A stretch of 64,000 bases of DNA. It comes from Alteromonadaceae bacterium Bs31. Lineage in GTDB: Bacteria > Pseudomonadota > Gammaproteobacteria > Pseudomonadales > Cellvibrionaceae. The stretch's first letter is position 1. Every line of letters starts with the position of its first letter. The stretch is from assembly GCA_900177435.1 (NCBI GenBank), contig FXAI01000002.1, positions 208,386 through 272,385 on the forward strand, written 5' to 3'. Below, piece by piece: positions 1 to 64,000 of the stretch. A program made the translations under genes and the position numbers. The notes beneath the pieces were generated by a model. It ran no database searches. It had not been told where the DNA came from and saw nothing but the letters and a program-made list of their open reading frames with translations.

Positions 1-381
1 TGATTGGCCCAGCTCTATCAATTAATGCGCGCTAAACTAGTAATTACTCATGCATTGAGTCAAACAGAGGTTGAGACAAACGAGCTCGAAGATCTGTCAT
101 TCAAATGAACAAGGTATGATACCGATATTTTTCTGGGGCGTAAGCTAGGGCTGCCATGATGTAGCTTGATCCTGATGGGTGACTGGTGCAACTGATAGAC
201 ACCATACCAACGAGAAATCGGGTGTAATTTTTTAAAGAGCGTGCAGAACCAACAAATAGATTCTGCTTCCCGAATTGCCGGGGCATTATTTTTTTGATTT
301 TAGTTGACAAAAAGCCTAATGGGTGTCCCTGTTATTTTCTAAACCAGCGCTATTTTCAAATTAAACCAGAGGATTTTTTTG

Positions 382-732
382 TCATCTAGCAAAACTAGAA
401 CCTACAACTTTCATTTTTTCCAGATCTACGTTTACTTCAAAAATCAGTTCTTTCGTAGTATTCCCTCTCGTTTTATTATTTAATGTTTTCTGTGAAAAGA
501 TAAATATCGCGGTTCCATTATGCTCTAAATAAGATATGTAATAATCGCTTTCTTCTATTTTCTTAGACTTAAACACATCGTAAGCTAAAACCATTGCTTT
601 AAATATTTGGATAGGTATTTGATCTTCTATCGTTGATTCCATTGAGCCCGCTCGCGTGATATTTGCTAGTGAAATGGATAGTACAAAAAATATATTAATT
701 AATAATATTTTCTTTACTAGTATTTGGGTCAT
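382..732 (-). CDS. Small secreted hypothetical protein downstream of the Rhs toxin
   Basis: Protein of 116 residues that I do not recognise. It begins with a clear signal peptide or N-terminal anchor: two lysines near residues 7-8, a hydrophobic run to about residue 24, then small residues (ITRAGS) that could be cut by signal peptidase. The rest has alternating short beta-like stretches and no cysteines. The ATG at 732 is preceded by a GAAG ribosome site. It lies 50 bp downstream of the putative immunity gene and on the same strand as the Rhs gene, so it is probably the last gene of that unit. A periplasmic second immunity protein or an unrelated cargo gene are both possible. That it is a gene is moderately certain; its function is unknown. 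Confidence 0.55.
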   Translation of the reverse strand: MTQILVKKILLINIFFVLSISLANITRAGSMESTIEDQIPIQIFKAMVLAYDVFKSKKIEESDYYISYLEHNGTAIFIFSQKTLNNKTRGNTTKELIFEVNVDLEKMKVVGSSFAR

Positions 733-782
733 TATTTCTTCGTATGGTTGTTCTATATTTTACTCACGCTTTTTAAGTTGGC

Positions 783-1154
783 TCAATATGATGGCGCAGC
801 TCTTTTTAACTGGCCGCTGCTATAATCAATGACAAACTGCCAATCCATTCTTCCGTCAACTGACTCCTTAGATGTACAAATAACTGAAACACCATAATCC
901 GAATGGGCTTTTAGATAATAAAATTCATACGGTTTAGGTTCAGAAATAGAATAAATTTCTTCACCAGAGAAACTGTAAACCTTAATTAAATAAGGCCATT
1001 TTCCACGACAAACTGATACCACAATTTTCCCTTGAACTTTATCCTCAATCGCTTGGCCAATGTTCTCCAAATTAATATGTACATGCTCTCCGTTGTATGT
1101 CCAGGTTAAATTTGATTTGTCTTCACTAATTTTGATAGATTCAAGCGTATTCAT
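783..1154 (-). CDS. Putative immunity protein for the Rhs C-terminal toxin
   Basis: Protein of 123 residues without signal peptide or membrane segment, so probably cytoplasmic. It starts 10 bp after the stop codon of the Rhs gene, exactly where the cognate immunity gene of a polymorphic toxin normally sits, and has a purine-rich ribosome site (GAAAGAAG) before the ATG. The sequence alternates beta-like strands with aromatic and charged residues (WTYNGEHVHINL, WQFVIDY near the end), in keeping with a small mainly-beta fold. I recognise no family. The immunity role is inferred only from position next to the toxin tip. A generic small hypothetical protein is the alternative. Confidence 0.65.
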   Translation of the reverse strand: MNTLESIKISEDKSNLTWTYNGEHVHINLENIGQAIEDKVQGKIVVSVCRGKWPYLIKVYSFSGEEIYSISEPKPYEFYYLKAHSDYGVSVICTSKESVDGRMDWQFVIDYSSGQLKRAAPSY

Positions 1155-1164
1155 ATGTCTTCTT

Positions 1165-4100
1165 TCACTTATCTAGCGGAGTAATAGAGACAACCTCTAA
1201 GTAATCTCCCCTCGTTTTTGGATCTACCTGCATCGCGATCTGAGAGCCACCACCAGGAAGATAGGAATTCGCTTTTTTGTCTACTTGTGGCCCGACAGGG
1301 CCGAGTAACACAGGTAACGGCTTGATCACTCGGAACCTCACAACTCGATCTAAATCTTCTTTCCAAGCTTCTTTAACAGCTAACTCATTTCTAACATAAG
1401 CTTTGTCTGGAATGACATCCTCTGTTCCGAAGCCACCAATAATATCCAATTCCTGACCCGGCTCATACGCCATATTAAATTCGGTGCCCGGTAATAACGT
1501 TGCCTCTATGGGTGTATAACCTATAGGCCATGGAGACTGTTTGTCCTTTAACTCCTTATACGCTTTCGAAGCATCAGAAGAGTTTGCAAATTTTCCCTTG
1601 TGTTGTTTCTGAAACTGATTCCAAGAATTCTCCTTACACGTCAACCCAAACGGATCAACCCATCCCACCGGATTAGGCGCATACTGATAACAATTAACCC
1701 CACCCAATAAACCAATCGGATCTTGTTGGGTAAATTGCCCAATACTCGGGTCATAGTACCTGTGCCGATTGTAATGCAGCCCGGTTTCTTCGTCGAAGTA
1801 TTGCCCCTGGAAACGGATGTTGTTTTCTACCTCGTCAACATCTTTTACCGCCAGGTTGCCGTAGCTAAGGTAGCGGCCGCGCCACACAATGTTTCCGCTT
1901 TGGTCGCTTAGCTCCTGGGGTGTACCGAGGTGGTCCAGGTGGTAGTGGTAAATGTTTTGGTCTTGTACCTGGGCCAGAGGTTTGAAGCTGCCGGGTTCGA
2001 AGATGTAGCTTTTGCTGCTGTTGTTGCGGCTTTCCTGCACCATTTGGTCGCCGGCCCAAAGGTAGCGGGTGGTGCCGAATTCGTCTTGTTTGCTAATGCG
2101 GCGACCAAGGGGGTCGTAGGTGTAGCGGCTGGTCTGGCCGTTTTTGTGTACTGCTGTTAGCTGGTTTTGCAGGTTGTATTCATAGCGGGTTTGCAGCTTG
2201 CCGCCTTTGCCACGGTTTTCCTGAATGAGGTTGCCGCGTGTGTCGTAGTGGAATTTGCGGTCGCCCTGCATGCTCAGGCGGTTACCGGTACTGTTGCCTT
2301 TGCCGCCGCTACCGGCCTGCAGCAGGTTGCTGGCGGGGTCGAAGCTGAAGGTTTCTTGTTCGTGCTGCTCGCCCTGGCGGTGTTCTACTTTTTTCAGACG
2401 GTTAAGCAGGTCGTAGACGTAGTGGGTTTCCCGGTGGTTGTCTTGCAGGCGGGAGAGGTTGCCGAATTTGTCGTAGTGGTAGTTGCGCTGTATGGGTGAG
2501 GGCTGTTTGTTGTTGCGATTAAAGGCCCACTGTTGTTGCAGGCGCCCCATGGGGTCGTAGCTGCTTTGGGTGGTTAATTCTCCTTGGTGCCTCGCCACTT
2601 CGCGGCCGAGTATATCGCGCTCGAATTCGCTAATTACACTGCCATTCCAATCCACTTGCTGCAGTTGCTGTTGCTGGTTGTAGTGGTAGCGTATTTGATT
2701 GCCATCGGGTAGTTGCAGGCTAGCGGGCAGGCCGCTTTCATGGCTGCTGTAACGCAGGGTACGTTCTGAGCGCAGTACTTTTTCGCGCTGGCTGTTGATA
2801 TCGCAGTGAGTTTCGCTGGCCAGACCACCAAGGCTGTTGTAGCTAAAGCTGAGGTACTGATGCGTGTTGTAGGTTTCCAGTATGCGGCCGAGGGGGTCGT
2901 AGGCATAACGGCTGATTTCTTCTTGCTCGCCCTTGCCTAAAGCGCTACTGGCTTTGCGGGTCATGCGGCCCAGGGCATCGCGAGTGAATTCTGTTACAAG
3001 GGCAGCGGCATCGAGATGTTTGATTAAATGGCCAGCTTTGTTGTATTTGTAGTGCTGGGTGCGGCCATCAAAGCCTATCTCCTTGATAAGTCGCTCGTTG
3101 CCGTCGTAAAAGAAACTGTAGCGCTCGCCGTTTTCATTAATAAGGCCGGTGAGGTTGCGCTCCAGGTCGTATTCATAGCGCAGGCGGTGGCCTTCGTTGT
3201 CGATGCGTTCGCTTACCTGGCTCAGGCCATCGTATTTAAATTCTGTAATTCTGCCTTGCGCATCGCTGTGGCTCAACAACTGGCCATTGCTGTTGTAGCG
3301 GTAGGTGTCTGTGCCGCCATCCGGGGTGACAATTTTGCTGAGTTCGCCGCCAGGTGTGTAACTAAATTGGGTAAGCGCGCCCTGGCTTGCACCGGCCAGG
3401 CGTGTTTCTGCGGCTACTATTTTGCCCCAGCTATTGTAGCGAAAATGGCGTTCGAGGCCATTGGGCAGCACCAGTTTGGTCAGCTCCGCTTGTGGGCTCC
3501 AGTGGTAGCGGGTGGTGCCGCTACTATCGCGCGTTTCGCTTAGCAGGCCCTGCTTGTTGTAACGATGCTGACTAAGCCGGCCAGCCGGGTCCGTAATGCT
3601 TTCCAGCAAACCCTTGCCGTTGTAGCTGTATTGCCAGATACGCCCAGCTTTGTCTTTTACCAGATTGCACTTGCCTTGAAAGTAGCTGTTGGTGTGGTGC
3701 TGGTCGAGGGCATCGCGCTCACCAAGCGGGCGTTTGTGTTCATCAAAGTAGTAATGGCTGCTGTTGCCTTCCGGGTCGGTATAGCTACTGAGCATTCCAC
3801 CATCGTAGCTGTAGAGGTGCTCGCCGCCTTCGCCATCTATTTTTTTAACTATCTGACCAAAGTCGTTGTAGTAGTAGTGCTTGGTGTAGCCACGGCTATC
3901 CGTTGCGGTGCTGTATTGCTGATCCGGCTGCCAGGTGAAGCGGTAGTCGTAGATACCCTGGTCGCCCCAGGTGTGCAGGCAGCGGCCTTGTTCATCCCAC
4001 TCGTAGTAGTAGGAAAAGCCCGTTGCCAGGGTACGCTGCTGCAGTTGCTGGTTTTGGTAGCGATAACGCTCGCCCGAACCCGCAGCATTGCGATGGGCGC

Positions 4101-5313
4101 TTAGCTCATGCTGCTCATTAAATTCGTACTGCGCGATACAGGTTTGTTCACCGCTGTGGGTATTGTGCAGGTCTATTTGGCGGATATGCCCGTGTTTGTC
4201 GCGGCTAAGGCGCAGGGCTTTGCCCCAGTTGCCTTCTATGGAAACCAGCGCATTGTCGGCACTGTAGTGCAGGTTAAGTACATAGCCTTGATCATCCTGA
4301 TAAGCCTGATGGCGCAGCTGACTAAGGCGATAGTGCTCACTACCCGCCACGCGGGTGAACAGCTTTTGCCACTGGCCGTGCTGTTCCAGCAGAAAGCCCT
4401 GCTGTGTACCCGTTAATAACATACCTTCCGGCTGGTAGAGGCTTTGCTGATGTAACGCGGGTTTGCGAAAGCGAATACTGCGGCCTTCGGCATCCCGGTA
4501 TTCGAGGTTTTCGCCCTCGGCTAGCAGGCTTTCCTGCAAGGAGTGTGTCCAGCCTGCCCCCAGGCCAGTGTCGCGTCGATGCGCGCTGCGAAAGGTACGC
4601 TGCCAGGCTAATGGCATTGGGCCGGGTAAGGTGAAATCGGTGAGCTGTAATAACTCCTCACCAGAAATCATGCTAATGGGGCAGCCCTCGGTTTCACACT
4701 TGCTTACCGGTTGGGCGCCCTGATCGCCGCCATCAACGGTAGCGGGTTCGTCGCTGTGCAGGCTTGCTTGTGCTTCGTCGGTTTCCGCAGCGGGCGGGGG
4801 TTTGCGGTTACCGGGGCTATTGGCTGCTGGCTGCAGGGCGGTGCTGCTGGCACTGCCGCTTTTAACTCGGGAAGCGGGGCGCTGGCCCATTTTTGCGTGC
4901 AGTTCCCGCTGCTTAACCAGCAGCTCATCGCCCGCTTTGCGGCTTGACTTGTTGCTCTTTGTTTCCCCCTCTGAGCCAACGGGAGAGCCGTTTAGCGGGC
5001 ACAACTGTAAGCGGCCACGATAGATTAGGTCGGCGATGGCATCCACAGATTTCATCCCGGGGGTGAACTGATGACGCGCGTCTTTTAACTCGGAGGTGAG
5101 TTTTGACCAATGCTCGGCAGGTACTTTTAGCTGGGATAAAAATTGAGCCGCACTGCTGTGGGAAACAAAGGCTTTGCCATTTGGCTGCTTGCCCGGGGTT
5201 CTAATTTGGTATTGTCGGCCAAGGGGGTCTGATAGCGGTACATCGATCAGCATGTTTCGAACATCTCCATTCGCTGAATTATCCATTTCATTAAATCTAG
5301 TAACAGTCCCCAT
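1165..5313 (-). CDS. Rhs/YD-repeat polymorphic toxin with TNT-like C-terminal domain
   Basis: Protein of 1382 residues. The first 200 residues hold a low-complexity Ser/Ala/Pro segment. Residues about 205-280 resemble the DUF6531 domain that opens many Rhs proteins (TDFTLPGPMPLAWQRTF). Dozens of YD repeats (for example YRYNSNGQL, YEYDLERNL) then build the cocoon shell. The Rhs core end is at residues about 1165-1224: a YFDEETGLHYNRHRYYDPS motif followed by DPFGL. The last 158 residues are the variable toxin tip. They contain KPLPVLLGPVGP and LPGGGSQIAMQ, matching the pattern of TNT (DUF4237) NAD glycohydrolases, including the Gln after GGG. No PAAR domain is visible at the N-terminus. The family kills competitors by contact-dependent or type VI delivery; the NADase activity is inference. 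The probable immunity gene follows 10 bp downstream. Confidence 0.9.
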   Translation of the reverse strand: MGTVTRFNEMDNSANGDVRNMLIDVPLSDPLGRQYQIRTPGKQPNGKAFVSHSSAAQFLSQLKVPAEHWSKLTSELKDARHQFTPGMKSVDAIADLIYRGRLQLCPLNGSPVGSEGETKSNKSSRKAGDELLVKQRELHAKMGQRPASRVKSGSASSTALQPAANSPGNRKPPPAAETDEAQASLHSDEPATVDGGDQGAQPVSKCETEGCPISMISGEELLQLTDFTLPGPMPLAWQRTFRSAHRRDTGLGAGWTHSLQESLLAEGENLEYRDAEGRSIRFRKPALHQQSLYQPEGMLLTGTQQGFLLEQHGQWQKLFTRVAGSEHYRLSQLRHQAYQDDQGYVLNLHYSADNALVSIEGNWGKALRLSRDKHGHIRQIDLHNTHSGEQTCIAQYEFNEQHELSAHRNAAGSGERYRYQNQQLQQRTLATGFSYYYEWDEQGRCLHTWGDQGIYDYRFTWQPDQQYSTATDSRGYTKHYYYNDFGQIVKKIDGEGGEHLYSYDGGMLSSYTDPEGNSSHYYFDEHKRPLGERDALDQHHTNSYFQGKCNLVKDKAGRIWQYSYNGKGLLESITDPAGRLSQHRYNKQGLLSETRDSSGTTRYHWSPQAELTKLVLPNGLERHFRYNSWGKIVAAETRLAGASQGALTQFSYTPGGELSKIVTPDGGTDTYRYNSNGQLLSHSDAQGRITEFKYDGLSQVSERIDNEGHRLRYEYDLERNLTGLINENGERYSFFYDGNERLIKEIGFDGRTQHYKYNKAGHLIKHLDAAALVTEFTRDALGRMTRKASSALGKGEQEEISRYAYDPLGRILETYNTHQYLSFSYNSLGGLASETHCDINSQREKVLRSERTLRYSSHESGLPASLQLPDGNQIRYHYNQQQQLQQVDWNGSVISEFERDILGREVARHQGELTTQSSYDPMGRLQQQWAFNRNNKQPSPIQRNYHYDKFGNLSRLQDNHRETHYVYDLLNRLKKVEHRQGEQHEQETFSFDPASNLLQAGSGGKGNSTGNRLSMQGDRKFHYDTRGNLIQENRGKGGKLQTRYEYNLQNQLTAVHKNGQTSRYTYDPLGRRISKQDEFGTTRYLWAGDQMVQESRNNSSKSYIFEPGSFKPLAQVQDQNIYHYHLDHLGTPQELSDQSGNIVWRGRYLSYGNLAVKDVDEVENNIRFQGQYFDEETGLHYNRHRYYDPSIGQFTQQDPIGLLGGVNCYQYAPNPVGWVDPFGLTCKENSWNQFQKQHKGKFANSSDASKAYKELKDKQSPWPIGYTPIEATLLPGTEFNMAYEPGQELDIIGGFGTEDVIPDKAYVRNELAVKEAWKEDLDRVVRFRVIKPLPVLLGPVGPQVDKKANSYLPGGGSQIAMQVDPKTRGDYLEVVSITPLDK

Positions 5314-5630
5314 TCTAAAGAAAAAATCCAGGGCTTATAGAGACAGGCGTTGCATTCTGGCCATCTTGATGAGCAAATTTCAAACAATGGTCATTAAAAA
5401 TACACCTCAGCTGCGCTGTATCAATTGCTTGATTCCCATAATTCGGGCTAAATATTGGCCTATCAAGCTTGTAGGTTCGCTAGCTCATTCACTTTGCAGC
5501 CATACAATGCTTGGGCCACTCGATGTGAAGTACGATGTAAGTGAGTAGCAGGCTATTCATTGGATCTCGCTGGAAGCGCAAATTGACAGGGCCACATCAA
5601 TTTAGATTAAAAATAAAAAAGGGGAAGACC
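5314..5630. other. Divergent intergenic region, rhs / S9 peptidase
   Basis: About 317 bp between the divergent Rhs and S9 peptidase genes; it should hold both promoters. An open frame at 5174-5548 overlaps the Rhs 5-prime end and gives a basic protein with no family character, so I treat it as chance. No clear operator or hairpin was recognised. Confidence 0.4.
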
Positions 5631-7586
5631 GTGAATTACTGTTGCTCAACTCTACTCATTGCAGCTGTTTTATCCATTACACCCGCATACGGTGCTCCAG
5701 AGCTGGACGCTTATGGCAAACTGCAGCAGGTAAGTAATGTGAGTATTTCGCCCAATGGCGACTTGATTTCATACAGGCGCACCGAATCCGACGAAAAAGA
5801 CTATATTGTGGTGTATTCCCTTAAAGAGGGGAAAATGAAAACCGGTGTAGATGTCTCCAGCATTGACCCCAGCAGCCAGTTTTTTGGTAATAATAATCAC
5901 CTTATTTTTAAAGTGTCACAGCGAGTAAACTGGAGAGCTTACAAACATTCCTTTGATGTTAGCACCGCTTACAGTTTTAACATTAAAAAAAATAAAATAG
6001 AACCACTGCTTAAACTGGACGAGAGCCTTCTTGGAGACCGTAAAGTCACCCGGGGGCAGACCGGTTTGGGCAGAATATCAGGCATAAGTAACGATGGTAA
6101 TAACCTGTTTATGCCAGCCTACGTTGCCGACTCTGACACCGACCAAACACCTAATTATGCCATGTTAAAGGTGCAAATAAGTGGTAAGGGAAAACCAAAA
6201 ATTGTCAGCAAGGGCACAACAAACACTCGAGACTATTTTCTCAATGACAAAGGAGAAATTCTCGCACGAGAAACACTCAACAATGTAAACAATATTCACG
6301 CTATTGAACTAAAGGACGGTAAAAAATGGCGAAAGATCTATAGCTATGAAGCCGAGATACCAACGCATAGTTTTATCGGTCTAAGCAGTGATTTTTCTTC
6401 CATTGTGTTTAGCCGCTCAGATGATGACGAACATTATTTGATGCTTTCTTTAAGCGACGGCAAAGTTCAGCCTTTAAGCGGGTTTGATGCAAGCAAAAAT
6501 ACTTTCGGCGTTATGTCAGACCATCGCAGTGTCGTGGTGGGTGTTCGCTACGCCGGTTTAATGCCCAGTTATCATATGTTTGACAGTGCGCTTAACAAAC
6601 GGGTGCAGGAAATTGTAAGTACCTTCCCAGACCACTCCGTTTACCTCAGTGATTGGACCAAAGACTGGAAAAGTATCGTTGTGCGCGTAGAAGGTACCCA
6701 GTTTGTAGGTGACTACTATCTTTTCCACGAGGGCCAGCCACCAAAATTCCTGGTTAGTTCGCGCCTTGATATCTCACCCGAGGATATTAACCCAATTGCC
6801 ACAGCCAAATACAAAGCACGTGATGGGCTCGTTATTCCCACACTTGTTACTTTGCCTAAAACAAAGATGGATAACTTAAAAAATCTGCCCACGGTTATTT
6901 TGCCCCATGGCGGCCCGGCATCGCAGGATCACCTGGGTTTCAACTACGAGGCTCAGGCTTTAGCCTCACGCGGCTTTCTGGTAGTGCAGCCACAGTTTAG
7001 GGGCTCAACTGGTTTTGGCAAGGAGCACTATGAAGCTGGCTGGGGGCAGTGGGGTAAAGCAATGCAGGACGACCTCACCGATGCGGTTAATTTTCTTGTT
7101 AAAAAAGGCTATACCGATCCAGCTCGGGTATGCATTGTAGGCGGCAGTTATGGCGGCTACGCAGCACTCGCTGGCGCTGCATTTACACCGGACTTATATA
7201 AGTGCTCCGTTTCTATCGCTGGCGTAAGCCATTTACCTAAAATGCTTGAAGCAGACAAAAGCCGCGCGGGAAAACATAGCTGGGTACTAGATTATTGGAA
7301 TCGTAGTATTCTGGCGGGCGATTTTGATAAAGACTCATTAAAAGCAATATCGCCTTATTACTCTGCCGATAAAATAAAAGTTCCTGTACTGCTTATCCAC
7401 GGCGAAGACGACACCGTGGTTGAGTACGAGCAATCCAAGCTCATGCATAAGGCTATAAAAAAGAGTGGTGGAAAATCGCAGTTGGTCAAGTTAAAGGACG
7501 ACGACCACCACTTACGCGACGGCTCCACCCGCACGCAGGCACTAAAAGCCATGGTGGAGTTTGTTGAAGCTAATATTGGCGGGTAA
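5631..7586 (+). CDS. Secreted S9 family peptidase (prolyl oligopeptidase type), copy 1
   Basis: Serine peptidase of 651 residues with a signal peptide (hydrophobic STLLIAAVLS, cut near AYGA). An N-terminal beta-propeller region covers residues about 30-390 and the alpha/beta-hydrolase domain about 400-650. The catalytic triad is visible: Ser about 506 in GGSYGGYAA, Asp about 594 in HGEDDTVV, His about 626 in DDDHHLRDG. The family cleaves short peptides, often as dipeptidyl or acylaminoacyl peptidase, here probably in the periplasm or outside the cell. The open frame extends to 5541, but the GTG at 5631 is chosen because GGGGAAG lies just upstream and because it places the signal peptide at the N-terminus, as in the downstream paralogue. 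Copy 2 follows after 138 bp on the same strand. Confidence 0.92.
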   Translation: MNYCCSTLLIAAVLSITPAYGAPELDAYGKLQQVSNVSISPNGDLISYRRTESDEKDYIVVYSLKEGKMKTGVDVSSIDPSSQFFGNNNHLIFKVSQRVNWRAYKHSFDVSTAYSFNIKKNKIEPLLKLDESLLGDRKVTRGQTGLGRISGISNDGNNLFMPAYVADSDTDQTPNYAMLKVQISGKGKPKIVSKGTTNTRDYFLNDKGEILARETLNNVNNIHAIELKDGKKWRKIYSYEAEIPTHSFIGLSSDFSSIVFSRSDDDEHYLMLSLSDGKVQPLSGFDASKNTFGVMSDHRSVVVGVRYAGLMPSYHMFDSALNKRVQEIVSTFPDHSVYLSDWTKDWKSIVVRVEGTQFVGDYYLFHEGQPPKFLVSSRLDISPEDINPIATAKYKARDGLVIPTLVTLPKTKMDNLKNLPTVILPHGGPASQDHLGFNYEAQALASRGFLVVQPQFRGSTGFGKEHYEAGWGQWGKAMQDDLTDAVNFLVKKGYTDPARVCIVGGSYGGYAALAGAAFTPDLYKCSVSIAGVSHLPKMLEADKSRAGKHSWVLDYWNRSILAGDFDKDSLKAISPYYSADKIKVPVLLIHGEDDTVVEYEQSKLMHKAIKKSGGKSQLVKLKDDDHHLRDGSTRTQALKAMVEFVEANIGG

Positions 7587-7614
7587 CCAAGTACCTTTTT
7601 TGGCGACTGGTTAG

Positions 7615-7650
7615 GGGAGCTATTGGTTTTTTTTACACAAGATAGCTCCC
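7615..7650. repeat. Inverted repeat between the two S9 peptidase genes
   Basis: A perfect 9-bp inverted repeat (GGGAGCTAT at 7615-7623 and ATAGCTCCC at 7642-7650) encloses an 18-base loop rich in T. It lies between the stop of copy 1 and the start of copy 2. It may slow or attenuate read-through into copy 2, or stabilise the upstream message. No T-tract follows the stem, so it is not a standard terminator. Confidence 0.4.
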
Positions 7651-7724
7651 ATTTAACAATTACTTCATCATCCTTGTCCGCGCCAAGCAACACCGCTATT
7701 TTTACATAAAAAAACGGAGAAACT

Positions 7725-9686
7725 GTGAAACTACATTTTTCGCTGCTTTGCATTGTATTATTTTTAACGTCTATATCAGCAAATAGCGCCCCAAGCCTTG
7801 AGGCATACGGCAGGCTTAAGCAGATCAGCAAAGTGAGGATTTCACCGAATGCTGAATATATGGCTTATCGTCAAACTTTCTCTGACGAAAACGACAATAT
7901 AGTAGTACGTTCCCTTTTAGAAAATAAAATAGTAGCCACTATAAATGTTTCCCGTATTGACCCCGGTCGCCTGTATTTTGTCAATAACGACTATTTAATT
8001 ATGACTGCATCCGAGCATGCTGACTTGAGGGAATACAGGCACGAATTTGATGTAAGTACAGCCTTTAGCTACGACATAAAGAACGACACTGTCGAGAAGC
8101 TACTTGAACTCGAGGAGAGACTGACAGGCGGGAGGAAAATATCCAAGGGTCAAACTGGGCTAGGTCGAGTCGTTGGTACTAGCGAAAACGGAAACAGGCT
8201 TTTTATGCCAGCTTTTGTTGTCAGTTCTGATATAGACAGGACCTCAGATTATTCGCTGCTAAGGGTACACGCTAGCGGAAAGGGCAGGCCCACAATCGTT
8301 AGCAGGGGTACTGGTAATACACGTGATTATTTTCTCGACGAGAAAGGAAATGTTCTCGCACGCGAAAAATTAGACAACCGAACTAACATTCATTCTATCG
8401 AGCGCTTAGATGGAAAGAAGTGGACAAAAATATATAGCTACCAATCGAAAATACCAAACCATAATTTTATAGCGCAAAGTAGCGATTTTGACCAGATAAT
8501 CTTTAGAAGATCAGGCAAAAATGCAGGCTATTTTCAGTTGTCCCTCTCTGACGGAACAGTTCAACACCTCGACAAAATAGACAAGCATAAAAATACCTAT
8601 GGTGTAGTGAGAAATGATCGAGGGCTCATAGTGGGCATGCGCTATGCCGGTTTTTCCCCGTCGTACAGATTGTTTGACGACAAGTTAAATAAGCGCGTTG
8701 AAAGTATTGTTAAATCATTTGAAGGTCATTCGGTTTATTTAACGGACTGGACCAAGGATTGGAAACATATCGTGGTGTATGTGGAGGGCAGCCTTCACCC
8801 GGGTGATTTCTATCTTTTCGTCGAGGGTGAAGACCCGAAGTTCCTGGTAAGTTCTCGTCTCGACATCCAATCCAAAGACGTCAACCTGATTGGTAAAGCT
8901 AAATTTAAAGCACGTGATGGCCTCATTATTCCCACACTTGTCACACTTCCGAATTCCAGCCTGGGAAATTATAAAAACTTACCAACGGTTATTATGCCCC
9001 ACGGCGGGCCCGCCGCCCAGGATCGTATGGGCTTCAATTATAAAGCTCAGGCATTGGCCACACGCGGTTTTTTAGTTATACAACCACAGTTCAGAGGCTC
9101 TAAAGGCTTTGGCAGAAAACACTATGAGGCGGGGTGGGGGCAGTGGGGTAAGGCTATGCAGGATGACCTCACCGATGCTGTTAATTTCTTTGTGAAAAAG
9201 GGCTATACCGACCCAGATCGCGTTTGCATTGTAGGTAGTAGTTACGGTGGCTACGCTGCGCTGGCAGGCGCGGCCTTTACACCAGACTTATATCAGTGTG
9301 CTGTTGCAGTAGCAGGCGTAAGCCATTTACCCAAGATGCTGAAATACGACAAAAGCCGGTCTGGCAAGCACAGCTGGGTTTTGGATTACTGGAACCGTAG
9401 CATTCTGGCAGGGGAGTATGACAAGGAAGCGCTAAAAGAAATTTCGCCCTATTATTCCGCCGAAAAAATAAAAGCTCCTGTGCTGCTTATCCACGGCGAA
9501 GACGACACTGTCGTTGGATATGCGCAATCCAAGCTGATGCATAAGGCTATAAAAAAGAGTGGTGGCAAATCGCAGTTAATCAAGCTCAAGAACGACGACC
9601 ACTATCTGCGTGACGGCTCCACACGAACGCAAGCTCTCAAAGCGATGGTGGAGTTTGTTGAAGCTAATATTGGCGAGAAAAGCTAA
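7725..9686 (+). CDS. Secreted S9 family peptidase (prolyl oligopeptidase type), copy 2
   Basis: Serine peptidase of 653 residues, a tandem paralogue of the preceding gene with the same layout. It has a signal peptide (LLCIVLFLTSISANSA), a propeller-like N-terminal region and a C-terminal hydrolase domain. The triad is Ser about 506 in GSSYGGYAA, Asp about 594 in HGEDDTVV and His in NDDHYLRDG. It starts at GTG 7725 with a GGAGA ribosome site. The last 150 residues are nearly identical to copy 1, while the N-terminal halves differ more. That fits an old duplication with either gene conversion or strong selection on the catalytic half. A strong bidirectional terminator follows. The substrate is unknown. 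Confidence 0.92.
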   Translation: MKLHFSLLCIVLFLTSISANSAPSLEAYGRLKQISKVRISPNAEYMAYRQTFSDENDNIVVRSLLENKIVATINVSRIDPGRLYFVNNDYLIMTASEHADLREYRHEFDVSTAFSYDIKNDTVEKLLELEERLTGGRKISKGQTGLGRVVGTSENGNRLFMPAFVVSSDIDRTSDYSLLRVHASGKGRPTIVSRGTGNTRDYFLDEKGNVLAREKLDNRTNIHSIERLDGKKWTKIYSYQSKIPNHNFIAQSSDFDQIIFRRSGKNAGYFQLSLSDGTVQHLDKIDKHKNTYGVVRNDRGLIVGMRYAGFSPSYRLFDDKLNKRVESIVKSFEGHSVYLTDWTKDWKHIVVYVEGSLHPGDFYLFVEGEDPKFLVSSRLDIQSKDVNLIGKAKFKARDGLIIPTLVTLPNSSLGNYKNLPTVIMPHGGPAAQDRMGFNYKAQALATRGFLVIQPQFRGSKGFGRKHYEAGWGQWGKAMQDDLTDAVNFFVKKGYTDPDRVCIVGSSYGGYAALAGAAFTPDLYQCAVAVAGVSHLPKMLKYDKSRSGKHSWVLDYWNRSILAGEYDKEALKEISPYYSAEKIKAPVLLIHGEDDTVVGYAQSKLMHKAIKKSGGKSQLIKLKNDDHYLRDGSTRTQALKAMVEFVEANIGEKS

Positions 9687-9740
9687 AACATTCCGGGATA
9701 ACGAAAAATATTTCTTAATACTGGGTATTTTCCCATCCAA

Positions 9741-9780
9741 AAAAAAAACCGGTAGCCACTAATGGCTACCGGTTTTTTTG
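9741..9780. terminator. Strong bidirectional intrinsic terminator
   Basis: A perfect stem (CCGGTAGCCA at 9749-9758 paired with TGGCTACCGG at 9763-9772) with a 4-base loop CTAA is flanked by eight A on the left and seven T on the right. The A/T arms extend the stem and give a U-tract in both directions. It therefore ends both the S9 peptidase unit from the left and the pectate lyase message from the right. Confidence 0.9.
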
Positions 9781-9802
9781 CTCTTATGAATTAGAGCGCA
9801 GT

Positions 9803-9832
9803 GCTTAGGCTTAGGCTTAGGCTTAGGCTTAG
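9803..9832. repeat. Five tandem copies of the hexamer GCTTAG
   Basis: Five perfect uninterrupted copies of a 6-bp unit (GCTTAG) lie between the terminator and the 3-prime end of the pectate lyase gene. This is a simple-sequence repeat likely to vary in copy number by slippage. It is outside coding sequence, so phase variation of a protein is not expected. Confidence 0.9.
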
Positions 9833-9874
9833 TTATATTTCCCTTTGCCTGGCAATACACTCATTAATTCACTG

Positions 9875-12800
9875 CTATATTTTACCAACACCCGCTGCAG
9901 GTGGGGATGTAGGCGCGGATCCGATATTGTCGTTATAGGGAGGGCGACTAACGGATTGGTCTGCATCCAGAAGATCACTACCCACAGAACCAAATTCGCT
10001 TTCATCCCATACGTTCGAGCTTGTCCACGTCAGGCTGCCTTCGTTTTCAGATGCCTTAAGTATTTTGCTGGCATTTGCAACGTAGTTGGCTTCTGCATAA
10101 ATTTTTCCTTCCGGTCCAATGCGCATGCAAGAGTCATTGTTGTCCCAGTAGTTGTTATACACATGCACAGAGCCAAAGCGTACACGCGGTGTGCGGTTGT
10201 TTACACGATCAAACCAGTTGTGGTGGTAAGTAACGCGCAAGTGACCTCTATCCAGGGAAGCTACGTTATCGCTGTGGCCAACCAGGCTGGTCTTTTCTGT
10301 TTCCTTGAAATGGTTGTACGAAATAGTTACCAAATCTGCACCGCGTTTGGTATCAACAGAACCGTCGTAGGATGTCTCGAAGGTGTTGTGGTCTACCCAC
10401 ACGTGATGTGACCAACATTGAATGGTAATCGAGTCATCACTGGAGTTGGAGAACCTGAGGTTACGGATAACAATGTTGCTAACTGGAGTAGTAACATCGT
10501 TTTCACCTTCGTCACAGGAGTCTCCAGCATTTAAGCCTGAATGCCAACTGCTCACATTAAGACCGAAGCCGTTAAGTGTTGCGCCACTGCCAGCACCAAC
10601 AATTGTCTTGTTTGAGCCTGCAACTCTCAGCATTTTGTCGCCAGAACTATTAATTGTTCCTTGCACCTGAATGGTGAGTGTTTCATCGGACTGAACGTAT
10701 CTCTGCAAGTCTGCATAATTACTTACAGTAACGGTTCTGCCGGCTGATCCACCCGTGGTTGTGCTGCGCCCATAACCGGAGATATTGGCATAGCCACCCA
10801 TGGAAGGATCGGCGTTACCGCCGCCCGTGGAAGACGAAGAACTGGAGCTTGAACTGCTTGAACTTGAGCTGCTGGAAGAGCTGCTGCTACTGGACTGACA
10901 GTTTCCAGGAGAGAGGTCGTTACCTACCAGCACGATGTTATCGATATTCGACAAACCACTACCGGTGGTTGCCACCAATCTGATCTCATTAGTGCCTGCA
11001 TTCAGGTTAACGGTAGTGCTTACGGAGGTCCAGCTGCTCCAGGAACCCGTTGAACCGAAATCAACCGAGGCTAATTTGGCACCATTGACGATAAGGTCTC
11101 CGGCGCGGTTGTCGGAGGAGCCATTGGCATAACGCCACTCCAGGGAATAACTACTGCTGTATGGAACACTCACGGACCAGGTTATGCCTGTACCGTTGGC
11201 ATTATCTGTATTGGCAAAGCCCGCGCCGGTGTAGCCGCTATTGTTGGTATCGATGGAACCGTCAACATCACAAAAACCAGCAGCTTGCTCCTGGATTGTC
11301 AGCTCAATGGCCGAACCGGAAGAGCTGGAGCTACTTGAAGAACTGCTCGAACTGGATGAACTGCTACTGGAGCTTGAGCTAGAGCTGCTTGTTGAACTTG
11401 AACTTGAGCTCGAACTGGAGCTGCTTGATGAACTGCTGCTACTGCTCGTTGTTCCACTGCAGCTACCCAGTAATGTCCAGGAGAAATCGCTGCCAGGAAT
11501 GGAGTTGGTGTACCAGTTGGCTTGATACAAGTTGTCTTGATAAACCATCTTGTCACCAGCCTCGGCATGGTTAGGCGTGCCACCAGACCAGTCAGCCGCT
11601 GTCCAGTTTGGATGCACATTCACACCCGCACAACTGCCTGTGGAACCCGAGCTACTGGAGCTAGAAGAAGAACTGGACGAAGAACTCGAGCTACTGGAGC
11701 TAGATGAAGTACTGGAGCTGCTAGAACTGCTCGAGCTACTAGAAGAGCTGCTGCTGGAGCTGGAACTTGAAGAGCCATTTCCACCCGAGATTTTCATGTA
11801 GTCAATATTCGCAAGGCCCGAATTATTAGTCGCTTCAAAACGAATCGAATTTGAACCACTGGATAGGGGAACACTTACGTCGGCATTGGCCCATGAGCTC
11901 CATCCGCCGGTACCCGGCAAGTCGACGTTGCTGACTACCGTATTACCACCAACCTTGATCGCGCCTTTTCGGTTGTCAGAAGAACCGTTGGCGTAGCGGA
12001 AGGTAAGCGTGTAGTTGCCGCTTGAAGGCACACTCACCACCCAATCAACACCTTTGCCGTTGGCATTATCCGTATTGGCAAAGCCACTGCCAGAGAAGCC
12101 ACTGTTGTTGCTGTCCACGGAGCCATCTACACCAGCGAAGCCTGCTGCATTTTCCTCAATGGTTAATGGATTGGTGCCGTCATAACTACTGCCAGCCGAA
12201 CTGCCTGAGCTACTGGAAGAGCTACTGGAAGAGCTACTGGAAGAGCTGGAACTGGAAGAGCTACTGGACTGACAGGAACCATTGGAGGTTTGCAGGCCTT
12301 TGTTGGCACCAGCGGTGGATTGCACGATCTGGGGCACACAACCAGCATCGTCCTTGGCGTAGGAATACGGAATGCTGATGGACGTAGTGGACTGAACGTT
12401 TGGCCCGGCGGGATAGTTTTTATCGCCTTGGCTTGACCAGGAAACGTTGGTAAAAATGTTACCGCTTACTTGCCATGAACCTCGTTCGTTGGTGTAAAAA
12501 GTACCCAGTGGGTCTTTGGCGTCTTGAAAATAATTATTCTCGACTTTGGCCTTACCGCCTGCACGGGCGTTAATACCAGATTTGTTAATACCGTCGTAGT
12601 AGTTGTTGTAAATATGGGCCGTACCACCACGCAACAATGGCACGCGAGAATCGATATTAATGTAGTGGTTGTGATGATAGGTCACAGGGCCATTGCCTGT
12701 ATCAGTCTCACTGGAACCCACCAGGCCACCACGACCAGAGTTCTTAAGAACACTGTAAGAAAGAGTCACGTATTTAGTGTTGGCTTTCATATCAAACAAG

Positions 12801-13318
12801 CCGTCGTAGCCCTCATTCTCACCACCAAAGGCTTCCAGAGTACAGTGGTCTACCCACACGTTGGAAACATTCGACTCCATGCCTATGGCATCGCCACCGT
12901 TAGAGGTTGTGCCGCCAGACTTTTTAACGTCTTTAATATGGAGGTTTTGCAGAATAATATTGCTGGCGCTGCGAATGTGGATACCGATCTCATCAAAGAC
13001 GGCGCCTTTACCAATAATGGAGATGTTGGAGATTTCCTTCAGCTCAATAACACCGTCTTTAGTGTTGCAACTGCCGCTGGCCTTTTTGGTATTACCCGGG
13101 GTAATCGTACCCTTCACTTCAATAATCAGCGGGGTGTCGTCATTAGCACGGGCACAAATAGCCTCATGTATTTGTGTACCCGTTGATGCGGACACTGTTT
13201 TACCGCCTTTACCACCTGTCGTTCCACCGTTCTGGGTTGCAAAACCCGTAGCTGCTAGAGCAGAGCCACACGTGAAAGCGAAGGCGAGTGCGCCTATTAC
13301 GCTAAGATATCTTTTCAT
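9875..13318 (-). CDS. Five-module pectate lyase: PL1, CBM, CBM5-like, CBM, PL1
   Basis: Secreted enzyme of 1147 residues. Order: signal peptide 1-23 (ends CGSALAA); PL1 pectate lyase about 24-345, with calcium-site Asp in VWVDH and DGLFDMK and catalytic Arg in SRVPLLR; CBM6/35-like module 378-513; CBM5/12-like module 559-618 (YQANWYT); a second CBM6/35-like module 670-800; a second PL1 about 833-1146 (VWVDH, SVDTKRG, NRTPRVRFG). Four polyserine linkers separate them, typical of Cellvibrionaceae secreted enzymes. PL1 enzymes cleave polygalacturonate by beta-elimination. The start at 13318 is preferred over 13333 because AAGGTCATCACA gives a ribosome site only for the former. The two PL1 domains are not close copies, so they may differ in substrate or mode of attack. 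Confidence 0.95.
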   Translation of the reverse strand: MKRYLSVIGALAFAFTCGSALAATGFATQNGGTTGGKGGKTVSASTGTQIHEAICARANDDTPLIIEVKGTITPGNTKKASGSCNTKDGVIELKEISNISIIGKGAVFDEIGIHIRSASNIILQNLHIKDVKKSGGTTSNGGDAIGMESNVSNVWVDHCTLEAFGGENEGYDGLFDMKANTKYVTLSYSVLKNSGRGGLVGSSETDTGNGPVTYHHNHYINIDSRVPLLRGGTAHIYNNYYDGINKSGINARAGGKAKVENNYFQDAKDPLGTFYTNERGSWQVSGNIFTNVSWSSQGDKNYPAGPNVQSTTSISIPYSYAKDDAGCVPQIVQSTAGANKGLQTSNGSCQSSSSSSSSSSSSSSSSSSSSSGSSAGSSYDGTNPLTIEENAAGFAGVDGSVDSNNSGFSGSGFANTDNANGKGVDWVVSVPSSGNYTLTFRYANGSSDNRKGAIKVGGNTVVSNVDLPGTGGWSSWANADVSVPLSSGSNSIRFEATNNSGLANIDYMKISGGNGSSSSSSSSSSSSSSSSSSSSSTSSSSSSSSSSSSSSSSSSSSGSTGSCAGVNVHPNWTAADWSGGTPNHAEAGDKMVYQDNLYQANWYTNSIPGSDFSWTLLGSCSGTTSSSSSSSSSSSSSSSSSSTSSSSSSSSSSSSSSSSSSSSSSSSGSAIELTIQEQAAGFCDVDGSIDTNNSGYTGAGFANTDNANGTGITWSVSVPYSSSYSLEWRYANGSSDNRAGDLIVNGAKLASVDFGSTGSWSSWTSVSTTVNLNAGTNEIRLVATTGSGLSNIDNIVLVGNDLSPGNCQSSSSSSSSSSSSSSSSSSSSSSTGGGNADPSMGGYANISGYGRSTTTGGSAGRTVTVSNYADLQRYVQSDETLTIQVQGTINSSGDKMLRVAGSNKTIVGAGSGATLNGFGLNVSSWHSGLNAGDSCDEGENDVTTPVSNIVIRNLRFSNSSDDSITIQCWSHHVWVDHNTFETSYDGSVDTKRGADLVTISYNHFKETEKTSLVGHSDNVASLDRGHLRVTYHHNWFDRVNNRTPRVRFGSVHVYNNYWDNNDSCMRIGPEGKIYAEANYVANASKILKASENEGSLTWTSSNVWDESEFGSVGSDLLDADQSVSRPPYNDNIGSAPTSPPAAGVGKI
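10829..12268 (-). repeat. Polyserine-linker repeats in the pectate lyase gene
   Basis: Four serine-rich low-complexity tracts lie at about 12205-12268, 11649-11776, 11310-11450 and 10829-10900, written with mixed AGC/AGT/TCC/TCG codons. Codon mixing limits slippage while keeping flexible linkers. The span given also covers the modules between them. Confidence 0.85.
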
Positions 13319-13959
13319 TGTGATGACCTTCAATTATTAATTATTAGTTTTGAATTGATCACGACCTTCCGCTATGCGATACGGCTTACATGCTACAAGT
13401 TCGTTATTATAATTTTTGAGAACAAACACAATGAGAAAGCTAGTGCTTTCACCAAGTAATACGGTGGTGCTCGTTCCCGGCCCGAGTATACACCCGGTTA
13501 GCCATTCTGGTCTGACCACTCTGGCCACCTGGTTAGTTGTATCTTAAATAAGCAGGGAGCTACTAATTAGCAATTCAAATTAAGCGTAGAACTGCGTGCC
13601 ATATCTATATCTGGCACCGGATTGACAGCAATTAAGCGAAAAGTTTACCCGTAGAAAAACCACAATAAGTGTGGGTTATATACCAGCACTAAACGCCCCA
13701 AGGCCCTCATGAAAAGCCACTTCTTTGCTCGAGAATACTAGGTTGAACTCAAATGAAGCACTTTGGGGAGAAAAAAACCATCGACATTCAACATTTTTTC
13801 GTATAGGGTGCGGAGCGGCTTGAAAAAAGTCTAATTTACAAACCTACATTTCGCTGTTTACTAACATTTCGACCTGCAGTTTTTAAATTTCAGTCTACCT
13901 TTCCAAGCAAACCACGCCTCAACAAGGCAGTTTTTTTACCCAAATGCTCGAGAATATCT
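13319..13959. other. Intergenic region with the pectate lyase promoter and cold-shock leader
   Basis: About 640 bp without a convincing gene. The left part should hold the pectate lyase promoter; the right part, up to 13959, would be the promoter and a possibly long leader of the cold-shock gene. A minus-strand frame at 13337-13528 has no family character. No operator motif was recognised. Confidence 0.4.
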
Positions 13960-14169
13960 ATGTCAAATACAGTTAAAGGAACCGTTAAGTGGTTCAACGA
14001 ATCAAAAGGTTTTGGTTTTATTCAGCAAGAGTCTGGTCCGGACGTGTTTGCACATTTCAGCGCAATTTCAGGTTCTGGCTTTAAAACACTGGCAGAAGGT
14101 CAGGCAGTGGAATTTACGGTAACTGCAGGTCCAAAAGGCCCGCAAGCTGAGAACATTGTTGCCGTTTAA
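13960..14169 (+). CDS. Cold-shock domain protein (CspA family)
   Basis: Protein of 69 residues consisting of a single cold-shock domain. Both RNA-binding motifs are visible: RNP1 as KGFGFI at about residues 16-21 and RNP2 as DVFAHF at about 29-34. It begins [12 protein letters not shown] as in CspA. It binds single-stranded RNA or DNA as an RNA chaperone, melting structure at low temperature or after stress. The preceding several hundred bases are gene-free and AT-rich, consistent with the long leaders common in this family, but I did not identify a cold-box. A small plus-strand gene follows after 85 bp. Confidence 0.95.
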
Positions 14170-14192
14170 AAATAAAACGTAGTTATGCTCTT

Positions 14193-14214
14193 TAAGGGCT
14201 CTAAACGGCCCTTA
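14193..14214 (+). terminator. Short hairpin after the cold-shock gene
   Basis: TAAGGGC at 14193-14199 pairs with GCCCTTA at 14208-14214 across an 8-base loop. There is no T-tract after it, so it is a weak terminator candidate or a message-stabilising 3-prime hairpin. Confidence 0.35.
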
Positions 14215-14254
14215 GTACAACCACCCTCTATCCTCCGTAACAATCAAGGTTTAC

Positions 14255-14452
14255 ATGTCTTCCAACAAAAATCATTTTAAGAAGAAGCAAAAAGATACTG
14301 ACGAGTCTTCAGATACCATCGCTGCACAAACTGAGGCCTTTCTGAGCTCTGGGCACGAAATTCAATATATACAATCTGGTGTTAGTGGACTTTCGCCCAT
14401 TACAGGTAAAAAACACATAACCATCAGTTCACCGAATAAGGCTAAACAGTAG
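14255..14452 (+). CDS. Small charged hypothetical protein
   Basis: Protein of 65 residues, very hydrophilic, with a lysine-rich start (KNHFKKKQK) and a central QTEAFLSSGHEIQYI segment. That segment loosely resembles the EFL..GG.IQ motif of small RNA-polymerase-binding proteins such as SutA of Pseudomonas; this is a faint resemblance, not a family assignment. It sits 85 bp downstream of the cold-shock gene, and its end overlaps the 3-prime end of the convergent methyltransferase gene by 11 bp. The coding character is plausible but the protein is short. Confidence 0.55.
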   Translation: MSSNKNHFKKKQKDTDESSDTIAAQTEAFLSSGHEIQYIQSGVSGLSPITGKKHITISSPNKAKQ

Positions 14453-15140
14453 CCTCTCTAGAAAATAAGTATTGCGTAAAATATCCGTTTTTCTTCCATA
14501 CAGCTTCATGGCTTAGTCGAGTTGTTTGATTGCTGAAACCGAGCTTTTCCATTGCGCGTTTAATTTTTCTCGCTGTTCGACGGCCAGGATCAATGAGCAG
14601 GAATTTTCCCCGTTCATTCATATGGCAGTCGATATAGCGTGAAAGCAGTTCCACGTGTTCTCTCTCATACAGCAGATCGCTACCGATAATCAGGTCAAAT
14701 TTACCGTTGGTACTCACAGGATAATTCCAATCCCCGGTAATATATTTTATCGGCTTAAGCTTATTCGCCTCTACATTATTATTGAGCAGGGTTTCGGTAA
14801 TTGGATGAAAATCGCTGGCGGTAATATCTGCTTTTTTTGACGCTGCAACAATACTCGCTATACCTATTCCACAACCTACCTCCAGTATTCTAAGGCCTTT
14901 TAGTTCTAGAGCCTGAACAAGTTTGGCGAGCACGAGTGCGGAGGGCCATATAAGGCCCGATATAGGCCACATATTATCGGAAATACCGAGTTTTTCTGCG
15001 GTGTTATCGGGGTCGTGAAACTGACACTTGTCTTTTAAGGACGTAATCTCGAAAGAACTATCGCCAATAACAATGCTTTCGCACTTAGTTTGGTAGGAGG
15101 ACATGACTTGCTCAATAGATAAATGTTCATAAAAGAACAT
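14442..15140 (-). CDS. Class I SAM-dependent methyltransferase (protein-methyltransferase-like)
   Basis: Protein of up to 232 residues with a Rossmann methyltransferase fold. Motif I is LEVGCGIGIAS, the acidic residue after beta2 is in TASDFHP, and IGSDLLYE is the motif typical of the Methyltransf_16 group, which includes protein-lysine methyltransferases. It transfers a methyl group from S-adenosylmethionine; the substrate cannot be told. Start is uncertain: the ATG at 15140 has no good ribosome site, and the in-frame ATG at 15104 (MSSYQTKC) is an alternative with GAGCAAG upstream. It converges with the small gene to its left. Confidence 0.8.
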   Translation of the reverse strand: MFFYEHLSIEQVMSSYQTKCESIVIGDSSFEITSLKDKCQFHDPDNTAEKLGISDNMWPISGLIWPSALVLAKLVQALELKGLRILEVGCGIGIASIVAASKKADITASDFHPITETLLNNNVEANKLKPIKYITGDWNYPVSTNGKFDLIIGSDLLYEREHVELLSRYIDCHMNERGKFLLIDPGRRTARKIKRAMEKLGFSNQTTRLSHEAVWKKNGYFTQYLFSREATV

Positions 15141-15349
15141 GGAAAATGAGCAAATCGGAAAAAAGGCAGGGATCTTTCCCCTAAAAATTCAAGGATGAGT
15201 GCATTCTACATGGGTGAACTCCAGCATAAACCTTCTTCAAGAGGAAGAACAGTAGCAACTGGCCTATGCGGCACTCATTAAGACATACGGCAAGTGATTT
15301 TATCCAAAAAACCCATCACCGCATGTTTTACCCCAGCTTTATTGGCTTA

Positions 15350-16150
15350 CTAAAAAGGCTTGTTTGCTTCTATAGTTGCAGAGAGCACAGAGCTCTCGAG
15401 CTGGGTTTCGTCTAACTCTTTATTCATCATTGCCCTGCTCTCATCTTTTGGTTTAATGACAATATGAATAAACCCTGCTTGCTTAAGCATTAGTTTTACC
15501 GCTTCAATTGTAGAGGCACCCGATACGCAATCTGCATACAACGCCATATCATCTTTCAGCGACTGAGGTAATTCAGTTGTAGTGACTACATCTGAAATAG
15601 CCAGCCTTCCGCCCGGTTTCAACACGCGGAAAGATTCCTGAAACACTTTTGCTTTTTCAGGCGACAAGTTAATCACACAATTGGAAATTATCACATCAAC
15701 AGTATTATCTGCGACGGGCAGGTGTTCTATTTCACCCAGTCGAAATTCAACATTTTTATGCGTGCTTTGCTCTGCATTACTTCGTGCTTTGGAGATCATC
15801 TGGGACGTCATGTCTACGCCAATAACAGTGCCATCTTTACCCACTTGCTGGGCAGCGAGAAAGCAGTCAAAACCGGCACCACTACCAAGATCCAAAACTG
15901 TTTCGCCAATCTTTATGGAAGCTATTGCTCCAGGGTTACCACAACCCAGGCCCAGGTTAGAACCATCTGGAACCCCGTTTACTTCACTATTGGTGTAGCC
16001 GATCTCCATCGATCGCGCTTTTGCATCAAGGCTAAGCCCGCCACAAGAGCTGCTCTCTCCATTGCAGCAACTCTTAAGAGCGCCCTCAGCAATCTTGCCA
16101 TAAAGGTCTCGTACAGAATTTTTAATATTGTCATTAACTACTTGCGTCAT
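15350..16150 (-). CDS. arsM: Arsenite S-adenosylmethyltransferase
   Basis: Enzyme of 266 residues that methylates trivalent arsenic using S-adenosylmethionine, a cytoplasmic detoxification step. Motif I is LDLGSGAGFD. The three cysteines conserved in ArsM are visible in GLGCGNP, SNCVINL and YADCVSG, and an extra CC...SSCGG cluster lies near residue 27. The open frame extends to 16279, but the ATG at 16150 is chosen because GAGGAGAG lies directly upstream and the protein then starts like other ArsM proteins. It is divergent from an ECF sigma factor with a 156-bp gap, which suggests that the sigma factor or a shared promoter region controls it. Confidence 0.92.
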   Translation of the reverse strand: MTQVVNDNIKNSVRDLYGKIAEGALKSCCNGESSSCGGLSLDAKARSMEIGYTNSEVNGVPDGSNLGLGCGNPGAIASIKIGETVLDLGSGAGFDCFLAAQQVGKDGTVIGVDMTSQMISKARSNAEQSTHKNVEFRLGEIEHLPVADNTVDVIISNCVINLSPEKAKVFQESFRVLKPGGRLAISDVVTTTELPQSLKDDMALYADCVSGASTIEAVKLMLKQAGFIHIVIKPKDESRAMMNKELDETQLESSVLSATIEANKPF

Positions 16151-16306
16151 TTTGCTCTCCTCGGATAGGTGTATGCTGACACTCTTAATGACGCAACGAC
16201 CCGGAAAAAGACGCACAAGATCAAACAAGTATTTTTTTTTGCGACCAAAATGCTTTATTAACGTCTTAAACTTACACAAACAAAGAATTAGTGGCTATTA
16301 ATACCT

Positions 16307-16864
16307 ATGAGTAGAGCATGTACCAACCTTGGCGATGCCTTCCGATCTACGGAAAAACGGCTGCGCGCCTACCTTAGCAAACGTTTACCCGATAACGCGC
16401 AGGTAGACGATGTGTTACAAGATGTTTTTCTCAAAGCAATTATTTCTCAACAACGCGGCCGAACCATCGAAAACCTCTGCGGCTGGCTCCATACTGCCAC
16501 CCGCACTACGCTTGCGGATTACTATCGTGCACGGAAACCCGGCGAACAACTGGACGAGAACATGCCAGCAAATGTTGAGCAAGATATGGAGCGCCACCAG
16601 GAGCTGGCGGCCTGCCTTGAGCCGATGATAGAGCAATTACCCGAACACTATCGAGATGCCCTGAAAGCACACGATATCGAAGGCGTTAAACAGGCTGATC
16701 TAGCCCGCCAACAGCGGCTTAGTCTTTCTGCCATTAAAAGCCGTGTATCTAGAGGCCGAAAATTACTCAAACAGCAATTGCAGTTATGCTGCCACATTTC
16801 AGTGCAAGACGGGTTAGTTTATGACTTTCATAAGCGGACAACTTGCAACTGCACAAACCAATAG
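16307..16864 (+). CDS. sigZ: ECF-type RNA polymerase sigma factor, SigZ-like, with Cys-rich tail
   Basis: Protein of 185 residues with sigma-70 region 2 (residues about 12-75, DDVLQDVFLKA) and region 4 (about 110-160, helix-turn-helix LSLSAIKSRVSRGRK). The last 30 residues carry CCH, then DGLVYDF, then CNC. That tail resembles the C-terminus of SigZ-type ECF factors, where cysteines and histidine could bind metal or metalloid. No anti-sigma gene lies beside it, so the tail may be the sensor; this is inference. It diverges from arsM, making arsenic-responsive control of arsM an attractive idea. Confident as an ECF sigma factor; the subgroup is less sure. Confidence 0.85.
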   Translation: MSRACTNLGDAFRSTEKRLRAYLSKRLPDNAQVDDVLQDVFLKAIISQQRGRTIENLCGWLHTATRTTLADYYRARKPGEQLDENMPANVEQDMERHQELAACLEPMIEQLPEHYRDALKAHDIEGVKQADLARQQRLSLSAIKSRVSRGRKLLKQQLQLCCHISVQDGLVYDFHKRTTCNCTNQ

Positions 16865-17477
16865 GTGTCCTAACTTTGTAAAAATATAGCGTGGCATGAT
16901 CAAACTTGAGCAAAGGAGTTTACATTCAACGACGCTCTTTGTTATTTGATTATTTCGTAGTTCGAAAATTACTAAGCAAACAAAACAATCAGTAGGACCC
17001 GGTTTTTGCAACAGATTACATACACCTTCTGGGAATTACTGCATAAAGAATCAAAAATTATTCTGCGCTGGCACACATATTATCTGGATATATTTTGCGA
17101 CGAAACTAAGATTTTTAATCACTATGCTTCTTTATACAAAGCCCTTTAAGTAGTTTCTTTTCAAATATCTGCTTTAGAATACGCATCATAAGCGCCTCTC
17201 ACATTGGCAATACGGCAAACTACGTATTTTATATTTAACATGTTAATAATAAGATGCGTTAAACGCCAAAAGTATTCCTATCACTGCATGTGTTCATTAC
17301 CTCAACCTTCCGGCTGAGTATGACAAAGATTTTTTTACTTCATAAATATTACTTCTTGGTTGTGCATGATATGAACTTCACAAAAAGAACATTTTGTCCG
17401 AGCCTAGCTCCGCTAAGCGCTCTACACTATTACGCACAGACATTCGTTTAGTTTTTTACGCAGTAAGGATGTAATGT
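16865..17477. other. AT-rich gene-free region
   Basis: 613 bp between the sigma factor and the oxidoreductase. No open frame with coding character, no RNA gene and no repeat was recognised. It probably contains the promoter of the gene to the right. Confidence 0.4.
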
Positions 17478-18725
17478 ATGGATCGACGAAGTTTCGTCAA
17501 AAATAGTTTGGTTTCCGGCTTAGCTTTGCTCAGCGCCAAGTCGATATTTGCAGCAGGTATCTCTTCTCCAAAATTGAATATTGGTATTATTGGAAGCGGG
17601 AATCGCGGCCAAGGCCTCGCCCACATTCTTAGAGACTTCGAACCCATCCATGTTGGCGCCTTGGCGGATACGCTGCCCTTTCGCTTAGAAGAAGCCAGAG
17701 CAATAGCCCCCGGCGCAAGCCCCTACAAAGATTATCGCAAGCTTTTAGATGACAAAAGCATAGACGCGGTTGTTATCGCAACGCCCATGAGTACTCACGA
17801 ACAAATCGCCATCGACGCGCTCGACGCCGGCAAGCACGTTTATTGCGAAAAAACTCTGGTAAAAGGTCTGCACGGCATTCAACATATTCTCGATAAAGAA
17901 GCCGCCGCTCCCCAACTGGTCTTTCAAAGCGGGCACCAATATCGCAGTAGCCCACTCTACAATGAAGTAAGGAGCATGGTTCAATCGGGCTACCTGGGTG
18001 ATATTACCGCTATTCATTGCCAATGGAACCGCAATAATAGCTGGCGTAAACCGGTGCCAGACCCAAGCCTGGAGAGGCAAATAAACTGGCGACTTTATCG
18101 AGAATTTTCCGGTGGACTTGTTTCCGAATTAATGTCTCACCATATGGATTTTGTTAACTGGGTAAGTGATAGTACGCCCTCAAGAATATGCGCACTTGGT
18201 GGTATAGACCACTGGAAAGATGGACGGGAGAATGCCGACAATGTTCATGCATTATTTGAATATCCGTCTGGTATGGATGCTTCTTTCACCTGTACTACCA
18301 CAAACGGCTACGAAGATTTTCAAATAAAAATACTCGGCTCAAATGCAACCATCGTTATGCAAAGATCTGATGCAAAAATATTTATTGAGCAACAATCAAG
18401 GGGTAAGAAAATAATTGTCGATGGTGTAACAGGCGCCACCGCCACTGCTTGGCAACGCGGTGAGGGTGCAACAATTGAAGCACCCGGCCAAAACCCAACA
18501 AAAGATGCGCTGGCAGAGTTTTATGACGCCATTGTTCACGGTACGGCTGTTAAATCAAATGTCTATGAAGCAGCCAATACAGCCAAAAGTGTTCAGCTAA
18601 CCCTTAATGCTTTAGACAAGCAAAAGGTAGTGTACTGGAAAGACTACCCAGAGTTAGCTTACGCACCTGTTGATCAACAAAAAAATGCCCTTAAAGATAA
18701 AAAAATGATCGCACGTTCAATTTAA
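17478..18725 (+). CDS. Tat-exported Gfo/Idh/MocA family oxidoreductase
   Basis: Protein of 415 residues with a twin-arginine signal (DRRSFVKNS, then a hydrophobic stretch ending SIFAAG), so it is exported folded with its cofactor to the periplasm. The NAD(P)-binding Rossmann motif GIIGSGNRGQG follows at about residue 36, and the CEKTLVK motif near 135 has the lysine typical of the family. The C-terminal alpha/beta domain has SELMSHHMDFVNWV. The family oxidises or isomerises sugars or, in family GH109, cleaves glycosides by NAD-dependent redox steps; which applies is unknown. It faces the GH28 gene with 7 bp between stop codons, so carbohydrate processing is likely. Confidence 0.88.
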   Translation: MDRRSFVKNSLVSGLALLSAKSIFAAGISSPKLNIGIIGSGNRGQGLAHILRDFEPIHVGALADTLPFRLEEARAIAPGASPYKDYRKLLDDKSIDAVVIATPMSTHEQIAIDALDAGKHVYCEKTLVKGLHGIQHILDKEAAAPQLVFQSGHQYRSSPLYNEVRSMVQSGYLGDITAIHCQWNRNNSWRKPVPDPSLERQINWRLYREFSGGLVSELMSHHMDFVNWVSDSTPSRICALGGIDHWKDGRENADNVHALFEYPSGMDASFTCTTTNGYEDFQIKILGSNATIVMQRSDAKIFIEQQSRGKKIIVDGVTGATATAWQRGEGATIEAPGQNPTKDALAEFYDAIVHGTAVKSNVYEAANTAKSVQLTLNALDKQKVVYWKDYPELAYAPVDQQKNALKDKKMIARSI

Positions 18726-18732
18726 ACTGCTG

Positions 18733-20409
18733 TTATTTTTTAATCTTCATTATCTGGCTTTTCTCAACCTCATCTTCAATATGCAAGTTTTTACTGGAGT
18801 AAAGGGCTTTATCCAGGTGGACATTTTCGGTTTTATTTCCCATCACATCCACACCCTGAGAATCCAGTAATCTTATGCCTGATAAGTGCGCGGCCTTCGC
18901 GTTCAGAAGCACAATAGCATTCTCTGCAGGCGTGCTAAGATCGATGTTAGAAATTTTCAGGCCTGCGGTGTCTACCGCTTCGACACCCTTTTTCGCGCTA
19001 AAATAGCTATCGCTGATATGCACATTCTCAAGGTTCATTTCGGGAAGGCCGTGCAGAATCACAGCAGTTCCAGAATTAATGGAACGAACATTTTTGATAT
19101 CGATATTTTTGAACTGTGGTGTGGTTTCATCAACCGCGGGTTGAGCTTTCCTGTTCAATCTGTCGGCCATGCGCGGTTCATTGTTTGAGTAAAACATATT
19201 GAAGCTGATAGCATTTTTTACAATGTCTGTCATATTCACATTGCTGATCCATATATTTTCTACAACGCCCCCTCGGCCACGGGTGCTTTTAAAGCGAATA
19301 CCTATATCTGTTCCTATAAAAGTTGCATCACTAAAAAATACGTTTTTAACACCACCGGACATCTCGCTGCCCACCACAAAACCGCCATGGGCGTGATACA
19401 CCATGTTGTTGCGTATAATCACATTTTCTGTGGGTATGCCGCGACGACGGCCATCTTCGTTTTTGCCAGACTTTACGCAGATCGCGTCATCGCCTACATC
19501 AAAAGTATTGTTGTAGACCAAGGCATTTTTAACAGACTCCATATCGAGGCCATCGCCGTTTTGCGAGTACCAGGGGTTTCTAACCTTAAGGTTGCGTACA
19601 ACAACATTACTGCTTTTTAGTACATGAATATTCCAAGCAGGAGAATTTTGGAAGGTTGGCCCGTCCAGTAAAACTTTATCGCTGTCCACAAGCGCCACCA
19701 TTACCGGACGTAGCCAATGGTGTATTTTTTCGGCTTGTTCTTTATTATATTTAAAGATGTCCGTTTGTTTTTGCTCCAAGGCCCCTTGTTTTGATTCAAC
19801 AGAGGGAAACCACATTTTACCGTCATCAGAAACCACTCCTCCGCTAGCTATGAGTTTTTTCCACTGCCCGGATGTAAGCTTGGACTTTTTAACATAGCGC
19901 CAAGCGCCACCGGAGCCATCAATAACACCCGAGCCGGTGATAGCAATATTTTCCAAATTCACCCCGTATAGTGGGCTAATAGGACGCCACGCATCCAGGC
20001 CCTCATAGCTGGTTTTGATAAGCGGGTAGAGGGCTTTATCGGGTATGAACTTGAGCAAGGCACCGTGCTCCAGGTGCAATTCCATGTTACTGGCAAGCGT
20101 AATGGGGCCACTGAGCCATACACCACGACTAATCACCAACCGGCCACCACCTTTGCGCTTAATTTTTTTTATGGCTTTGGCAAAAGCTGCCGAGTTGTCT
20201 GTAATACCATCGGCTTTCGCACCAAAATCACGGAGGTAGAAGGTTTTTTCGGGAATCTTCGGTAACTGCACCTCGGGCATATCGAATGGAACACCTTCGT
20301 ACAGATGTTTCATGGAATCCTGGCCTGCGTTTACGCTCACTGCTGTGAACAGCAATGTCATAAAAGAAAACACTAGTAAAAGGGTATTTGCACGGCAAAC
20401 TGGGCGCAT
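18733..20409 (-). CDS. GH28 family polygalacturonase-like enzyme
   Basis: Protein of 558 residues with signal peptide (residues about 8-29, ending VNAG) and a right-handed beta-helix. It begins with the pectate-lyase-superfamily motif FYLRDFGAKADGITDN. GH28 motifs are present: NGDGLD, GDDAICVKSG, GGFVVGSE and RFKSTRGRGG, giving the three catalytic aspartates and the RxK element; the usual GHG is changed to GGF. It hydrolyses galacturonan or rhamnogalacturonan linkages, in endo or exo mode. The start at 20409 is preferred to 20457 because AGGAT lies 9 bp upstream and the signal peptide then begins the protein. Together with the pectate lyase it points to pectin use. Confidence 0.9.
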   Translation of the reverse strand: MRPVCRANTLLLVFSFMTLLFTAVSVNAGQDSMKHLYEGVPFDMPEVQLPKIPEKTFYLRDFGAKADGITDNSAAFAKAIKKIKRKGGGRLVISRGVWLSGPITLASNMELHLEHGALLKFIPDKALYPLIKTSYEGLDAWRPISPLYGVNLENIAITGSGVIDGSGGAWRYVKKSKLTSGQWKKLIASGGVVSDDGKMWFPSVESKQGALEQKQTDIFKYNKEQAEKIHHWLRPVMVALVDSDKVLLDGPTFQNSPAWNIHVLKSSNVVVRNLKVRNPWYSQNGDGLDMESVKNALVYNNTFDVGDDAICVKSGKNEDGRRRGIPTENVIIRNNMVYHAHGGFVVGSEMSGGVKNVFFSDATFIGTDIGIRFKSTRGRGGVVENIWISNVNMTDIVKNAISFNMFYSNNEPRMADRLNRKAQPAVDETTPQFKNIDIKNVRSINSGTAVILHGLPEMNLENVHISDSYFSAKKGVEAVDTAGLKISNIDLSTPAENAIVLLNAKAAHLSGIRLLDSQGVDVMGNKTENVHLDKALYSSKNLHIEDEVEKSQIMKIKK

Positions 20410-20874
20410 ATCATTATCCTGGTTTGTTAGCGGTTGTAAGAGTGGTGAATGCCCCATTTCACGCTTGGGGCTGTTAGCTAATAATAATAGATCAAAAATA
20501 CGAGAGGCTTTTGATGTGGCCAGTATTATCCCTTTAGCTCACTAGAGAAAGTTATAACTATCTCATTATTTATAAGCAGAGCCTGCATGCACCGAAGGCG
20601 ACTTGCCCATACCTTAGGGAGTGCAATGAAAGGCCTGAAGCTAAAGATACATGCACCCGCAACAATACTTGACCCCAGAGGTGTGCCCTTACCGGACCCC
20701 TGCTCTAGCTATAGTGGCGCCACCATAAGCCTCAGCGAAGACAAACTACCACCCATAATTGGCGGTACAAGTGTGACTGGAGGGCAAAAAACAGGCACAA
20801 TCAGGATGGGCTGCACCTATATGAAGGCGCCTTATACCATCCCAGGCTTATGTGATGTGGCACTGGTATAAAGG
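20410..20874. other. Gene-free region between GH28 gene and purK
   Basis: About 465 bp. It should hold the GH28 promoter. An open frame at 20587-20871 (94 codons) has no ribosome site or family character and is treated as chance. No terminator for purEK was clearly seen. Confidence 0.4.
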
Positions 20875-21978
20875 TTAATCGGCATAAAATAGTTTCTCCA
20901 AGCTCTGTAACCTCTGCTGCAAGTTCAGCTGAGAAACATCCTGCAAATTTATATGACCAACTTTTCTGCCAGGCTTACACTCCTTGTTATACCAGTACAT
21001 AGTTGCCCCCGGTAGACGCATATCCTGCAAATTAATACCTCGCCCCAATAAATTTAGCATTGCTGTTGGCCCTAGAGAGGCGGTGTCTCCCAAGGGCATT
21101 TTGCAAATGGCCCGAATATGATTGTCGAATTGTGAGCTTGGGCAGCCCTGCTGGGTCCAGTGCCCACTGTTGTGTACACGTGGCGCTAGTTCGTTGATGA
21201 GCAGTTGCCCACCCACAACAAAACACTCCATCGCTATCACGCCCACATACTCCAGGTGCTCAACTATTTTTTGCAGATACTGCTGAGCGACGGCCTCATA
21301 CTGTAGCAAAGGGTCTTCCGTTACTACTTTTGAGCTAAGCAAAATACCATTTTTATGTCGATTTTCGCTTAAGGGGTAAAAGCGGGTTTCACCGCTTTCG
21401 CAGCGTACAGCGACAAGCGATAGCTCATGAGAAAAAGGCACGCACTGCTCGACAACCAGCTCTGTTTGTTTTTTATAGCTTTCTGCAAATTTTTGCCAGT
21501 CTTGCAAATTTTTTATTCGCCACTGATTTTTACCATCGTAGCCACTTAAACAACTCTTAATAATCACCGGGTAAGAAAATTCAGCAACTGCTTTTTCCAG
21601 CTCCGCTAATGATTGTCCAAACCTAAAATTTACCGTTGGTAGTTCTAGCTGTTTTAAAAATAGTTTTTCGTTTTTTCTATGCTGGCAAATCTCTATTGCA
21701 TCGGGTGTAGGCAAGACTTTGCAGAAATGCTCAAACGAACGTAATAACTGTACGTCTACATTTTCTGATTCAAGCGTAAGCACATCGGGCTTACCCATAC
21801 GCAAATACAAGTGCTGAGCGGATTCACCTTCTTTACTTAGAACCAGCTCTCCAAAACCAATAACCGGCGCTGCAGCCTCGATGGATTCTGCTACAAAAGT
21901 AAAATGGTGATTAAGCTTTCTTCCGGCCTCGGCTAACATGCGAGCCAACTGCCCACTACCAATAATGCCAATGTGCAT
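20875..21978 (-). CDS. purK: N5-carboxyaminoimidazole ribonucleotide synthase
   Basis: ATP-grasp enzyme of 367 residues that makes N5-CAIR from AIR, ATP and bicarbonate in purine synthesis. The start [19 protein letters not shown] is the PurK signature. The ATP-grasp core follows (PVIIKSCLSGYDGKNQWRI, VVEQCVPFSHELSLVAV, INELAPRVHNSGHWT). Length is normal for the family. Its start codon overlaps the last base of the purE stop, giving translationally coupled purE-purK. Both are on the minus strand downstream of the bicarbonate transporter gene, a possibly meaningful neighbour because PurK consumes bicarbonate. Confidence 0.97.
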   Translation of the reverse strand: MHIGIIGSGQLARMLAEAGRKLNHHFTFVAESIEAAAPVIGFGELVLSKEGESAQHLYLRMGKPDVLTLESENVDVQLLRSFEHFCKVLPTPDAIEICQHRKNEKLFLKQLELPTVNFRFGQSLAELEKAVAEFSYPVIIKSCLSGYDGKNQWRIKNLQDWQKFAESYKKQTELVVEQCVPFSHELSLVAVRCESGETRFYPLSENRHKNGILLSSKVVTEDPLLQYEAVAQQYLQKIVEHLEYVGVIAMECFVVGGQLLINELAPRVHNSGHWTQQGCPSSQFDNHIRAICKMPLGDTASLGPTAMLNLLGRGINLQDMRLPGATMYWYNKECKPGRKVGHINLQDVSQLNLQQRLQSLEKLFYAD

Positions 21979-22460
21979 TAAACTACCTCCTCAGGCACAG
22001 CCGCCGTTTGTGCTTTGCGCCATGCCAACAATTTGGAATGCAGCGCGGCATCGCTAATGGCCAGTATTTGGGCTGCCATTAATCCCGCGTTAAAGGCCCC
22101 GGCCTGACCTATTGCCTGAGTCGCTACGGCAACCCCTTTTGGCATTTGCACAATAGACAACAAACTGTCCATACCCTTTAGCGCCTTGCTTTCTACCGGC
22201 ACGGCAATCACAGGAAGCTCAGTCATCGCCGCTGCCATACCAGGTAAATGTGCCGCACCGCCAGCGCCCGCAATTAAAACTTTTAAACCTCGCTGCCCAG
22301 CGGTTTGCGCATAAGAATGAAGGCGTTCTGGCGTACGATGAGCGCTTACCACTTTAGCTTCATAGGTGATATTCAGTTGCTCCAGAACCTGAGTAGCAAA
22401 CTGCATGGTAGGCCAATCCGATTGCGATCCCATAATAATGCCAACGATCGGTTTACTCAT
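21978..22460 (-). CDS. purE: N5-carboxyaminoimidazole ribonucleotide mutase
   Basis: Enzyme of 160 residues that converts N5-CAIR to CAIR in purine synthesis, working with PurK. It shows the family motifs GSQSDWPTM at residues 12-20, the [10 protein letters not shown] loop near 38-47 with the catalytic His, and [12 protein letters not shown]. Its stop codon overlaps the purK start. It lies 18 bp downstream of the SbtA-type transporter gene, so all three could share a transcript. Confidence 0.97.
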
Positions 22461-22478
22461 TGCAAAAACCTCTAGAAA

Positions 22479-23420
22479 TTAAGACTGTGTCAGCCATTGT
22501 GCTAACAGTAAATAAAGCGGAATACCGACAAGTACATTAAAAGGGAAGGTTACCCCGAGACTCGCGGCGATTGATAAACTGTGATTAGCCTCTGGCAAAG
22601 CTTCACGCATTGCAGCGGGCACCGCAATGTATGAGGCGCTGGCAGACAACACCGCTAATAAGGCCACACCTCCGGTGGAAAACCCTAGAACGTAGTGTCC
22701 GACACCAGCACCCAAAAGAGCGCCAACTAAAGGCATAAAAATGGAGAAGGCCACCAGAAATAATGCATGCTCAGAGAGGTCTTTCACTTTCTTCGCCGCT
22801 ATCATGCCCATATCCAGTAAAAATAAGGCTAATACTGCGGTAAATAAGTCTCCGAATAACGGCATAATTTTTTGCACGCTATTATTTGCAAAATAACCCA
22901 CAAGCAGCCCACCCAGCATTAAGGCAACGCCCGGGTTTAACACCATTTCATGGGCAATTTTTGGCAATGTAGATTGTGACTTTTGCGCAGAGGAGGCCAG
23001 TAAAATACCAACAGCGATGGCTGGCATTTCCAGCACCACAACAAAGAGGGGAAAAAACCCTTCGTAAGCGACACCGTTAGATTCCAGTACCGCTAGCGCA
23101 ACGGCGTATGTTCCCACACTTACTGAGCCATAATGAGCGGCGATACTCGCCGCATTGGTCGGGTTAAATTCACCGAAATAACGCAACAAAGGGAACGCCA
23201 CAAGGGGCAGAATAAGCCCTATCGCCGCCACAATAGCCGCTTGCCACAGGAGTGAAATACTGCCGTGGGACTGCAAAGAAATGCCACCCTTAAGGCCTAT
23301 AGCGATCAGCAATATCAGCATTAAACTGCGCGCTAAACCCTCTGGAAAGCGCAGCTTTACCTTCAGTAGTTGAATAGCAATGCCTAGAACAAAAAATAGA
23401 ACAACAACATCCAGCAGCAC
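22479..23420 (-). CDS. SbtA-type sodium-dependent bicarbonate transporter
   Basis: Inner-membrane protein of 313 residues, nearly all hydrophobic, with about ten membrane spans. The two inverted halves and motifs such as HYGSVSVGTYAVA and SASASYIAVPAAMR match the SbtA (DUF897) family, whose cyanobacterial members take up bicarbonate with sodium. Heterotrophs use such transporters to feed carboxylating enzymes. Its start overlaps the end of a 74-codon membrane-protein gene, and purEK follow 18 bp downstream. The usual partner SbtB (a PII-like regulator) is not present. Substrate is from family knowledge and not proven here. Confidence 0.85.
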   Translation of the reverse strand: MLLDVVVLFFVLGIAIQLLKVKLRFPEGLARSLMLILLIAIGLKGGISLQSHGSISLLWQAAIVAAIGLILPLVAFPLLRYFGEFNPTNAASIAAHYGSVSVGTYAVALAVLESNGVAYEGFFPLFVVVLEMPAIAVGILLASSAQKSQSTLPKIAHEMVLNPGVALMLGGLLVGYFANNSVQKIMPLFGDLFTAVLALFLLDMGMIAAKKVKDLSEHALFLVAFSIFMPLVGALLGAGVGHYVLGFSTGGVALLAVLSASASYIAVPAAMREALPEANHSLSIAASLGVTFPFNVLVGIPLYLLLAQWLTQS

Positions 23421-23632
23421 TACTGTTTAACCCCGATCTTTATTGGAATCAATTCAGCGGCAGATTTGTAAAAAAGTCGTATAACAGAAGAACAAAACGC
23501 TGCAATAAGCAGAGTTGCTCCCAAGGTAAATAAGGTCCAGTCACTATGCTGGTTTACACCCAGGTAAAAGCCCAAGCTCGCAGTAAAGCAAGCCACCAGT
23601 GCAACGAAGATTATCTGTTTCTGTTGTTTCAT
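23420..23632 (-). CDS. Small two-span membrane protein upstream of the SbtA-type transporter
   Basis: Protein of 70 residues with two predicted membrane spans (IIFVALVACFTASLGFYLG and WTLFTLGATLLIAAFCSSVI). I recognise no family. Its stop overlaps the start of the transporter gene, so the two are translationally coupled and probably work together. The open frame reaches 23644, but the ATG at 23632 has a GGGGG ribosome site 7 bp upstream, while the upstream ATG would itself sit inside that site. It may be a small subunit or regulator of the transporter. Confidence 0.75.
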   Translation of the reverse strand: MKQQKQIIFVALVACFTASLGFYLGVNQHSDWTLFTLGATLLIAAFCSSVIRLFYKSAAELIPIKIGVKQ

Positions 23633-23674
23633 TTGTACCCCCAAAATTGTTGGAGTAATAGTGGCACACCACCA

Positions 23675-23847
23675 AGATAGATAATAATAGATATTATTAT
23701 TCTTGTAGATAGATAATAATCTATATATTGAGACTTAAAGGCTTCAACTTATTGATATATATAGAAATTAAATCTAGCGCGCCATATATGGCAAGATGCC
23801 AAATTTCAATATATAGTTATTAATCCATCTACAATAGTCTATTATCT
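23675..23847. promoter_or_regulatory. Candidate LysR operator repeats between the transporter and its divergent regulator
   Basis: The 237-bp divergent intergenic region holds two direct copies of AGATAGATAATAAT (23675-23688 and 23707-23720), exactly 32 bp apart or about three helical turns, and an inverted partial copy CTATTATCT (23839-23847). LysR regulators usually bind paired AT-rich sites upstream of the divergent target. Assignment as operator is inference from position and repetition. Confidence 0.5.
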
Positions 23848-23881
23848 AAGTTTAGTTAGGCACTCACACGAACTCTTAACG

Positions 23882-24808
23882 ATGAAAATTCACGCAAGTA
23901 TTGGTACCTTCCGACAACTTGAAATTCTCTTAGCTGTCTATGATTCAGGTACCGTTAAACAAGCGGCAGAGTACTTACACCTTACCCAGCCAACAATTTC
24001 CATACAACTCAAGAAACTGTCGGATGCCGTTGGAATGCCCCTATACGAGCAAGTGGGAAAAAAACTGCTGTTTACGGAAGCAGGAGAAAAAGTAGCCTCA
24101 GCAGCACGCGATATTTTGCAACGTACCGATATGCTGGATATGGAGCTTTCAGATTTACGCGGACTAAAAACCGGCACCCTAAAGCTTGCGGTTGTAACAA
24201 CCTCAAAATATTTTATTCCTCATCTATTAGGACCGTTTTGCAAACGCTACCCAAATGTTGAGATTGAATTTAACGTCGGAAACCGCCAGCAGATTCTACA
24301 GAAGCTCGATAAAGGGCACGATGATTTTTATGTTTTTAGTAACCTGCCCGAGCGCGACGACATTATCACTATCGACTTTTTAGACAACCCCCTGGTAGCT
24401 ATCGCTCCCGAGGACCATCCTCTGGCGGGTAAGCGTAGTATAGACTTAGCCCGTTTTGCCCAAGAACCCTTCTTAATACGTGAAAAGGGTTCTGGTACAC
24501 GCTTCGCAACAGAACACTATCTAAAAACCAGAAAAACCTCTCTCAATGTACGCATGACGATTGAAAGCAACGAAGCTATAAAACATTCGGTAATGTCTGG
24601 CTTGGGCGTTTCAATTTTATCGAAACACACACTAACTTTCGGCGAAAGCAAAGGTTTGGAGGTACTGGATATTAAACAGTTTCCAATACCTTCCCAATGG
24701 TTTTTGGTGAGACGAAAAGCGAAATACTTTTCTCCTATAGCCAAAACATTTTTGCAGTTTATCGAATCCGAGGGCCGAGAAGCGCTAATGCAAGAACTCA
24801 GGAAGTAA
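23882..24808 (+). CDS. LysR-type regulator, CbbR/CmpR-like
   Basis: Protein of 308 residues. The N-terminal winged helix-turn-helix is at residues 6-65 (FRQLEILLAVYDSGTVKQAAEYLHLTQPTIS read as two pieces); the effector domain runs from about 90 to 300. The start FRQLEILLAV and a DLRGLKTGTLKLAVV linker resemble the CbbR and CmpR group that controls carbon fixation and bicarbonate uptake. It diverges from the SbtA-type operon, with repeated sites between, so it probably controls that operon and itself. Its stop is 6 bp from the convergent TRAP gene end. Confidence 0.88.
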   Translation: MKIHASIGTFRQLEILLAVYDSGTVKQAAEYLHLTQPTISIQLKKLSDAVGMPLYEQVGKKLLFTEAGEKVASAARDILQRTDMLDMELSDLRGLKTGTLKLAVVTTSKYFIPHLLGPFCKRYPNVEIEFNVGNRQQILQKLDKGHDDFYVFSNLPERDDIITIDFLDNPLVAIAPEDHPLAGKRSIDLARFAQEPFLIREKGSGTRFATEHYLKTRKTSLNVRMTIESNEAIKHSVMSGLGVSILSKHTLTFGESKGLEVLDIKQFPIPSQWFLVRRKAKYFSPIAKTFLQFIESEGREALMQELRK

Positions 24809-24814
24809 TCACTT

Positions 24815-26122
24815 TTATTTTGGCGTATAGACCCCGAAAAACTCAGGTAAAAACAAGGTGATCTGAGGAATATAAGTGACCAACATTAAGGATACAATCA
24901 TCGCCAGGTAAAGCGGTATTAAGGGTTTAACAAGGCTCGCAATGGATATTTTCGCTATACCGCAGCCAACAAATAGTACTGCACCTACCGGTGGGGTACA
25001 CAAACCTATACAGAGATTCAGCACCATCATAATACCGAAGTGCAAGGGGTCAATACCCATGGCTGTGGCCACTGGCAAGAAAATGGGTGTAAAAATTAGC
25101 ACCGCCGGAGTCATATCCATAAAGATACCAACGCACAGCAGAATTACATTAATCATTAACAACAACATGAAAGGGTTATCGCTCATGGTCATCATTAAAC
25201 TACTGATAGTTTGCGGTATATTTTCGTAGGAAAGCATCCAGGACATGGCCGTAGACGTGCCAATAAGTAGCATTACTATGGCCGTCGTTTCTACAGACTT
25301 CACCAAAATTTCCGGTAGCTGGGAAATTTTCACTTCTTTGTACACAAACACAGACAGTAATAACGAATACAGTACAGCTATTACGCTGGCTTCCGTTGCG
25401 GTGAACCAACCACCAACAATTCCTCCGATAACCAAAAAAATGAGAAAAAGACTTGGTACTGCATCTATAGATTTTTTTGTAAACTCTAGTGCACTAGGTA
25501 CACGTCCTACGGGATAACCATGCTTAATGGCATACACAGAGCACACCACCATTAAACTTAAGGCCACCAGCAAGCCGGGTAAATATCCTGCAACAAAAAG
25601 TGCTGCAATAGAGACACTGCCGCTTGCCAGAGAAAATACAATTAAAATATTGCTGGGGGGAATCAATAGCCCGGTAGTGGAACTGGTAATAGTGACCGCC
25701 GCGTTAAAGTTTTTGTCGTAGCCTTCTTTGTTCATGGTAGGAATCATAAACCCACCAATAGCAGAAGTAGCAGCCACAGCAGAACCGGATATGGCTCCAA
25801 ACAAGGTACACGAAATAATATTAACGAAGGCCAGGCCTCCCGGCAGCATTCCCACAATCACTTTGGCAAACTCAATAAGCCTGTAGGCAATACCACCTCG
25901 GCCCATTAACAAACCCGATAGTATAAAAAAGGGTATCGCTAAAAGCGCAAAGCTATTTATGCCTCCACCCATTCTTTGGGCCACTGTCATAGTTGCGGGT
26001 AAAAAATCAATCGACGGCAACAGGGCCACTAATGTAGCGACACCTATCGCAATTGCAATGGGCACGTTTAAAAACAAGAGGACAACAAAAACCACCAACA
26101 ATAGTATTACGGAAATTTCCAC
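24815..26122 (-). CDS. TRAP transporter large permease, DctM family
   Basis: Inner-membrane protein of 435 residues with about twelve membrane spans. It contains family hallmarks such as the PFFILSGLLMGRGGIA stretch, ASSTTGLLIPPSNILIV-type segment, and MDMTPAVLIFTPIFLPVA. It forms the sodium-coupled channel part of a tripartite transporter with the small permease and the periplasmic binding protein encoded upstream (gaps 22 and 12 bp). The order P-Q-M in one minus-strand operon is typical. Confidence 0.93.
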   Translation of the reverse strand: MEISVILLLVVFVVLLFLNVPIAIAIGVATLVALLPSIDFLPATMTVAQRMGGGINSFALLAIPFFILSGLLMGRGGIAYRLIEFAKVIVGMLPGGLAFVNIISCTLFGAISGSAVAATSAIGGFMIPTMNKEGYDKNFNAAVTITSSTTGLLIPPSNILIVFSLASGSVSIAALFVAGYLPGLLVALSLMVVCSVYAIKHGYPVGRVPSALEFTKKSIDAVPSLFLIFLVIGGIVGGWFTATEASVIAVLYSLLLSVFVYKEVKISQLPEILVKSVETTAIVMLLIGTSTAMSWMLSYENIPQTISSLMMTMSDNPFMLLLMINVILLCVGIFMDMTPAVLIFTPIFLPVATAMGIDPLHFGIMMVLNLCIGLCTPPVGAVLFVGCGIAKISIASLVKPLIPLYLAMIVSLMLVTYIPQITLFLPEFFGVYTPK

Positions 26123-26144
26123 TACAAACGTATCTCTCTGCTTG

Positions 26145-26639
26145 TTAATCGGCTGTGCTGTGCACAGGCTCTTGTTCTCGTCCTAAAAGGATTCTTTCAG
26201 CGGCAAAAATACATATCAGCGCGCCGCTAAGGGGAATAACGCTATACACGTATCCCATTTTTATCTGAAGAGCTGGGCTAAGTTGCTGTAACTCCAGCGT
26301 CAATAACATCACCTTAGCGCCTCCTATAAGCATCACTACCATTGAAAAGGCAAAGACAACCGTGTCAGAAAAACGATTTGCCCATAACTTTTTCTCGCCT
26401 TTTAGTTTGGCGGTAAAAATGTCCAGACCAAGGTGTGCATATTTACGGTAAGCATAGGCAGCCCCCATAAAACCAATCCAGATTAAAAGAAACCTGGCAA
26501 GCTCTTCAGTAAAGGAACTTGGGTCGCTTAAGAGGTAGCGAGACAAGACCTGCCAAGTAACATCGATAACCATTAATGCCATTAAAAAGGCACAAAAGTT
26601 AGCAAGAATAGTTTCAATTTTTTGATTAAGTATTCTCAT
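26145..26639 (-). CDS. TRAP transporter small permease, DctQ family
   Basis: Protein of 164 residues with four predicted membrane spans. It has the family pattern of a tryptophan-rich first half (TWQVLSRYLLSDPSSFTEELARFLLIW) and the AYRKYAHLGLDIF segment. It pairs with DctM to form the membrane unit. It sits between the binding-protein and large-permease genes with short gaps, so all three are co-transcribed. Confidence 0.92.
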   Translation of the reverse strand: MRILNQKIETILANFCAFLMALMVIDVTWQVLSRYLLSDPSSFTEELARFLLIWIGFMGAAYAYRKYAHLGLDIFTAKLKGEKKLWANRFSDTVVFAFSMVVMLIGGAKVMLLTLELQQLSPALQIKMGYVYSVIPLSGALICIFAAERILLGREQEPVHSTAD

Positions 26640-26651
26640 TTAGTTCTCAAC

Positions 26652-27674
26652 TTATAGCGCACGGAAGGCTTTTTTTACATCGTAGCTGGGTTCACCACGC
26701 AGAGACTCAAGCATGTCATTTACTCTATCCGAAAAATGGCTTTTATCTGGATACACAATCTCCACGCCAGCTTGCTGAGCCAGTTTTAGAGATTCCTGGG
26801 TAGATTGCTGCCACAAGTCCCGCTGAACCACAATGGATTCATCCATTGCTTGTTGTAGCCAGTTTTTTTCCTGGGCTTGCAAGCGGTTCCATATATAGGA
26901 GCTAATAAGAACAATGTCCGGAACGTAGGTATGCTCCGTTAGAGAATAATACTTCGCCACTTCAAAATGGCCTGAGGTTACAAAACTTGGTGGATTATTT
27001 TCCGCACCATCCACAACACCCTGATCCAAGGCTGTATACAACTCGCCAAAAGCGATGGGCGTGCCAGCACCGCCTAAAGCGCGCACCATTTGAACCGATG
27101 TATTACTGTTCTGTACTCGTACTTTTAGACCTGTTAAATCTTCTGGCGTATGTATGGGTTTATCTACACTGTAAAAACTTCGTGCGCCCGCATCGTAGTA
27201 ACCCAAACCACGTAAACCAACCCGCTCACCGGAAAGTAACAGCTGCTTTCCAATGTCGCTATTGAGTGCCCGCCAAAAATGTTCAGAATCCCGAAAAACA
27301 TAAGGCAGGCTAAAAACTTTCATTTCGGGTACAAAACTCTCCATTGGGCTGGAAGATACTTTTGTCATTGCCAGGCTACCAATTTGAAGTAACTCGATCT
27401 GTTCCCGTTCACTGCCCAATTGGCCACCTGGGTAGATATCCACACGCATTTTTCCGCCACTTAGCTCCGCTAAACGCTCCGCCATATGCGCAATGCCGCC
27501 GTGAACAGGGTGGTCGGTTGGCAAACTGTGGGACATTTTTAGAACGGTTACCTCACTGCCCGTACCGCAAGCAGTGGCTAACAACGCTACTCCGCCCAAC
27601 AATACAACTTGTCTGAAAACCCTATACGCTGTGGATAGTCTGGTAAATTTTTGAATGAGAAATTTATTCATCAT
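26652..27674 (-). CDS. TRAP transporter substrate-binding protein, DctP family (possibly for sugar acids)
   Basis: Protein of 340 residues. A long N-region is followed by a hydrophobic stretch and a lipobox-like LLATAC, so it may be a lipoprotein tethered in the periplasm. The mature part has the DctP fold: LKMSHSLPTDHPVHGG, then LKVRVQNS with the conserved Arg that binds a carboxylate. GVVDGAENNPPSF near residue 230 occurs in members that bind sugar acids such as glucuronate or galacturonate. With pectin-degrading enzymes elsewhere in the window, uptake of uronates is plausible but unproven. First gene of the operon. Confidence 0.9.
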   Translation of the reverse strand: MMNKFLIQKFTRLSTAYRVFRQVVLLGGVALLATACGTGSEVTVLKMSHSLPTDHPVHGGIAHMAERLAELSGGKMRVDIYPGGQLGSEREQIELLQIGSLAMTKVSSSPMESFVPEMKVFSLPYVFRDSEHFWRALNSDIGKQLLLSGERVGLRGLGYYDAGARSFYSVDKPIHTPEDLTGLKVRVQNSNTSVQMVRALGGAGTPIAFGELYTALDQGVVDGAENNPPSFVTSGHFEVAKYYSLTEHTYVPDIVLISSYIWNRLQAQEKNWLQQAMDESIVVQRDLWQQSTQESLKLAQQAGVEIVYPDKSHFSDRVNDMLESLRGEPSYDVKKAFRAL

Positions 27675-27690
27675 AAGTTCTACCGAAGTT

Positions 27691-27718
27691 AAAAAAAAAG
27701 AGGTTTAAAAAAACCTCT
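27691..27718 (-). terminator. Intrinsic terminator after the yccA-like gene
   Basis: AGAGGTTT at 27699-27706 pairs with AAACCTCT at 27711-27718 across a 4-A loop. Read on the minus strand the stem is followed by eight T (A tract at 27691-27698). It ends the Bax-inhibitor-like gene and insulates the TRAP operon, whose start is 17 bp further on. Confidence 0.85.
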
Positions 27719-27739
27719 AAAACAGCTTTCCAATGCAAG

Positions 27740-28411
27740 CTAGTCGTCACCGCTCATAAAACCAATTAAATGTAACAAGCTGGTAAAAAGGTTGAAGATG
27801 GCAACATATAAAGTAACCGTGGCCATAATGTAATTACGTTCTCCGCCGTGAATAATATTGCTGGTTTCATAGAGAATAAGACCGGACATCAGCAGTACAA
27901 ACCCAGCTGACACAGCTAAAGAGAGTGCAGGAAGCTTAAAGAAGTAGGCACCAAGCCCAGCAAAAAACATCACAAGAATGCCAATAAACAGAAAACTAGC
28001 CATAAAGCTAAAATCTTTTCTGGTTGTGAGCACGTAAGCGGAAAGTGAAAAAAATATGAGACTGGTGAAACCCATCGCGGTCATAACAATTTGACCACCA
28101 CCGGGGAGGCTTAAGTAGGCACTTAAGATTGGCCCAAGGCTTAAACCCATAAACCCCGTAAGGGCGAATACACACAACAGACCCCAAGCGCTATTTTGAT
28201 ACTTGTTGGTAAGAAAGAGTAAGCCGAAGTAAGCGGCCAGGGTAATAATCAAACCGGGGTGCGGCATATTAAAGGCGAGAGAGATAGCGGCGGTAATGGC
28301 ACTAAACAATAAGCTTGATGCCAATAGAGCGTAGGTATTGCGCAGCATTTTATCTATGCTTACTGGGCTGAACCTTACGCCAGTGGTAGTAGATACAGTG
28401 CGAGCTTCCAT
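27740..28411 (-). CDS. Bax inhibitor-1 / YccA family membrane protein
   Basis: Protein of 223 residues with seven predicted membrane spans after a cytoplasmic N-terminus (residues 1-20). The LRNTYALLASSLLFSAIT start, the GLSLGPILSAYL loop and the SGLILYETSNIIHGGERNYI segment are hallmarks of the YccA/TMBIM group. E. coli YccA interacts with the FtsH protease and protects a jammed translocon; some relatives conduct calcium. It is a single gene with its own terminator downstream. Confidence 0.92.
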   Translation of the reverse strand: MEARTVSTTTGVRFSPVSIDKMLRNTYALLASSLLFSAITAAISLAFNMPHPGLIITLAAYFGLLFLTNKYQNSAWGLLCVFALTGFMGLSLGPILSAYLSLPGGGQIVMTAMGFTSLIFFSLSAYVLTTRKDFSFMASFLFIGILVMFFAGLGAYFFKLPALSLAVSAGFVLLMSGLILYETSNIIHGGERNYIMATVTLYVAIFNLFTSLLHLIGFMSGDD

Positions 28412-28524
28412 TGAATGCCTCTGAATAAGCTAAATGATTTAAACAGAGGATATTGCAAGAACTTAGTCAGCTAAAGTCGATTTTTCGGATATAAACCATC
28501 GTAAAAACCGAGTAATTTAGTTGG

Positions 28525-29427
28525 TTATTCGAATAGCTTGGTGCGTGCGGAATTACAAATGGCAGCCACTGCCGGGTGTTTGACCTTTCGCTCGGCGGAA
28601 ATGGCATAGAATTTTTGCTTAAGCTTATCGAGCCTCCCTATAATTTTCACATTGAAATTTTTACACACCTCCTCCTCAATAACACTCGACATAAAAAAGA
28701 GTCCTAAACCCGCTTGGCCGAAAGCTTTCATAAGTGCGCTATCATCAAATTCACCTATTATTATTGGCTTAATATCCTCTTCTTCCAACCATCGATCAAA
28801 CAGGTGTCTAACCGCGTTTTGCGGTGTAGGCACAAGCAAGGGTGCTCCATCCAATGCTCTGGGGAAATTGCCCTTATACGCGCGAGCTAAGTGCGGAGCC
28901 GCAAAAAAAGTAAGGCCACTTTCGCCTAGCAAGTGGTTATAGGCCTTGATGCTGAACGCGCTTGTAACAGGGGTATCACTAAGCACAAGATCTACCTTAT
29001 GCAGAGCAAGGTCTGCCAGCATGGTTTCCATTGCACCTTCACGGCTGGTGAGTTTAATGTCCTGATCAAGGTTTAAGGCCGGTTCAATAATTTTGCAAAC
29101 CACTGTTTTGGGTAAAGCGCTTGCTGCCCCTACGATAAACTCCGACGGTCCTATAGTAGGCGAACCTCGCAACACATCACTTAGCTCACGGCCAAGATCA
29201 AAAATGTCATCTGCGTAGCGCAGTACCAGCCTCCCGGTGTCGGTAAGTTTCAGTCCCCTACCTGCGCGAACAAACAATTCTGCAGAAATCTGTTCCTCCA
29301 ATAAGGCCAATTGGCCACTGATGGTTTGCGGCGTAATGTGCAATTTCTCACTGGCTTTGGCGATAGAGCCTTCATTGGCCACCATCCAAAAATAATGCAA
29401 ATGCTTGTAATTTATGGTGTTACTCAT
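28525..29427 (-). CDS. NhaR-like LysR-type regulator
   Basis: Protein of 300 residues. The start NYKHLHYFWMVANEGSIAKA is the signature of the NhaR subgroup, which in E. coli controls a sodium/proton antiporter and biofilm genes. Helix-turn-helix at residues about 5-62, effector domain 90-295. The open frame reaches 29496, but the ATG at 29427 gives the standard NhaR start and has AAAGGG upstream. It diverges from a ribosome-hibernation-like gene across 145 bp, a likely target. Confidence 0.9.
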   Translation of the reverse strand: MSNTINYKHLHYFWMVANEGSIAKASEKLHITPQTISGQLALLEEQISAELFVRAGRGLKLTDTGRLVLRYADDIFDLGRELSDVLRGSPTIGPSEFIVGAASALPKTVVCKIIEPALNLDQDIKLTSREGAMETMLADLALHKVDLVLSDTPVTSAFSIKAYNHLLGESGLTFFAAPHLARAYKGNFPRALDGAPLLVPTPQNAVRHLFDRWLEEEDIKPIIIGEFDDSALMKAFGQAGLGLFFMSSVIEEEVCKNFNVKIIGRLDKLKQKFYAISAERKVKHPAVAAICNSARTKLFE

Positions 29428-29572
29428 GCCGAAAACCCTTTCTATTGTTTGTTCAGTAGTGATCCTACTGTTCGGTTTTATCGTGTTTTTAGTCAATATT
29501 AAGCGATTTTTTTACGCAATTTAATAATGCTACCTTAGTTTTCTGTCACAGCATTTAGCCAGGAGATAAGAC

Positions 29573-29971
29573 ATGTTACTAAAAATACATACGAAAGGAA
29601 TTCACTCATCGGACTCATTGCACGACATAGTAAACTCCAAAATACGCCTTATATTGGGTCGTTTTAGTGAAAAAATACAAAGGGTGGACGCTTTTCTAGT
29701 GGACGTTAACGGCCCTAAAGGTGGAGACGATAAGCGCTGTCGCCTGGTAATCAAGCTAGAAAAAAACCTGCCGTTTACGGTACAAGACACTTCAGAAAAC
29801 ATATTGGAAGCTCTCTGCGCTGCTAGCCATCGCGGAAAACGAAAGATAAAACGCCTGGTTCATCGTAAGCTCTATCAGAAATACAGGCACAACAGATTTA
29901 CAGTATTAGCGGGGCCTGAGGATTTATCTACGCAAGATCCTGTATATGCTGCTGCCAGGCTTGATAGTTAA
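29573..29971 (+). CDS. HPF/RaiA-like ribosome-associated protein
   Basis: Protein of 132 residues that resembles the S30AE/HPF/RaiA family. It has the early beta-strand and helix pattern (residues about 1-35), then VDAFLVDVNGPKGGDDKRCRLVIKL, where the DKRC segment corresponds to the second strand pair, and a basic RGKRKIKRLVHRKLYQKYR helix. Family members bind the decoding centre of idle ribosomes. The tail after residue 110 is longer than in short HPF but lacks the long-HPF dimer domain. It is divergent from an NhaR-like regulator. Confidence 0.8.
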   Translation: MLLKIHTKGIHSSDSLHDIVNSKIRLILGRFSEKIQRVDAFLVDVNGPKGGDDKRCRLVIKLEKNLPFTVQDTSENILEALCAASHRGKRKIKRLVHRKLYQKYRHNRFTVLAGPEDLSTQDPVYAAARLDS

Positions 29972-30430
29972 CCCTCATACTTTTGTAGATTGGCCTACAG
30001 CTCAAACGGTAGTAAGTTTTTTATTGATCTTTTATTCAACACCATAAAATCCCATGGTTTTGTAAAAACGTAATTTAATACGCTAAAGCTATTCACTTTC
30101 CTGCGGGTGCATAACTAAAGCACCCGCTGGAAAGTGAATGGCTTTAACGCGCAGTTAAACACAACGAATGTAAACTGTTTTATTTTTTGAAACACCCGTT
30201 CCTTCCGATAACTCCCACCTAAAACCTGCTAACCAACCAATAATTAGATTAAGGCTATAAATAAGGCGGTTTTTAAAGAGTCTTTTCTTCCTTTACAACA
30301 TAACTGTATACCTTATATATAATTGTTTATCGGCAGTTCATTTCTAGTAGCTAAGCCAGAATAATGGGTATTTGCTTCTACACTGCGATAACACTAAACA
30401 AATAGATCCAACGAATTACAGCAGGTTCTT
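29972..30430. other. Gene-free region containing a long stem-loop
   Basis: 459 bp between the HPF-like gene and the next plus-strand gene. It contains the long inverted repeat listed separately and otherwise AT-rich DNA with no coding character. The right part should carry the promoter of the following gene. Confidence 0.5.
30081..30149. repeat. Long imperfect palindrome: 30-bp stem with 9-base loop
   Basis: The left arm 30081-30110 pairs with the right arm 30120-30149 with three mismatches, around a loop ATAACTAAA. The core TTCACTTTCC / GGAAAGTGAA and GCGGGTGC / GCACCCGC are perfect. It is far longer than an ordinary terminator and lacks a T-tract directly after the stem. It could be a small RNA, a message 3-prime processing structure, or a REP- or MITE-like element. 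Only one copy was noticed in the window. Confidence 0.8.
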
Positions 30431-31021
30431 ATGTCTGAAGATATTTATAAAACGCCAGAGGCCGAGTTAACTTCGGAGCACAGCCTGGACAATGATAATT
30501 TTTATGTGGTGTCCAAAAATAAGTTTGTAACGCTTTATCTAGGCACGCTTGGTCTGTATGGCTTTTATTGGATGTACACCAACTGGAGACGATATAAAGA
30601 GCATTCAAAAGACAATATTTGGCCCATACCGAGGGCCATATTTCACATATTTTTTACGCACTCACTTTTCAGAAATATAGACCAGTGCCTGCTAGATAAG
30701 AAAATAACCCACCCCTGGAAAGCAGAAACTACCGCGACGTTTTACGTTGTTTTATTACTCGTCAGTAACGGATTGGATAGAGCCAGTGCAAAAAGTATCG
30801 GTTCTCCAATTACAGACATTTTATCCATCGCTGTTTTGCCTTTGATGATGTGGGTATTGCTGGGCGCGCAACACGCTATCAACACCAGTCAGAATGACCT
30901 GGAAGGAAAAGGCAATTGTAAATTTACAATCGTTAATTGCTTGTGGTTAATATTTGGGGGAATCTTGTGGGTGATGGTAGTGCTGGGGTTACTGATGGAG
31001 CTTGGGCATGTCACTTTATAG
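30431..31021 (+). CDS. Membrane protein of DUF4234-like type
   Basis: Protein of 196 residues. A short polar N-terminus (YKTPEAELTSEH) is followed by FYVVSKNKFVTLYLGTLGLYGFYWMYTNWRRYK, a pattern known from DUF4234-like small membrane proteins, then three further hydrophobic segments near residues 100, 135 and 175. The function of the family is unknown. It converges with gyrB, with a short hairpin between the two stops. Confidence 0.75.
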   Translation: MSEDIYKTPEAELTSEHSLDNDNFYVVSKNKFVTLYLGTLGLYGFYWMYTNWRRYKEHSKDNIWPIPRAIFHIFFTHSLFRNIDQCLLDKKITHPWKAETTATFYVVLLLVSNGLDRASAKSIGSPITDILSIAVLPLMMWVLLGAQHAINTSQNDLEGKGNCKFTIVNCLWLIFGGILWVMVVLGLLMELGHVTL

Positions 31022-31024
31022 CCA

Positions 31025-31044
31025 GGGCTGACAAAAGCCAGCCC
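31025..31044. terminator. Short hairpin between convergent genes
   Basis: GGGCTG at 31025-31030 pairs with CAGCCC at 31039-31044 around ACAAAAGC. It lies 4 bp after the membrane-protein stop and about 27 bp beyond the gyrB stop. There is no strong T-tract, so it is a weak bidirectional terminator candidate. Confidence 0.35.
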
Positions 31045-31071
31045 CAAGACTATCTTTTAGTACGCTAAGAA

Positions 31072-33549
<2,478 letters not shown>

Positions 33550-34677
33550 CTAGTGTGTGGTGAGAGGCGAAACCTGAATTTCACCATGTTTCACGTGAAA
33601 CATTTGAAGCTGTTCTTCATCCTTTAGATCCCAAGGCTCGATAATGGCATCTTTAGCTATAGCTGTTACAAATACCTGAGACTCCATCGCCTTGATTGCC
33701 TTACCTACTATCTGCATGTTCTCGCTATCCAGTTCAGCGGGTAAATCGTCCAACAAGAATAAAGCTTTCCTATTGGTCATCTGCTGAAACAAGCCAGCCT
33801 CAGCGAGAAACAAAGACAAGATCACTGACTTTTGTTGCCCTCGCGAAAGCATCTCTGTGGCTGGTGCCTTGTTCCTGGTGATTTTTAGATCCGAACGGTG
33901 GGAACCAATATTGGTGTAACCCAGTTTGATATCCCTCTCCAGGTGTTCTTGTAGCTGTTTTTCAAAAGGTACATCGTCCTTCCAACCAGAGTGATAGGCC
34001 AAGACAACCGGACTTTCATCGGCCTTATTAAAAGGAAAGCTCGACACTATGTTCTGGAAAAAGGGATGGAACGCTTCAAATATCTCAGCACGCATATCCT
34101 CTAAAGCGTGTCCCAAGCGTGCTACCTCTCTGTCCCAGGGCTGCAGCTCGCCGGTCGAAATTTTACCACGTCGCAGTAAACTATTCCGGTGTTTAACGCA
34201 CCGTACATAGTCTTTCCACACCGATTTAAAGTCATGTTTCACGTGAAACACTAACCAGTCAAAAAATTGCCTGCGATACTTAGAGGATCCTTCGAGTAGC
34301 TGAAAGGAATTGGTGTTCATTGTCAGCAAAGGCAGCTGATGGGCCAACTCAGCAGACGTTTTTACGGATTGCCCATCAAGTCGAATATTTACATCGCCTT
34401 GTAGCTGTCTTGTAACACCAAGCTTATGGCTTACAGCACTACCTTCGTCTTCGAGTACAGCGAACAGTGTGAACTCCCGCTCTCCCTCATTCACCAAGGG
34501 TCTGTATTTATGAGTACGAAAGGAGCGGCCGTGAGCTAGCACGCTAATGGCTTCAAGTAATGAGGTCTTTCCGGAGCCGTTGGCGCCATGAATTAAATTG
34601 ATACCTCCACCGGGCAATAAGCTTACCGAGCGGAGGTTTCTAAAAGAAGTAATATTGATTTGTTGTAATTTTGGCAT
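33550..34677 (-). CDS. recF: DNA replication and repair protein RecF
   Basis: SMC-like ATPase of 375 residues that helps load RecA at gapped DNA and stalled forks. Walker A is GANGSGKTSLLEA at residues 33-45, the signature motif is LSRGQQKSVI, and Walker B is LFLLDDLPAELD. Two exact parS palindromes sit inside the gene (33587-33602 and 34235-34250), and each forces the peptide FHVKH into the protein, near residue 145 and near residue 364. The gene lies 49 bp downstream of dnaN and 18 bp before gyrB. Confidence 0.98.
   Translation of the reverse strand: MPKLQQINITSFRNLRSVSLLPGGGINLIHGANGSGKTSLLEAISVLAHGRSFRTHKYRPLVNEGEREFTLFAVLEDEGSAVSHKLGVTRQLQGDVNIRLDGQSVKTSAELAHQLPLLTMNTNSFQLLEGSSKYRRQFFDWLVFHVKHDFKSVWKDYVRCVKHRNSLLRRGKISTGELQPWDREVARLGHALEDMRAEIFEAFHPFFQNIVSSFPFNKADESPVVLAYHSGWKDDVPFEKQLQEHLERDIKLGYTNIGSHRSDLKITRNKAPATEMLSRGQQKSVILSLFLAEAGLFQQMTNRKALFLLDDLPAELDSENMQIVGKAIKAMESQVFVTAIAKDAIIEPWDLKDEEQLQMFHVKHGEIQVSPLTTH
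33587..33602. promoter_or_regulatory. parS: parS site 1 (ParB-binding centromere)
   Basis: Exact 16-bp palindrome TGTTTCACGTGAAACA, the common bacterial parS consensus bound by ParB/Spo0J. It lies within the last codons of recF, about 4 kb from the dnaA-rpmH intergenic region, where chromosomal centromere sites normally cluster. Confidence 0.9.
34235..34250. promoter_or_regulatory. parS: parS site 2 (ParB-binding centromere)
   Basis: Second exact copy of the 16-bp parS palindrome, inside recF and 648 bp from site 1. Two perfect copies of a 16-bp palindrome this close are not expected by chance. Confidence 0.9.
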
Positions 34678-34726
34678 GCGCCTTGTTAAAGCCGTGGTAA
34701 AAAGAGGCTATACACAGTATCTAGTG

Positions 34727-35830
34727 TTACAGGCGCATCGGCATCACAACATAGGCGGAATCTGAGTTTTCTGGCTCTTCCAGAAGTGCGGAGCTGTTTG
34801 AGTCTGATAAGGTGATCTTAATGTTTTCGGAGTCCAACACGTTTGTTACGTCTTGCAGGTAGCTGACGTTAAAACCGACCTCCAAAGAGTCACCTGCGTA
34901 ATTTACGGCTACCTGATCCTGCGCTTCTTCCTGTTCAGGGTTATTAGCAATAATGGTCAACATGCCTTCTTCTAACTCCAGGCGAACACCACGATACTTC
35001 TCATTGGATAGGATGGAGGTACGTGCAAAAGCCTGTTTTAATTCTGCTCGATCACCAATAACAAACTTATCACCACCTTTGGGTAATACCCGCTCGTAGT
35101 CTGGGAACTTGCCGTCTACGAGCTTAGAGGTAAAGGTATACTCGGAAGTGGTTGCTCTGATATGACTGGAGCCCAATGACACCTCAACATTCTCATCACT
35201 GTCGTTCAACAGCCGGGAAAGCTCAATAACGCCTTTGCGAGGCAATATCGCCTGCCTCAAGTCTGCTATCTCGACATTTACCGGGCGAGTACACATAGCC
35301 AGGCGGTGGCCATCTGTAGCAACTACACGTAACTCCTGAGAGCGTACCTCCCACAGCATGCCGTTTAAATAGTAACGAACATCCTGCTGAGCCATAGCAA
35401 AGCTGGTTCTGTCTATTAGGCGCTTCACCTCTTTTTGTTCGCTACTGAAGCTTAAATCATTGCTACCCTGCTCTACCGCTGGGAACTCATTGCCCGGCAG
35501 GGTGGAAAGAGTAAAACGTGTACGGCCGCTTTTTACGGTAACTTTTTGATCTTTAAGGGAAAATTCTATATTTGAATCGTCTGGAAGTGCGCGACAGATA
35601 TCGAGAAACTTCTTCGCGGGGACGGTGATCTCGCCATCTCCAGGGGCGTTTTCCAACTGCAGCCGACCAACAATCTCTACCTCGAGGTCTGTACCGGTAA
35701 TAGATAACTGAGAACCTTCAATAACCAACAGCACGTTGGCCAAAACAGGAAGCGTCTGACGACGCTCTACAACACCCGCTACCAACTGCAGGGGCTTAAT
35801 TAATGCTTCACGTGAAACGGCAAATTTCAT
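34727..35830 (-). CDS. dnaN: DNA polymerase III sliding clamp (beta subunit)
   Basis: Ring-forming clamp protein of 367 residues that tethers polymerase III to DNA. Start MKFAVSREALIKPLQLVAGVVERRQTLP read as the usual DnaN opening; conserved NGMLWEV and ATDGHRLAM segments; the end DSAYVVMPMRL is the clamp C-terminus. It lies 50 bp after dnaA and 49 bp before recF. A near-parS site overlaps codons 4-9. Confidence 0.99.
   Translation of the reverse strand: MKFAVSREALIKPLQLVAGVVERRQTLPVLANVLLVIEGSQLSITGTDLEVEIVGRLQLENAPGDGEITVPAKKFLDICRALPDDSNIEFSLKDQKVTVKSGRTRFTLSTLPGNEFPAVEQGSNDLSFSSEQKEVKRLIDRTSFAMAQQDVRYYLNGMLWEVRSQELRVVATDGHRLAMCTRPVNVEIADLRQAILPRKGVIELSRLLNDSDENVEVSLGSSHIRATTSEYTFTSKLVDGKFPDYERVLPKGGDKFVIGDRAELKQAFARTSILSNEKYRGVRLELEEGMLTIIANNPEQEEAQDQVAVNYAGDSLEVGFNVSYLQDVTNVLDSENIKITLSDSNSSALLEEPENSDSAYVVMPMRL
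35804..35819. promoter_or_regulatory. parS: parS-like site 3, two mismatches
   Basis: TGCTTCACGTGAAACG differs from the exact parS sequence at two outer positions and keeps the central TTCACGTGAAAC. It overlaps the first codons of dnaN. It may be a weaker ParB site. Confidence 0.65.
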
Positions 35831-35880
35831 ACTGCTTCTCTTTATAGGGTGACGGCGTTTATGTGTTTGTGCGAGCGAGA

Positions 35881-37380
35881 TCAGGTAGTTAACGTTCGAA
35901 GCAGGTTTTTAACATCTTCCCGGATATCGGCGTCGGACTCCTGTAGCGCTTTTATTTTTCGACACGCATGCAACACAGTAGTGTGATCCCTGCCCCCAAA
36001 AGCCTCACCAATTTCAGGCAAGCTGTGGTGAGTAAGCTCTTTTGCCAGGGACATTGCTACCTGCCGAGGCCGAGCCACTGAACGACTTCTTCGCTTCGAA
36101 TGCAGGTCCGAAACCTTGATTTTATAATACTCTGCAACAACGCGCTGTATATTATCGATACTAACTAGCCTATCTTGCAGCGCTAAGAGGTCTTTTAGCG
36201 CCTCTCTCACCAATTCAACGCTTATTTCCTTACCAGTGAAGTGGGCGTTGGCAATTACGCGTTTAAGCGCTCCTTCCAGTTCGCGCACATTTGAACGAAT
36301 GCGCTGGGCAATAAAGAAGGCTGCATCATTGGGTAGATGCATAGAAACAGACTCAGCTTTGCGCTTTAAAATGGCAACCCGTGTTTCCAGCTCTGGTGGC
36401 TCGATGGCTACCGTCAAACCCCAACCAAAACGGCTTTTTAACCTTTCTTCCAAACCGTTGATTTCTTTGGGGTACTTATCACAGGTGAGAATTATCTGCT
36501 GACCACCCTCCAGCAGGGCGTTAAAGGTGTGAAAGAACTCTTCCTGGGAACGCTCTTTACCTGCGAAGAACTGGATATCATCAATAAGCAGTGCATCAAC
36601 AGAGCGGTAATAGCGCTTAAACTCATTAATTGCATTAAGTTGCAGAGCTTTTACCATGTCAGCCACAAAACGCTCGGAATGCAGATACACCACACGTGCA
36701 CCCGGCCGTCGCTGCTCAAGTGCATTACCCACCGCATGCATCAAGTGAGTTTTACCCAGGCCAACACCACCGTATATAAAGAGTGGGTTATATGAGCCAC
36801 CTGGATTCTCCGCTACCTGAGAGGCTGCCGCCAAACCTAACTGATTCGATTTACCCACCACGAAGTTATCGAAGATAAAGTTTTTGTTGAGGTTACTTTT
36901 ATGCTGTATACCTCCTTCGATATCACGCTTTTTGACGCGATCTACTGGAACCTGCTGAAAAGTCTCTCTAGATGGGATATCTAAAACTTGCTGTGCCGGA
37001 GCAAACTGAGTGTCGTTATATACCTGTTCTGATTGTAGCGATTGGCCGAACAAGGGCCTCGGCTCTACAGCTTGGGCTACTACAGGCTCAATGGGTTCTG
37101 CTTTCTTTTGATCAGCATAAACCTTAAAGCCTGTAGCCATTTGCGGTGCCACCGCGATATCGATTGAGCAATAGGCACCACCATTAGTCATCAGCTCTTC
37201 TATTCGTGCCTTAAACTTATCATTTACCCAATCCAACACGAAGCGGTTTGGCGCCAGCAGGCGAAGGTTGTCCTCGGACTGGTGCTCCACACGCAGGGGT
37301 CGAATCCAGGTATTAAATTGTTGGGCGGGTAATTCTGTACGCAATGACGAAACACATTGCTCCCAGCTTATCTCTGACAA
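35881..37380 (-). CDS. dnaA: Chromosomal replication initiator protein DnaA
   Basis: AAA+ initiator of 499 residues that binds DnaA boxes at oriC and opens the origin. Domain I is at residues 1-85 ([24 protein letters not shown]), a variable linker 86-160, the ATPase with Walker [11 protein letters not shown] and Walker [10 protein letters not shown] at about 165-375, and the DNA-binding domain IV with [12 protein letters not shown] at the end. First gene of the minus-strand replication cluster; the DnaA boxes in the region to its right suggest autoregulation. Confidence 0.99.
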
Positions 37381-37709
37381 GTCGCTACTCCATCTTTAAA
37401 ATTTGCTATCCCAGCGGGCGAAAATCCATTGAGAAACTAAGTAAGCCTGCTCCAAGCTCATATTTTAGGGACGAACTGGCCCCGACTCTAAATAGAACCA
37501 TAATGTGAAACATGAGATAAGGAGACCTGAATTACGCCTTTCCGTTTAACTGCACGTCAGCTGAACGAGAGAAAGACTACATCGCCTAAAAGCGCTTAAT
37601 GTCGTTAAACTAACATGTACCAAATAACTCAAACTAATGTAGTTTTTCGCGCCATTATTCTTGAATACTTTTTAGCAACGGCCGATGATTCTACTCTCTT
37701 CCCTAAGGC

Positions 37710-37718
37710 TTATCCACA
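37710..37718 (+). promoter_or_regulatory. Perfect DnaA box
   Basis: TTATCCACA, the strong E. coli-type DnaA box, 330 bp upstream of the dnaA start. Confidence 0.85.
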
Positions 37719-37844
37719 GGCTTGGGCATTTTTTTTTAAACTTCCGCCGAAAAACCTCAATAAATTCCGTGCCTTACAACAATATTAAAATTATTCAAGT
37801 TTTTTCTTTATACTTTTTTCCACTATGTCCGACAAATAAAAAAC

Positions 37845-37853
37845 TGTGGATAA
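37845..37853 (-). promoter_or_regulatory. Perfect DnaA box
   Basis: TGTGGATAA, the reverse complement of the strong DnaA box, facing the box at 37710 across AT-rich DNA. Confidence 0.85.
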
Positions 37854-37975
37854 ACCTGTTTATAAACTATTAATAACATGTCTATTTCAACACATTTACT
37901 GGCCTGAGCTCATGCTTTCTCTTGTCTTCTACGGGTCACATTTTTGTAATAAACAAATCTTGTAATCAAGATCAA

Positions 37976-38004
37976 TTGATTTTGCAGGACCTTTTCTATA
38001 GAAT
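37976..38004 (+). promoter_or_regulatory. Predicted sigma-70 promoter of rpmH
   Basis: -35 TTGATT (37976-37981) and -10 TAGAAT (37999-38004) are separated by 17 bp, about 94 bp before the rpmH start. It would drive rpmH-rnpA and probably yidD-yidC. Confidence 0.5.
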
Positions 38005-38091
38005 CGCGCGTCCTTTGAACCGGTAAGCACTTTCACTTACCAAATCGCCAGCAATAACGGGGAGTTCTTTTCTCCTCAGCAAAACAGGTGA

Positions 38092-38232
<141 letters not shown>

Positions 38233-38274
38233 TTTGTGGTTAAGGCCACAAGCGGTTTAGTGTAGATTGCCGGG

Positions 38275-38682
38275 GTGCAAAATTCTGAGCGGACAAAAGG
38301 CTTTAGCTTCCGAAAGTCCGACAGGCTTCTGACATCCCGAGACTTCTCAGCGGTTTTCGATAAGGCTGACTACAAAGCCTCCCACCAGCATTTCCTCATC
38401 CTCGCCCAAGATAACTCTCTGGATCACTCTAGGGTGGGTTTAGTTATTGCCAAAAAGAACATTCGTCTGGCAGTTGATCGTAATCGACTGAAACGTTTGA
38501 TTCGCGAGTCATTCCGCTTGAAACAGCTTCATCTGCCCGCAATAGATGCTATAGTGCTGGCCCGCCGCGGCGGTGATCAAATCACCAGTCAAGAGATCTT
38601 AAAAACACTGGACAACTTATGGACGCGTGTTGCCAAAAGGGCCATGCAAGCGAGCAAAAACCAAAAAGCCTTAGAAAAATAG
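38275..38682 (+). CDS. rnpA: Ribonuclease P protein component
   Basis: Basic protein of 135 residues that helps the RNase P RNA bind and cut tRNA precursors. The RNR motif region is [14 protein letters not shown] at about residues 63-76, and [13 protein letters not shown] is the usual start region. It begins at GTG 38275, with GCCGGG just before it. The N-terminus may be a few residues longer than usual. Its 3-prime end overlaps the yidD frame, a common arrangement. Confidence 0.96.
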
Positions 38683-38891
38683 CCTTGCTACCGGTTTATG
38701 CCTACCGCTACCTGATCAGCCCAATGATTGGGCCTCGTTGTCGTTTTGAACCCAGCTGCTCTCTATACACCATAGAGGCTGTTCAAGAACTGGGTGTTTT
38801 TCGTGGCTTTTTACTGGGCCTCAAACGTATCGGCAAGTGCCACCCCTGGCATCCCGGCGGCTATGATCCCGTACCAAAAAACCCTAAATAA
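38619..38891 (+). CDS. yidD: Membrane protein insertion efficiency factor YidD
   Basis: Small protein of up to 90 residues that aids YidC-dependent insertion of membrane proteins. The family core is clear: [20 protein letters not shown], then [16 protein letters not shown], with three conserved cysteines. The longest frame starts at ATG 38619, deep inside rnpA, but family members usually begin about four residues before [13 protein letters not shown] at 38685, just after the rnpA stop, is an alternative that would leave almost no overlap. The end is followed 32 bp later by yidC. Confidence 0.93.
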
Positions 38892-38923
38892 CTTTCAAGT
38901 ATCCATATAAACGGTAGTAATAC

Positions 38924-40627
38924 ATGAATTGGCTTCGAAATTCGCTCATTGGGGGCATATTAATTGTTTTGTTTCTACTGGTTATTCGCTGGAATGAATA
39001 CCAGGAACGTCAGCTGGTTGAAGTCGCTGAAGCCACATCAGAAGAGACAATATCAGCAACCCCGGCACCAGAGATCCCAAGCGCGCCCAAGATCGCCGCT
39101 AGCGACACAGAAGTGTCTGATAGTGATATACCAGACGCTCCAGTAGAAAAAGCTGTATCACAACAAGATAGCGAAATATCTGCACCTGATCAAAGTTATT
39201 CCAAACTTATCTCGGCAAAGTCTGACACCTTAGAAGTGCTCATAGATACCCTGGGCGGCGATATCGTCAAAGTGGCTTTATTGAAGCACCAGGCAAAACT
39301 GGAAGACAGCGAAAAACCCTTCATCCTGCTGAATCGCACCGAAGCCCATACCTATGTTGCTCAAAGTGGACTTGTGGGGCCAAACGGTACAGATGTTAAA
39401 GGTGCACGACCCATCTTTACTACCCAGGCCAGTGAGTATCAGATCCGGGAAGACGAAGACACATTGGTTGTGGATTTAATCTACCAACAAGAGCAAGCAG
39501 AAATAACCAAGCGTTTTACCCTCTCTCGCGGCAGCTACCTGATTAACGTTGACTACCTTATCAACAACAAAAGCAGCGCTCCCTGGAAAGCCAACTTTTT
39601 TGCTCAAATCAAACGTGATGACTACGACCCTATCGTCTCCACTGCTTTTAGCATGAAACCCTACCTGGGCGCCGCCATAACTACTCCTGAGACCAATTAC
39701 AAAAAAATCACGTTTGAAGAGCTGGACGAAAAAGCTGAAAAAGTAGAAATTGATGGTGGCTGGGTAGCCATGATTCAACATTATTTTATCAGTGCGTGGG
39801 TACCAGAGGCCAAATCTACTAATACCTTTAACTTACGTAAAAGCCGTGGAAAAGACGTTTATCTGCTTGGATTTACCAGTAACAGAACCACTGTAGCGCC
39901 AGGCTCCATTGGTGAAATTAATACCTCATTTTACGCTGGGCCAAAAGATATACGCACACTGGCCGCTATTTCTCCCCACTTAGACCTCACCATGGATTTC
40001 GGTTGGCTGTGGATGATTGCCAAGCCGCTATTTCTTGCTTTGGGTTCTATCCATGAAGTGGTAGGTAATTGGGGTGTTGCCATTATCCTGCTCACTTTCG
40101 CAATCAAGCTGCTGTTCTTTTACCCCTCTGCCATGAGTTACCGCTCAATGGCCAAGATGCGCAAAATCCAACCTATGATGCAGGAGCTGAAAGAGCGCTA
40201 CCCGGATGACAGACAGCGCATGTCGTCAGAGTTAATGAAGCTCTATAAGAAAGAAAAAGTTAATCCCCTGGGTGGTTGTCTGCCGGTTCTGCTTCAAATG
40301 CCGGTGTTCATTGCTTTGTACTGGGTATTAATGGAAAGCGTCGAGCTTCGCCATGCTCCCTTTATGCTATGGATTGAGGACTTAAGTGTACGCGACCCTT
40401 ACTTTGTGCTTCCTTTGATTATGGGTGCCACCAGCTACATCCAATTCAAACTTAACCCAACACCGCCAGACCCCATGCAGGCTAAAGTGATGCAGATGAT
40501 GCCTATCTTCTTCACCATCCTGTTTATGATGTTCCCTGCTGGCCTTGTGTTGTATTGGGTAGTGAACAATACACTCTCCATCACACAGCAGTATGTGATT
40601 ACCCGCCAGATCGAAAAAGCAGACTAG
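38924..40627 (+). CDS. yidC: Membrane protein insertase YidC
   Basis: Inner-membrane insertase of 567 residues. An N-terminal anchor (residues 4-22) is followed by an Ala/Pro/Glu-rich periplasmic linker to about residue 100 and the large periplasmic P1 domain to about 345. The conserved transmembrane core has [17 protein letters not shown] with the conserved Arg in YRSMAKM, the cytoplasmic hairpin [32 protein letters not shown] in its usual place, and the end [12 protein letters not shown]. It acts alone or with SecYEG. Downstream mnmE starts 18 bp later. Confidence 0.98.
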
Positions 40628-40645
40628 CTGCAGAACATTGCTGTT

Positions 40646-41995
40646 ATGACAAGTGATACCATCGCCGCCATCGCAACCGCACCAGGTCGCGGTGGTGTCG
40701 GTATCGTGCGGGTATCCGGCCCCAATTGTTGCCAAATAGCAGAAAAATTACTTAAACGTCTCCCCACAGTTCGCGAAGCCACCTACACACCCTTCTATTC
40801 TCTCGAAGACAATATTCTGGATCAGGGCATCGCTTTGTATTTTCAGGCACCACATTCCTTTACCGGGGAAGACGTACTGGAACTGCAAGCCCACGGTGGT
40901 CCCGTGCTGCTGGATATGTTGCTGGACAATGTCATTCACTGCGGAGCCCGCCTTGCTCTGCCGGGCGAGTTTTCCGAACGTGCCTTTTTGAACGACAAGC
41001 TGGACCTTGCCCAGGCGGAAGCCATTGCAGACCTTATTGATGCCAGCTCCCAGCAAGCTGCTAAACAGGCTATAAACTCTCTTAAAGGTGAGTTTTCGAC
41101 GCAAATAAACGCATTAGTCGACATATTAATTGAACTTAGAATGTACGTGGAATCTGCCATAGATTTTCCTGAGGAGGAGATTGATTTCCTCTCGGATGGC
41201 AAAGTACTGGCAGATCTCTCCGCTATTATTGCCAAGACTGAACAAGTTCAAAGCCAGGCCCAGCAGGGAGTATTGCTGCGAGAAGGTATGAAAGTTGTTA
41301 TTGCCGGCAGGCCCAATGCCGGGAAATCCAGCTTGCTGAATGCGCTGGCACAGCGGGAAGTTGCCATAGTGACCGATATTGAAGGCACTACTCGCGATGT
41401 ACTGAGAGAGCACATTCAAATAGACGGTATGCCACTGCATATTATTGATACCGCTGGCTTGCGCGAAAGCCCGGACAAAGTTGAACAGTTGGGTATTGAA
41501 AGAGCATGGCAGGAGATAGAGCAGGCTGACCGTGTATTGTTAATGATCGATGCCACCCAAAACATTAGCGTGGAAGACGAAAACTACTGGCAACTGTTTC
41601 AGCAGCATTGTTCGTCAAAAATTACCGTTTTGTTTAACAAAATCGACGAAACCAACGCTAAAATTGCCGAAAAAAACAAAATTAAACCTTACATTGAAAT
41701 CTCTGCGCTCACCGGAACTGGTCTCCACCAACTTCGAGAACACCTCAAACAAGTCATGGGCTACAGTCAAACCAACGAAGGTAGCTTTAGTGCCCGTCGC
41801 AGACATTTACAGGCCCTGGAAAAAGCGCACCACTACCTGTTAAACGGTCTTCATCAACTGGAAAATTTTGCTGCCGGTGAACTATTGGCAGAAGACCTTC
41901 GCCTGGCGCAAGAACACCTCAGTGAAATTACAGGCAGGTTCACCCCGGATGATTTACTTGGCAAGATCTTCAGCAGTTTTTGCATTGGTAAGTAA
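40646..41995 (+). CDS. mnmE: tRNA modification GTPase MnmE
   Basis: GTPase of 449 residues that with MnmG installs the 5-carboxymethylaminomethyl group on wobble uridine 34. It begins [22 protein letters not shown], has the G1 motif [12 protein letters not shown] near residue 220, the switch segment [16 protein letters not shown] (G3), NKID (G4), and ends with the essential CIGK motif. Full length. It is the last gene of the rpmH cluster and its partner mnmG lies about 1.2 kb downstream. Confidence 0.98.
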
Positions 41996-42069
41996 ATTAC
42001 GCAACTTATTACCGAAAATTTACGAAAAGTGGCTTAAAATACCCGAAAACACAACTTGGGGTAGCAGCT

Positions 42070-42636
42070 ATGACTCTAATCATCATTGGCTTAGGTTTAT
42101 GGTGTTTCGCTCACCTTATTCCTTCTTTATTTATTCCACTTAAAAAAACACTTATCGCTAAAGCTGGAGAGAATGCCTACGCAGGTCTTGTGGCTACACT
42201 CATTGTTAGCGGTATTGTGTTAATCGTACTGGGTTGGCGCGGCAGTACTCCCGTTCACCTCTACGTACCTCCTTATGGCCTTCGCCACGCCACTTACAGC
42301 CTAATGCTTTTATCCTTCTTCCTTTTTGCGTCTGCCAACTATAACAGTCGCCTTAAAAGCCTGTTACGCCACCCCATGCTACTTGGCCTGCTTAGCTGGT
42401 CTGTTGCTCACTTGCTCAGCAACGGTGAAACCCGCTCTATTGTTTTGTTCGGCACACTGGCGGCCTGGGCACTTATTGAAATTGTCCTGATCAACCGGCG
42501 TGACAAAGACTGGCAGAAACCTGAGGTGGTGCCCCTTAAAAAAGAGATAAAGGCACTACTTGGCAGTGTGTTCTTTCTGGCAATTATGATTTTCTTGCAC
42601 AAATACTATACGGGTATGCCTTTAGTGGTCTGGTAA
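42070..42636 (+). CDS. NnrU family membrane protein
   Basis: Protein of 188 residues with about six hydrophobic segments. The start LGLWCFAHLIPSL, the HPMLLGLLSWSVAHLLSNGE segment with its two conserved histidines, and the C-terminal GMPLVV resemble NnrU, first found near denitrification genes and often present without them. The molecular function is not settled; a role in heme or electron transfer has been suggested for relatives. It stands alone between mnmE and the origin-like region. Confidence 0.88.
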   Translation: MTLIIIGLGLWCFAHLIPSLFIPLKKTLIAKAGENAYAGLVATLIVSGIVLIVLGWRGSTPVHLYVPPYGLRHATYSLMLLSFFLFASANYNSRLKSLLRHPMLLGLLSWSVAHLLSNGETRSIVLFGTLAAWALIEIVLINRRDKDWQKPEVVPLKKEIKALLGSVFFLAIMIFLHKYYTGMPLVVW

Positions 42637-43212
42637 CTGCCCCCGGTCTTTATTAGGCAGGGGCCCGCCGAGCTTTCTCGTACGCATGCGCTGACAAAGT
42701 TATTCACTTCTCTACACAAGTTATCAACAGGGTAGATACAATTAATTTTTACAATTACAAATTAATCCACAGCAAATTAAGAGCTCACCCATAGCTTTAT
42801 ACTTAAATGCGCTTTCAAACCTGTGGATTAATTACTTCTGAAGATAAGTCTCTGGAAAACAGGCGTTTAAGCTGCGAATACTTGTTAAATTTATCCACCG
42901 AAAATATCGATAGTTTTTTGCCACTGTATAACAGGGCTTTTTCTTAACAGTTTTACTGCAGCTTTGTTACCGCTTATACGACTTTTAAACAGCTCTTGTA
43001 CTTCCGCTAAGCTGTTGTTAATTATAGTAAAAACCCTGTTTTCCCCAGAAAACACCGGCCCTAATATTTATTACTAAAATAATTCTACCTATATAAACAT
43101 ATATATATTCTTTAACTCTTCTTATATAACTACATTTCAACTTCCTAAACTACAGTTCTTTTTTTAACCAAGCATCCCTATAATGGCGAGCCTTTTTATT
43201 TGAGTGAAAAAC
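42637..43212. other. oriC: Origin-like region upstream of mnmG with five near-perfect DnaA boxes
   Basis: 576 bp gene-free. Five sites differ from the DnaA box by one base: TTATTCACT 42700-42708, TTATCAACA 42721-42729, TAATCCACA 42763-42771, TGTGGATTA 42822-42830 (reverse) and TTATCCACC 42891-42899. They are followed by an AT-rich tract at about 43060-43135 that could be an unwinding element. The place next to mnmG (gidA) is where E. coli and Vibrio have oriC. No Dam-type GATC enrichment was seen. Confidence 0.6.
43156..43184 (+). promoter_or_regulatory. Predicted sigma-70 promoter of mnmG
   Basis: A perfect -10 TATAAT at 43179-43184 lies 28 bp before the ATG; the -35 (TTCTTT at 43156-43161, 17 bp spacing) is weak. 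Transcription from here at the edge of the DnaA-box region could influence origin firing, as for gidA in E. coli. Confidence 0.45.
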
Positions 43213-45111
43213 ATGATCTACCCAAGAACATTTGATGTGATTGTCATCGGTGGCGGCCATGCTGGTACAGAGGCCTGTCTGGCCGCTGCGCGCATGGGTT
43301 GTTCTACCCTGCTGTTGACCCACAATATCGAAACACTTGGGCAGATGAGCTGTAACCCGGCCATTGGGGGCATTGGTAAGAGCCACCTGGTTAAGGAAAT
43401 TGACGCTCTTGGCGGTGCCATGGCTAAAGCTACCGATAAGGGCGGTATTCAGTTTCGCGTGCTTAATAACCGTAAAGGGCCAGCCGTTCGCGCTACTCGG
43501 GCTCAGGCAGACCGGGTATTGTATAAATCCGCCGTTCGGGAGATTTTGGAAAATCAGCAGAATTTGCTCATTTTCCAACAGGCCGTTGATGACCTGATTG
43601 TTGAAGGGGATACAGTCAGGGGTGTGGTCACACAGATGGGGCTGCAGTTTTACGCACCCTCAGTCGTGCTTACTGCAGGCACCTTCCTGGGCGGCCGAAT
43701 ACATATTGGTATGGAAAACTATCGCGGCGGCCGTGCTGGCGATCCGCCTTCGATAGCGCTTGCCGACCGTCTGCGCGAGCTGCCACTACAGGTAGACAGG
43801 CTCAAGACCGGCACACCGCCTCGTATTGACGCCCGCACGGTGGATTTCACCGACCTACAGGAGCAATGGGGTGACACACCTACCCCGGTGATGTCCCTGC
43901 AGGGTTCTGTTGATGACCATCCGCAGCAGACCTGCTGCTGGATTACACACACCAATGAACGCACCCACGAGATTATTCGCGGTGGCTTTGATCGCTCTCC
44001 CATGTTTACTGGTGTTATCGAAGGTGTTGGGCCGCGTTACTGCCCGTCAATTGAAGACAAGGTCAACCGCTTTGCGGATAAGAACAGCCACCAGATTTTT
44101 ATTGAGCCAGAAGGCCTGCTTACCCACGAACTCTACCCCAACGGTATTTCCACCAGCTTGCCATTTGATATTCAACTGGCACTGGTGCAATCCATAAAGG
44201 GCTTTGATAGTGCTCATATCTGCAGGCCGGGGTATGCCATCGAGTACGATTTCTTTAATCCGCAAGATTTAAAGTACAGTTTTGAAACTCGGCATATCAA
44301 CGGCCTGTACTTTGCGGGTCAAATTAACGGCACTACGGGCTATGAGGAAGCGGGAGCACAAGGTTTGCTGGCCGGGACCAATGCCGCTTTGGCAGTGCAA
44401 GGTAAAGATGCCTGGTGCCCGGAGCGTGACCAGGCATATATTGGCGTTTTGGCTGATGATTTGATAAGTATGGGCACCAAAGAACCCTATCGCATGTTTA
44501 CCAGCCGTGCGGAATACCGTTTGTTGTTGCGTGAAGACAATGCCGATTTGCGTTTGACGGAAAAAGGTCGTGAACTGGGCCTGATCGACGATACCCATTG
44601 GCAACTATTTTGTGAAAAACGCGAAGCCATCGAGCGGGAAACCCAGCGTTTAAAGAGTACCTGGGTTCAGGCCGGTAGCAGCGAAGCTGAGCAGTTAAAA
44701 CCTAAACTCAGCTCTCCGCTGCAACGGGAATATTCCTTAATGGATTTGCTTAAGCGGCCAGAGCTAAGCTATTGCGATATTGCTGATTTTAAACGTGACT
44801 GTAATGAACGAAAACCACAGCAGCAAGTGGCCGAGCAAATTGAAATAGCCGCTAAATACTCCGGTTATATCGACCGCCAGCAAGAAGACATCCAGCGCTT
44901 ACGTCAGAATGAGAATACTGCTATTCCCCTTGATTTTGATTACAGCACGGTAGAAGGTCTTTCCAACGAACTAAAACAAAAACTTATTGCAGCGCAACCT
45001 GAAACCATTGCCCGGGCGTCGCGCATTCCAGGAATAACCCCGGCGGCAGTCTCTCTGCTGTTAATCTACCTGAAAAAGCGGGGTTTGTTGAAAAAGTCCA
45101 CAGTGGCTTAA
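43213..45111 (+). CDS. mnmG: tRNA uridine-5-carboxymethylaminomethyl modification enzyme MnmG
   Basis: FAD-dependent enzyme of 632 residues, partner of MnmE. The FAD dinucleotide motif is [14 protein letters not shown] at residues 8-21, followed by [22 protein letters not shown], the KTGTPPRID segment, and [20 protein letters not shown]. The C-terminal helical domain ends with [23 protein letters not shown]. The frame can start at GTG 43204, but ATG 43213 fits the family start and has GAG about 9 bp upstream. The usual rsmG does not follow; a minus-strand gene is next. Confidence 0.98.
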
Positions 45112-45163
45112 AAAATAATGGCTTAAATAAAGTAGCTTGAATAAAGAAGCTCAATAGAGACGG

Positions 45164-45202
45164 CCGATGCTTGCGCTGGCAATAAACCATTGCAAGCATC
45201 GG
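45164..45202. terminator. Hairpin between convergent mnmG and the LVIVD gene
   Basis: CCGATGCTTGC at 45164-45174 pairs perfectly with GCAAGCATCGG at 45192-45202 around a 17-base loop. It lies between two convergent stops and could end transcription both ways, although no T-tract adjoins it. Confidence 0.5.
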
Positions 45203-45209
45203 GGAAGCG

Positions 45210-46502
45210 TTAATACTCCAGCACACTCACCACAGTAATACTTTCTTCATCACTGTAATCTACCTGTATAACGCTGTTTACACCCTGCAGAATAGCGTGC
45301 CCGTCTACGGCAATAATGTCTCTTAAGGTGTAATTACCCAGCCCTTGCATAAATATTGGATTGGCGGGGTCGGCTACATTCAGCCGCTTTAAGCCTGAGT
45401 AGCCATCGGCGACTAACAGAAGATTGCCATCTATAGCTAGACCGTAGGGTTCAGACATTTCCACGCTGGTGATCAGTTGTGGAGCGTATATATCTGACAC
45501 ATCAAGAATATCCAGTTGGTTTTGGGCGCCGCCGCAACCTCTTCCGCGTAAAGTAGAGTAAGCAACTTCACCCTGCACGACGATTGGATCACAGCTCCAC
45601 TGGTGAGAAAAAGTGCCAGCTACCTGAGGGCTATTCCTGGTAGTGATATCCAGAATTTCCACACCAACGCTGGTGCCGATGTACAGGGCGTTGTTGTGGT
45701 AGTAAAGGGTTTCCATTGCCCAGTTGTTCACAGCGGTAGTATTTACCAGTTCTGGAGCTGAGGGGTCGGCAAGTGACACGGTTTTAACCTCATCGTAAGA
45801 AATAACATAGAGGTAATCGTCAACAATAATCATGTTAGCCAGAGAACCCTGTTTAACCGCCGGTGTTGCCGTATTATCTTGGGCAGGCGTGGCAGTGCTA
45901 CCACCGCCACTAGAGCCGCAACCTCCTGAGGTATCGTTGCCGGAATAATTTCCCCCTCGACATTGCTGAGAGACAATTTCGAAATCCTTTACTACACCGA
46001 GTTTCGGGTCGCGAGCGCCAAAAAAATATTTTTCAGGGTCATCGAGCGTGGTGAGGGGGGTGGGGAACAGGTTTTTCAGGCGGCCAGTTTCTGCGGCGTT
46101 GTTCGGGTCGCTGATATCTATAGCAATGAGGTCTACGTAACTTCTGGTGTAAAGTATATCTCCACTCATGGCTACCTGGTCAGCGGCGTAAACACTAAGA
46201 AAACTGATTTTTTCGGGGGCCTGTGGGTCTGAATTGTTTACTAGATGGATTCCCTTGTTCGGTTCAGAGAGTATCAGTAAGTCGTCTTTCAGCAGCATGT
46301 TACCTATTTTTTTAAAGGGCATAACACTCTCTGCTTTTACTGGTGTGCGAAACTCCTCCCAGCTGAGGTATTCAATATCGTACACAGTCTCACAGTATGG
46401 CGAGCTGGTCTGCGCCGGCCCGTAAAAGAGTAAAGCTGATAAAAACAATAAAGAAGCTGCGGTGCGTATGGTATTTGAGCGGTGTTTTGCAGGTTTAGGC
46501 AT
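45210..46502 (-). CDS. Secreted LVIVD-repeat beta-propeller protein
   Basis: Protein of 430 residues with an N-terminal signal (about residues 14-32, SLLFLSALLFYGPAQTS). Repeats of the type LYVISYDEVKTVSLADPSAPELV, LYIGTSVGVEILDITTRNSPQV and LLVADGYSGLKRLNVADPANP match LVIVD repeats, which form beta-propellers on the cell surface or in the periplasm. A Gly/Ser/Cys-rich insert (about residues 185-220, including SGGCGSSGGG) interrupts the blades and resembles a flexible linker. The ligand is unknown. It converges on mnmG and diverges from the acetoacetyl-CoA synthetase. Confidence 0.8.
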   Translation of the reverse strand: MPKPAKHRSNTIRTAASLLFLSALLFYGPAQTSSPYCETVYDIEYLSWEEFRTPVKAESVMPFKKIGNMLLKDDLLILSEPNKGIHLVNNSDPQAPEKISFLSVYAADQVAMSGDILYTRSYVDLIAIDISDPNNAAETGRLKNLFPTPLTTLDDPEKYFFGARDPKLGVVKDFEIVSQQCRGGNYSGNDTSGGCGSSGGGSTATPAQDNTATPAVKQGSLANMIIVDDYLYVISYDEVKTVSLADPSAPELVNTTAVNNWAMETLYYHNNALYIGTSVGVEILDITTRNSPQVAGTFSHQWSCDPIVVQGEVAYSTLRGRGCGGAQNQLDILDVSDIYAPQLITSVEMSEPYGLAIDGNLLLVADGYSGLKRLNVADPANPIFMQGLGNYTLRDIIAVDGHAILQGVNSVIQVDYSDEESITVVSVLEY

Positions 46503-46709
46503 GGCTTAGTCCCTTGAGCTAAAACGTCTAAAGCCTGAGTATATAAGAGCACACGGGAAAATAGTGCTTCAAAATGTAATTTGGCTTTTGCGGGTATAAT
46601 CACCTGGCGGCGATTATTGCTGTTATGCAGCATAAAAAGCGTTAAAATTGAACGGTCATCCTGTGTTTTATTCGGCAACGCGAAAGTTCTTACTTGAAGG
46701 AGCTTTATC

Positions 46710-48638
46710 ATGCTTTGGCAAGCCAGCGAGGAGCGTAAGCAGCGCTCCCACATGCAACGATTCCTGGAGTATATCCACGCCCGGCACCCTCTTTGCGAGC
46801 TGAGTTACGCTGCCTTGCACCAGCTTTCTGTACAGCAGCCGGCCTTTTTTTGGACGGAGCTAATTCGATATTTTGAAGTGGATTTTGAGGGAGATGTAGC
46901 CCCAGCAGCCACGGACTTTGGTTTTGAACGCTATGCCTGGTTTCCTAATGTCAAACTCAACTTCGCCAAAAATTTATTAAAAACAGGTGAACCATCGCAA
47001 ACGGCCTTAATCTCCGTTTTAGAGAACGGTGACAGGCAGGTGCTTAGCTTTGCCGAACTTCGCCAGGCTGTCGCCTGTTTTCAACAACAAATAGCAGCCA
47101 CTATTAGCGAAAACGATGTGCTCGCCTGCTATATGCCCAATATTAGCGAAACTGTTATTGCCATGCTGGCCACTACCGCGAGCGGAGGCATATTTACCTC
47201 TACAAGTGCCGATTTTGGTGTGGAAGGTGTGGTGGACCGTTTTGGCCAATCGCAAGCTAAGGTGTTGGTGTGTTGTGCGGGTTATGAGTACAACGGCAAG
47301 TATTTCGACTGCCTTGCAAAGGTTAGGGAGATTCTTGAGCGAATCGATTCTATTGAAAAGGTGGTAGTGGTAGATCGATACCATAAGAAACCGGATATCA
47401 GCCAGCTCGCCAATGCGGAATTCTGGCAGGCACCCTCTGAGGGTGAGCTGGCCATTAGCTACTGCATGCGCTCCTTTTCAGCCCCTTTGTATATTATGTA
47501 TTCCTCTGGCACAACCGGTAAGCCAAAGTGTATTGTGCATGCCGCTGGTGGTGTACTGTTGCAACACATTAAAGAGCTTGGTTTACACAGCGACCACAAC
47601 AGTAATAAAAATATTTTCTTTTTTACCACCTGTGGCTGGATGATGTGGAACTGGCTGGTAAGCTCGCTGTTCTTTGGTGGTACTTGCACACTCTATGAAG
47701 GTTCCCCTGCCTATCCCAGTTTTGAGAAATTTTTATCCCTTATAGAAACGGAAAAAATTAATATTTTTGGTACTTCGCCAAAATACTTAAAAGCGCTGGA
47801 AGACAGTAAAACGGAAATAAGGTCGATAGATTTTTCTGCTTTGGAAACTATTTTAAGCACCGGGGCGCCCTTGTTGCCAGAGCAATATGATTTCGTCTAC
47901 AACAGCATAAAAAGTGATGTTCTGCTTGCCAGTATTTCTGGTGGCACAGACATAATTGGCTGCTTTTTTTTGGGCAATCCACTATTACCCGTTTATCGTG
48001 GAGAATTACAGTGTGTGGGTTTAGGTATGGACGTGGCTTGTATTGATGAAAGTGGCCAGGCTCTTATCGGTCAACAAGGGGAGCTGGTATGCCGAAGCAG
48101 TTTTCCATCGCGGCCTCTGTATTTTCTTAACGATCCAGACAATACGAAAATTAAGGAAGCGTATTTTTCCACTTATCCTGGCCTTTGGTATCACGGCGAC
48201 TATATAAAAATAAACTCAAGAGGCGGTGCAATATTCTATGGTCGAAGCGACGCCACCCTTAACCCTGGTGGAGTGCGTATTGGCACCAGTGAAATTTACC
48301 GGCAAACAGAAACCCTGGACTACATTGAAGATAGCGTTTGTGTTGGCAGGCAAAGAAAGGGAGAAGTGGATGTTATCTTATTCGTAAAAATGAAGCCAAA
48401 AGAGCTGTTAAGTGAACAGCGTATTCATGAAATAAAACAGGGAATAAAAGTTAAAACCACTTCACGGCATGTGCCTAGAGACGTTATTGCAGTTGCTGAT
48501 ATACCTTATACCCGCTCCGGTAAAAAAATAGAACTGGCAGTAAGTAAGATAATTAACGGTAAAAAAATAACTAACAAAGAAGCAATTGCCAACCCGGAAT
48601 GCCTGGCAGAATATAAAAAAATAGTAGAGCACATCTGA
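46710..48638 (+). CDS. Acetoacetyl-CoA synthetase
   Basis: Adenylate-forming ligase of 642 residues that activates acetoacetate to acetoacetyl-CoA using ATP. The N-terminal ACAS-type cap has FGFERYAWFPNVKLNFAKNLL as in acetoacetate ligases. The AMP-binding P-loop is YSSGTTGKPKCIVH, WMMWNWLVSSLFFGG follows, and the C-terminal lysine motif is YTRSGKKIE. Length is normal. A GAAGGAG ribosome site lies 7 bp before the ATG. It stands alone and would feed ketone bodies or polyhydroxybutyrate products into central metabolism. Confidence 0.92.
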   Translation: MLWQASEERKQRSHMQRFLEYIHARHPLCELSYAALHQLSVQQPAFFWTELIRYFEVDFEGDVAPAATDFGFERYAWFPNVKLNFAKNLLKTGEPSQTALISVLENGDRQVLSFAELRQAVACFQQQIAATISENDVLACYMPNISETVIAMLATTASGGIFTSTSADFGVEGVVDRFGQSQAKVLVCCAGYEYNGKYFDCLAKVREILERIDSIEKVVVVDRYHKKPDISQLANAEFWQAPSEGELAISYCMRSFSAPLYIMYSSGTTGKPKCIVHAAGGVLLQHIKELGLHSDHNSNKNIFFFTTCGWMMWNWLVSSLFFGGTCTLYEGSPAYPSFEKFLSLIETEKINIFGTSPKYLKALEDSKTEIRSIDFSALETILSTGAPLLPEQYDFVYNSIKSDVLLASISGGTDIIGCFFLGNPLLPVYRGELQCVGLGMDVACIDESGQALIGQQGELVCRSSFPSRPLYFLNDPDNTKIKEAYFSTYPGLWYHGDYIKINSRGGAIFYGRSDATLNPGGVRIGTSEIYRQTETLDYIEDSVCVGRQRKGEVDVILFVKMKPKELLSEQRIHEIKQGIKVKTTSRHVPRDVIAVADIPYTRSGKKIELAVSKIINGKKITNKEAIANPECLAEYKKIVEHI

Positions 48639-48678
48639 ATAACATTTGATTAACTTTAGCGGGAATATTTCAGGGATT

Positions 48679-49737
48679 TTAGGGCATTAAATAAATCTCG
48701 CCTCTAACCGGCTCACTAACTTTAGCCAACCTTTTTGCATTTCTTGCAAAACCATATTCACTGCACAGCCTGCCAAATTCCTCTAATCCGTTAACTGTTG
48801 TTTTATCATCAGCCAGTTTGTCTAACATATCTTCCTGTTTTTGGTTAATATTCGGGCTGAGTTGGTAGATTGCGCCCACCAGTTCTGAACTGGTCATATC
48901 ACTGTGTATGACTACTAGTTTATCGCGGATTTGTTCCCATTTTGCGGCAGACATTTTGGCGTTGGCAGATAGCCTGCTAATTATCTGCTTGCTGCGCAAT
49001 TCGCTGCGCATAAGTTTACCGTGTTGTAACAGCTCGGTAATCAATTCATCGCTTGCTTCAATACCCAGCTGTTGCATAACACCGTCTATTTCAGCAGAGC
49101 GTAATTGAGGTTCTTGCCACAACCATTCGTTTATCTGTTCATAGGTTTCACAAAAATATTTTTTTACATCCGCTATGGGTAGTACCTTGGTGCCCGTGGG
49201 GATATTCTTTTTAAGGGTATTGAGCATGGCGGCAGGTTCGACCAGATCTGTTTTTAAAAGTCTATGCTGGCTTTGTCTTGGCATTAAATCGGCGAAGCTG
49301 GAATTACTGATACATAGTGAACCGCCGTCACTTAACCTTGCCAGGCACTCGTAACAGAATGTAGGAGGAATTGGATTGTCCTCGTCGCAATCGGCTTGCC
49401 CTTCGTAGAATGCAAATACCAAAGCTTTCTTAAAGCACCAAAGGGAAATATGCACTGTGGAAGCGCCGGCGTAGGTGACAAAATATCCGTGGTGAACCAG
49501 GCCAAGGCGGCGTAAAGTATTCTCCTGTTCTACCAGTTTGTCACGTTCCTGCCAGTCCACCAAATCGGAATTTTCCAGTTCCAGCGACATTTCTGGTAGC
49601 ACGGTAATGAGCTTATTGAGATCTGAATTGGCTATACCTTTTAAACGACGAAAAAACCTGAGAATTTTCCAGCCGTAAAATGCCCCAACGAATAACAGGA
49701 TAAGAAATATGCCACCGAGAATTTGAAGGAACAGCAT
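48679..49737 (-). CDS. Membrane-anchored hypothetical protein
   Basis: Protein of 352 residues that I do not recognise. One N-terminal membrane segment (FLQILGGIFLILLFVGAFYGW) is followed by basic residues, so the remainder is most likely cytoplasmic. The middle part is beta-rich with conserved-looking FVTYAGASTVHISLWCF and CYECLARLSDGGSLCIS, and the C-terminal third is helical and charged. No nucleotide-binding or catalytic motif is evident. It is separated by about 120 bp from the next minus-strand gene and lies alone after the synthetase. Confidence 0.7.
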   Translation of the reverse strand: MLFLQILGGIFLILLFVGAFYGWKILRFFRRLKGIANSDLNKLITVLPEMSLELENSDLVDWQERDKLVEQENTLRRLGLVHHGYFVTYAGASTVHISLWCFKKALVFAFYEGQADCDEDNPIPPTFCYECLARLSDGGSLCISNSSFADLMPRQSQHRLLKTDLVEPAAMLNTLKKNIPTGTKVLPIADVKKYFCETYEQINEWLWQEPQLRSAEIDGVMQQLGIEASDELITELLQHGKLMRSELRSKQIISRLSANAKMSAAKWEQIRDKLVVIHSDMTSSELVGAIYQLSPNINQKQEDMLDKLADDKTTVNGLEEFGRLCSEYGFARNAKRLAKVSEPVRGEIYLMP

Positions 49738-49856
49738 GGGGCTAGGGCCTCTTTGAGTTTTTTAGCGGGTACGCATTTGCTATATGTTAATTAGCGGTAT
49801 ATACCCTGTCGCTCTCTTTTTGCTGACTAATTTCAGCATATATCCCATTCTGGGCT

Positions 49857-50282
49857 TTAATTGTCACTTATATCGTCTGCGTCCACCTGGCCGGTTATTT
49901 TACGGCGAATATGAGACCAGGATATTCCGAAAGCCAGTACCAGTGCGAGCAGCACCAGCACAACCCAGCTAAAGGTACCTACGTTGCTGAGGCTGAGTAA
50001 ACCCATGTCTACAAATAACCACACCAGGCAGCCAAAAAATACCGTTGCCAGCAGCATACCGGCCACGCCCAGTGAGCGGAACGAGGCGCGCAGATAGATG
50101 GCCCAACCAATAATGAGTGCTGAGCCCGCTACTGCCAGCAGGGGTGTTATTGAAGGGAAAGTATTCACTAGCCAGTGTGCAAAGGAATAGCCACTAGGGT
50201 TATAGGAGCACAGCACCAGTACCAGTGCGAATAGAAAGCGAAGCCCGAATTGTGCCAGGTTGAAATCAGTATTCTTAGCCAT
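49857..50282 (-). CDS. Small four-span membrane protein (DUF6524-like)
   Basis: Protein of 141 residues with four predicted membrane spans (near residues 14-30, 45-65, 75-93, 103-122) and an acidic tail. FNLAQFGLRFLFALVLVLCSYNPSGYSFAHW is typical of a small uncharacterised family of gammaproteobacterial membrane proteins that I believe is DUF6524. It lies 9 bp after the acyltransferase gene in the glyQS operon. Confidence 0.7.
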   Translation of the reverse strand: MAKNTDFNLAQFGLRFLFALVLVLCSYNPSGYSFAHWLVNTFPSITPLLAVAGSALIIGWAIYLRASFRSLGVAGMLLATVFFGCLVWLFVDMGLLSLSNVGTFSWVVLVLLALVLAFGISWSHIRRKITGQVDADDISDN

Positions 50283-50291
50283 AGTGAATCC

Positions 50292-51002
50292 TCATAGGGT
50301 TTTCATGGTGCTCTCTATCCAGGTTTCCACTTCGCCAATCAGTTCTCGGCTGGTTTTACCTTCGGGAGATATGGGCGGTCCAACCACTATGGTTATGCAG
50401 CCCGGAACTTTTTCCATTTGCTTGGTTGGCCAATAAACACCAGAGTTTACGGCTATAGGTATAATGTTTTTACCGGATTCAACCGCAATATCAGCACCGC
50501 TTCGAGCGTACTTGCCTTTCTCCCCCGGCGCAACGCGTGTGCCCTCTGGGAAGAGTAACAAGTTGTAGCCATTTTGTAAGCGTTGAACGCCATTGGTTTT
50601 TACTTTTCGCAGTGCTTCACGAGGGTTGTCTCGATCAATGGGGATGGGGTTGAGCGCCGCCAAACCCCAACCGAAAAAAGGTATGCGTAACAGTTCCTTT
50701 TTTAATACTGTGCAGGCGGGCCAGAACAGATTCTGGAGAAACAGGGTTTCCCAGGTGCTTTGGTGTTTGGATAAAATTAACACCGTTTCCCCTTTGGCAG
50801 GCAGGTTTTCCCTGCCGATGACTTGATAGCGCAGGCCACAAATCCAGCGGGCCAAAAAAACCGCCAGTTGAGTCCAGCCCATAATTACACGGTGCCGCAG
50901 CCTTAGCGGCAGAGGCCATAAAAACAACGACAGCGTGCCGTAAAAAACACCTGTTGAGTTGTAGATAACAGCAAACAGGAACGACCGGGTTTTTATAAAC
51001 AA
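50292..51002 (-). CDS. PlsC-like 1-acyl-sn-glycerol-3-phosphate acyltransferase
   Basis: Membrane-associated acyltransferase of 236 residues that acylates lysophosphatidate in phospholipid synthesis. An N-terminal hydrophobic region is followed by motif I KHQSTWETLF (HxxxxE form of the usual HxxxxD), motif II around NPIPIDRDNPREAL, motif III FPEGTRVAPG and motif IV with IPIAVNSG. It follows glyS by 24 bp on the same strand; in Pseudomonas-type operons gmhB lies between them but is missing here. Confidence 0.9.
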   Translation of the reverse strand: MFIKTRSFLFAVIYNSTGVFYGTLSLFLWPLPLRLRHRVIMGWTQLAVFLARWICGLRYQVIGRENLPAKGETVLILSKHQSTWETLFLQNLFWPACTVLKKELLRIPFFGWGLAALNPIPIDRDNPREALRKVKTNGVQRLQNGYNLLLFPEGTRVAPGEKGKYARSGADIAVESGKNIIPIAVNSGVYWPTKQMEKVPGCITIVVGPPISPEGKTSRELIGEVETWIESTMKTL

Positions 51003-51026
51003 TTATTAGTCCTTATCAAACAATAC

Positions 51027-53093
51027 TTATTTCACAGCGAGTAAGGAAATATCAGCAACTTCCAGGAATAGGCTGCGCAACTGCTGCAATAATGCCAGAC
51101 GATTTTCGCGCACTTTTTCGTCGTCGCACATTACCATTACATCATCAAAGAAAGTGTCCACAGCCTGGCGTAAGCCAGCCAGGATTTTTAAAGCTTCAGT
51201 GTAATTGGCTTTGTGGAAATGGGGCTGTACCTTTGCCGTCATCTCTTCTATTTGAGCTGCGAGGGTTTTCTCAGCAGCTTCAATCAGCAGGCTTTCATCG
51301 ATAGAGCTGGCGGGCTGGTGATCCAGCTTCGCCAGAATATTGGAGACCCGCTTGTTGGCTGCAGCCAATGCTTGTGCTTCCGCCATTTTGGAGAATTCCG
51401 CAACGGCGTAAACGCGCTGGTTAATATCCAGTGGCGTACTTACCCCTTTGGCGCTTACTGACATGAATACTTCAGCGGCAATCCCGGCTTCTTCGTACCA
51501 GCTGCGGAAACGTTCGATCATGTAGGCGAGCACATCTTCAACCACGTTTTTATTGCTTAGGGCCTGGAAACTGCTTGCGGAGCTGGCGATAAGTTCGCGC
51601 AAATCAAGGGAGTATTCTTTTTCCACCAGAATGCGCAAAGCGCCCAGCGAGGAGCGACGCAAAGCAAAGGGGTCTTTCGAGCCAGTGGGTTTTTGCCCTA
51701 TGCCGAATATTCCGGTGATAGTATCTAGCCGGTCCGCCAGCGCGATTATTGCACCAGTGGTACTCGCTGCCAGTTGGTCACCGGCGAACTTGGGCATGTA
51801 CTGCTCGTTAATGGCCTGCGCTACCTCAGCAGGTTCACCGTCGTTTAGCGCATAGTGATAGCCGGCGATGCCCTGCATGTCTGGGAACTCGTAAACCATG
51901 CTGCTGACAAGGTCGGATTTACACAGTTGTGCGGCGCGGCTCACTAAGGCCTTATCTGCCCCTAGTTTGTCTGCTATGAGTGTGGCTAGCTGCTCAATGC
52001 GCTCTGTTTTCTCAAACACGGTACCGAGCTTGGCCTGGAAAACTATATTTTTAAGGCGCTCGCGCTGGGCCTGCAGGTTGGTCTTTTTATCCGTATCAAA
52101 AAAGAAAGCGGCATCTGCCAAACGGGGCCGAATAACTTTTTCGTTGCCTTCAATAACCTGCTTCGGGTCTTTACTCACAAGGTTTGACAGAGTAATGAAG
52201 TAAGGCAATAACTCGCCTTTGTTATCAACCAAGTGGAAATATTTCTGGTGTTCCTTCATGGAGGAGATAAGCGCTTCTGCTGGAACAGAGAGGAAGCTTT
52301 TCTCAAACTTGCCTGCCAGCGCCACGGGAAACTCTACCAGCGCGGTGACTTCGTTCAGCAAGTCTTCATCAATAACGGCAGTGCCACCCAGCTTTTCTGC
52401 CTCGGCTTTAACCTGCTCGGCGATGTCTGATTTGCGCTGGTTGAAATCGGCGATCACTTTCCCGGTGCTAGCGAGCACCTCGGCGTAATCCCCGGCGGTT
52501 TTTAGTTCAATTTGCTGATTGTGATGGAAGCGGTGTCCGCGAGTACTGCGACCCGCATTTAAATCGAGAATTTCTCCCTCCAGCACTTTATCGTCCAGCA
52601 TCATCACCAACCAGTGAACGGGACGAACGAATTCGGTGCGGCTGGCACCCCAGCGCATGCGTTTGTTAATGGGCAGCTTTGCCAGCGATTCATTAACAAT
52701 ACCCACTAATAAATCAGCAGCGGCTTCGCCACCGGCGCTTTTATTAAAAACCAGCTTGTCGATTTTACCGTCGTTTTCGCTGCTTAAGGCGTCGAGGCTT
52801 ATGCCGTTCTTCTTGGCGAAGGCCTCGGCGGCTTTGGTGGGCTGGCCGTCTTTATAGGCGACTTGGGTCGGTGGGCCCCATACTTTCACATCTTCTTTGG
52901 GAGTGCTTTCTGCAAGCTCTTCCACCAGCATCGCGAGGCGACGCGGGGTAGCGTAGGGTGTGATGGAAGCAAAGCTGAGTTTGTGTTGCTCCAGGCCGCT
53001 TTTGACGCCGTTAACAAAGGCTTCCGACAGGGTTTTTAATGCAGTAGGCGGCAGTTCTTCTGTGCCCAGTTCTACTAAAAATTGCTGGCTCAT
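51027..53093 (-). CDS. glyS: Glycyl-tRNA synthetase beta subunit
   Basis: Protein of 688 residues, the tRNA-binding subunit of the heterotetrameric bacterial glycyl-tRNA synthetase. The start [22 protein letters not shown] is the signature; [36 protein letters not shown] and the [27 protein letters not shown] segment follow. A C-terminal anticodon-binding-like domain ends the protein. Its start overlaps the glyQ stop by 4 bp, giving coupled translation in the right ratio. Confidence 0.98.
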
Positions 53094-54061
53094 TTGGCGG
53101 CTCCCTCTTCGTCGTTGGCTTTTTGGATAACTTCGTCTCGCAGATTATCCGGTGCCAGGGGGAAGCCCAGTTTCATTCGCGCGTTAAAGTAGGCCTTGGC
53201 CACATCCCGTGCCAGAGTGCGTACACGCAGAATAAAGCGCTGGCGCTCGGTTACCGAGATGGCCTGACGGGCATCCAGCAGGTTAAAGGCATGGGAGGCT
53301 TTCATCACCATTTCATAGGCGGGCAGTGGCAGCCCTTTTTCGATTAAGCGCTTGGATTCTGCTTCGTAAACATCAAAGCTGTGGAACAAAAATTCAACAT
53401 TGGCTTCGCTGAAATTAAAGTGGGACATTTCAACTTCGTTCTGGTGAAACACATCGCCGTAAGTGACTGGCTTGCCGTCTGGGCTAATAGTCCACACCAG
53501 GTCGTAGATGGAGTCCTTGCCCTGTAAATACATGGCAATGCGCTCCAGTCCATAGGTAATCTCGCCGGTTACCGGGTAACACTCTATGCCGCCCACCTGC
53601 TGAAAGTAAGTAAACTGGGTAACTTCCATGCCGTTTAGCCACACTTCCCAGCCCAGGCCCCAGGCTCCAAGTGTGGGGCTTTCCCAGTTATCTTCAACAA
53701 AACGAATATCGTGAATACTGGTGTCTATGCCGAGCTGCTGTAAAGAGCCCAAGTAAAGCTCTTGAATGTTACTGGGGGACGGTTTTAGTACTACCTGATA
53801 CTGGTAGTAGTGTTGCAGTCGGTTGGGGTTCTCACCGTAGCGGCCATCGGTGGGACGGCGGCAAGGTTGTACATAGGCACTGTTCCAGGTTTCCGGGCCA
53901 ATGGCGCGTAAAAAGGTGGCCGGGTGGAAGGTGCCTGCGCCCACTTCCATATCCAGCGGCTGTAAAACCACACAGCCCTGATTGGCCCAATACTGTTGCA
54001 GGGCAAGGATCAGCCCCTGAAATGTTGAAACGTCTGCCTTAGACTCGGCGGATTTAGACAC
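53090..54061 (-). CDS. glyQ: Glycyl-tRNA synthetase alpha subunit
   Basis: Catalytic class II synthetase subunit of 323 residues that adenylates glycine and charges tRNA-Gly. Motifs include [80 protein letters not shown]. First gene of a minus-strand operon with glyS, a PlsC-like gene and a small membrane protein. Confidence 0.98.
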
Positions 54062-54346
54062 AGTGAGTACTCGCTAATGGTGAGAAGATTGTTATCTAGG
54101 TGCTTTTTAGGGCGGCAATTATACCGGGATGGGAGAGTTAGAGCTATCTTGGTCTAATACCGTAAGTAAGCGCTCACACTATGGTGTTTTAAACGTGCAT
54201 TCTTTGTGAAATCCAACAGTAAGCCGTTATCGTGCTTTGCTTTCATCGGTTAAACTTATCGGTGGGTTGGCGTCAATAAAAGCTTGATTGTTATTCTTCG
54301 CCACCCACTCCGCGTATAAGCAATAATAATGAAGGAGAGAAACAAG

Positions 54347-55204
54347 ATGAGAGCACCCTATTACTTTGTTTTTTTTGGTATTTTGAGCCTGCTGATATCT
54401 GCCTGTGGTAAACCACCGGAATATGACCAGCAAACAACAGAAACCCCCCGTGTAATTAAGAGCGCTGATACCCCGATCGATGAGTTAATGGATCGTTCTG
54501 GCGCCAATGCGAGACTGGTACGTCTGCCGCAAAAGATACTGGTATCCGCCGACCAGCAACTGCGAAAAGGCGTGGTCCATGTGGATGAAATTCGCCCCAT
54601 CATACTGCAGACCTTCAACCCTGGTGAGTTGCGGGAGGTGGCGCGTACCCACCTGCAAAATTCGCTGGATGCGGAAGAAGTTGAGCAGGTGCTTAGCTGG
54701 CTCAACAGTGATCTGGGTAAAAAAGTGGCGGCAATGGAAGTTCAGGGCGCTCGTCCTGAGGCGCATAATGCTTCCAGAGACCATTACAGTGAACTAAAAA
54801 AGAATGAGCCACGGGTGGCCTTGGTGCGTGAGCTGGATGAAGCTAATAAAGCCAGCGTTCAAGAAGTGGAGCTGGTACTTACCACGCAAAAATCAATGAT
54901 GATTGCTTTGCGGCCAGCACTGCCAGAAGAGGCCCGCATTACTGAAGCACAGTTTGCCGAGCGTGCTGAAGAGATGCGCCCAAATATGCTGAAACGCTAT
55001 CAGCAGGTTGTGGAGGCAACAAACCTCTATAATTATCAGGCGCTGACAGATGACGAATTACGCGCCTATATTGCTTTTGCTAATTCCCACGCGGGCCGCA
55101 ACTACTACAGAGTACTGGCAGAAGCGATACAATCAGCGGTAAGTTACGGCAGTGGCCACGCGGGTGCGAAAGTCGCCGAATTTATGGCCAAACAGGCTTC
55201 ATAA
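54347..55204 (+). CDS. Lipoprotein with DUF2059-like repeats
   Basis: Protein of 285 residues with a lipoprotein signal (hydrophobic FFGILSLL then LISAC, Cys about 20), so it is probably lipid-anchored in the envelope. The rest is helical and charged with two similar segments resembling DUF2059: FNPGELREVARTHLQNSLDAEEVEQVLSWLNSDLGKKVA near residue 85 and YQALTDDELRAYIAFANSHAGRNYY near 235. Family function is unknown. The frame could begin at 54329, but ATG 54347 has GAAGGAG 8 bp upstream and gives the signal peptide directly. Confidence 0.8.
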   Translation: MRAPYYFVFFGILSLLISACGKPPEYDQQTTETPRVIKSADTPIDELMDRSGANARLVRLPQKILVSADQQLRKGVVHVDEIRPIILQTFNPGELREVARTHLQNSLDAEEVEQVLSWLNSDLGKKVAAMEVQGARPEAHNASRDHYSELKKNEPRVALVRELDEANKASVQEVELVLTTQKSMMIALRPALPEEARITEAQFAERAEEMRPNMLKRYQQVVEATNLYNYQALTDDELRAYIAFANSHAGRNYYRVLAEAIQSAVSYGSGHAGAKVAEFMAKQAS

Positions 55205-55246
55205 GTTGTTTTAGTGAATAGCTGTTGTCAGTTGTAGACGCAAATA

Positions 55247-56155
55247 GTGTTTTGGAGGGTGGTCATCAAAGGCAAGTTGGTTTTATGGTTGATGGCCTCT
55301 GTCGGTCGCTTGCCGCTGGGTTTGGGGCGCTTATTGGGTGCTTGGATTGCCCGCCTTGCCTGGCGTTTTCAGCCCCGCGAAGCGAAGGTTACTCAACGTA
55401 ATATCGATTTGTGTTATCCGCAGCTCAGCCAGCAGCAGCGATATTCACTGGCGCGAGCGAGCTTTATCGAGTCTGGCAAACTCTCTATCGAAATAAATAT
55501 TGTCTGGCACCGAAGTGTACAGTGGGTAATGGATCGTATTATTGCGGTACATGGCAGTGAGCTTTTGTCTAAGCAGCACAATGCAGAGCAAAAGCAGGGG
55601 CTGATTGTTCTCGGCCCACATATCGGCAATTGGGAAGTGCTGGGAATAAATATCTCAAGCTTTGGCCCGGCTGCTTTTCTTTACCAGCCACCAAAACAGG
55701 CCTATCTCGAACCTTTAATGCTGCGATCGCGCGCACGTATGGGTGCGACACTGCTAGCAACGGACGTACGCGGGGTTGCTGGTCTGTTACGCATTTTAAA
55801 AAAAGGTGGAACGGTCGGTATTCTGCCGGATCAAATACCGGATGAAGGCGGTGGTGAATTTGCTGACTTCTTTGGTCAAGCCGCTTACACCATGACACTG
55901 GTACATCGCCTGGTAGAAAAAACCCAATGCCGTGTTGTGATGGGCTTATGTTTGCGCCAGCAAAACGGTTTTGAAGTGGTTTATCGCGAGCCCCCGGCAG
56001 AGATATACAGCAGCGATAAAGCACTTGCACTACGCGCACTGAATCAAGCGGTTGAAGAGGTGGTGGCGTACAAGCCGGAGCAGTATCAATGGGAGTACAA
56101 GCGTTTTCGCAAAGTACCGCCGGGTGCGCAACGACACTATCGCTTTAATAAATAA
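55247..56155 (+). CDS. LpxL/LpxM-family lysophospholipid or lipid A acyltransferase
   Basis: Protein of up to 302 residues of the Lip_A_acyltrans (HtrB) family, which adds secondary acyl chains to lipid A on the inner membrane. An N-terminal anchor (LWLMASVGRLPLGLGRLLG) leads to the catalytic motif LGPHIGNWEVLG (HxxxxE) near residue 130 and the LPDQIPDEGGGEFADFFGQ segment. Start is uncertain: GTG 55247, GTG 55259 or TTG 55271 all fit parts of the upstream GGAGG. It lies about 40 bp after the lipoprotein gene, which may be co-transcribed. Confidence 0.88.
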   Translation: MFWRVVIKGKLVLWLMASVGRLPLGLGRLLGAWIARLAWRFQPREAKVTQRNIDLCYPQLSQQQRYSLARASFIESGKLSIEINIVWHRSVQWVMDRIIAVHGSELLSKQHNAEQKQGLIVLGPHIGNWEVLGINISSFGPAAFLYQPPKQAYLEPLMLRSRARMGATLLATDVRGVAGLLRILKKGGTVGILPDQIPDEGGGEFADFFGQAAYTMTLVHRLVEKTQCRVVMGLCLRQQNGFEVVYREPPAEIYSSDKALALRALNQAVEEVVAYKPEQYQWEYKRFRKVPPGAQRHYRFNK

Positions 56156-56237
56156 GGGCTTTAACACAGTGAGCCTGTAAAAAGGCTAGTTAAATCGGGC
56201 CGTTTAAGCGCTTTGTCATCACTTTTAAAGGCTAAAC

Positions 56238-56918
56238 ATGGTTTACGGACTCGGTTTTATTCTTATCATTCTGCTTATTTATGGCCCCTTCCTATGGGTT
56301 AAATTTGTACTCTGGCGTCACTCAAAAGAAATTGAAAACATGCCAGGCAGCGGCGGTGAATTAGCTCAGCATCTTGTGGAACGCTTTCAGCTGGAGGGCG
56401 TTCAGGTTGTTGAAGGTGAACCCAATAGCGACCACTATAACCCTGCAGAAAAAATTATTTCACTGAGCCCCCGTGTCTACCAAGGCAAATCACTGACAGC
56501 AGTGGCCGTTGCGAGCCATGAAGTTGGCCATGCCATACAATTTATTCGCAATGAACCGGTTAGCCAATTGCGTGCTAAATACCTCAACAAAGCTTTTATT
56601 ATTAAACGCTTCGGCACGGGTGTTTTAGTGCTGTTTCCCGTGCTGACTTTTCTTTTTAAAGTGCCACATATTATGCTGGTGGGAATAGCAGTGGGCATAG
56701 CGACTATGCTTGCTTCGGTTTTAATGTATGTCGCTATTTTGCCAGAAGAATACGACGCAAGCTTTAACAAGGCCTTGCCGATACTCAAAGAAGGATATAT
56801 ACCGCAGGAACACTACCCCGCAGTTAGACAAGTACTGCAGGCAGCAGCGCTCACCTATGTTGCAGGTGCCTTGGCGGATGTGTTGCGTTTATGGCGTTGG
56901 CTGCGCGTAGTGAGATAA
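56238..56918 (+). CDS. YugP-type zinc metallopeptidase
   Basis: Membrane zinc peptidase of 226 residues. It has an N-terminal membrane span, then SPRVYQGKSLTAVAVASHEVGHAIQ containing the HExxH zinc motif near residue 95, and further spans (residues about 125-170). The C-terminal LPEEYDASFNKAL...A LTYVAGALADVLRLW is the pattern of the Zn_peptidase_2/YugP family. The substrate is not known. It converges with the hybrid kinase gene. Confidence 0.9.
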   Translation: MVYGLGFILIILLIYGPFLWVKFVLWRHSKEIENMPGSGGELAQHLVERFQLEGVQVVEGEPNSDHYNPAEKIISLSPRVYQGKSLTAVAVASHEVGHAIQFIRNEPVSQLRAKYLNKAFIIKRFGTGVLVLFPVLTFLFKVPHIMLVGIAVGIATMLASVLMYVAILPEEYDASFNKALPILKEGYIPQEHYPAVRQVLQAAALTYVAGALADVLRLWRWLRVVR

Positions 56919-56976
56919 ATTCTTTGCCTCTGCTGCGTAAGTGGTAAGCGAGCAAACAAGGGCGGCTAAATTCGTA

Positions 56977-59316
56977 TCAAGGCTTACGTTTGAACTCAGG
57001 CAGCCATTGTAGAAACTTGTCTTTTAAACCAAGCCGGTCAAAGGGTTTGACCAAATAGTCATTCATGCCAGAATTAAGACACTTGTCTCTTTCACCGGGT
57101 CCGGCGTTTGCGGTTATGGCGATGATAATGACATTTTTCTTTTCATCATTTCTAGCCCGAATAGCTTCACTGGCTTTATAGCCATCCAGTTCAGGCATAT
57201 TACAATCCATGAGTATTAAATCGAAGTGCTCTACTTCCAGTTTTTCCAGACATTCCAAACCGTGTACCGCTGTAGCGGTTTTACATCGTAGCGGTTCTAG
57301 CAAGCCAACAGCCACCATCTGATTTACCGGGTTATCATCGACAATAAGTATTTTTGCCTCCGGAAACACGGGTTCGTTATTAGCTTGAATTTTTTCTACT
57401 TTACCGGGAATGTCTTTTTCTGTTTTTTGGTTCTTGCGGCTCACCCGATCCAGAATTGCATTGAGATGACTATTGATAATGGGTTTGACCAGTATGGTGC
57501 TGTTTTCATTTTCAATAAGGGGCTGATCGATGGAAAAAGTCATAAGCGCACAAAAGGGCGTGCTATTCGTAGCCCTGAGCTGCTCAGCAATAGGGGTTTG
57601 AGCGCTGTCATCTAATTGTTTATCGATAATTATCAGATCAAAAGGTGAATTGTCTTGTTCCGCCGAGTGAATGAGTTTAACGGCGTTCGAATGCGAACCT
57701 GCTTGCTGGCAATGGTTGCCAGAGCGTTTCAGCATCCATTCAATGCTGTGCCGCACTGCCGGATTGCTATCGACAACTAATACCTTGAGTGTGGCTCTCG
57801 TACTGTTGAAAGTCTTTCCTAAAACCGTTTCTGATTGACAAAGAGGCAAATCAAACCAAAAAACGCTGCCATTACCCGGCGTGCTCTTAACACCGATTTC
57901 ACCTTGCATTAATTCCACTAGCTGTTTGCAAATAGAAAGCCCCAGCCCTGTTCCGCCGTACCTGCGTGTGGTTTTTCCGTCTGCTTGAGAAAAGGCAGAA
58001 AAAATATGCTCTTGCTTGTCTTGTGGAATGCCAATGCCAGTGTCACTAATAGTAAAACGCAGTTTTACCATAGCGCTATCACCACTCCCCTCATCCCTTT
58101 TTGTCAGATCAATACTGACTGTACCCCTGTCGGTAAATTTTATGGCGTTGTTGGTAAGATTAATAAGTAACTGGCGAATTCTGTTGACATCGCCCTTGAA
58201 GCAACGGGGTAAATCACCGAGGATTGAGTAGGTTAAATCGATTTTCTTTTTCTGTGTTTGCGTACCAAGTAAAGCAACGACTTCCTCAACATGATCAAAC
58301 AAATCAAAATCTTCCTCTTCGAGAATGGTTTTACCCGCTTCGTTTTTGGAAAAGTCGAGGATATCGTTAATCAGTTGTAACAGGGATTTAGCGGAATTTT
58401 TAGCCACATTTAGGTATTCACGCTCTTTGCCCGTGAGGGAACTGTCACCCAACATTTCCAGCATACCCAGAACGCCGTTCATAGGTGTGCGTAACTCGTG
58501 GCTCACATTGGCAGCAAACTCACCTTTTAGGGTGGCCAGTTCATAGGCGTCATCGCGGGATTTCTCTAGCTCGAGTTCCCTCTGTTTTAAAATGTCCATC
58601 ATGGTATTAAAAGCGATAAACATTTGCTGAATATCCCGCGGCCCGCGGATAGTTACATGACTCTCCACCTCCCCTTGTTGCGCACTGGACATGACCTTGG
58701 CCAGATAATTTATGGGCCCCAGTACGCGTTGAGAAATAACGAGAAGTACCACCAATAACACAAAAGCAATACCAAAAGAGATGAGGAAATTTAGCAGTAG
58801 AATATTAATCGCCATGGATTTCAGCGATTCCTTGCTCATTACAACTCTCACGAAACCCAGCACATCTTCCGGAACAATAGATAATGTATGAATGGGTTCA
58901 TTATCCAATCGTTTAACTTTAACGGTGGCTATAAAATGCCAGTGGAGCTTTTCGTCCGCGACAATAACATTGTTCACCAGGTTAACCGAGGAGGCCATAT
59001 TCGCCTCCATTGGCTTCCCTCTGCTATACAAGGGTTTCATTTCTCGAGAGAGTACTTGTACGCTGACCACATCTTTGAAAGTGTCGAGTATGCCCACCGC
59101 TTCTTCAGCGGTTTGTTCGCTTTCATATAGCAAGGCCAATGTGCTTCTCTCTGCCAGCTCAAGCGCCAATTGAGTACCTTCGACAATAATGCGTTCTTGC
59201 AATGCCTGGGTTGACACGCGAGAAACCACAAGCGTAGTTACCAGCGCCAGAATAAATATTCCGGCTCCGAAGGCAATACTCAGTTGTCGTTGAAAACCCA
59301 GGTTTGAAAACATCAT
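56977..59316 (-). CDS. Hybrid sensor histidine kinase with two receiver domains
   Basis: Membrane kinase of 779 residues. Two membrane spans near residues 10-31 and 168-192 enclose a periplasmic sensor of about 135 residues ([20 protein letters not shown]-type, resembling the small sensors of TonB-linked kinases and cyclases). HAMP follows (to about 250), then the HisKA domain with the phospho-acceptor in [12 protein letters not shown], an HATPase domain ([23 protein letters not shown]), a degenerate receiver ([11 protein letters not shown]) and an intact receiver ([17 protein letters not shown]). It is BarA-like in order but lacks a visible Hpt domain, so an external Hpt partner is needed. 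Third gene of the TonB-receptor operon. Confidence 0.95.
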
Positions 59317-59343
59317 TTCATAATCGTTAGCTAGCCATAGACA

Positions 59344-60306
59344 TTATTTATCCATGGGAAAAAGTAATTTAAAGTGTTGTTTATCTTGTTTGGAAAGCGC
59401 AATACCAAGGTGCTCGGCTGTTCGGGTGTTTAGTGCCCCCAGAAGTGATTGTGACAGCATAAGGGGCGGAGCAGGTGCAAGGTTTTCCATTTTACGTTTT
59501 AGTAATTCGGCCAATTGTATTCCTGTTGCATGATTGTCGGGGTACATTGAAAAAAGCACACCTCGGTTTACATCAGCCAGGTTGCTTGAGAAAACGATAA
59601 GGTCACGTTTCCAAGCGGTTTCCAGCACCTGGTTCATAAGCGGTCTGTCGAGAGGTCTACCGGTATAGGGTATCCACAACGCTTCGGTTTTTTGTTGTTG
59701 TTTTTGTAGTAGCTCACGATAGGACAATGCGAGTGTTCTAAGGTCGCTGGCCGGTATGGCATTGAGCGCGATAGCGTGTTTTTTAAGATAGGTTTCGGCG
59801 CGATGTATTAGCCACTCATGTGTTGCCGGTGTGTAGATAACATGGATTTTTTTGATTTTACCGCTGAGCTCTGCCAATTGTGCAAACAGGTGTTCCGGCG
59901 CGGGCACCAGGGAAATCCCTGTTAGATGGTTAGTTTGCTCGGATAGCCCCATTACCGCGCCACCTACCACAACTGGCAGAGTCAGCGTATCGCCCATCAC
60001 ACTTACGGTATTTACGCCCCTGTTACCTAGTGCGATTACGCCGCTCGCTTTGTTCTTCGCCAGCCACTGGCTCAGGTCGGCCGCTTTGGTGTGTTTTTCC
60101 AGTTCATATTCTAAGAGTCTGAAATCACCACCGTGTTGTATACCTTCATTAATTGCTAAAAATACTTGATTGAGGGGATGCCTTACTTTTGGGTAGAGTA
60201 CAGCTATTTTTGTTTTGTCGGCAAAACACCAAGGTGATGCAAGCCCGCTTGCCAACATTAAAACGATGGCTTGGCTGACAAATCTATGAATCATAGGGCC
60301 GAGCAT
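59344..60306 (-). CDS. Periplasmic ABC-type substrate-binding protein in a sensor operon
   Basis: Protein of 320 residues with a signal peptide (IVLMLASGLASPWCFA). The mature part is a periplasmic-binding-protein fold of the ABC_sub_bind type (IAVLYPKVRHPLNQVFLAINEG, GVIALGNRGVN, GVLFSMYPDNHATGIQLAELL). There are no ABC permease or ATPase genes beside it, so it probably presents a ligand to the downstream kinase. The frame extends to 60348; ATG 60306 with AGGA 10 bp upstream is preferred and places the signal peptide at the N-terminus. Confidence 0.85.
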   Translation of the reverse strand: MLGPMIHRFVSQAIVLMLASGLASPWCFADKTKIAVLYPKVRHPLNQVFLAINEGIQHGGDFRLLEYELEKHTKAADLSQWLAKNKASGVIALGNRGVNTVSVMGDTLTLPVVVGGAVMGLSEQTNHLTGISLVPAPEHLFAQLAELSGKIKKIHVIYTPATHEWLIHRAETYLKKHAIALNAIPASDLRTLALSYRELLQKQQQKTEALWIPYTGRPLDRPLMNQVLETAWKRDLIVFSSNLADVNRGVLFSMYPDNHATGIQLAELLKRKMENLAPAPPLMLSQSLLGALNTRTAEHLGIALSKQDKQHFKLLFPMDK

Positions 60307-60348
60307 TAAATGAAATTCCTTATACTGCGTTTGGCAATTACAGATCAC

Positions 60349-62514
60349 TTAAAATGAAAGATGAAGCTCTAAACGATAGTTACTGCCTGGCAGTGGTAAG
60401 TCGTTGGGTAAATTTGCTGGCTCAGACCACGGAGTCGGCTCTGTGGCATCTTGGTCAAATATATTGTTGGCTACCAGTTTAAAGGCCAGGTCTTTAGTGG
60501 CATTCCACTGAAGCACCATATCAACTAAGGTGTAGTCCTCTGGCATTGTTCGCGTATCACCACTTTGCCGTTCTCGCCCCATTACGCGGTTTGCTTGAAT
60601 GTAGGTATTGAGTTTACTGATAATTTGCCAGTTTATATTGGCATAGGCTTGTTGGTGGGGAGCAAAAGCCACCTTGCTGTTATTTGCATCTTTATCTTCT
60701 GTATCCACCCAGGTGTAATTTGCAGCGATGGACACTTTGTCCAGCGCATGCCAAACCAGCTCGCTTTCCCAACCCTGGCCAAGGCGCTCACCGGTATTTT
60801 GGGCGGTACTTGATGAGGCATCTGTATCGGGTACGAAGCGGATAATATCGCGCCATACGTAATTAAATAGATTGATTGAAAAGGTGAGATCTTCCGTGGC
60901 CTGATAATAAAAATTCATTTCATAGTTTTGCAGGCGCTCGGGGTCGAGATCCGGGTTACCCAATACCACGGGATTGTTAATTGCCTGGGTTTCTGCAAAC
61001 GAGGGCGCGCGAAAAGCTTCCCCGTAAAGAACTTTGGTGGTGAGCTTTTGTGTTGTTGACCACACCAAAACCAGACGGGGATTTACAGTACTGCCAAAAT
61101 CAGAGTAATTATCGTAACGCAGGCCCGCCGTTAACTCCCAGTCAGACGCCAACTGCCAGATATCCTGAACAAATAAGTATGCATTTTTACGATCCCCTTC
61201 GCGTAAGAAAACATAGGGCGTATCACTAACATCTACTAGCCCGCTGTTGGGTGGCAACAATTGATCAGTGGCAGGATCGATACCAAAGTTTTTAGTTTCT
61301 CTTACTTCGTATAAGTCGCCGTAGTAGTAGCCAGCACCCAAACGTAATGAATGACTGTCGAAGGTGTTTGAGGAGGCGGTAATATTAAAACGACTGTGCG
61401 TTTCCAGCACTTCCGGATTGCCTATCAGACCTTTGTCGTAGGCACCGAAACCCATGTCGAAACCCGGGGGAAAAATTATAAGATCTTTGTCTATCTCATG
61501 GGTGGTACTCAGGTAACTAGCCTGCACTGATAAGTCCCAGGCATCATTGGCAATCTGGTCTGTCCAGGTGACATCGGCGTTAAAACGATCGGAATTATAG
61601 CGATTGTGTGGATCCAATGCCTCCGCTACACCCACGCCAGCGCCCCAATCACGTCGACGCTGCAGGCCAGAGCGAATACGCCATTTATCTTTTTGAATAT
61701 CAACGCGTAGATCCAGGTTTTCCCGCGATAGCGTTATGTTACCAGGGGCCAGCGAGGCCTCTGTGCCGATAATACTGTCGAACCGTGTTTGTGCATCACT
61801 TTCGACCACACCGTCGTGTCCATCCGTCTTGTGATATTCACCTGCCAGTAAAAACTTAAGGCCAAGCCACTCGTTGCTGTGAATTGCCGAAAGGTCGGTA
61901 GTGTTATAACTACCAGAGGCCGCTTTAAGCGCTGTACCCGAAACATCGTCCGCTGTTTTGGTAATGATATTAATCGTACCGGCAAAAGCTTCTGCACCGT
62001 AAACAGCCGAGCCTGGCCCGCGAATAACTTCGATACGCTCAATACTTTCAACGGGCATGCCGCCCCAGGATTGTCCTCGGTCGCCGTGAAATAGATTTGT
62101 TATGGGTATGCCGTTTATTAATACCAGCACTTGGGGGTTATAGCTTGAATGAATGCCTCTAAATGTATAAACAGGGTTGTAGCCGATACTGGCTCGGCTA
62201 ACGTGTAAACCGGGTATGGTTTCAAGTACCTGATCGAGGTCGCTGGCACCCATCGCGTGGATTTGATCTGCGGTAACAACGGAAGCAACTGCGGGTGCCT
62301 TGTGGATGGGTTGCTCAATACCCGTGGCAATACTAATCATCTGATCGTCGCCATACATACTCATCAGTTGATCTTCATCATCTGTTAACAACTGTGCATT
62401 GCTCGTCGCTGCCAATATCTGGCAGCCGACTAAAACCAGGAGCTTTGCGAGTACCTTTGACCTTTTTCTGGTGGCCGAGACGGGGGCAAGTGCATAAGCG
62501 GAATGTTTAATCAC
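60349..62514 (-). CDS. TonB-dependent outer-membrane receptor
   Basis: Outer-membrane receptor of about 721 residues. A signal peptide (VLAKLLVLVGCQILAATSNAQ) is followed by the plug domain (PAVASVVTADQIHAMGASDLDQVLETIPGLHVSR, RIEVIRGPGSAVYGAEAFAGTINIIT) and a 22-strand barrel that ends in the aromatic LELHLSF needed for outer-membrane assembly. It is similar to CirA/colicin I receptor-like transporters, which carry siderophores or other scarce nutrients. The start is uncertain: frames continue to TTG 62571; GTG 62514 is preferred because AAGG lies upstream and the signal peptide falls near the N-terminus. First gene of a three-gene unit with the binding protein and hybrid kinase. Confidence 0.93.
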   Translation of the reverse strand: MIKHSAYALAPVSATRKRSKVLAKLLVLVGCQILAATSNAQLLTDDEDQLMSMYGDDQMISIATGIEQPIHKAPAVASVVTADQIHAMGASDLDQVLETIPGLHVSRASIGYNPVYTFRGIHSSYNPQVLVLINGIPITNLFHGDRGQSWGGMPVESIERIEVIRGPGSAVYGAEAFAGTINIITKTADDVSGTALKAASGSYNTTDLSAIHSNEWLGLKFLLAGEYHKTDGHDGVVESDAQTRFDSIIGTEASLAPGNITLSRENLDLRVDIQKDKWRIRSGLQRRRDWGAGVGVAEALDPHNRYNSDRFNADVTWTDQIANDAWDLSVQASYLSTTHEIDKDLIIFPPGFDMGFGAYDKGLIGNPEVLETHSRFNITASSNTFDSHSLRLGAGYYYGDLYEVRETKNFGIDPATDQLLPPNSGLVDVSDTPYVFLREGDRKNAYLFVQDIWQLASDWELTAGLRYDNYSDFGSTVNPRLVLVWSTTQKLTTKVLYGEAFRAPSFAETQAINNPVVLGNPDLDPERLQNYEMNFYYQATEDLTFSINLFNYVWRDIIRFVPDTDASSSTAQNTGERLGQGWESELVWHALDKVSIAANYTWVDTEDKDANNSKVAFAPHQQAYANINWQIISKLNTYIQANRVMGRERQSGDTRTMPEDYTLVDMVLQWNATKDLAFKLVANNIFDQDATEPTPWSEPANLPNDLPLPGSNYRLELHLSF

Positions 62515-62802
62515 AATCGTATTCAAACCTTGTTGTTTTTGCTTAGACGCAGCTCTATCAAGTTGTTGCAAATTAACTTATTCAGCTTGACGGTTTTGGG
62601 AATGATCAGCGTACTTCAATATTGCTCGTATATTCGCGTACAAAAACCTGCTTTCATAGCTGGAAGCATTTTTGCGTGCACTATTTTGGACGTTCGCTTG
62701 GTACTACGAGATCGCCACACGTTTAGGCAGAGTGGTAATAGTGGAAGAGCTTATTACTAGGTTTAGTTGTTAATCGCTGGTGGGTCAAACCGCGTGCTCT
62801 TC
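62515..62802. other. Intergenic region upstream of the TonB receptor gene
   Basis: About 290 bp between the start of the TonB receptor gene and the stop of the citrate-synthase-like gene, both on the minus strand. It should hold the promoter of the receptor operon. No Fur box was recognised and a plus-strand frame (62503-62760) has no family character. Confidence 0.35.
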
Positions 62803-63690
62803 TCAGTCATCAGCTTTTTGCCATTGGCGCGAAGAATGTCCTTTGTACTTAATCTGACTGCAGCGCATAGGGAAAAAACTTCCGGCGGGGTGTTTTAAGG
62901 CATCCTCATAACAGACGATAAAACCCGGGCAAAAGCACTGAGTGAGATAGTAAACAAATTCACGTTCCTTCAATTGTTGATCAAGACCAATGGCTGCAAT
63001 TAAGCCACCCATATTGAGCTTTAAGGGATAGCCCAGCTCTTGCAAGCAGGCCTCTACTCGAAACGCCAATTGCACTGCGGCGCCGCTATCTGCACCCTCT
63101 CGTTTTAACAGCTTCATGAGTGGCCGCATACGTTCGTCGCCGGTGGAAACGGGCCGCCCATAGCCTGGCATAATATCCACTTCGCGCTTCTTGCCCTTGC
63201 CGGGTTTACCGCGTTTTTTGTCGCGGCGCTGCGCCATACGCGCTTTTACCAGTTCGCTTAATTCGCTATCTTTTTGTAAGCCGGATTGTAAGTCGCGCAG
63301 CATAGTGTAGGCGCGGTGAGTTGGCTGAAAGCCATAAATAATTGCATCAGATACCGCCGTGGCGCCACTGATACCAAGAGTGGAGCTGGACCGGGCAGAG
63401 CCCGCCAACGCCGCTATACGATTATTCCAGAGCCTGGGGTCCGGGATGCATCCGGAAAAAGTGAGCACTTTGTCCAGCAGCTGGTTGCTGTCTTCCTTGC
63501 CATGTTCACCGCGAATGGCAAAGAGGATGATGTCCATCCATTGTTTACCTTCCATGCTCTGTAAAATGTTCTCGCCATGCATGATCACCCGCTCGCCGGG
63601 AAACCACGCGCCAGCTTCAGTTTGCCAGTTGTTCTGCCACTGGGTTTTGGGGCTCGATTTAAGCATAAATTTCTCAGTTTCCCGGGTCAT
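62803..63690 (-). CDS. Citrate-synthase-superfamily protein (citryl-CoA-lyase-like), altered active site
   Basis: Protein of 295 residues. It resembles the citrate synthase / citryl-CoA lyase fold: a lead GAWFPGERVIMHGENI, the MPGYGRPVSTGDERM segment at about residue 175 that corresponds to PGFGHP...D.R, and a C-terminal KLNMGGLIAAIGLD matching NVDG. In this copy the catalytic His of the GFGH motif is Arg and the Asp of NVDG is Gly, so ordinary citrate synthase chemistry is doubtful. A basic, Lys/Arg/Gly-rich loop precedes the motif. The start at ATG 63690 is chosen; it overlaps the stop of the upstream paralogue by 17 bp, so the two genes are translationally coupled. Confidence 0.65.
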   Translation of the reverse strand: MTRETEKFMLKSSPKTQWQNNWQTEAGAWFPGERVIMHGENILQSMEGKQWMDIILFAIRGEHGKEDSNQLLDKVLTFSGCIPDPRLWNNRIAALAGSARSSSTLGISGATAVSDAIIYGFQPTHRAYTMLRDLQSGLQKDSELSELVKARMAQRRDKKRGKPGKGKKREVDIMPGYGRPVSTGDERMRPLMKLLKREGADSGAAVQLAFRVEACLQELGYPLKLNMGGLIAAIGLDQQLKEREFVYYLTQCFCPGFIVCYEDALKHPAGSFFPMRCSQIKYKGHSSRQWQKADD

Positions 63691-64000
63691 TGAGTAAATG
63701 AAGCCCCTCGCTATGAAAAGGATAGCTGGACCAACCCTCGACATGTTGCTCAAGTGCAAACGCTGCAGCGCCTGGTAAGCGCAATAAGAGATAGAGCATC
63801 TCTGCTTGTTGTGCATCGAAGCCCAGATCGAAAAAAGCACTTGCCGCGACACCGGAAAGCGCCAGAGGCATGCTGGCTGCCGTTTCCAGCGCGGGCCTTT
63901 TATCTCTCAGCCAATTCAGATGCGGTGTTGCAGGGTGTGAGGCCAAGCGGCTGAGTGTTTGAAGTGTGGGCCTTGAGCAGGCGAGGCCATTGGGGTCAAA
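63674..64000 (-). CDS. Citrate-synthase-superfamily protein, C-terminal part (runs off the window)
   Basis: The last 108 residues of a protein whose start lies beyond base 64000. SGVAASAFFDLGFDAQQAEMLYLLLRLPGAAAFALEQ looks like the C-terminal helices of the citrate synthase / citryl-CoA lyase superfamily. The segment expected to read NVDG reads MPLALSG instead, so the catalytic Asp appears missing. It is the upstream partner of the next minus-strand gene, with a 17-bp overlap. Partial; the remainder cannot be judged. Confidence 0.6.
   Translation of the reverse strand, partial: FDPNGLACSRPTLQTLSRLASHPATPHLNWLRDKRPALETAASMPLALSGVAASAFFDLGFDAQQAEMLYLLLRLPGAAAFALEQHVEGWSSYPFHSEGLHLLNDPGN

Follow-up and report, generated by a model that had tools for sequence, protein, structure and literature searches.

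Two predicted parS centromere sites within the recF reading frame of Alteromonadaceae bacterium Bs31 and their conservation in Gammaproteobacteria

Two identical palindromes lying within recF of Alteromonadaceae bacterium Bs31 are, very probably, the main chromosomal parS sites of this bacterium, located some 3.5-4 kb from oriC, where ParB would be loaded for chromosome segregation and where the same bases would fix codons and residues of RecF. Comparison with relatives, made at the level of sequence, supports the assignment of the sites, their confinement to recF within the host family (Cellvibrionaceae), selection acting on the DNA, joint change of the two sites, and release of the codons where sites appear to have moved or been lost. 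The window analysed here is the whole 64,000-nucleotide stretch spanning positions 208386-272385 of contig C45, in a genome of 5.02 Mb and 46 contigs.

Three matches with at most three mismatches were found in the window, a number reached in none of 100 window shuffles (shuffle mean 0.31). Two of them are exact copies of TGTTTCACGTGAAACA, with the form of the 16-bp parS palindrome TGTTYCACGTGRAACA, and neither is assigned to a strand: site 1 (34235..34250) covers recF codons 143-148 and is read V-FHVKH, with FHVKH at residues 144-148, while site 2 (33587..33602), near the C-terminus, covers codons 359-364 and is read M-FHVKH, with FHVKH at residues 360-364. Both lie in the same frame, xTG TTT CAC GTG AAA CAT. 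The third match (35804..35819, likewise without strand) has two mismatches and falls on dnaN codons 4-9 (VSREA). A sequence-only reading of this DNA had reported these three copies, all of which we recovered, and had proposed a genome search for the 16-mer; when the 5,017,353 bases of the 46 contigs were searched by pattern, the recF pair proved to be the sole exact copies, with 0.0015 exact copies per genome expected from the base composition of the window. Copies with two mismatches occurred at three places, the one in dnaN and two unrelated places on other contigs, and since a backwards control pattern also gave three places in this genome at two mismatches, a lone match of that quality is not beyond chance genome-wide.

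The genes around the sites follow the order dnaA, dnaN, recF, gyrB on the minus strand. Specifically, dnaA (35881..37380, start codon uncertain; NCBIfam TIGR00362) is followed by dnaN, encoding the sliding clamp (34727..35830; NCBIfam TIGR00663), by recF, the host gene of both sites (33550..34677; NCBIfam TIGR00611, 340.8 bits), and by gyrB, downstream of recF (31072..33531; NCBIfam NF011501). The interval separating dnaA from the gene at 38275 (37381..38274, no strand assigned) is the probable oriC: it contains two exact copies of TTATCCACA, which we take to be the DnaA box, at 37710-37718 and 37845-37853, and no other exact copy was found in the window. The recF sites therefore lie approximately 3.5-4.1 kb from this pair adjoining dnaA, in line with the earlier claim that they mark a zone close to the origin.

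That claim also depended on the genome having a parB gene, and one ParB was indeed identified, at C45:498296 (parB is also given as C45:498299; ParB_N E 3.1e-41), directly beside parA and behind a gene resembling rsmG by eye. Its helix-turn-helix holds Q162, G170, K171, S172, R173, N178, G201 and R204 (Caulobacter numbering), the residues that contact parS according to PMC7383237, in which R173 and G201 set the preference for parS versus the Noc site. At these two positions the protein carries the parS-type residues rather than those of Noc (Q173, R201); the Noc model matches it with 221 bits, under its cut-off of 315, and its best solved relatives carry the name ParB.

The position of parA-parB, about 256 kb from the recF sites, differs from that in seven congeners, where parB lies 12-33 kb from recF, and reflects either a rearrangement close to the origin or an artefact of assembly. 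Look-alikes of glyS and glyQ, recognised by eye, occupy positions 45111-54061 of the window, beyond mnmG, where parAB would be expected; in P. aeruginosa, gene numbers place glyS and glyQ on the gyrB side, and the position seen here fits an inversion around the origin.

For the comparison with relatives, aligned codons were read in a first batch of 213 genomes, comprising 53 of the host family, 87 others of the order and 73 others of the class. Because this batch consisted mostly of best-ranked RecF matches (87 of the 108 RecF-matching genomes of the order outside the family), a second batch of 59 low-ranked genomes (19 order, 40 class) was added as a test of bias and kept separate; codon expectation, tree and promoter background come from the first batch only. 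The 73 genomes of the class were taken from about 151 over the RecF cut-off, and four of them (L162-L165) were picked since ParB was missing in each or in a congener. L138 (the same genome as L064), L002-L006, L015 and E. coli L222 were omitted from the 213, and L141, L349 and L354, which end at a contig edge, were scored as lacking a site. A further 80 named loci, found partly by a pattern containing FHV, represent no unbiased sample. BLAST placed none of the loci collected before the second batch near E. coli or Aeromonas.

At least one in-frame recF site with at most one mismatch to the palindrome was present in 256 of the 272 Gammaproteobacteria of both batches. In the first batch both sites were found in 182 of 213 genomes (52 host family, 75 other order, 55 other class), one in 20 (1, 7 and 12, respectively) and none in 11 (0, 5 and 6). 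Conservation was lower in the second batch, where 37 of 59 genomes had both sites, 17 had one and five had none (11, 7 and 1 of the 19 from the order; 26, 10 and 4 of the 40 from the class). An exact copy was present in 56 of 61 host-family genomes, and in the 48 whose recF was compared, this one included and 13 of the 61 falling outside, all 70 of 70 exact parS copies lay at the two recF positions, the genome-wide exact count equalling the recF count in each genome. The five host-family genomes lacking an exact copy were three of genus g13, with one-mismatch sites at both recF positions, plus G024 and G053, which are drafts of 68% and 87% completeness.

The two sites form a recF-embedded pair at RecF codons homologous to those used in Pseudomonas. 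Among the named loci, partly selected for FHV, the pair was seen in Azotobacter vinelandii, several Halomonas, Microbulbifer and some Pseudomonas; many other Pseudomonas had one mismatch at site 1, Aeromonas dhakensis had site 2 alone, and the four Marinomonas, Amphritea, Marinobacterium and Neptuniibacter had neither. A one-mismatch parS-like site near the start of recF, encoding a further FHVKL peptide, was also observed in L103, L105 and L106, members of family f13 of the order.

The dnaN copy, which the sequence-only reading had counted as a third centromere site, behaved differently. Its 16-mer, CGTTTCACGTGAAGCA, is identical in 4 of the 8 genomes of the genus, whereas in other congeners synonymous TCG or CGC codons break the core, and a site with at most two mismatches occupies this position in only 7 of the 201 loci with a readable dnaN start. 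The copy does retain an intact ten-base core, TTCACGTGAA, with a GTTTCAC half-site of the kind bound by P. aeruginosa ParB (PMC10419367), and the VSRET peptide of genus g32 (L017, L037) creates a version with a single mismatch to parS; however, its codons show no marked freezing, and conservation beyond the needs of the peptide was not found at this position. We consider it unlikely that this copy represents a genuine third parS. It may be at most a weak or incipient site, and would mostly be a by-product of the VSREA codons that is occasionally recruitable.

For the recF sites themselves, the question is whether RecF needs FHV[EK]H as a protein, with the palindrome being an accident of codon choice. 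Codon use spoke clearly against this, since the freezing far exceeds usage: in the first batch the valine codon was GTG in 382 of 389 cases (112 expected from codon use elsewhere in these recF genes), the histidine codon CAC in 391 of 404 (172 expected), the glutamate codon GAA in 298 of 302 (154 expected) and the lysine codon AAA in 95 of 95 (53 expected), and the second batch gave GTG 94/99, CAC 92/101, GAA 75/76 and AAA 28/29. When 235 recF codon columns of the first batch were scored against codon usage, the seven most frozen, V362, V146, V143, H361, H145, E147 and E363, were all parS codons; in a scan of the host family only, R170, part of a promoter-like element described below, ranked first, with three parS valines next.

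The peptide gave a more divided picture. RecF proteins without parS retain the F of both sites and the first H of site 1, as in E. coli (FHNEP and FTVEK) or Marinomonas L267, which reads FHFD and keeps the F and H of site 1, and the Pseudomonas loci L310, L316 and L318 still encode FHVEP although their site 1 has decayed to TGTTCCACGTCGAGCC. These three loci also demonstrate, however, that encoding the peptide does not require parS, and after FH the genomes without sites read FD, AD, SD or QE. In the solved RecF 5z69, a Firmicute protein, the aligned segment lacks such a peptide, and parS also occurs in other frames: L162 has a one-mismatch copy 23 bases away that is read GSTWN, and L117 has an additional exact parS in recF that is read VPRET. 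The residue after E or K varies where the DNA permits (H, Q, P or R), and because P is common there at site 1, E. coli included, the H that ends site 1 seems to be there to satisfy the final parS base.

What the DNA contributes is thus the codon choice together with the V, the E or K and the H or Q after it; F at the two sites and the first H of site 1 belong to RecF itself as well. The earlier claim that the sites impose FHVKH on RecF stands for the former and has to be given up for the latter, which occur in RecFs lacking parS. Most relatives examined keep the sites at the same codons, with E commoner than K (302 versus 95 in the first batch). Because of the codon freezing, the joint core changes and the behaviour where sites were lost or moved, the idea that selection acts on the DNA and shapes RecF is strongly supported, and a protein-level origin of the palindromes appears highly improbable.

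In the first batch the lysine codon AAA was paired with TTT 88 times and with TTC 7 times, and by parsimony 11/12 and 21/25 of the E-to-K gains arose on a TTT background. Palindrome repair within one site as the driver of these changes was dropped, because E or K at one site is predicted about equally well by the F codon of its partner site; in the 36 genomes with differing F codons, K was at the TTT site in 4 and at the TTC site in 2. GC strata alone were insufficient to explain the association, which a lineage-wide cause would account for equally well.

Joint change of the two sites was analysed in 227 genomes with intact arms at both. The CACGTG core was present at both sites in 216, changed at both in 6 and changed at one only in 5 (L113, L123, L129, L158 and L197), with 0.32 genomes expected to be changed at both under independence (Fisher p 1.3e-8, without correction for relatedness). 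In 4 of the 6 the new core was identical at both sites (CACATG in L186, CACGTA in L219, CATGTG in L343 and CATATG in L372); L357 had TACGTA and CACGTA, and L163, from the ParB-less genome G347, had two different decayed cores. Parallel change in RecF stretches 216 residues apart is what a shared reader of the DNA would be expected to cause. ParB contact motifs were compared in 14 hand-chosen relatives, including five of the six genomes changed at both sites, the sixth being G347. The GKSR contact motif was changed in 3 of the 5 (GLSR, SRSR and GKPR), GRSR occurred in a genome with the consensus core too, and R173 and G201 never varied; co-change of ParB and its sites in L186, L219, L343, L357 and L372 is suggestive only.

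Nine first-batch genomes (G128, G090, G159, G137, G101, G228, G324, G243 and G305) had neither in-frame site at two or fewer mismatches, and in all nine a whole-genome search revealed a copy carrying one mismatch or none, either at another place or in another frame. ParB was present in eight, each of which had a parS or one-mismatch copy elsewhere; it was not found in G305, a 90% draft. This last genome (L162) was dropped as a loser of both sites, given its out-of-frame copy. In G159, G101 and G243 the other copies all had one mismatch, and since the backwards control gave 6 matches over 21 genomes, single weak copies may be due to chance. Another parS was located nearby in 6 of the 28 genomes missing at least one in-frame site versus 6 of the 185 others (p 0.0016, without correction for relatedness, one of the 28 being a cut contig).

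With regard to genomes lacking ParB, G347, a single contig, contained no copy with one mismatch or fewer anywhere, and its recF sites were worn, with 3 and 2 mismatches; its congener G202 has ParB and both sites. Three other genomes in which parS was present and ParB was not found, G213, G305 and G306, are drafts of 81%, 90% and 95% completeness. The evidence from ParB-less genomes comes from G347 and, by way of published work, from E. coli. ParB models do match the control E. coli genome, so its status is taken from PMC4368675, which reports Enterobacteriaceae to be devoid of a chromosomal par operon. Site 2 of E. coli K-12 recF reads TGTTTACCGTGGAAAA, three mismatches from parS (13/16 bases), encodes FTVEK and is possibly a relic descended from parS. 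As the sites are assigned to ParB from their sequence, they might in principle bind some other regulator with a CACGTG core, but this is highly improbable, since they match the sequence that ParB is known to bind in B. subtilis and P. aeruginosa, the ParB of this genome bears parS-type residues, and G347 and G202 differ in their sites as they do in ParB.

A second patch of frozen codons in recF, which is not part of parS, corresponds to the element TGRTARAATA and uses the codons AGA and ATA. In the window it reads TGGTAAAATT (34159..34168, minus strand), covers recF codons about 169-173 and points to gyrB. In 51 of 54 cases it lies 82 nt downstream from where parS site 1 starts, and within a 48-nt stretch TGnTAnnAT was present in 49/53 genomes of the host family, 44/87 of the other order genomes and 1/73 of the other class genomes, with 0.002-0.010 expected from the rest of recF; the low-ranked genomes gave 1/19 (order) and 1/40 (class). 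The element is kept in Marinomonas and others without recF parS, L322 having TGGTATAAT. It was not listed by a promoter scan that requires a -35 box; to us it looks like an extended -10 promoter toward gyrB. Separately, at residues 346-347 near the end of dnaN the serine codons AGC and AGT showed unusual fixation across the class, being used in 113/175 and 117/188 cases versus about 36 expected for each, possibly reflecting another DNA- or RNA-level signal.

By analogy with known ParABS biology, ParB dimers would load at the recF parS pair, close into CTP-dependent sliding clamps and spread across dnaN-recF-gyrB, and after replication ParA would pull the ParB-bound sites apart. Since the sites sit in the reading frame, selection on the 16 bp would freeze the codons xTG TTY CAC GTG RAA Cx and fix RecF residues at two places, namely V, E or K, then H or Q. 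For Gammaproteobacteria as a whole we lean towards a history in which the centromere has lain in the recF frame since early in the class, fixing codons, dictating RecF residues and changing jointly with the taste of ParB, and in which the codons were freed after move or loss, with E. coli possibly preserving a relic. One stretch of DNA would thus serve as centromere and protein code, a natural example with several losses, moves and joint changes. This would allow the place of ParB loading in Gammaproteobacteria to be guessed from the genome alone, cautions against ascribing the conserved RecF residues 143-148 and 359-364 to protein function only, and opens to experiment how a centromere can reshape a repair protein and why recF was used rather than an intergenic gap.

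In the open-licence literature searched, we found no account of parS in recF being conserved across the class or constraining codons; a 2007 parS survey by Livny and colleagues may list gene positions. As far as that literature goes, what appears to be new is that the position is fixed across the class, that the family uses recF exclusively, that an imprint on the codons and residues of RecF can be measured, and that the two sites change jointly. Native parS sites of Bacillus subtilis and Caulobacter, which resemble those described here in the type of 16-bp palindrome and in the ParB contact residues, do not to our knowledge lie in recF. In Caulobacter, an insertion screen identified a hot spot for an extra parS over recF, gyrB and a neighbour (PMC5815017).

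The closest known system is that of P. aeruginosa, which like the window has two parS in recF. There, parS1 and parS2 lie inside recF (PMC5521831), the closest parS in recF is about 4 kb from oriC (PMC3909081), four parS less than 15 kb from oriC are bound by ParB (PMC5098823), and intragenic parS were altered by mutations preserving the protein sequence (PMC4368675); placement in recF as such was therefore already known. The differences concern the remainder of the system: P. aeruginosa has further high-affinity sites, parS3 and parS4, plus six weaker ones, whereas the genome analysed here has no exact copy outside recF, and parAB lies about 7 kb from oriC in P. aeruginosa, in contrast to the distant position in Bs31. 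Named Pseudomonas other than P. aeruginosa carry their sites at the same RecF codons as the window, mostly in the TTC..GAA form, whereas the window has TTT..AAA.
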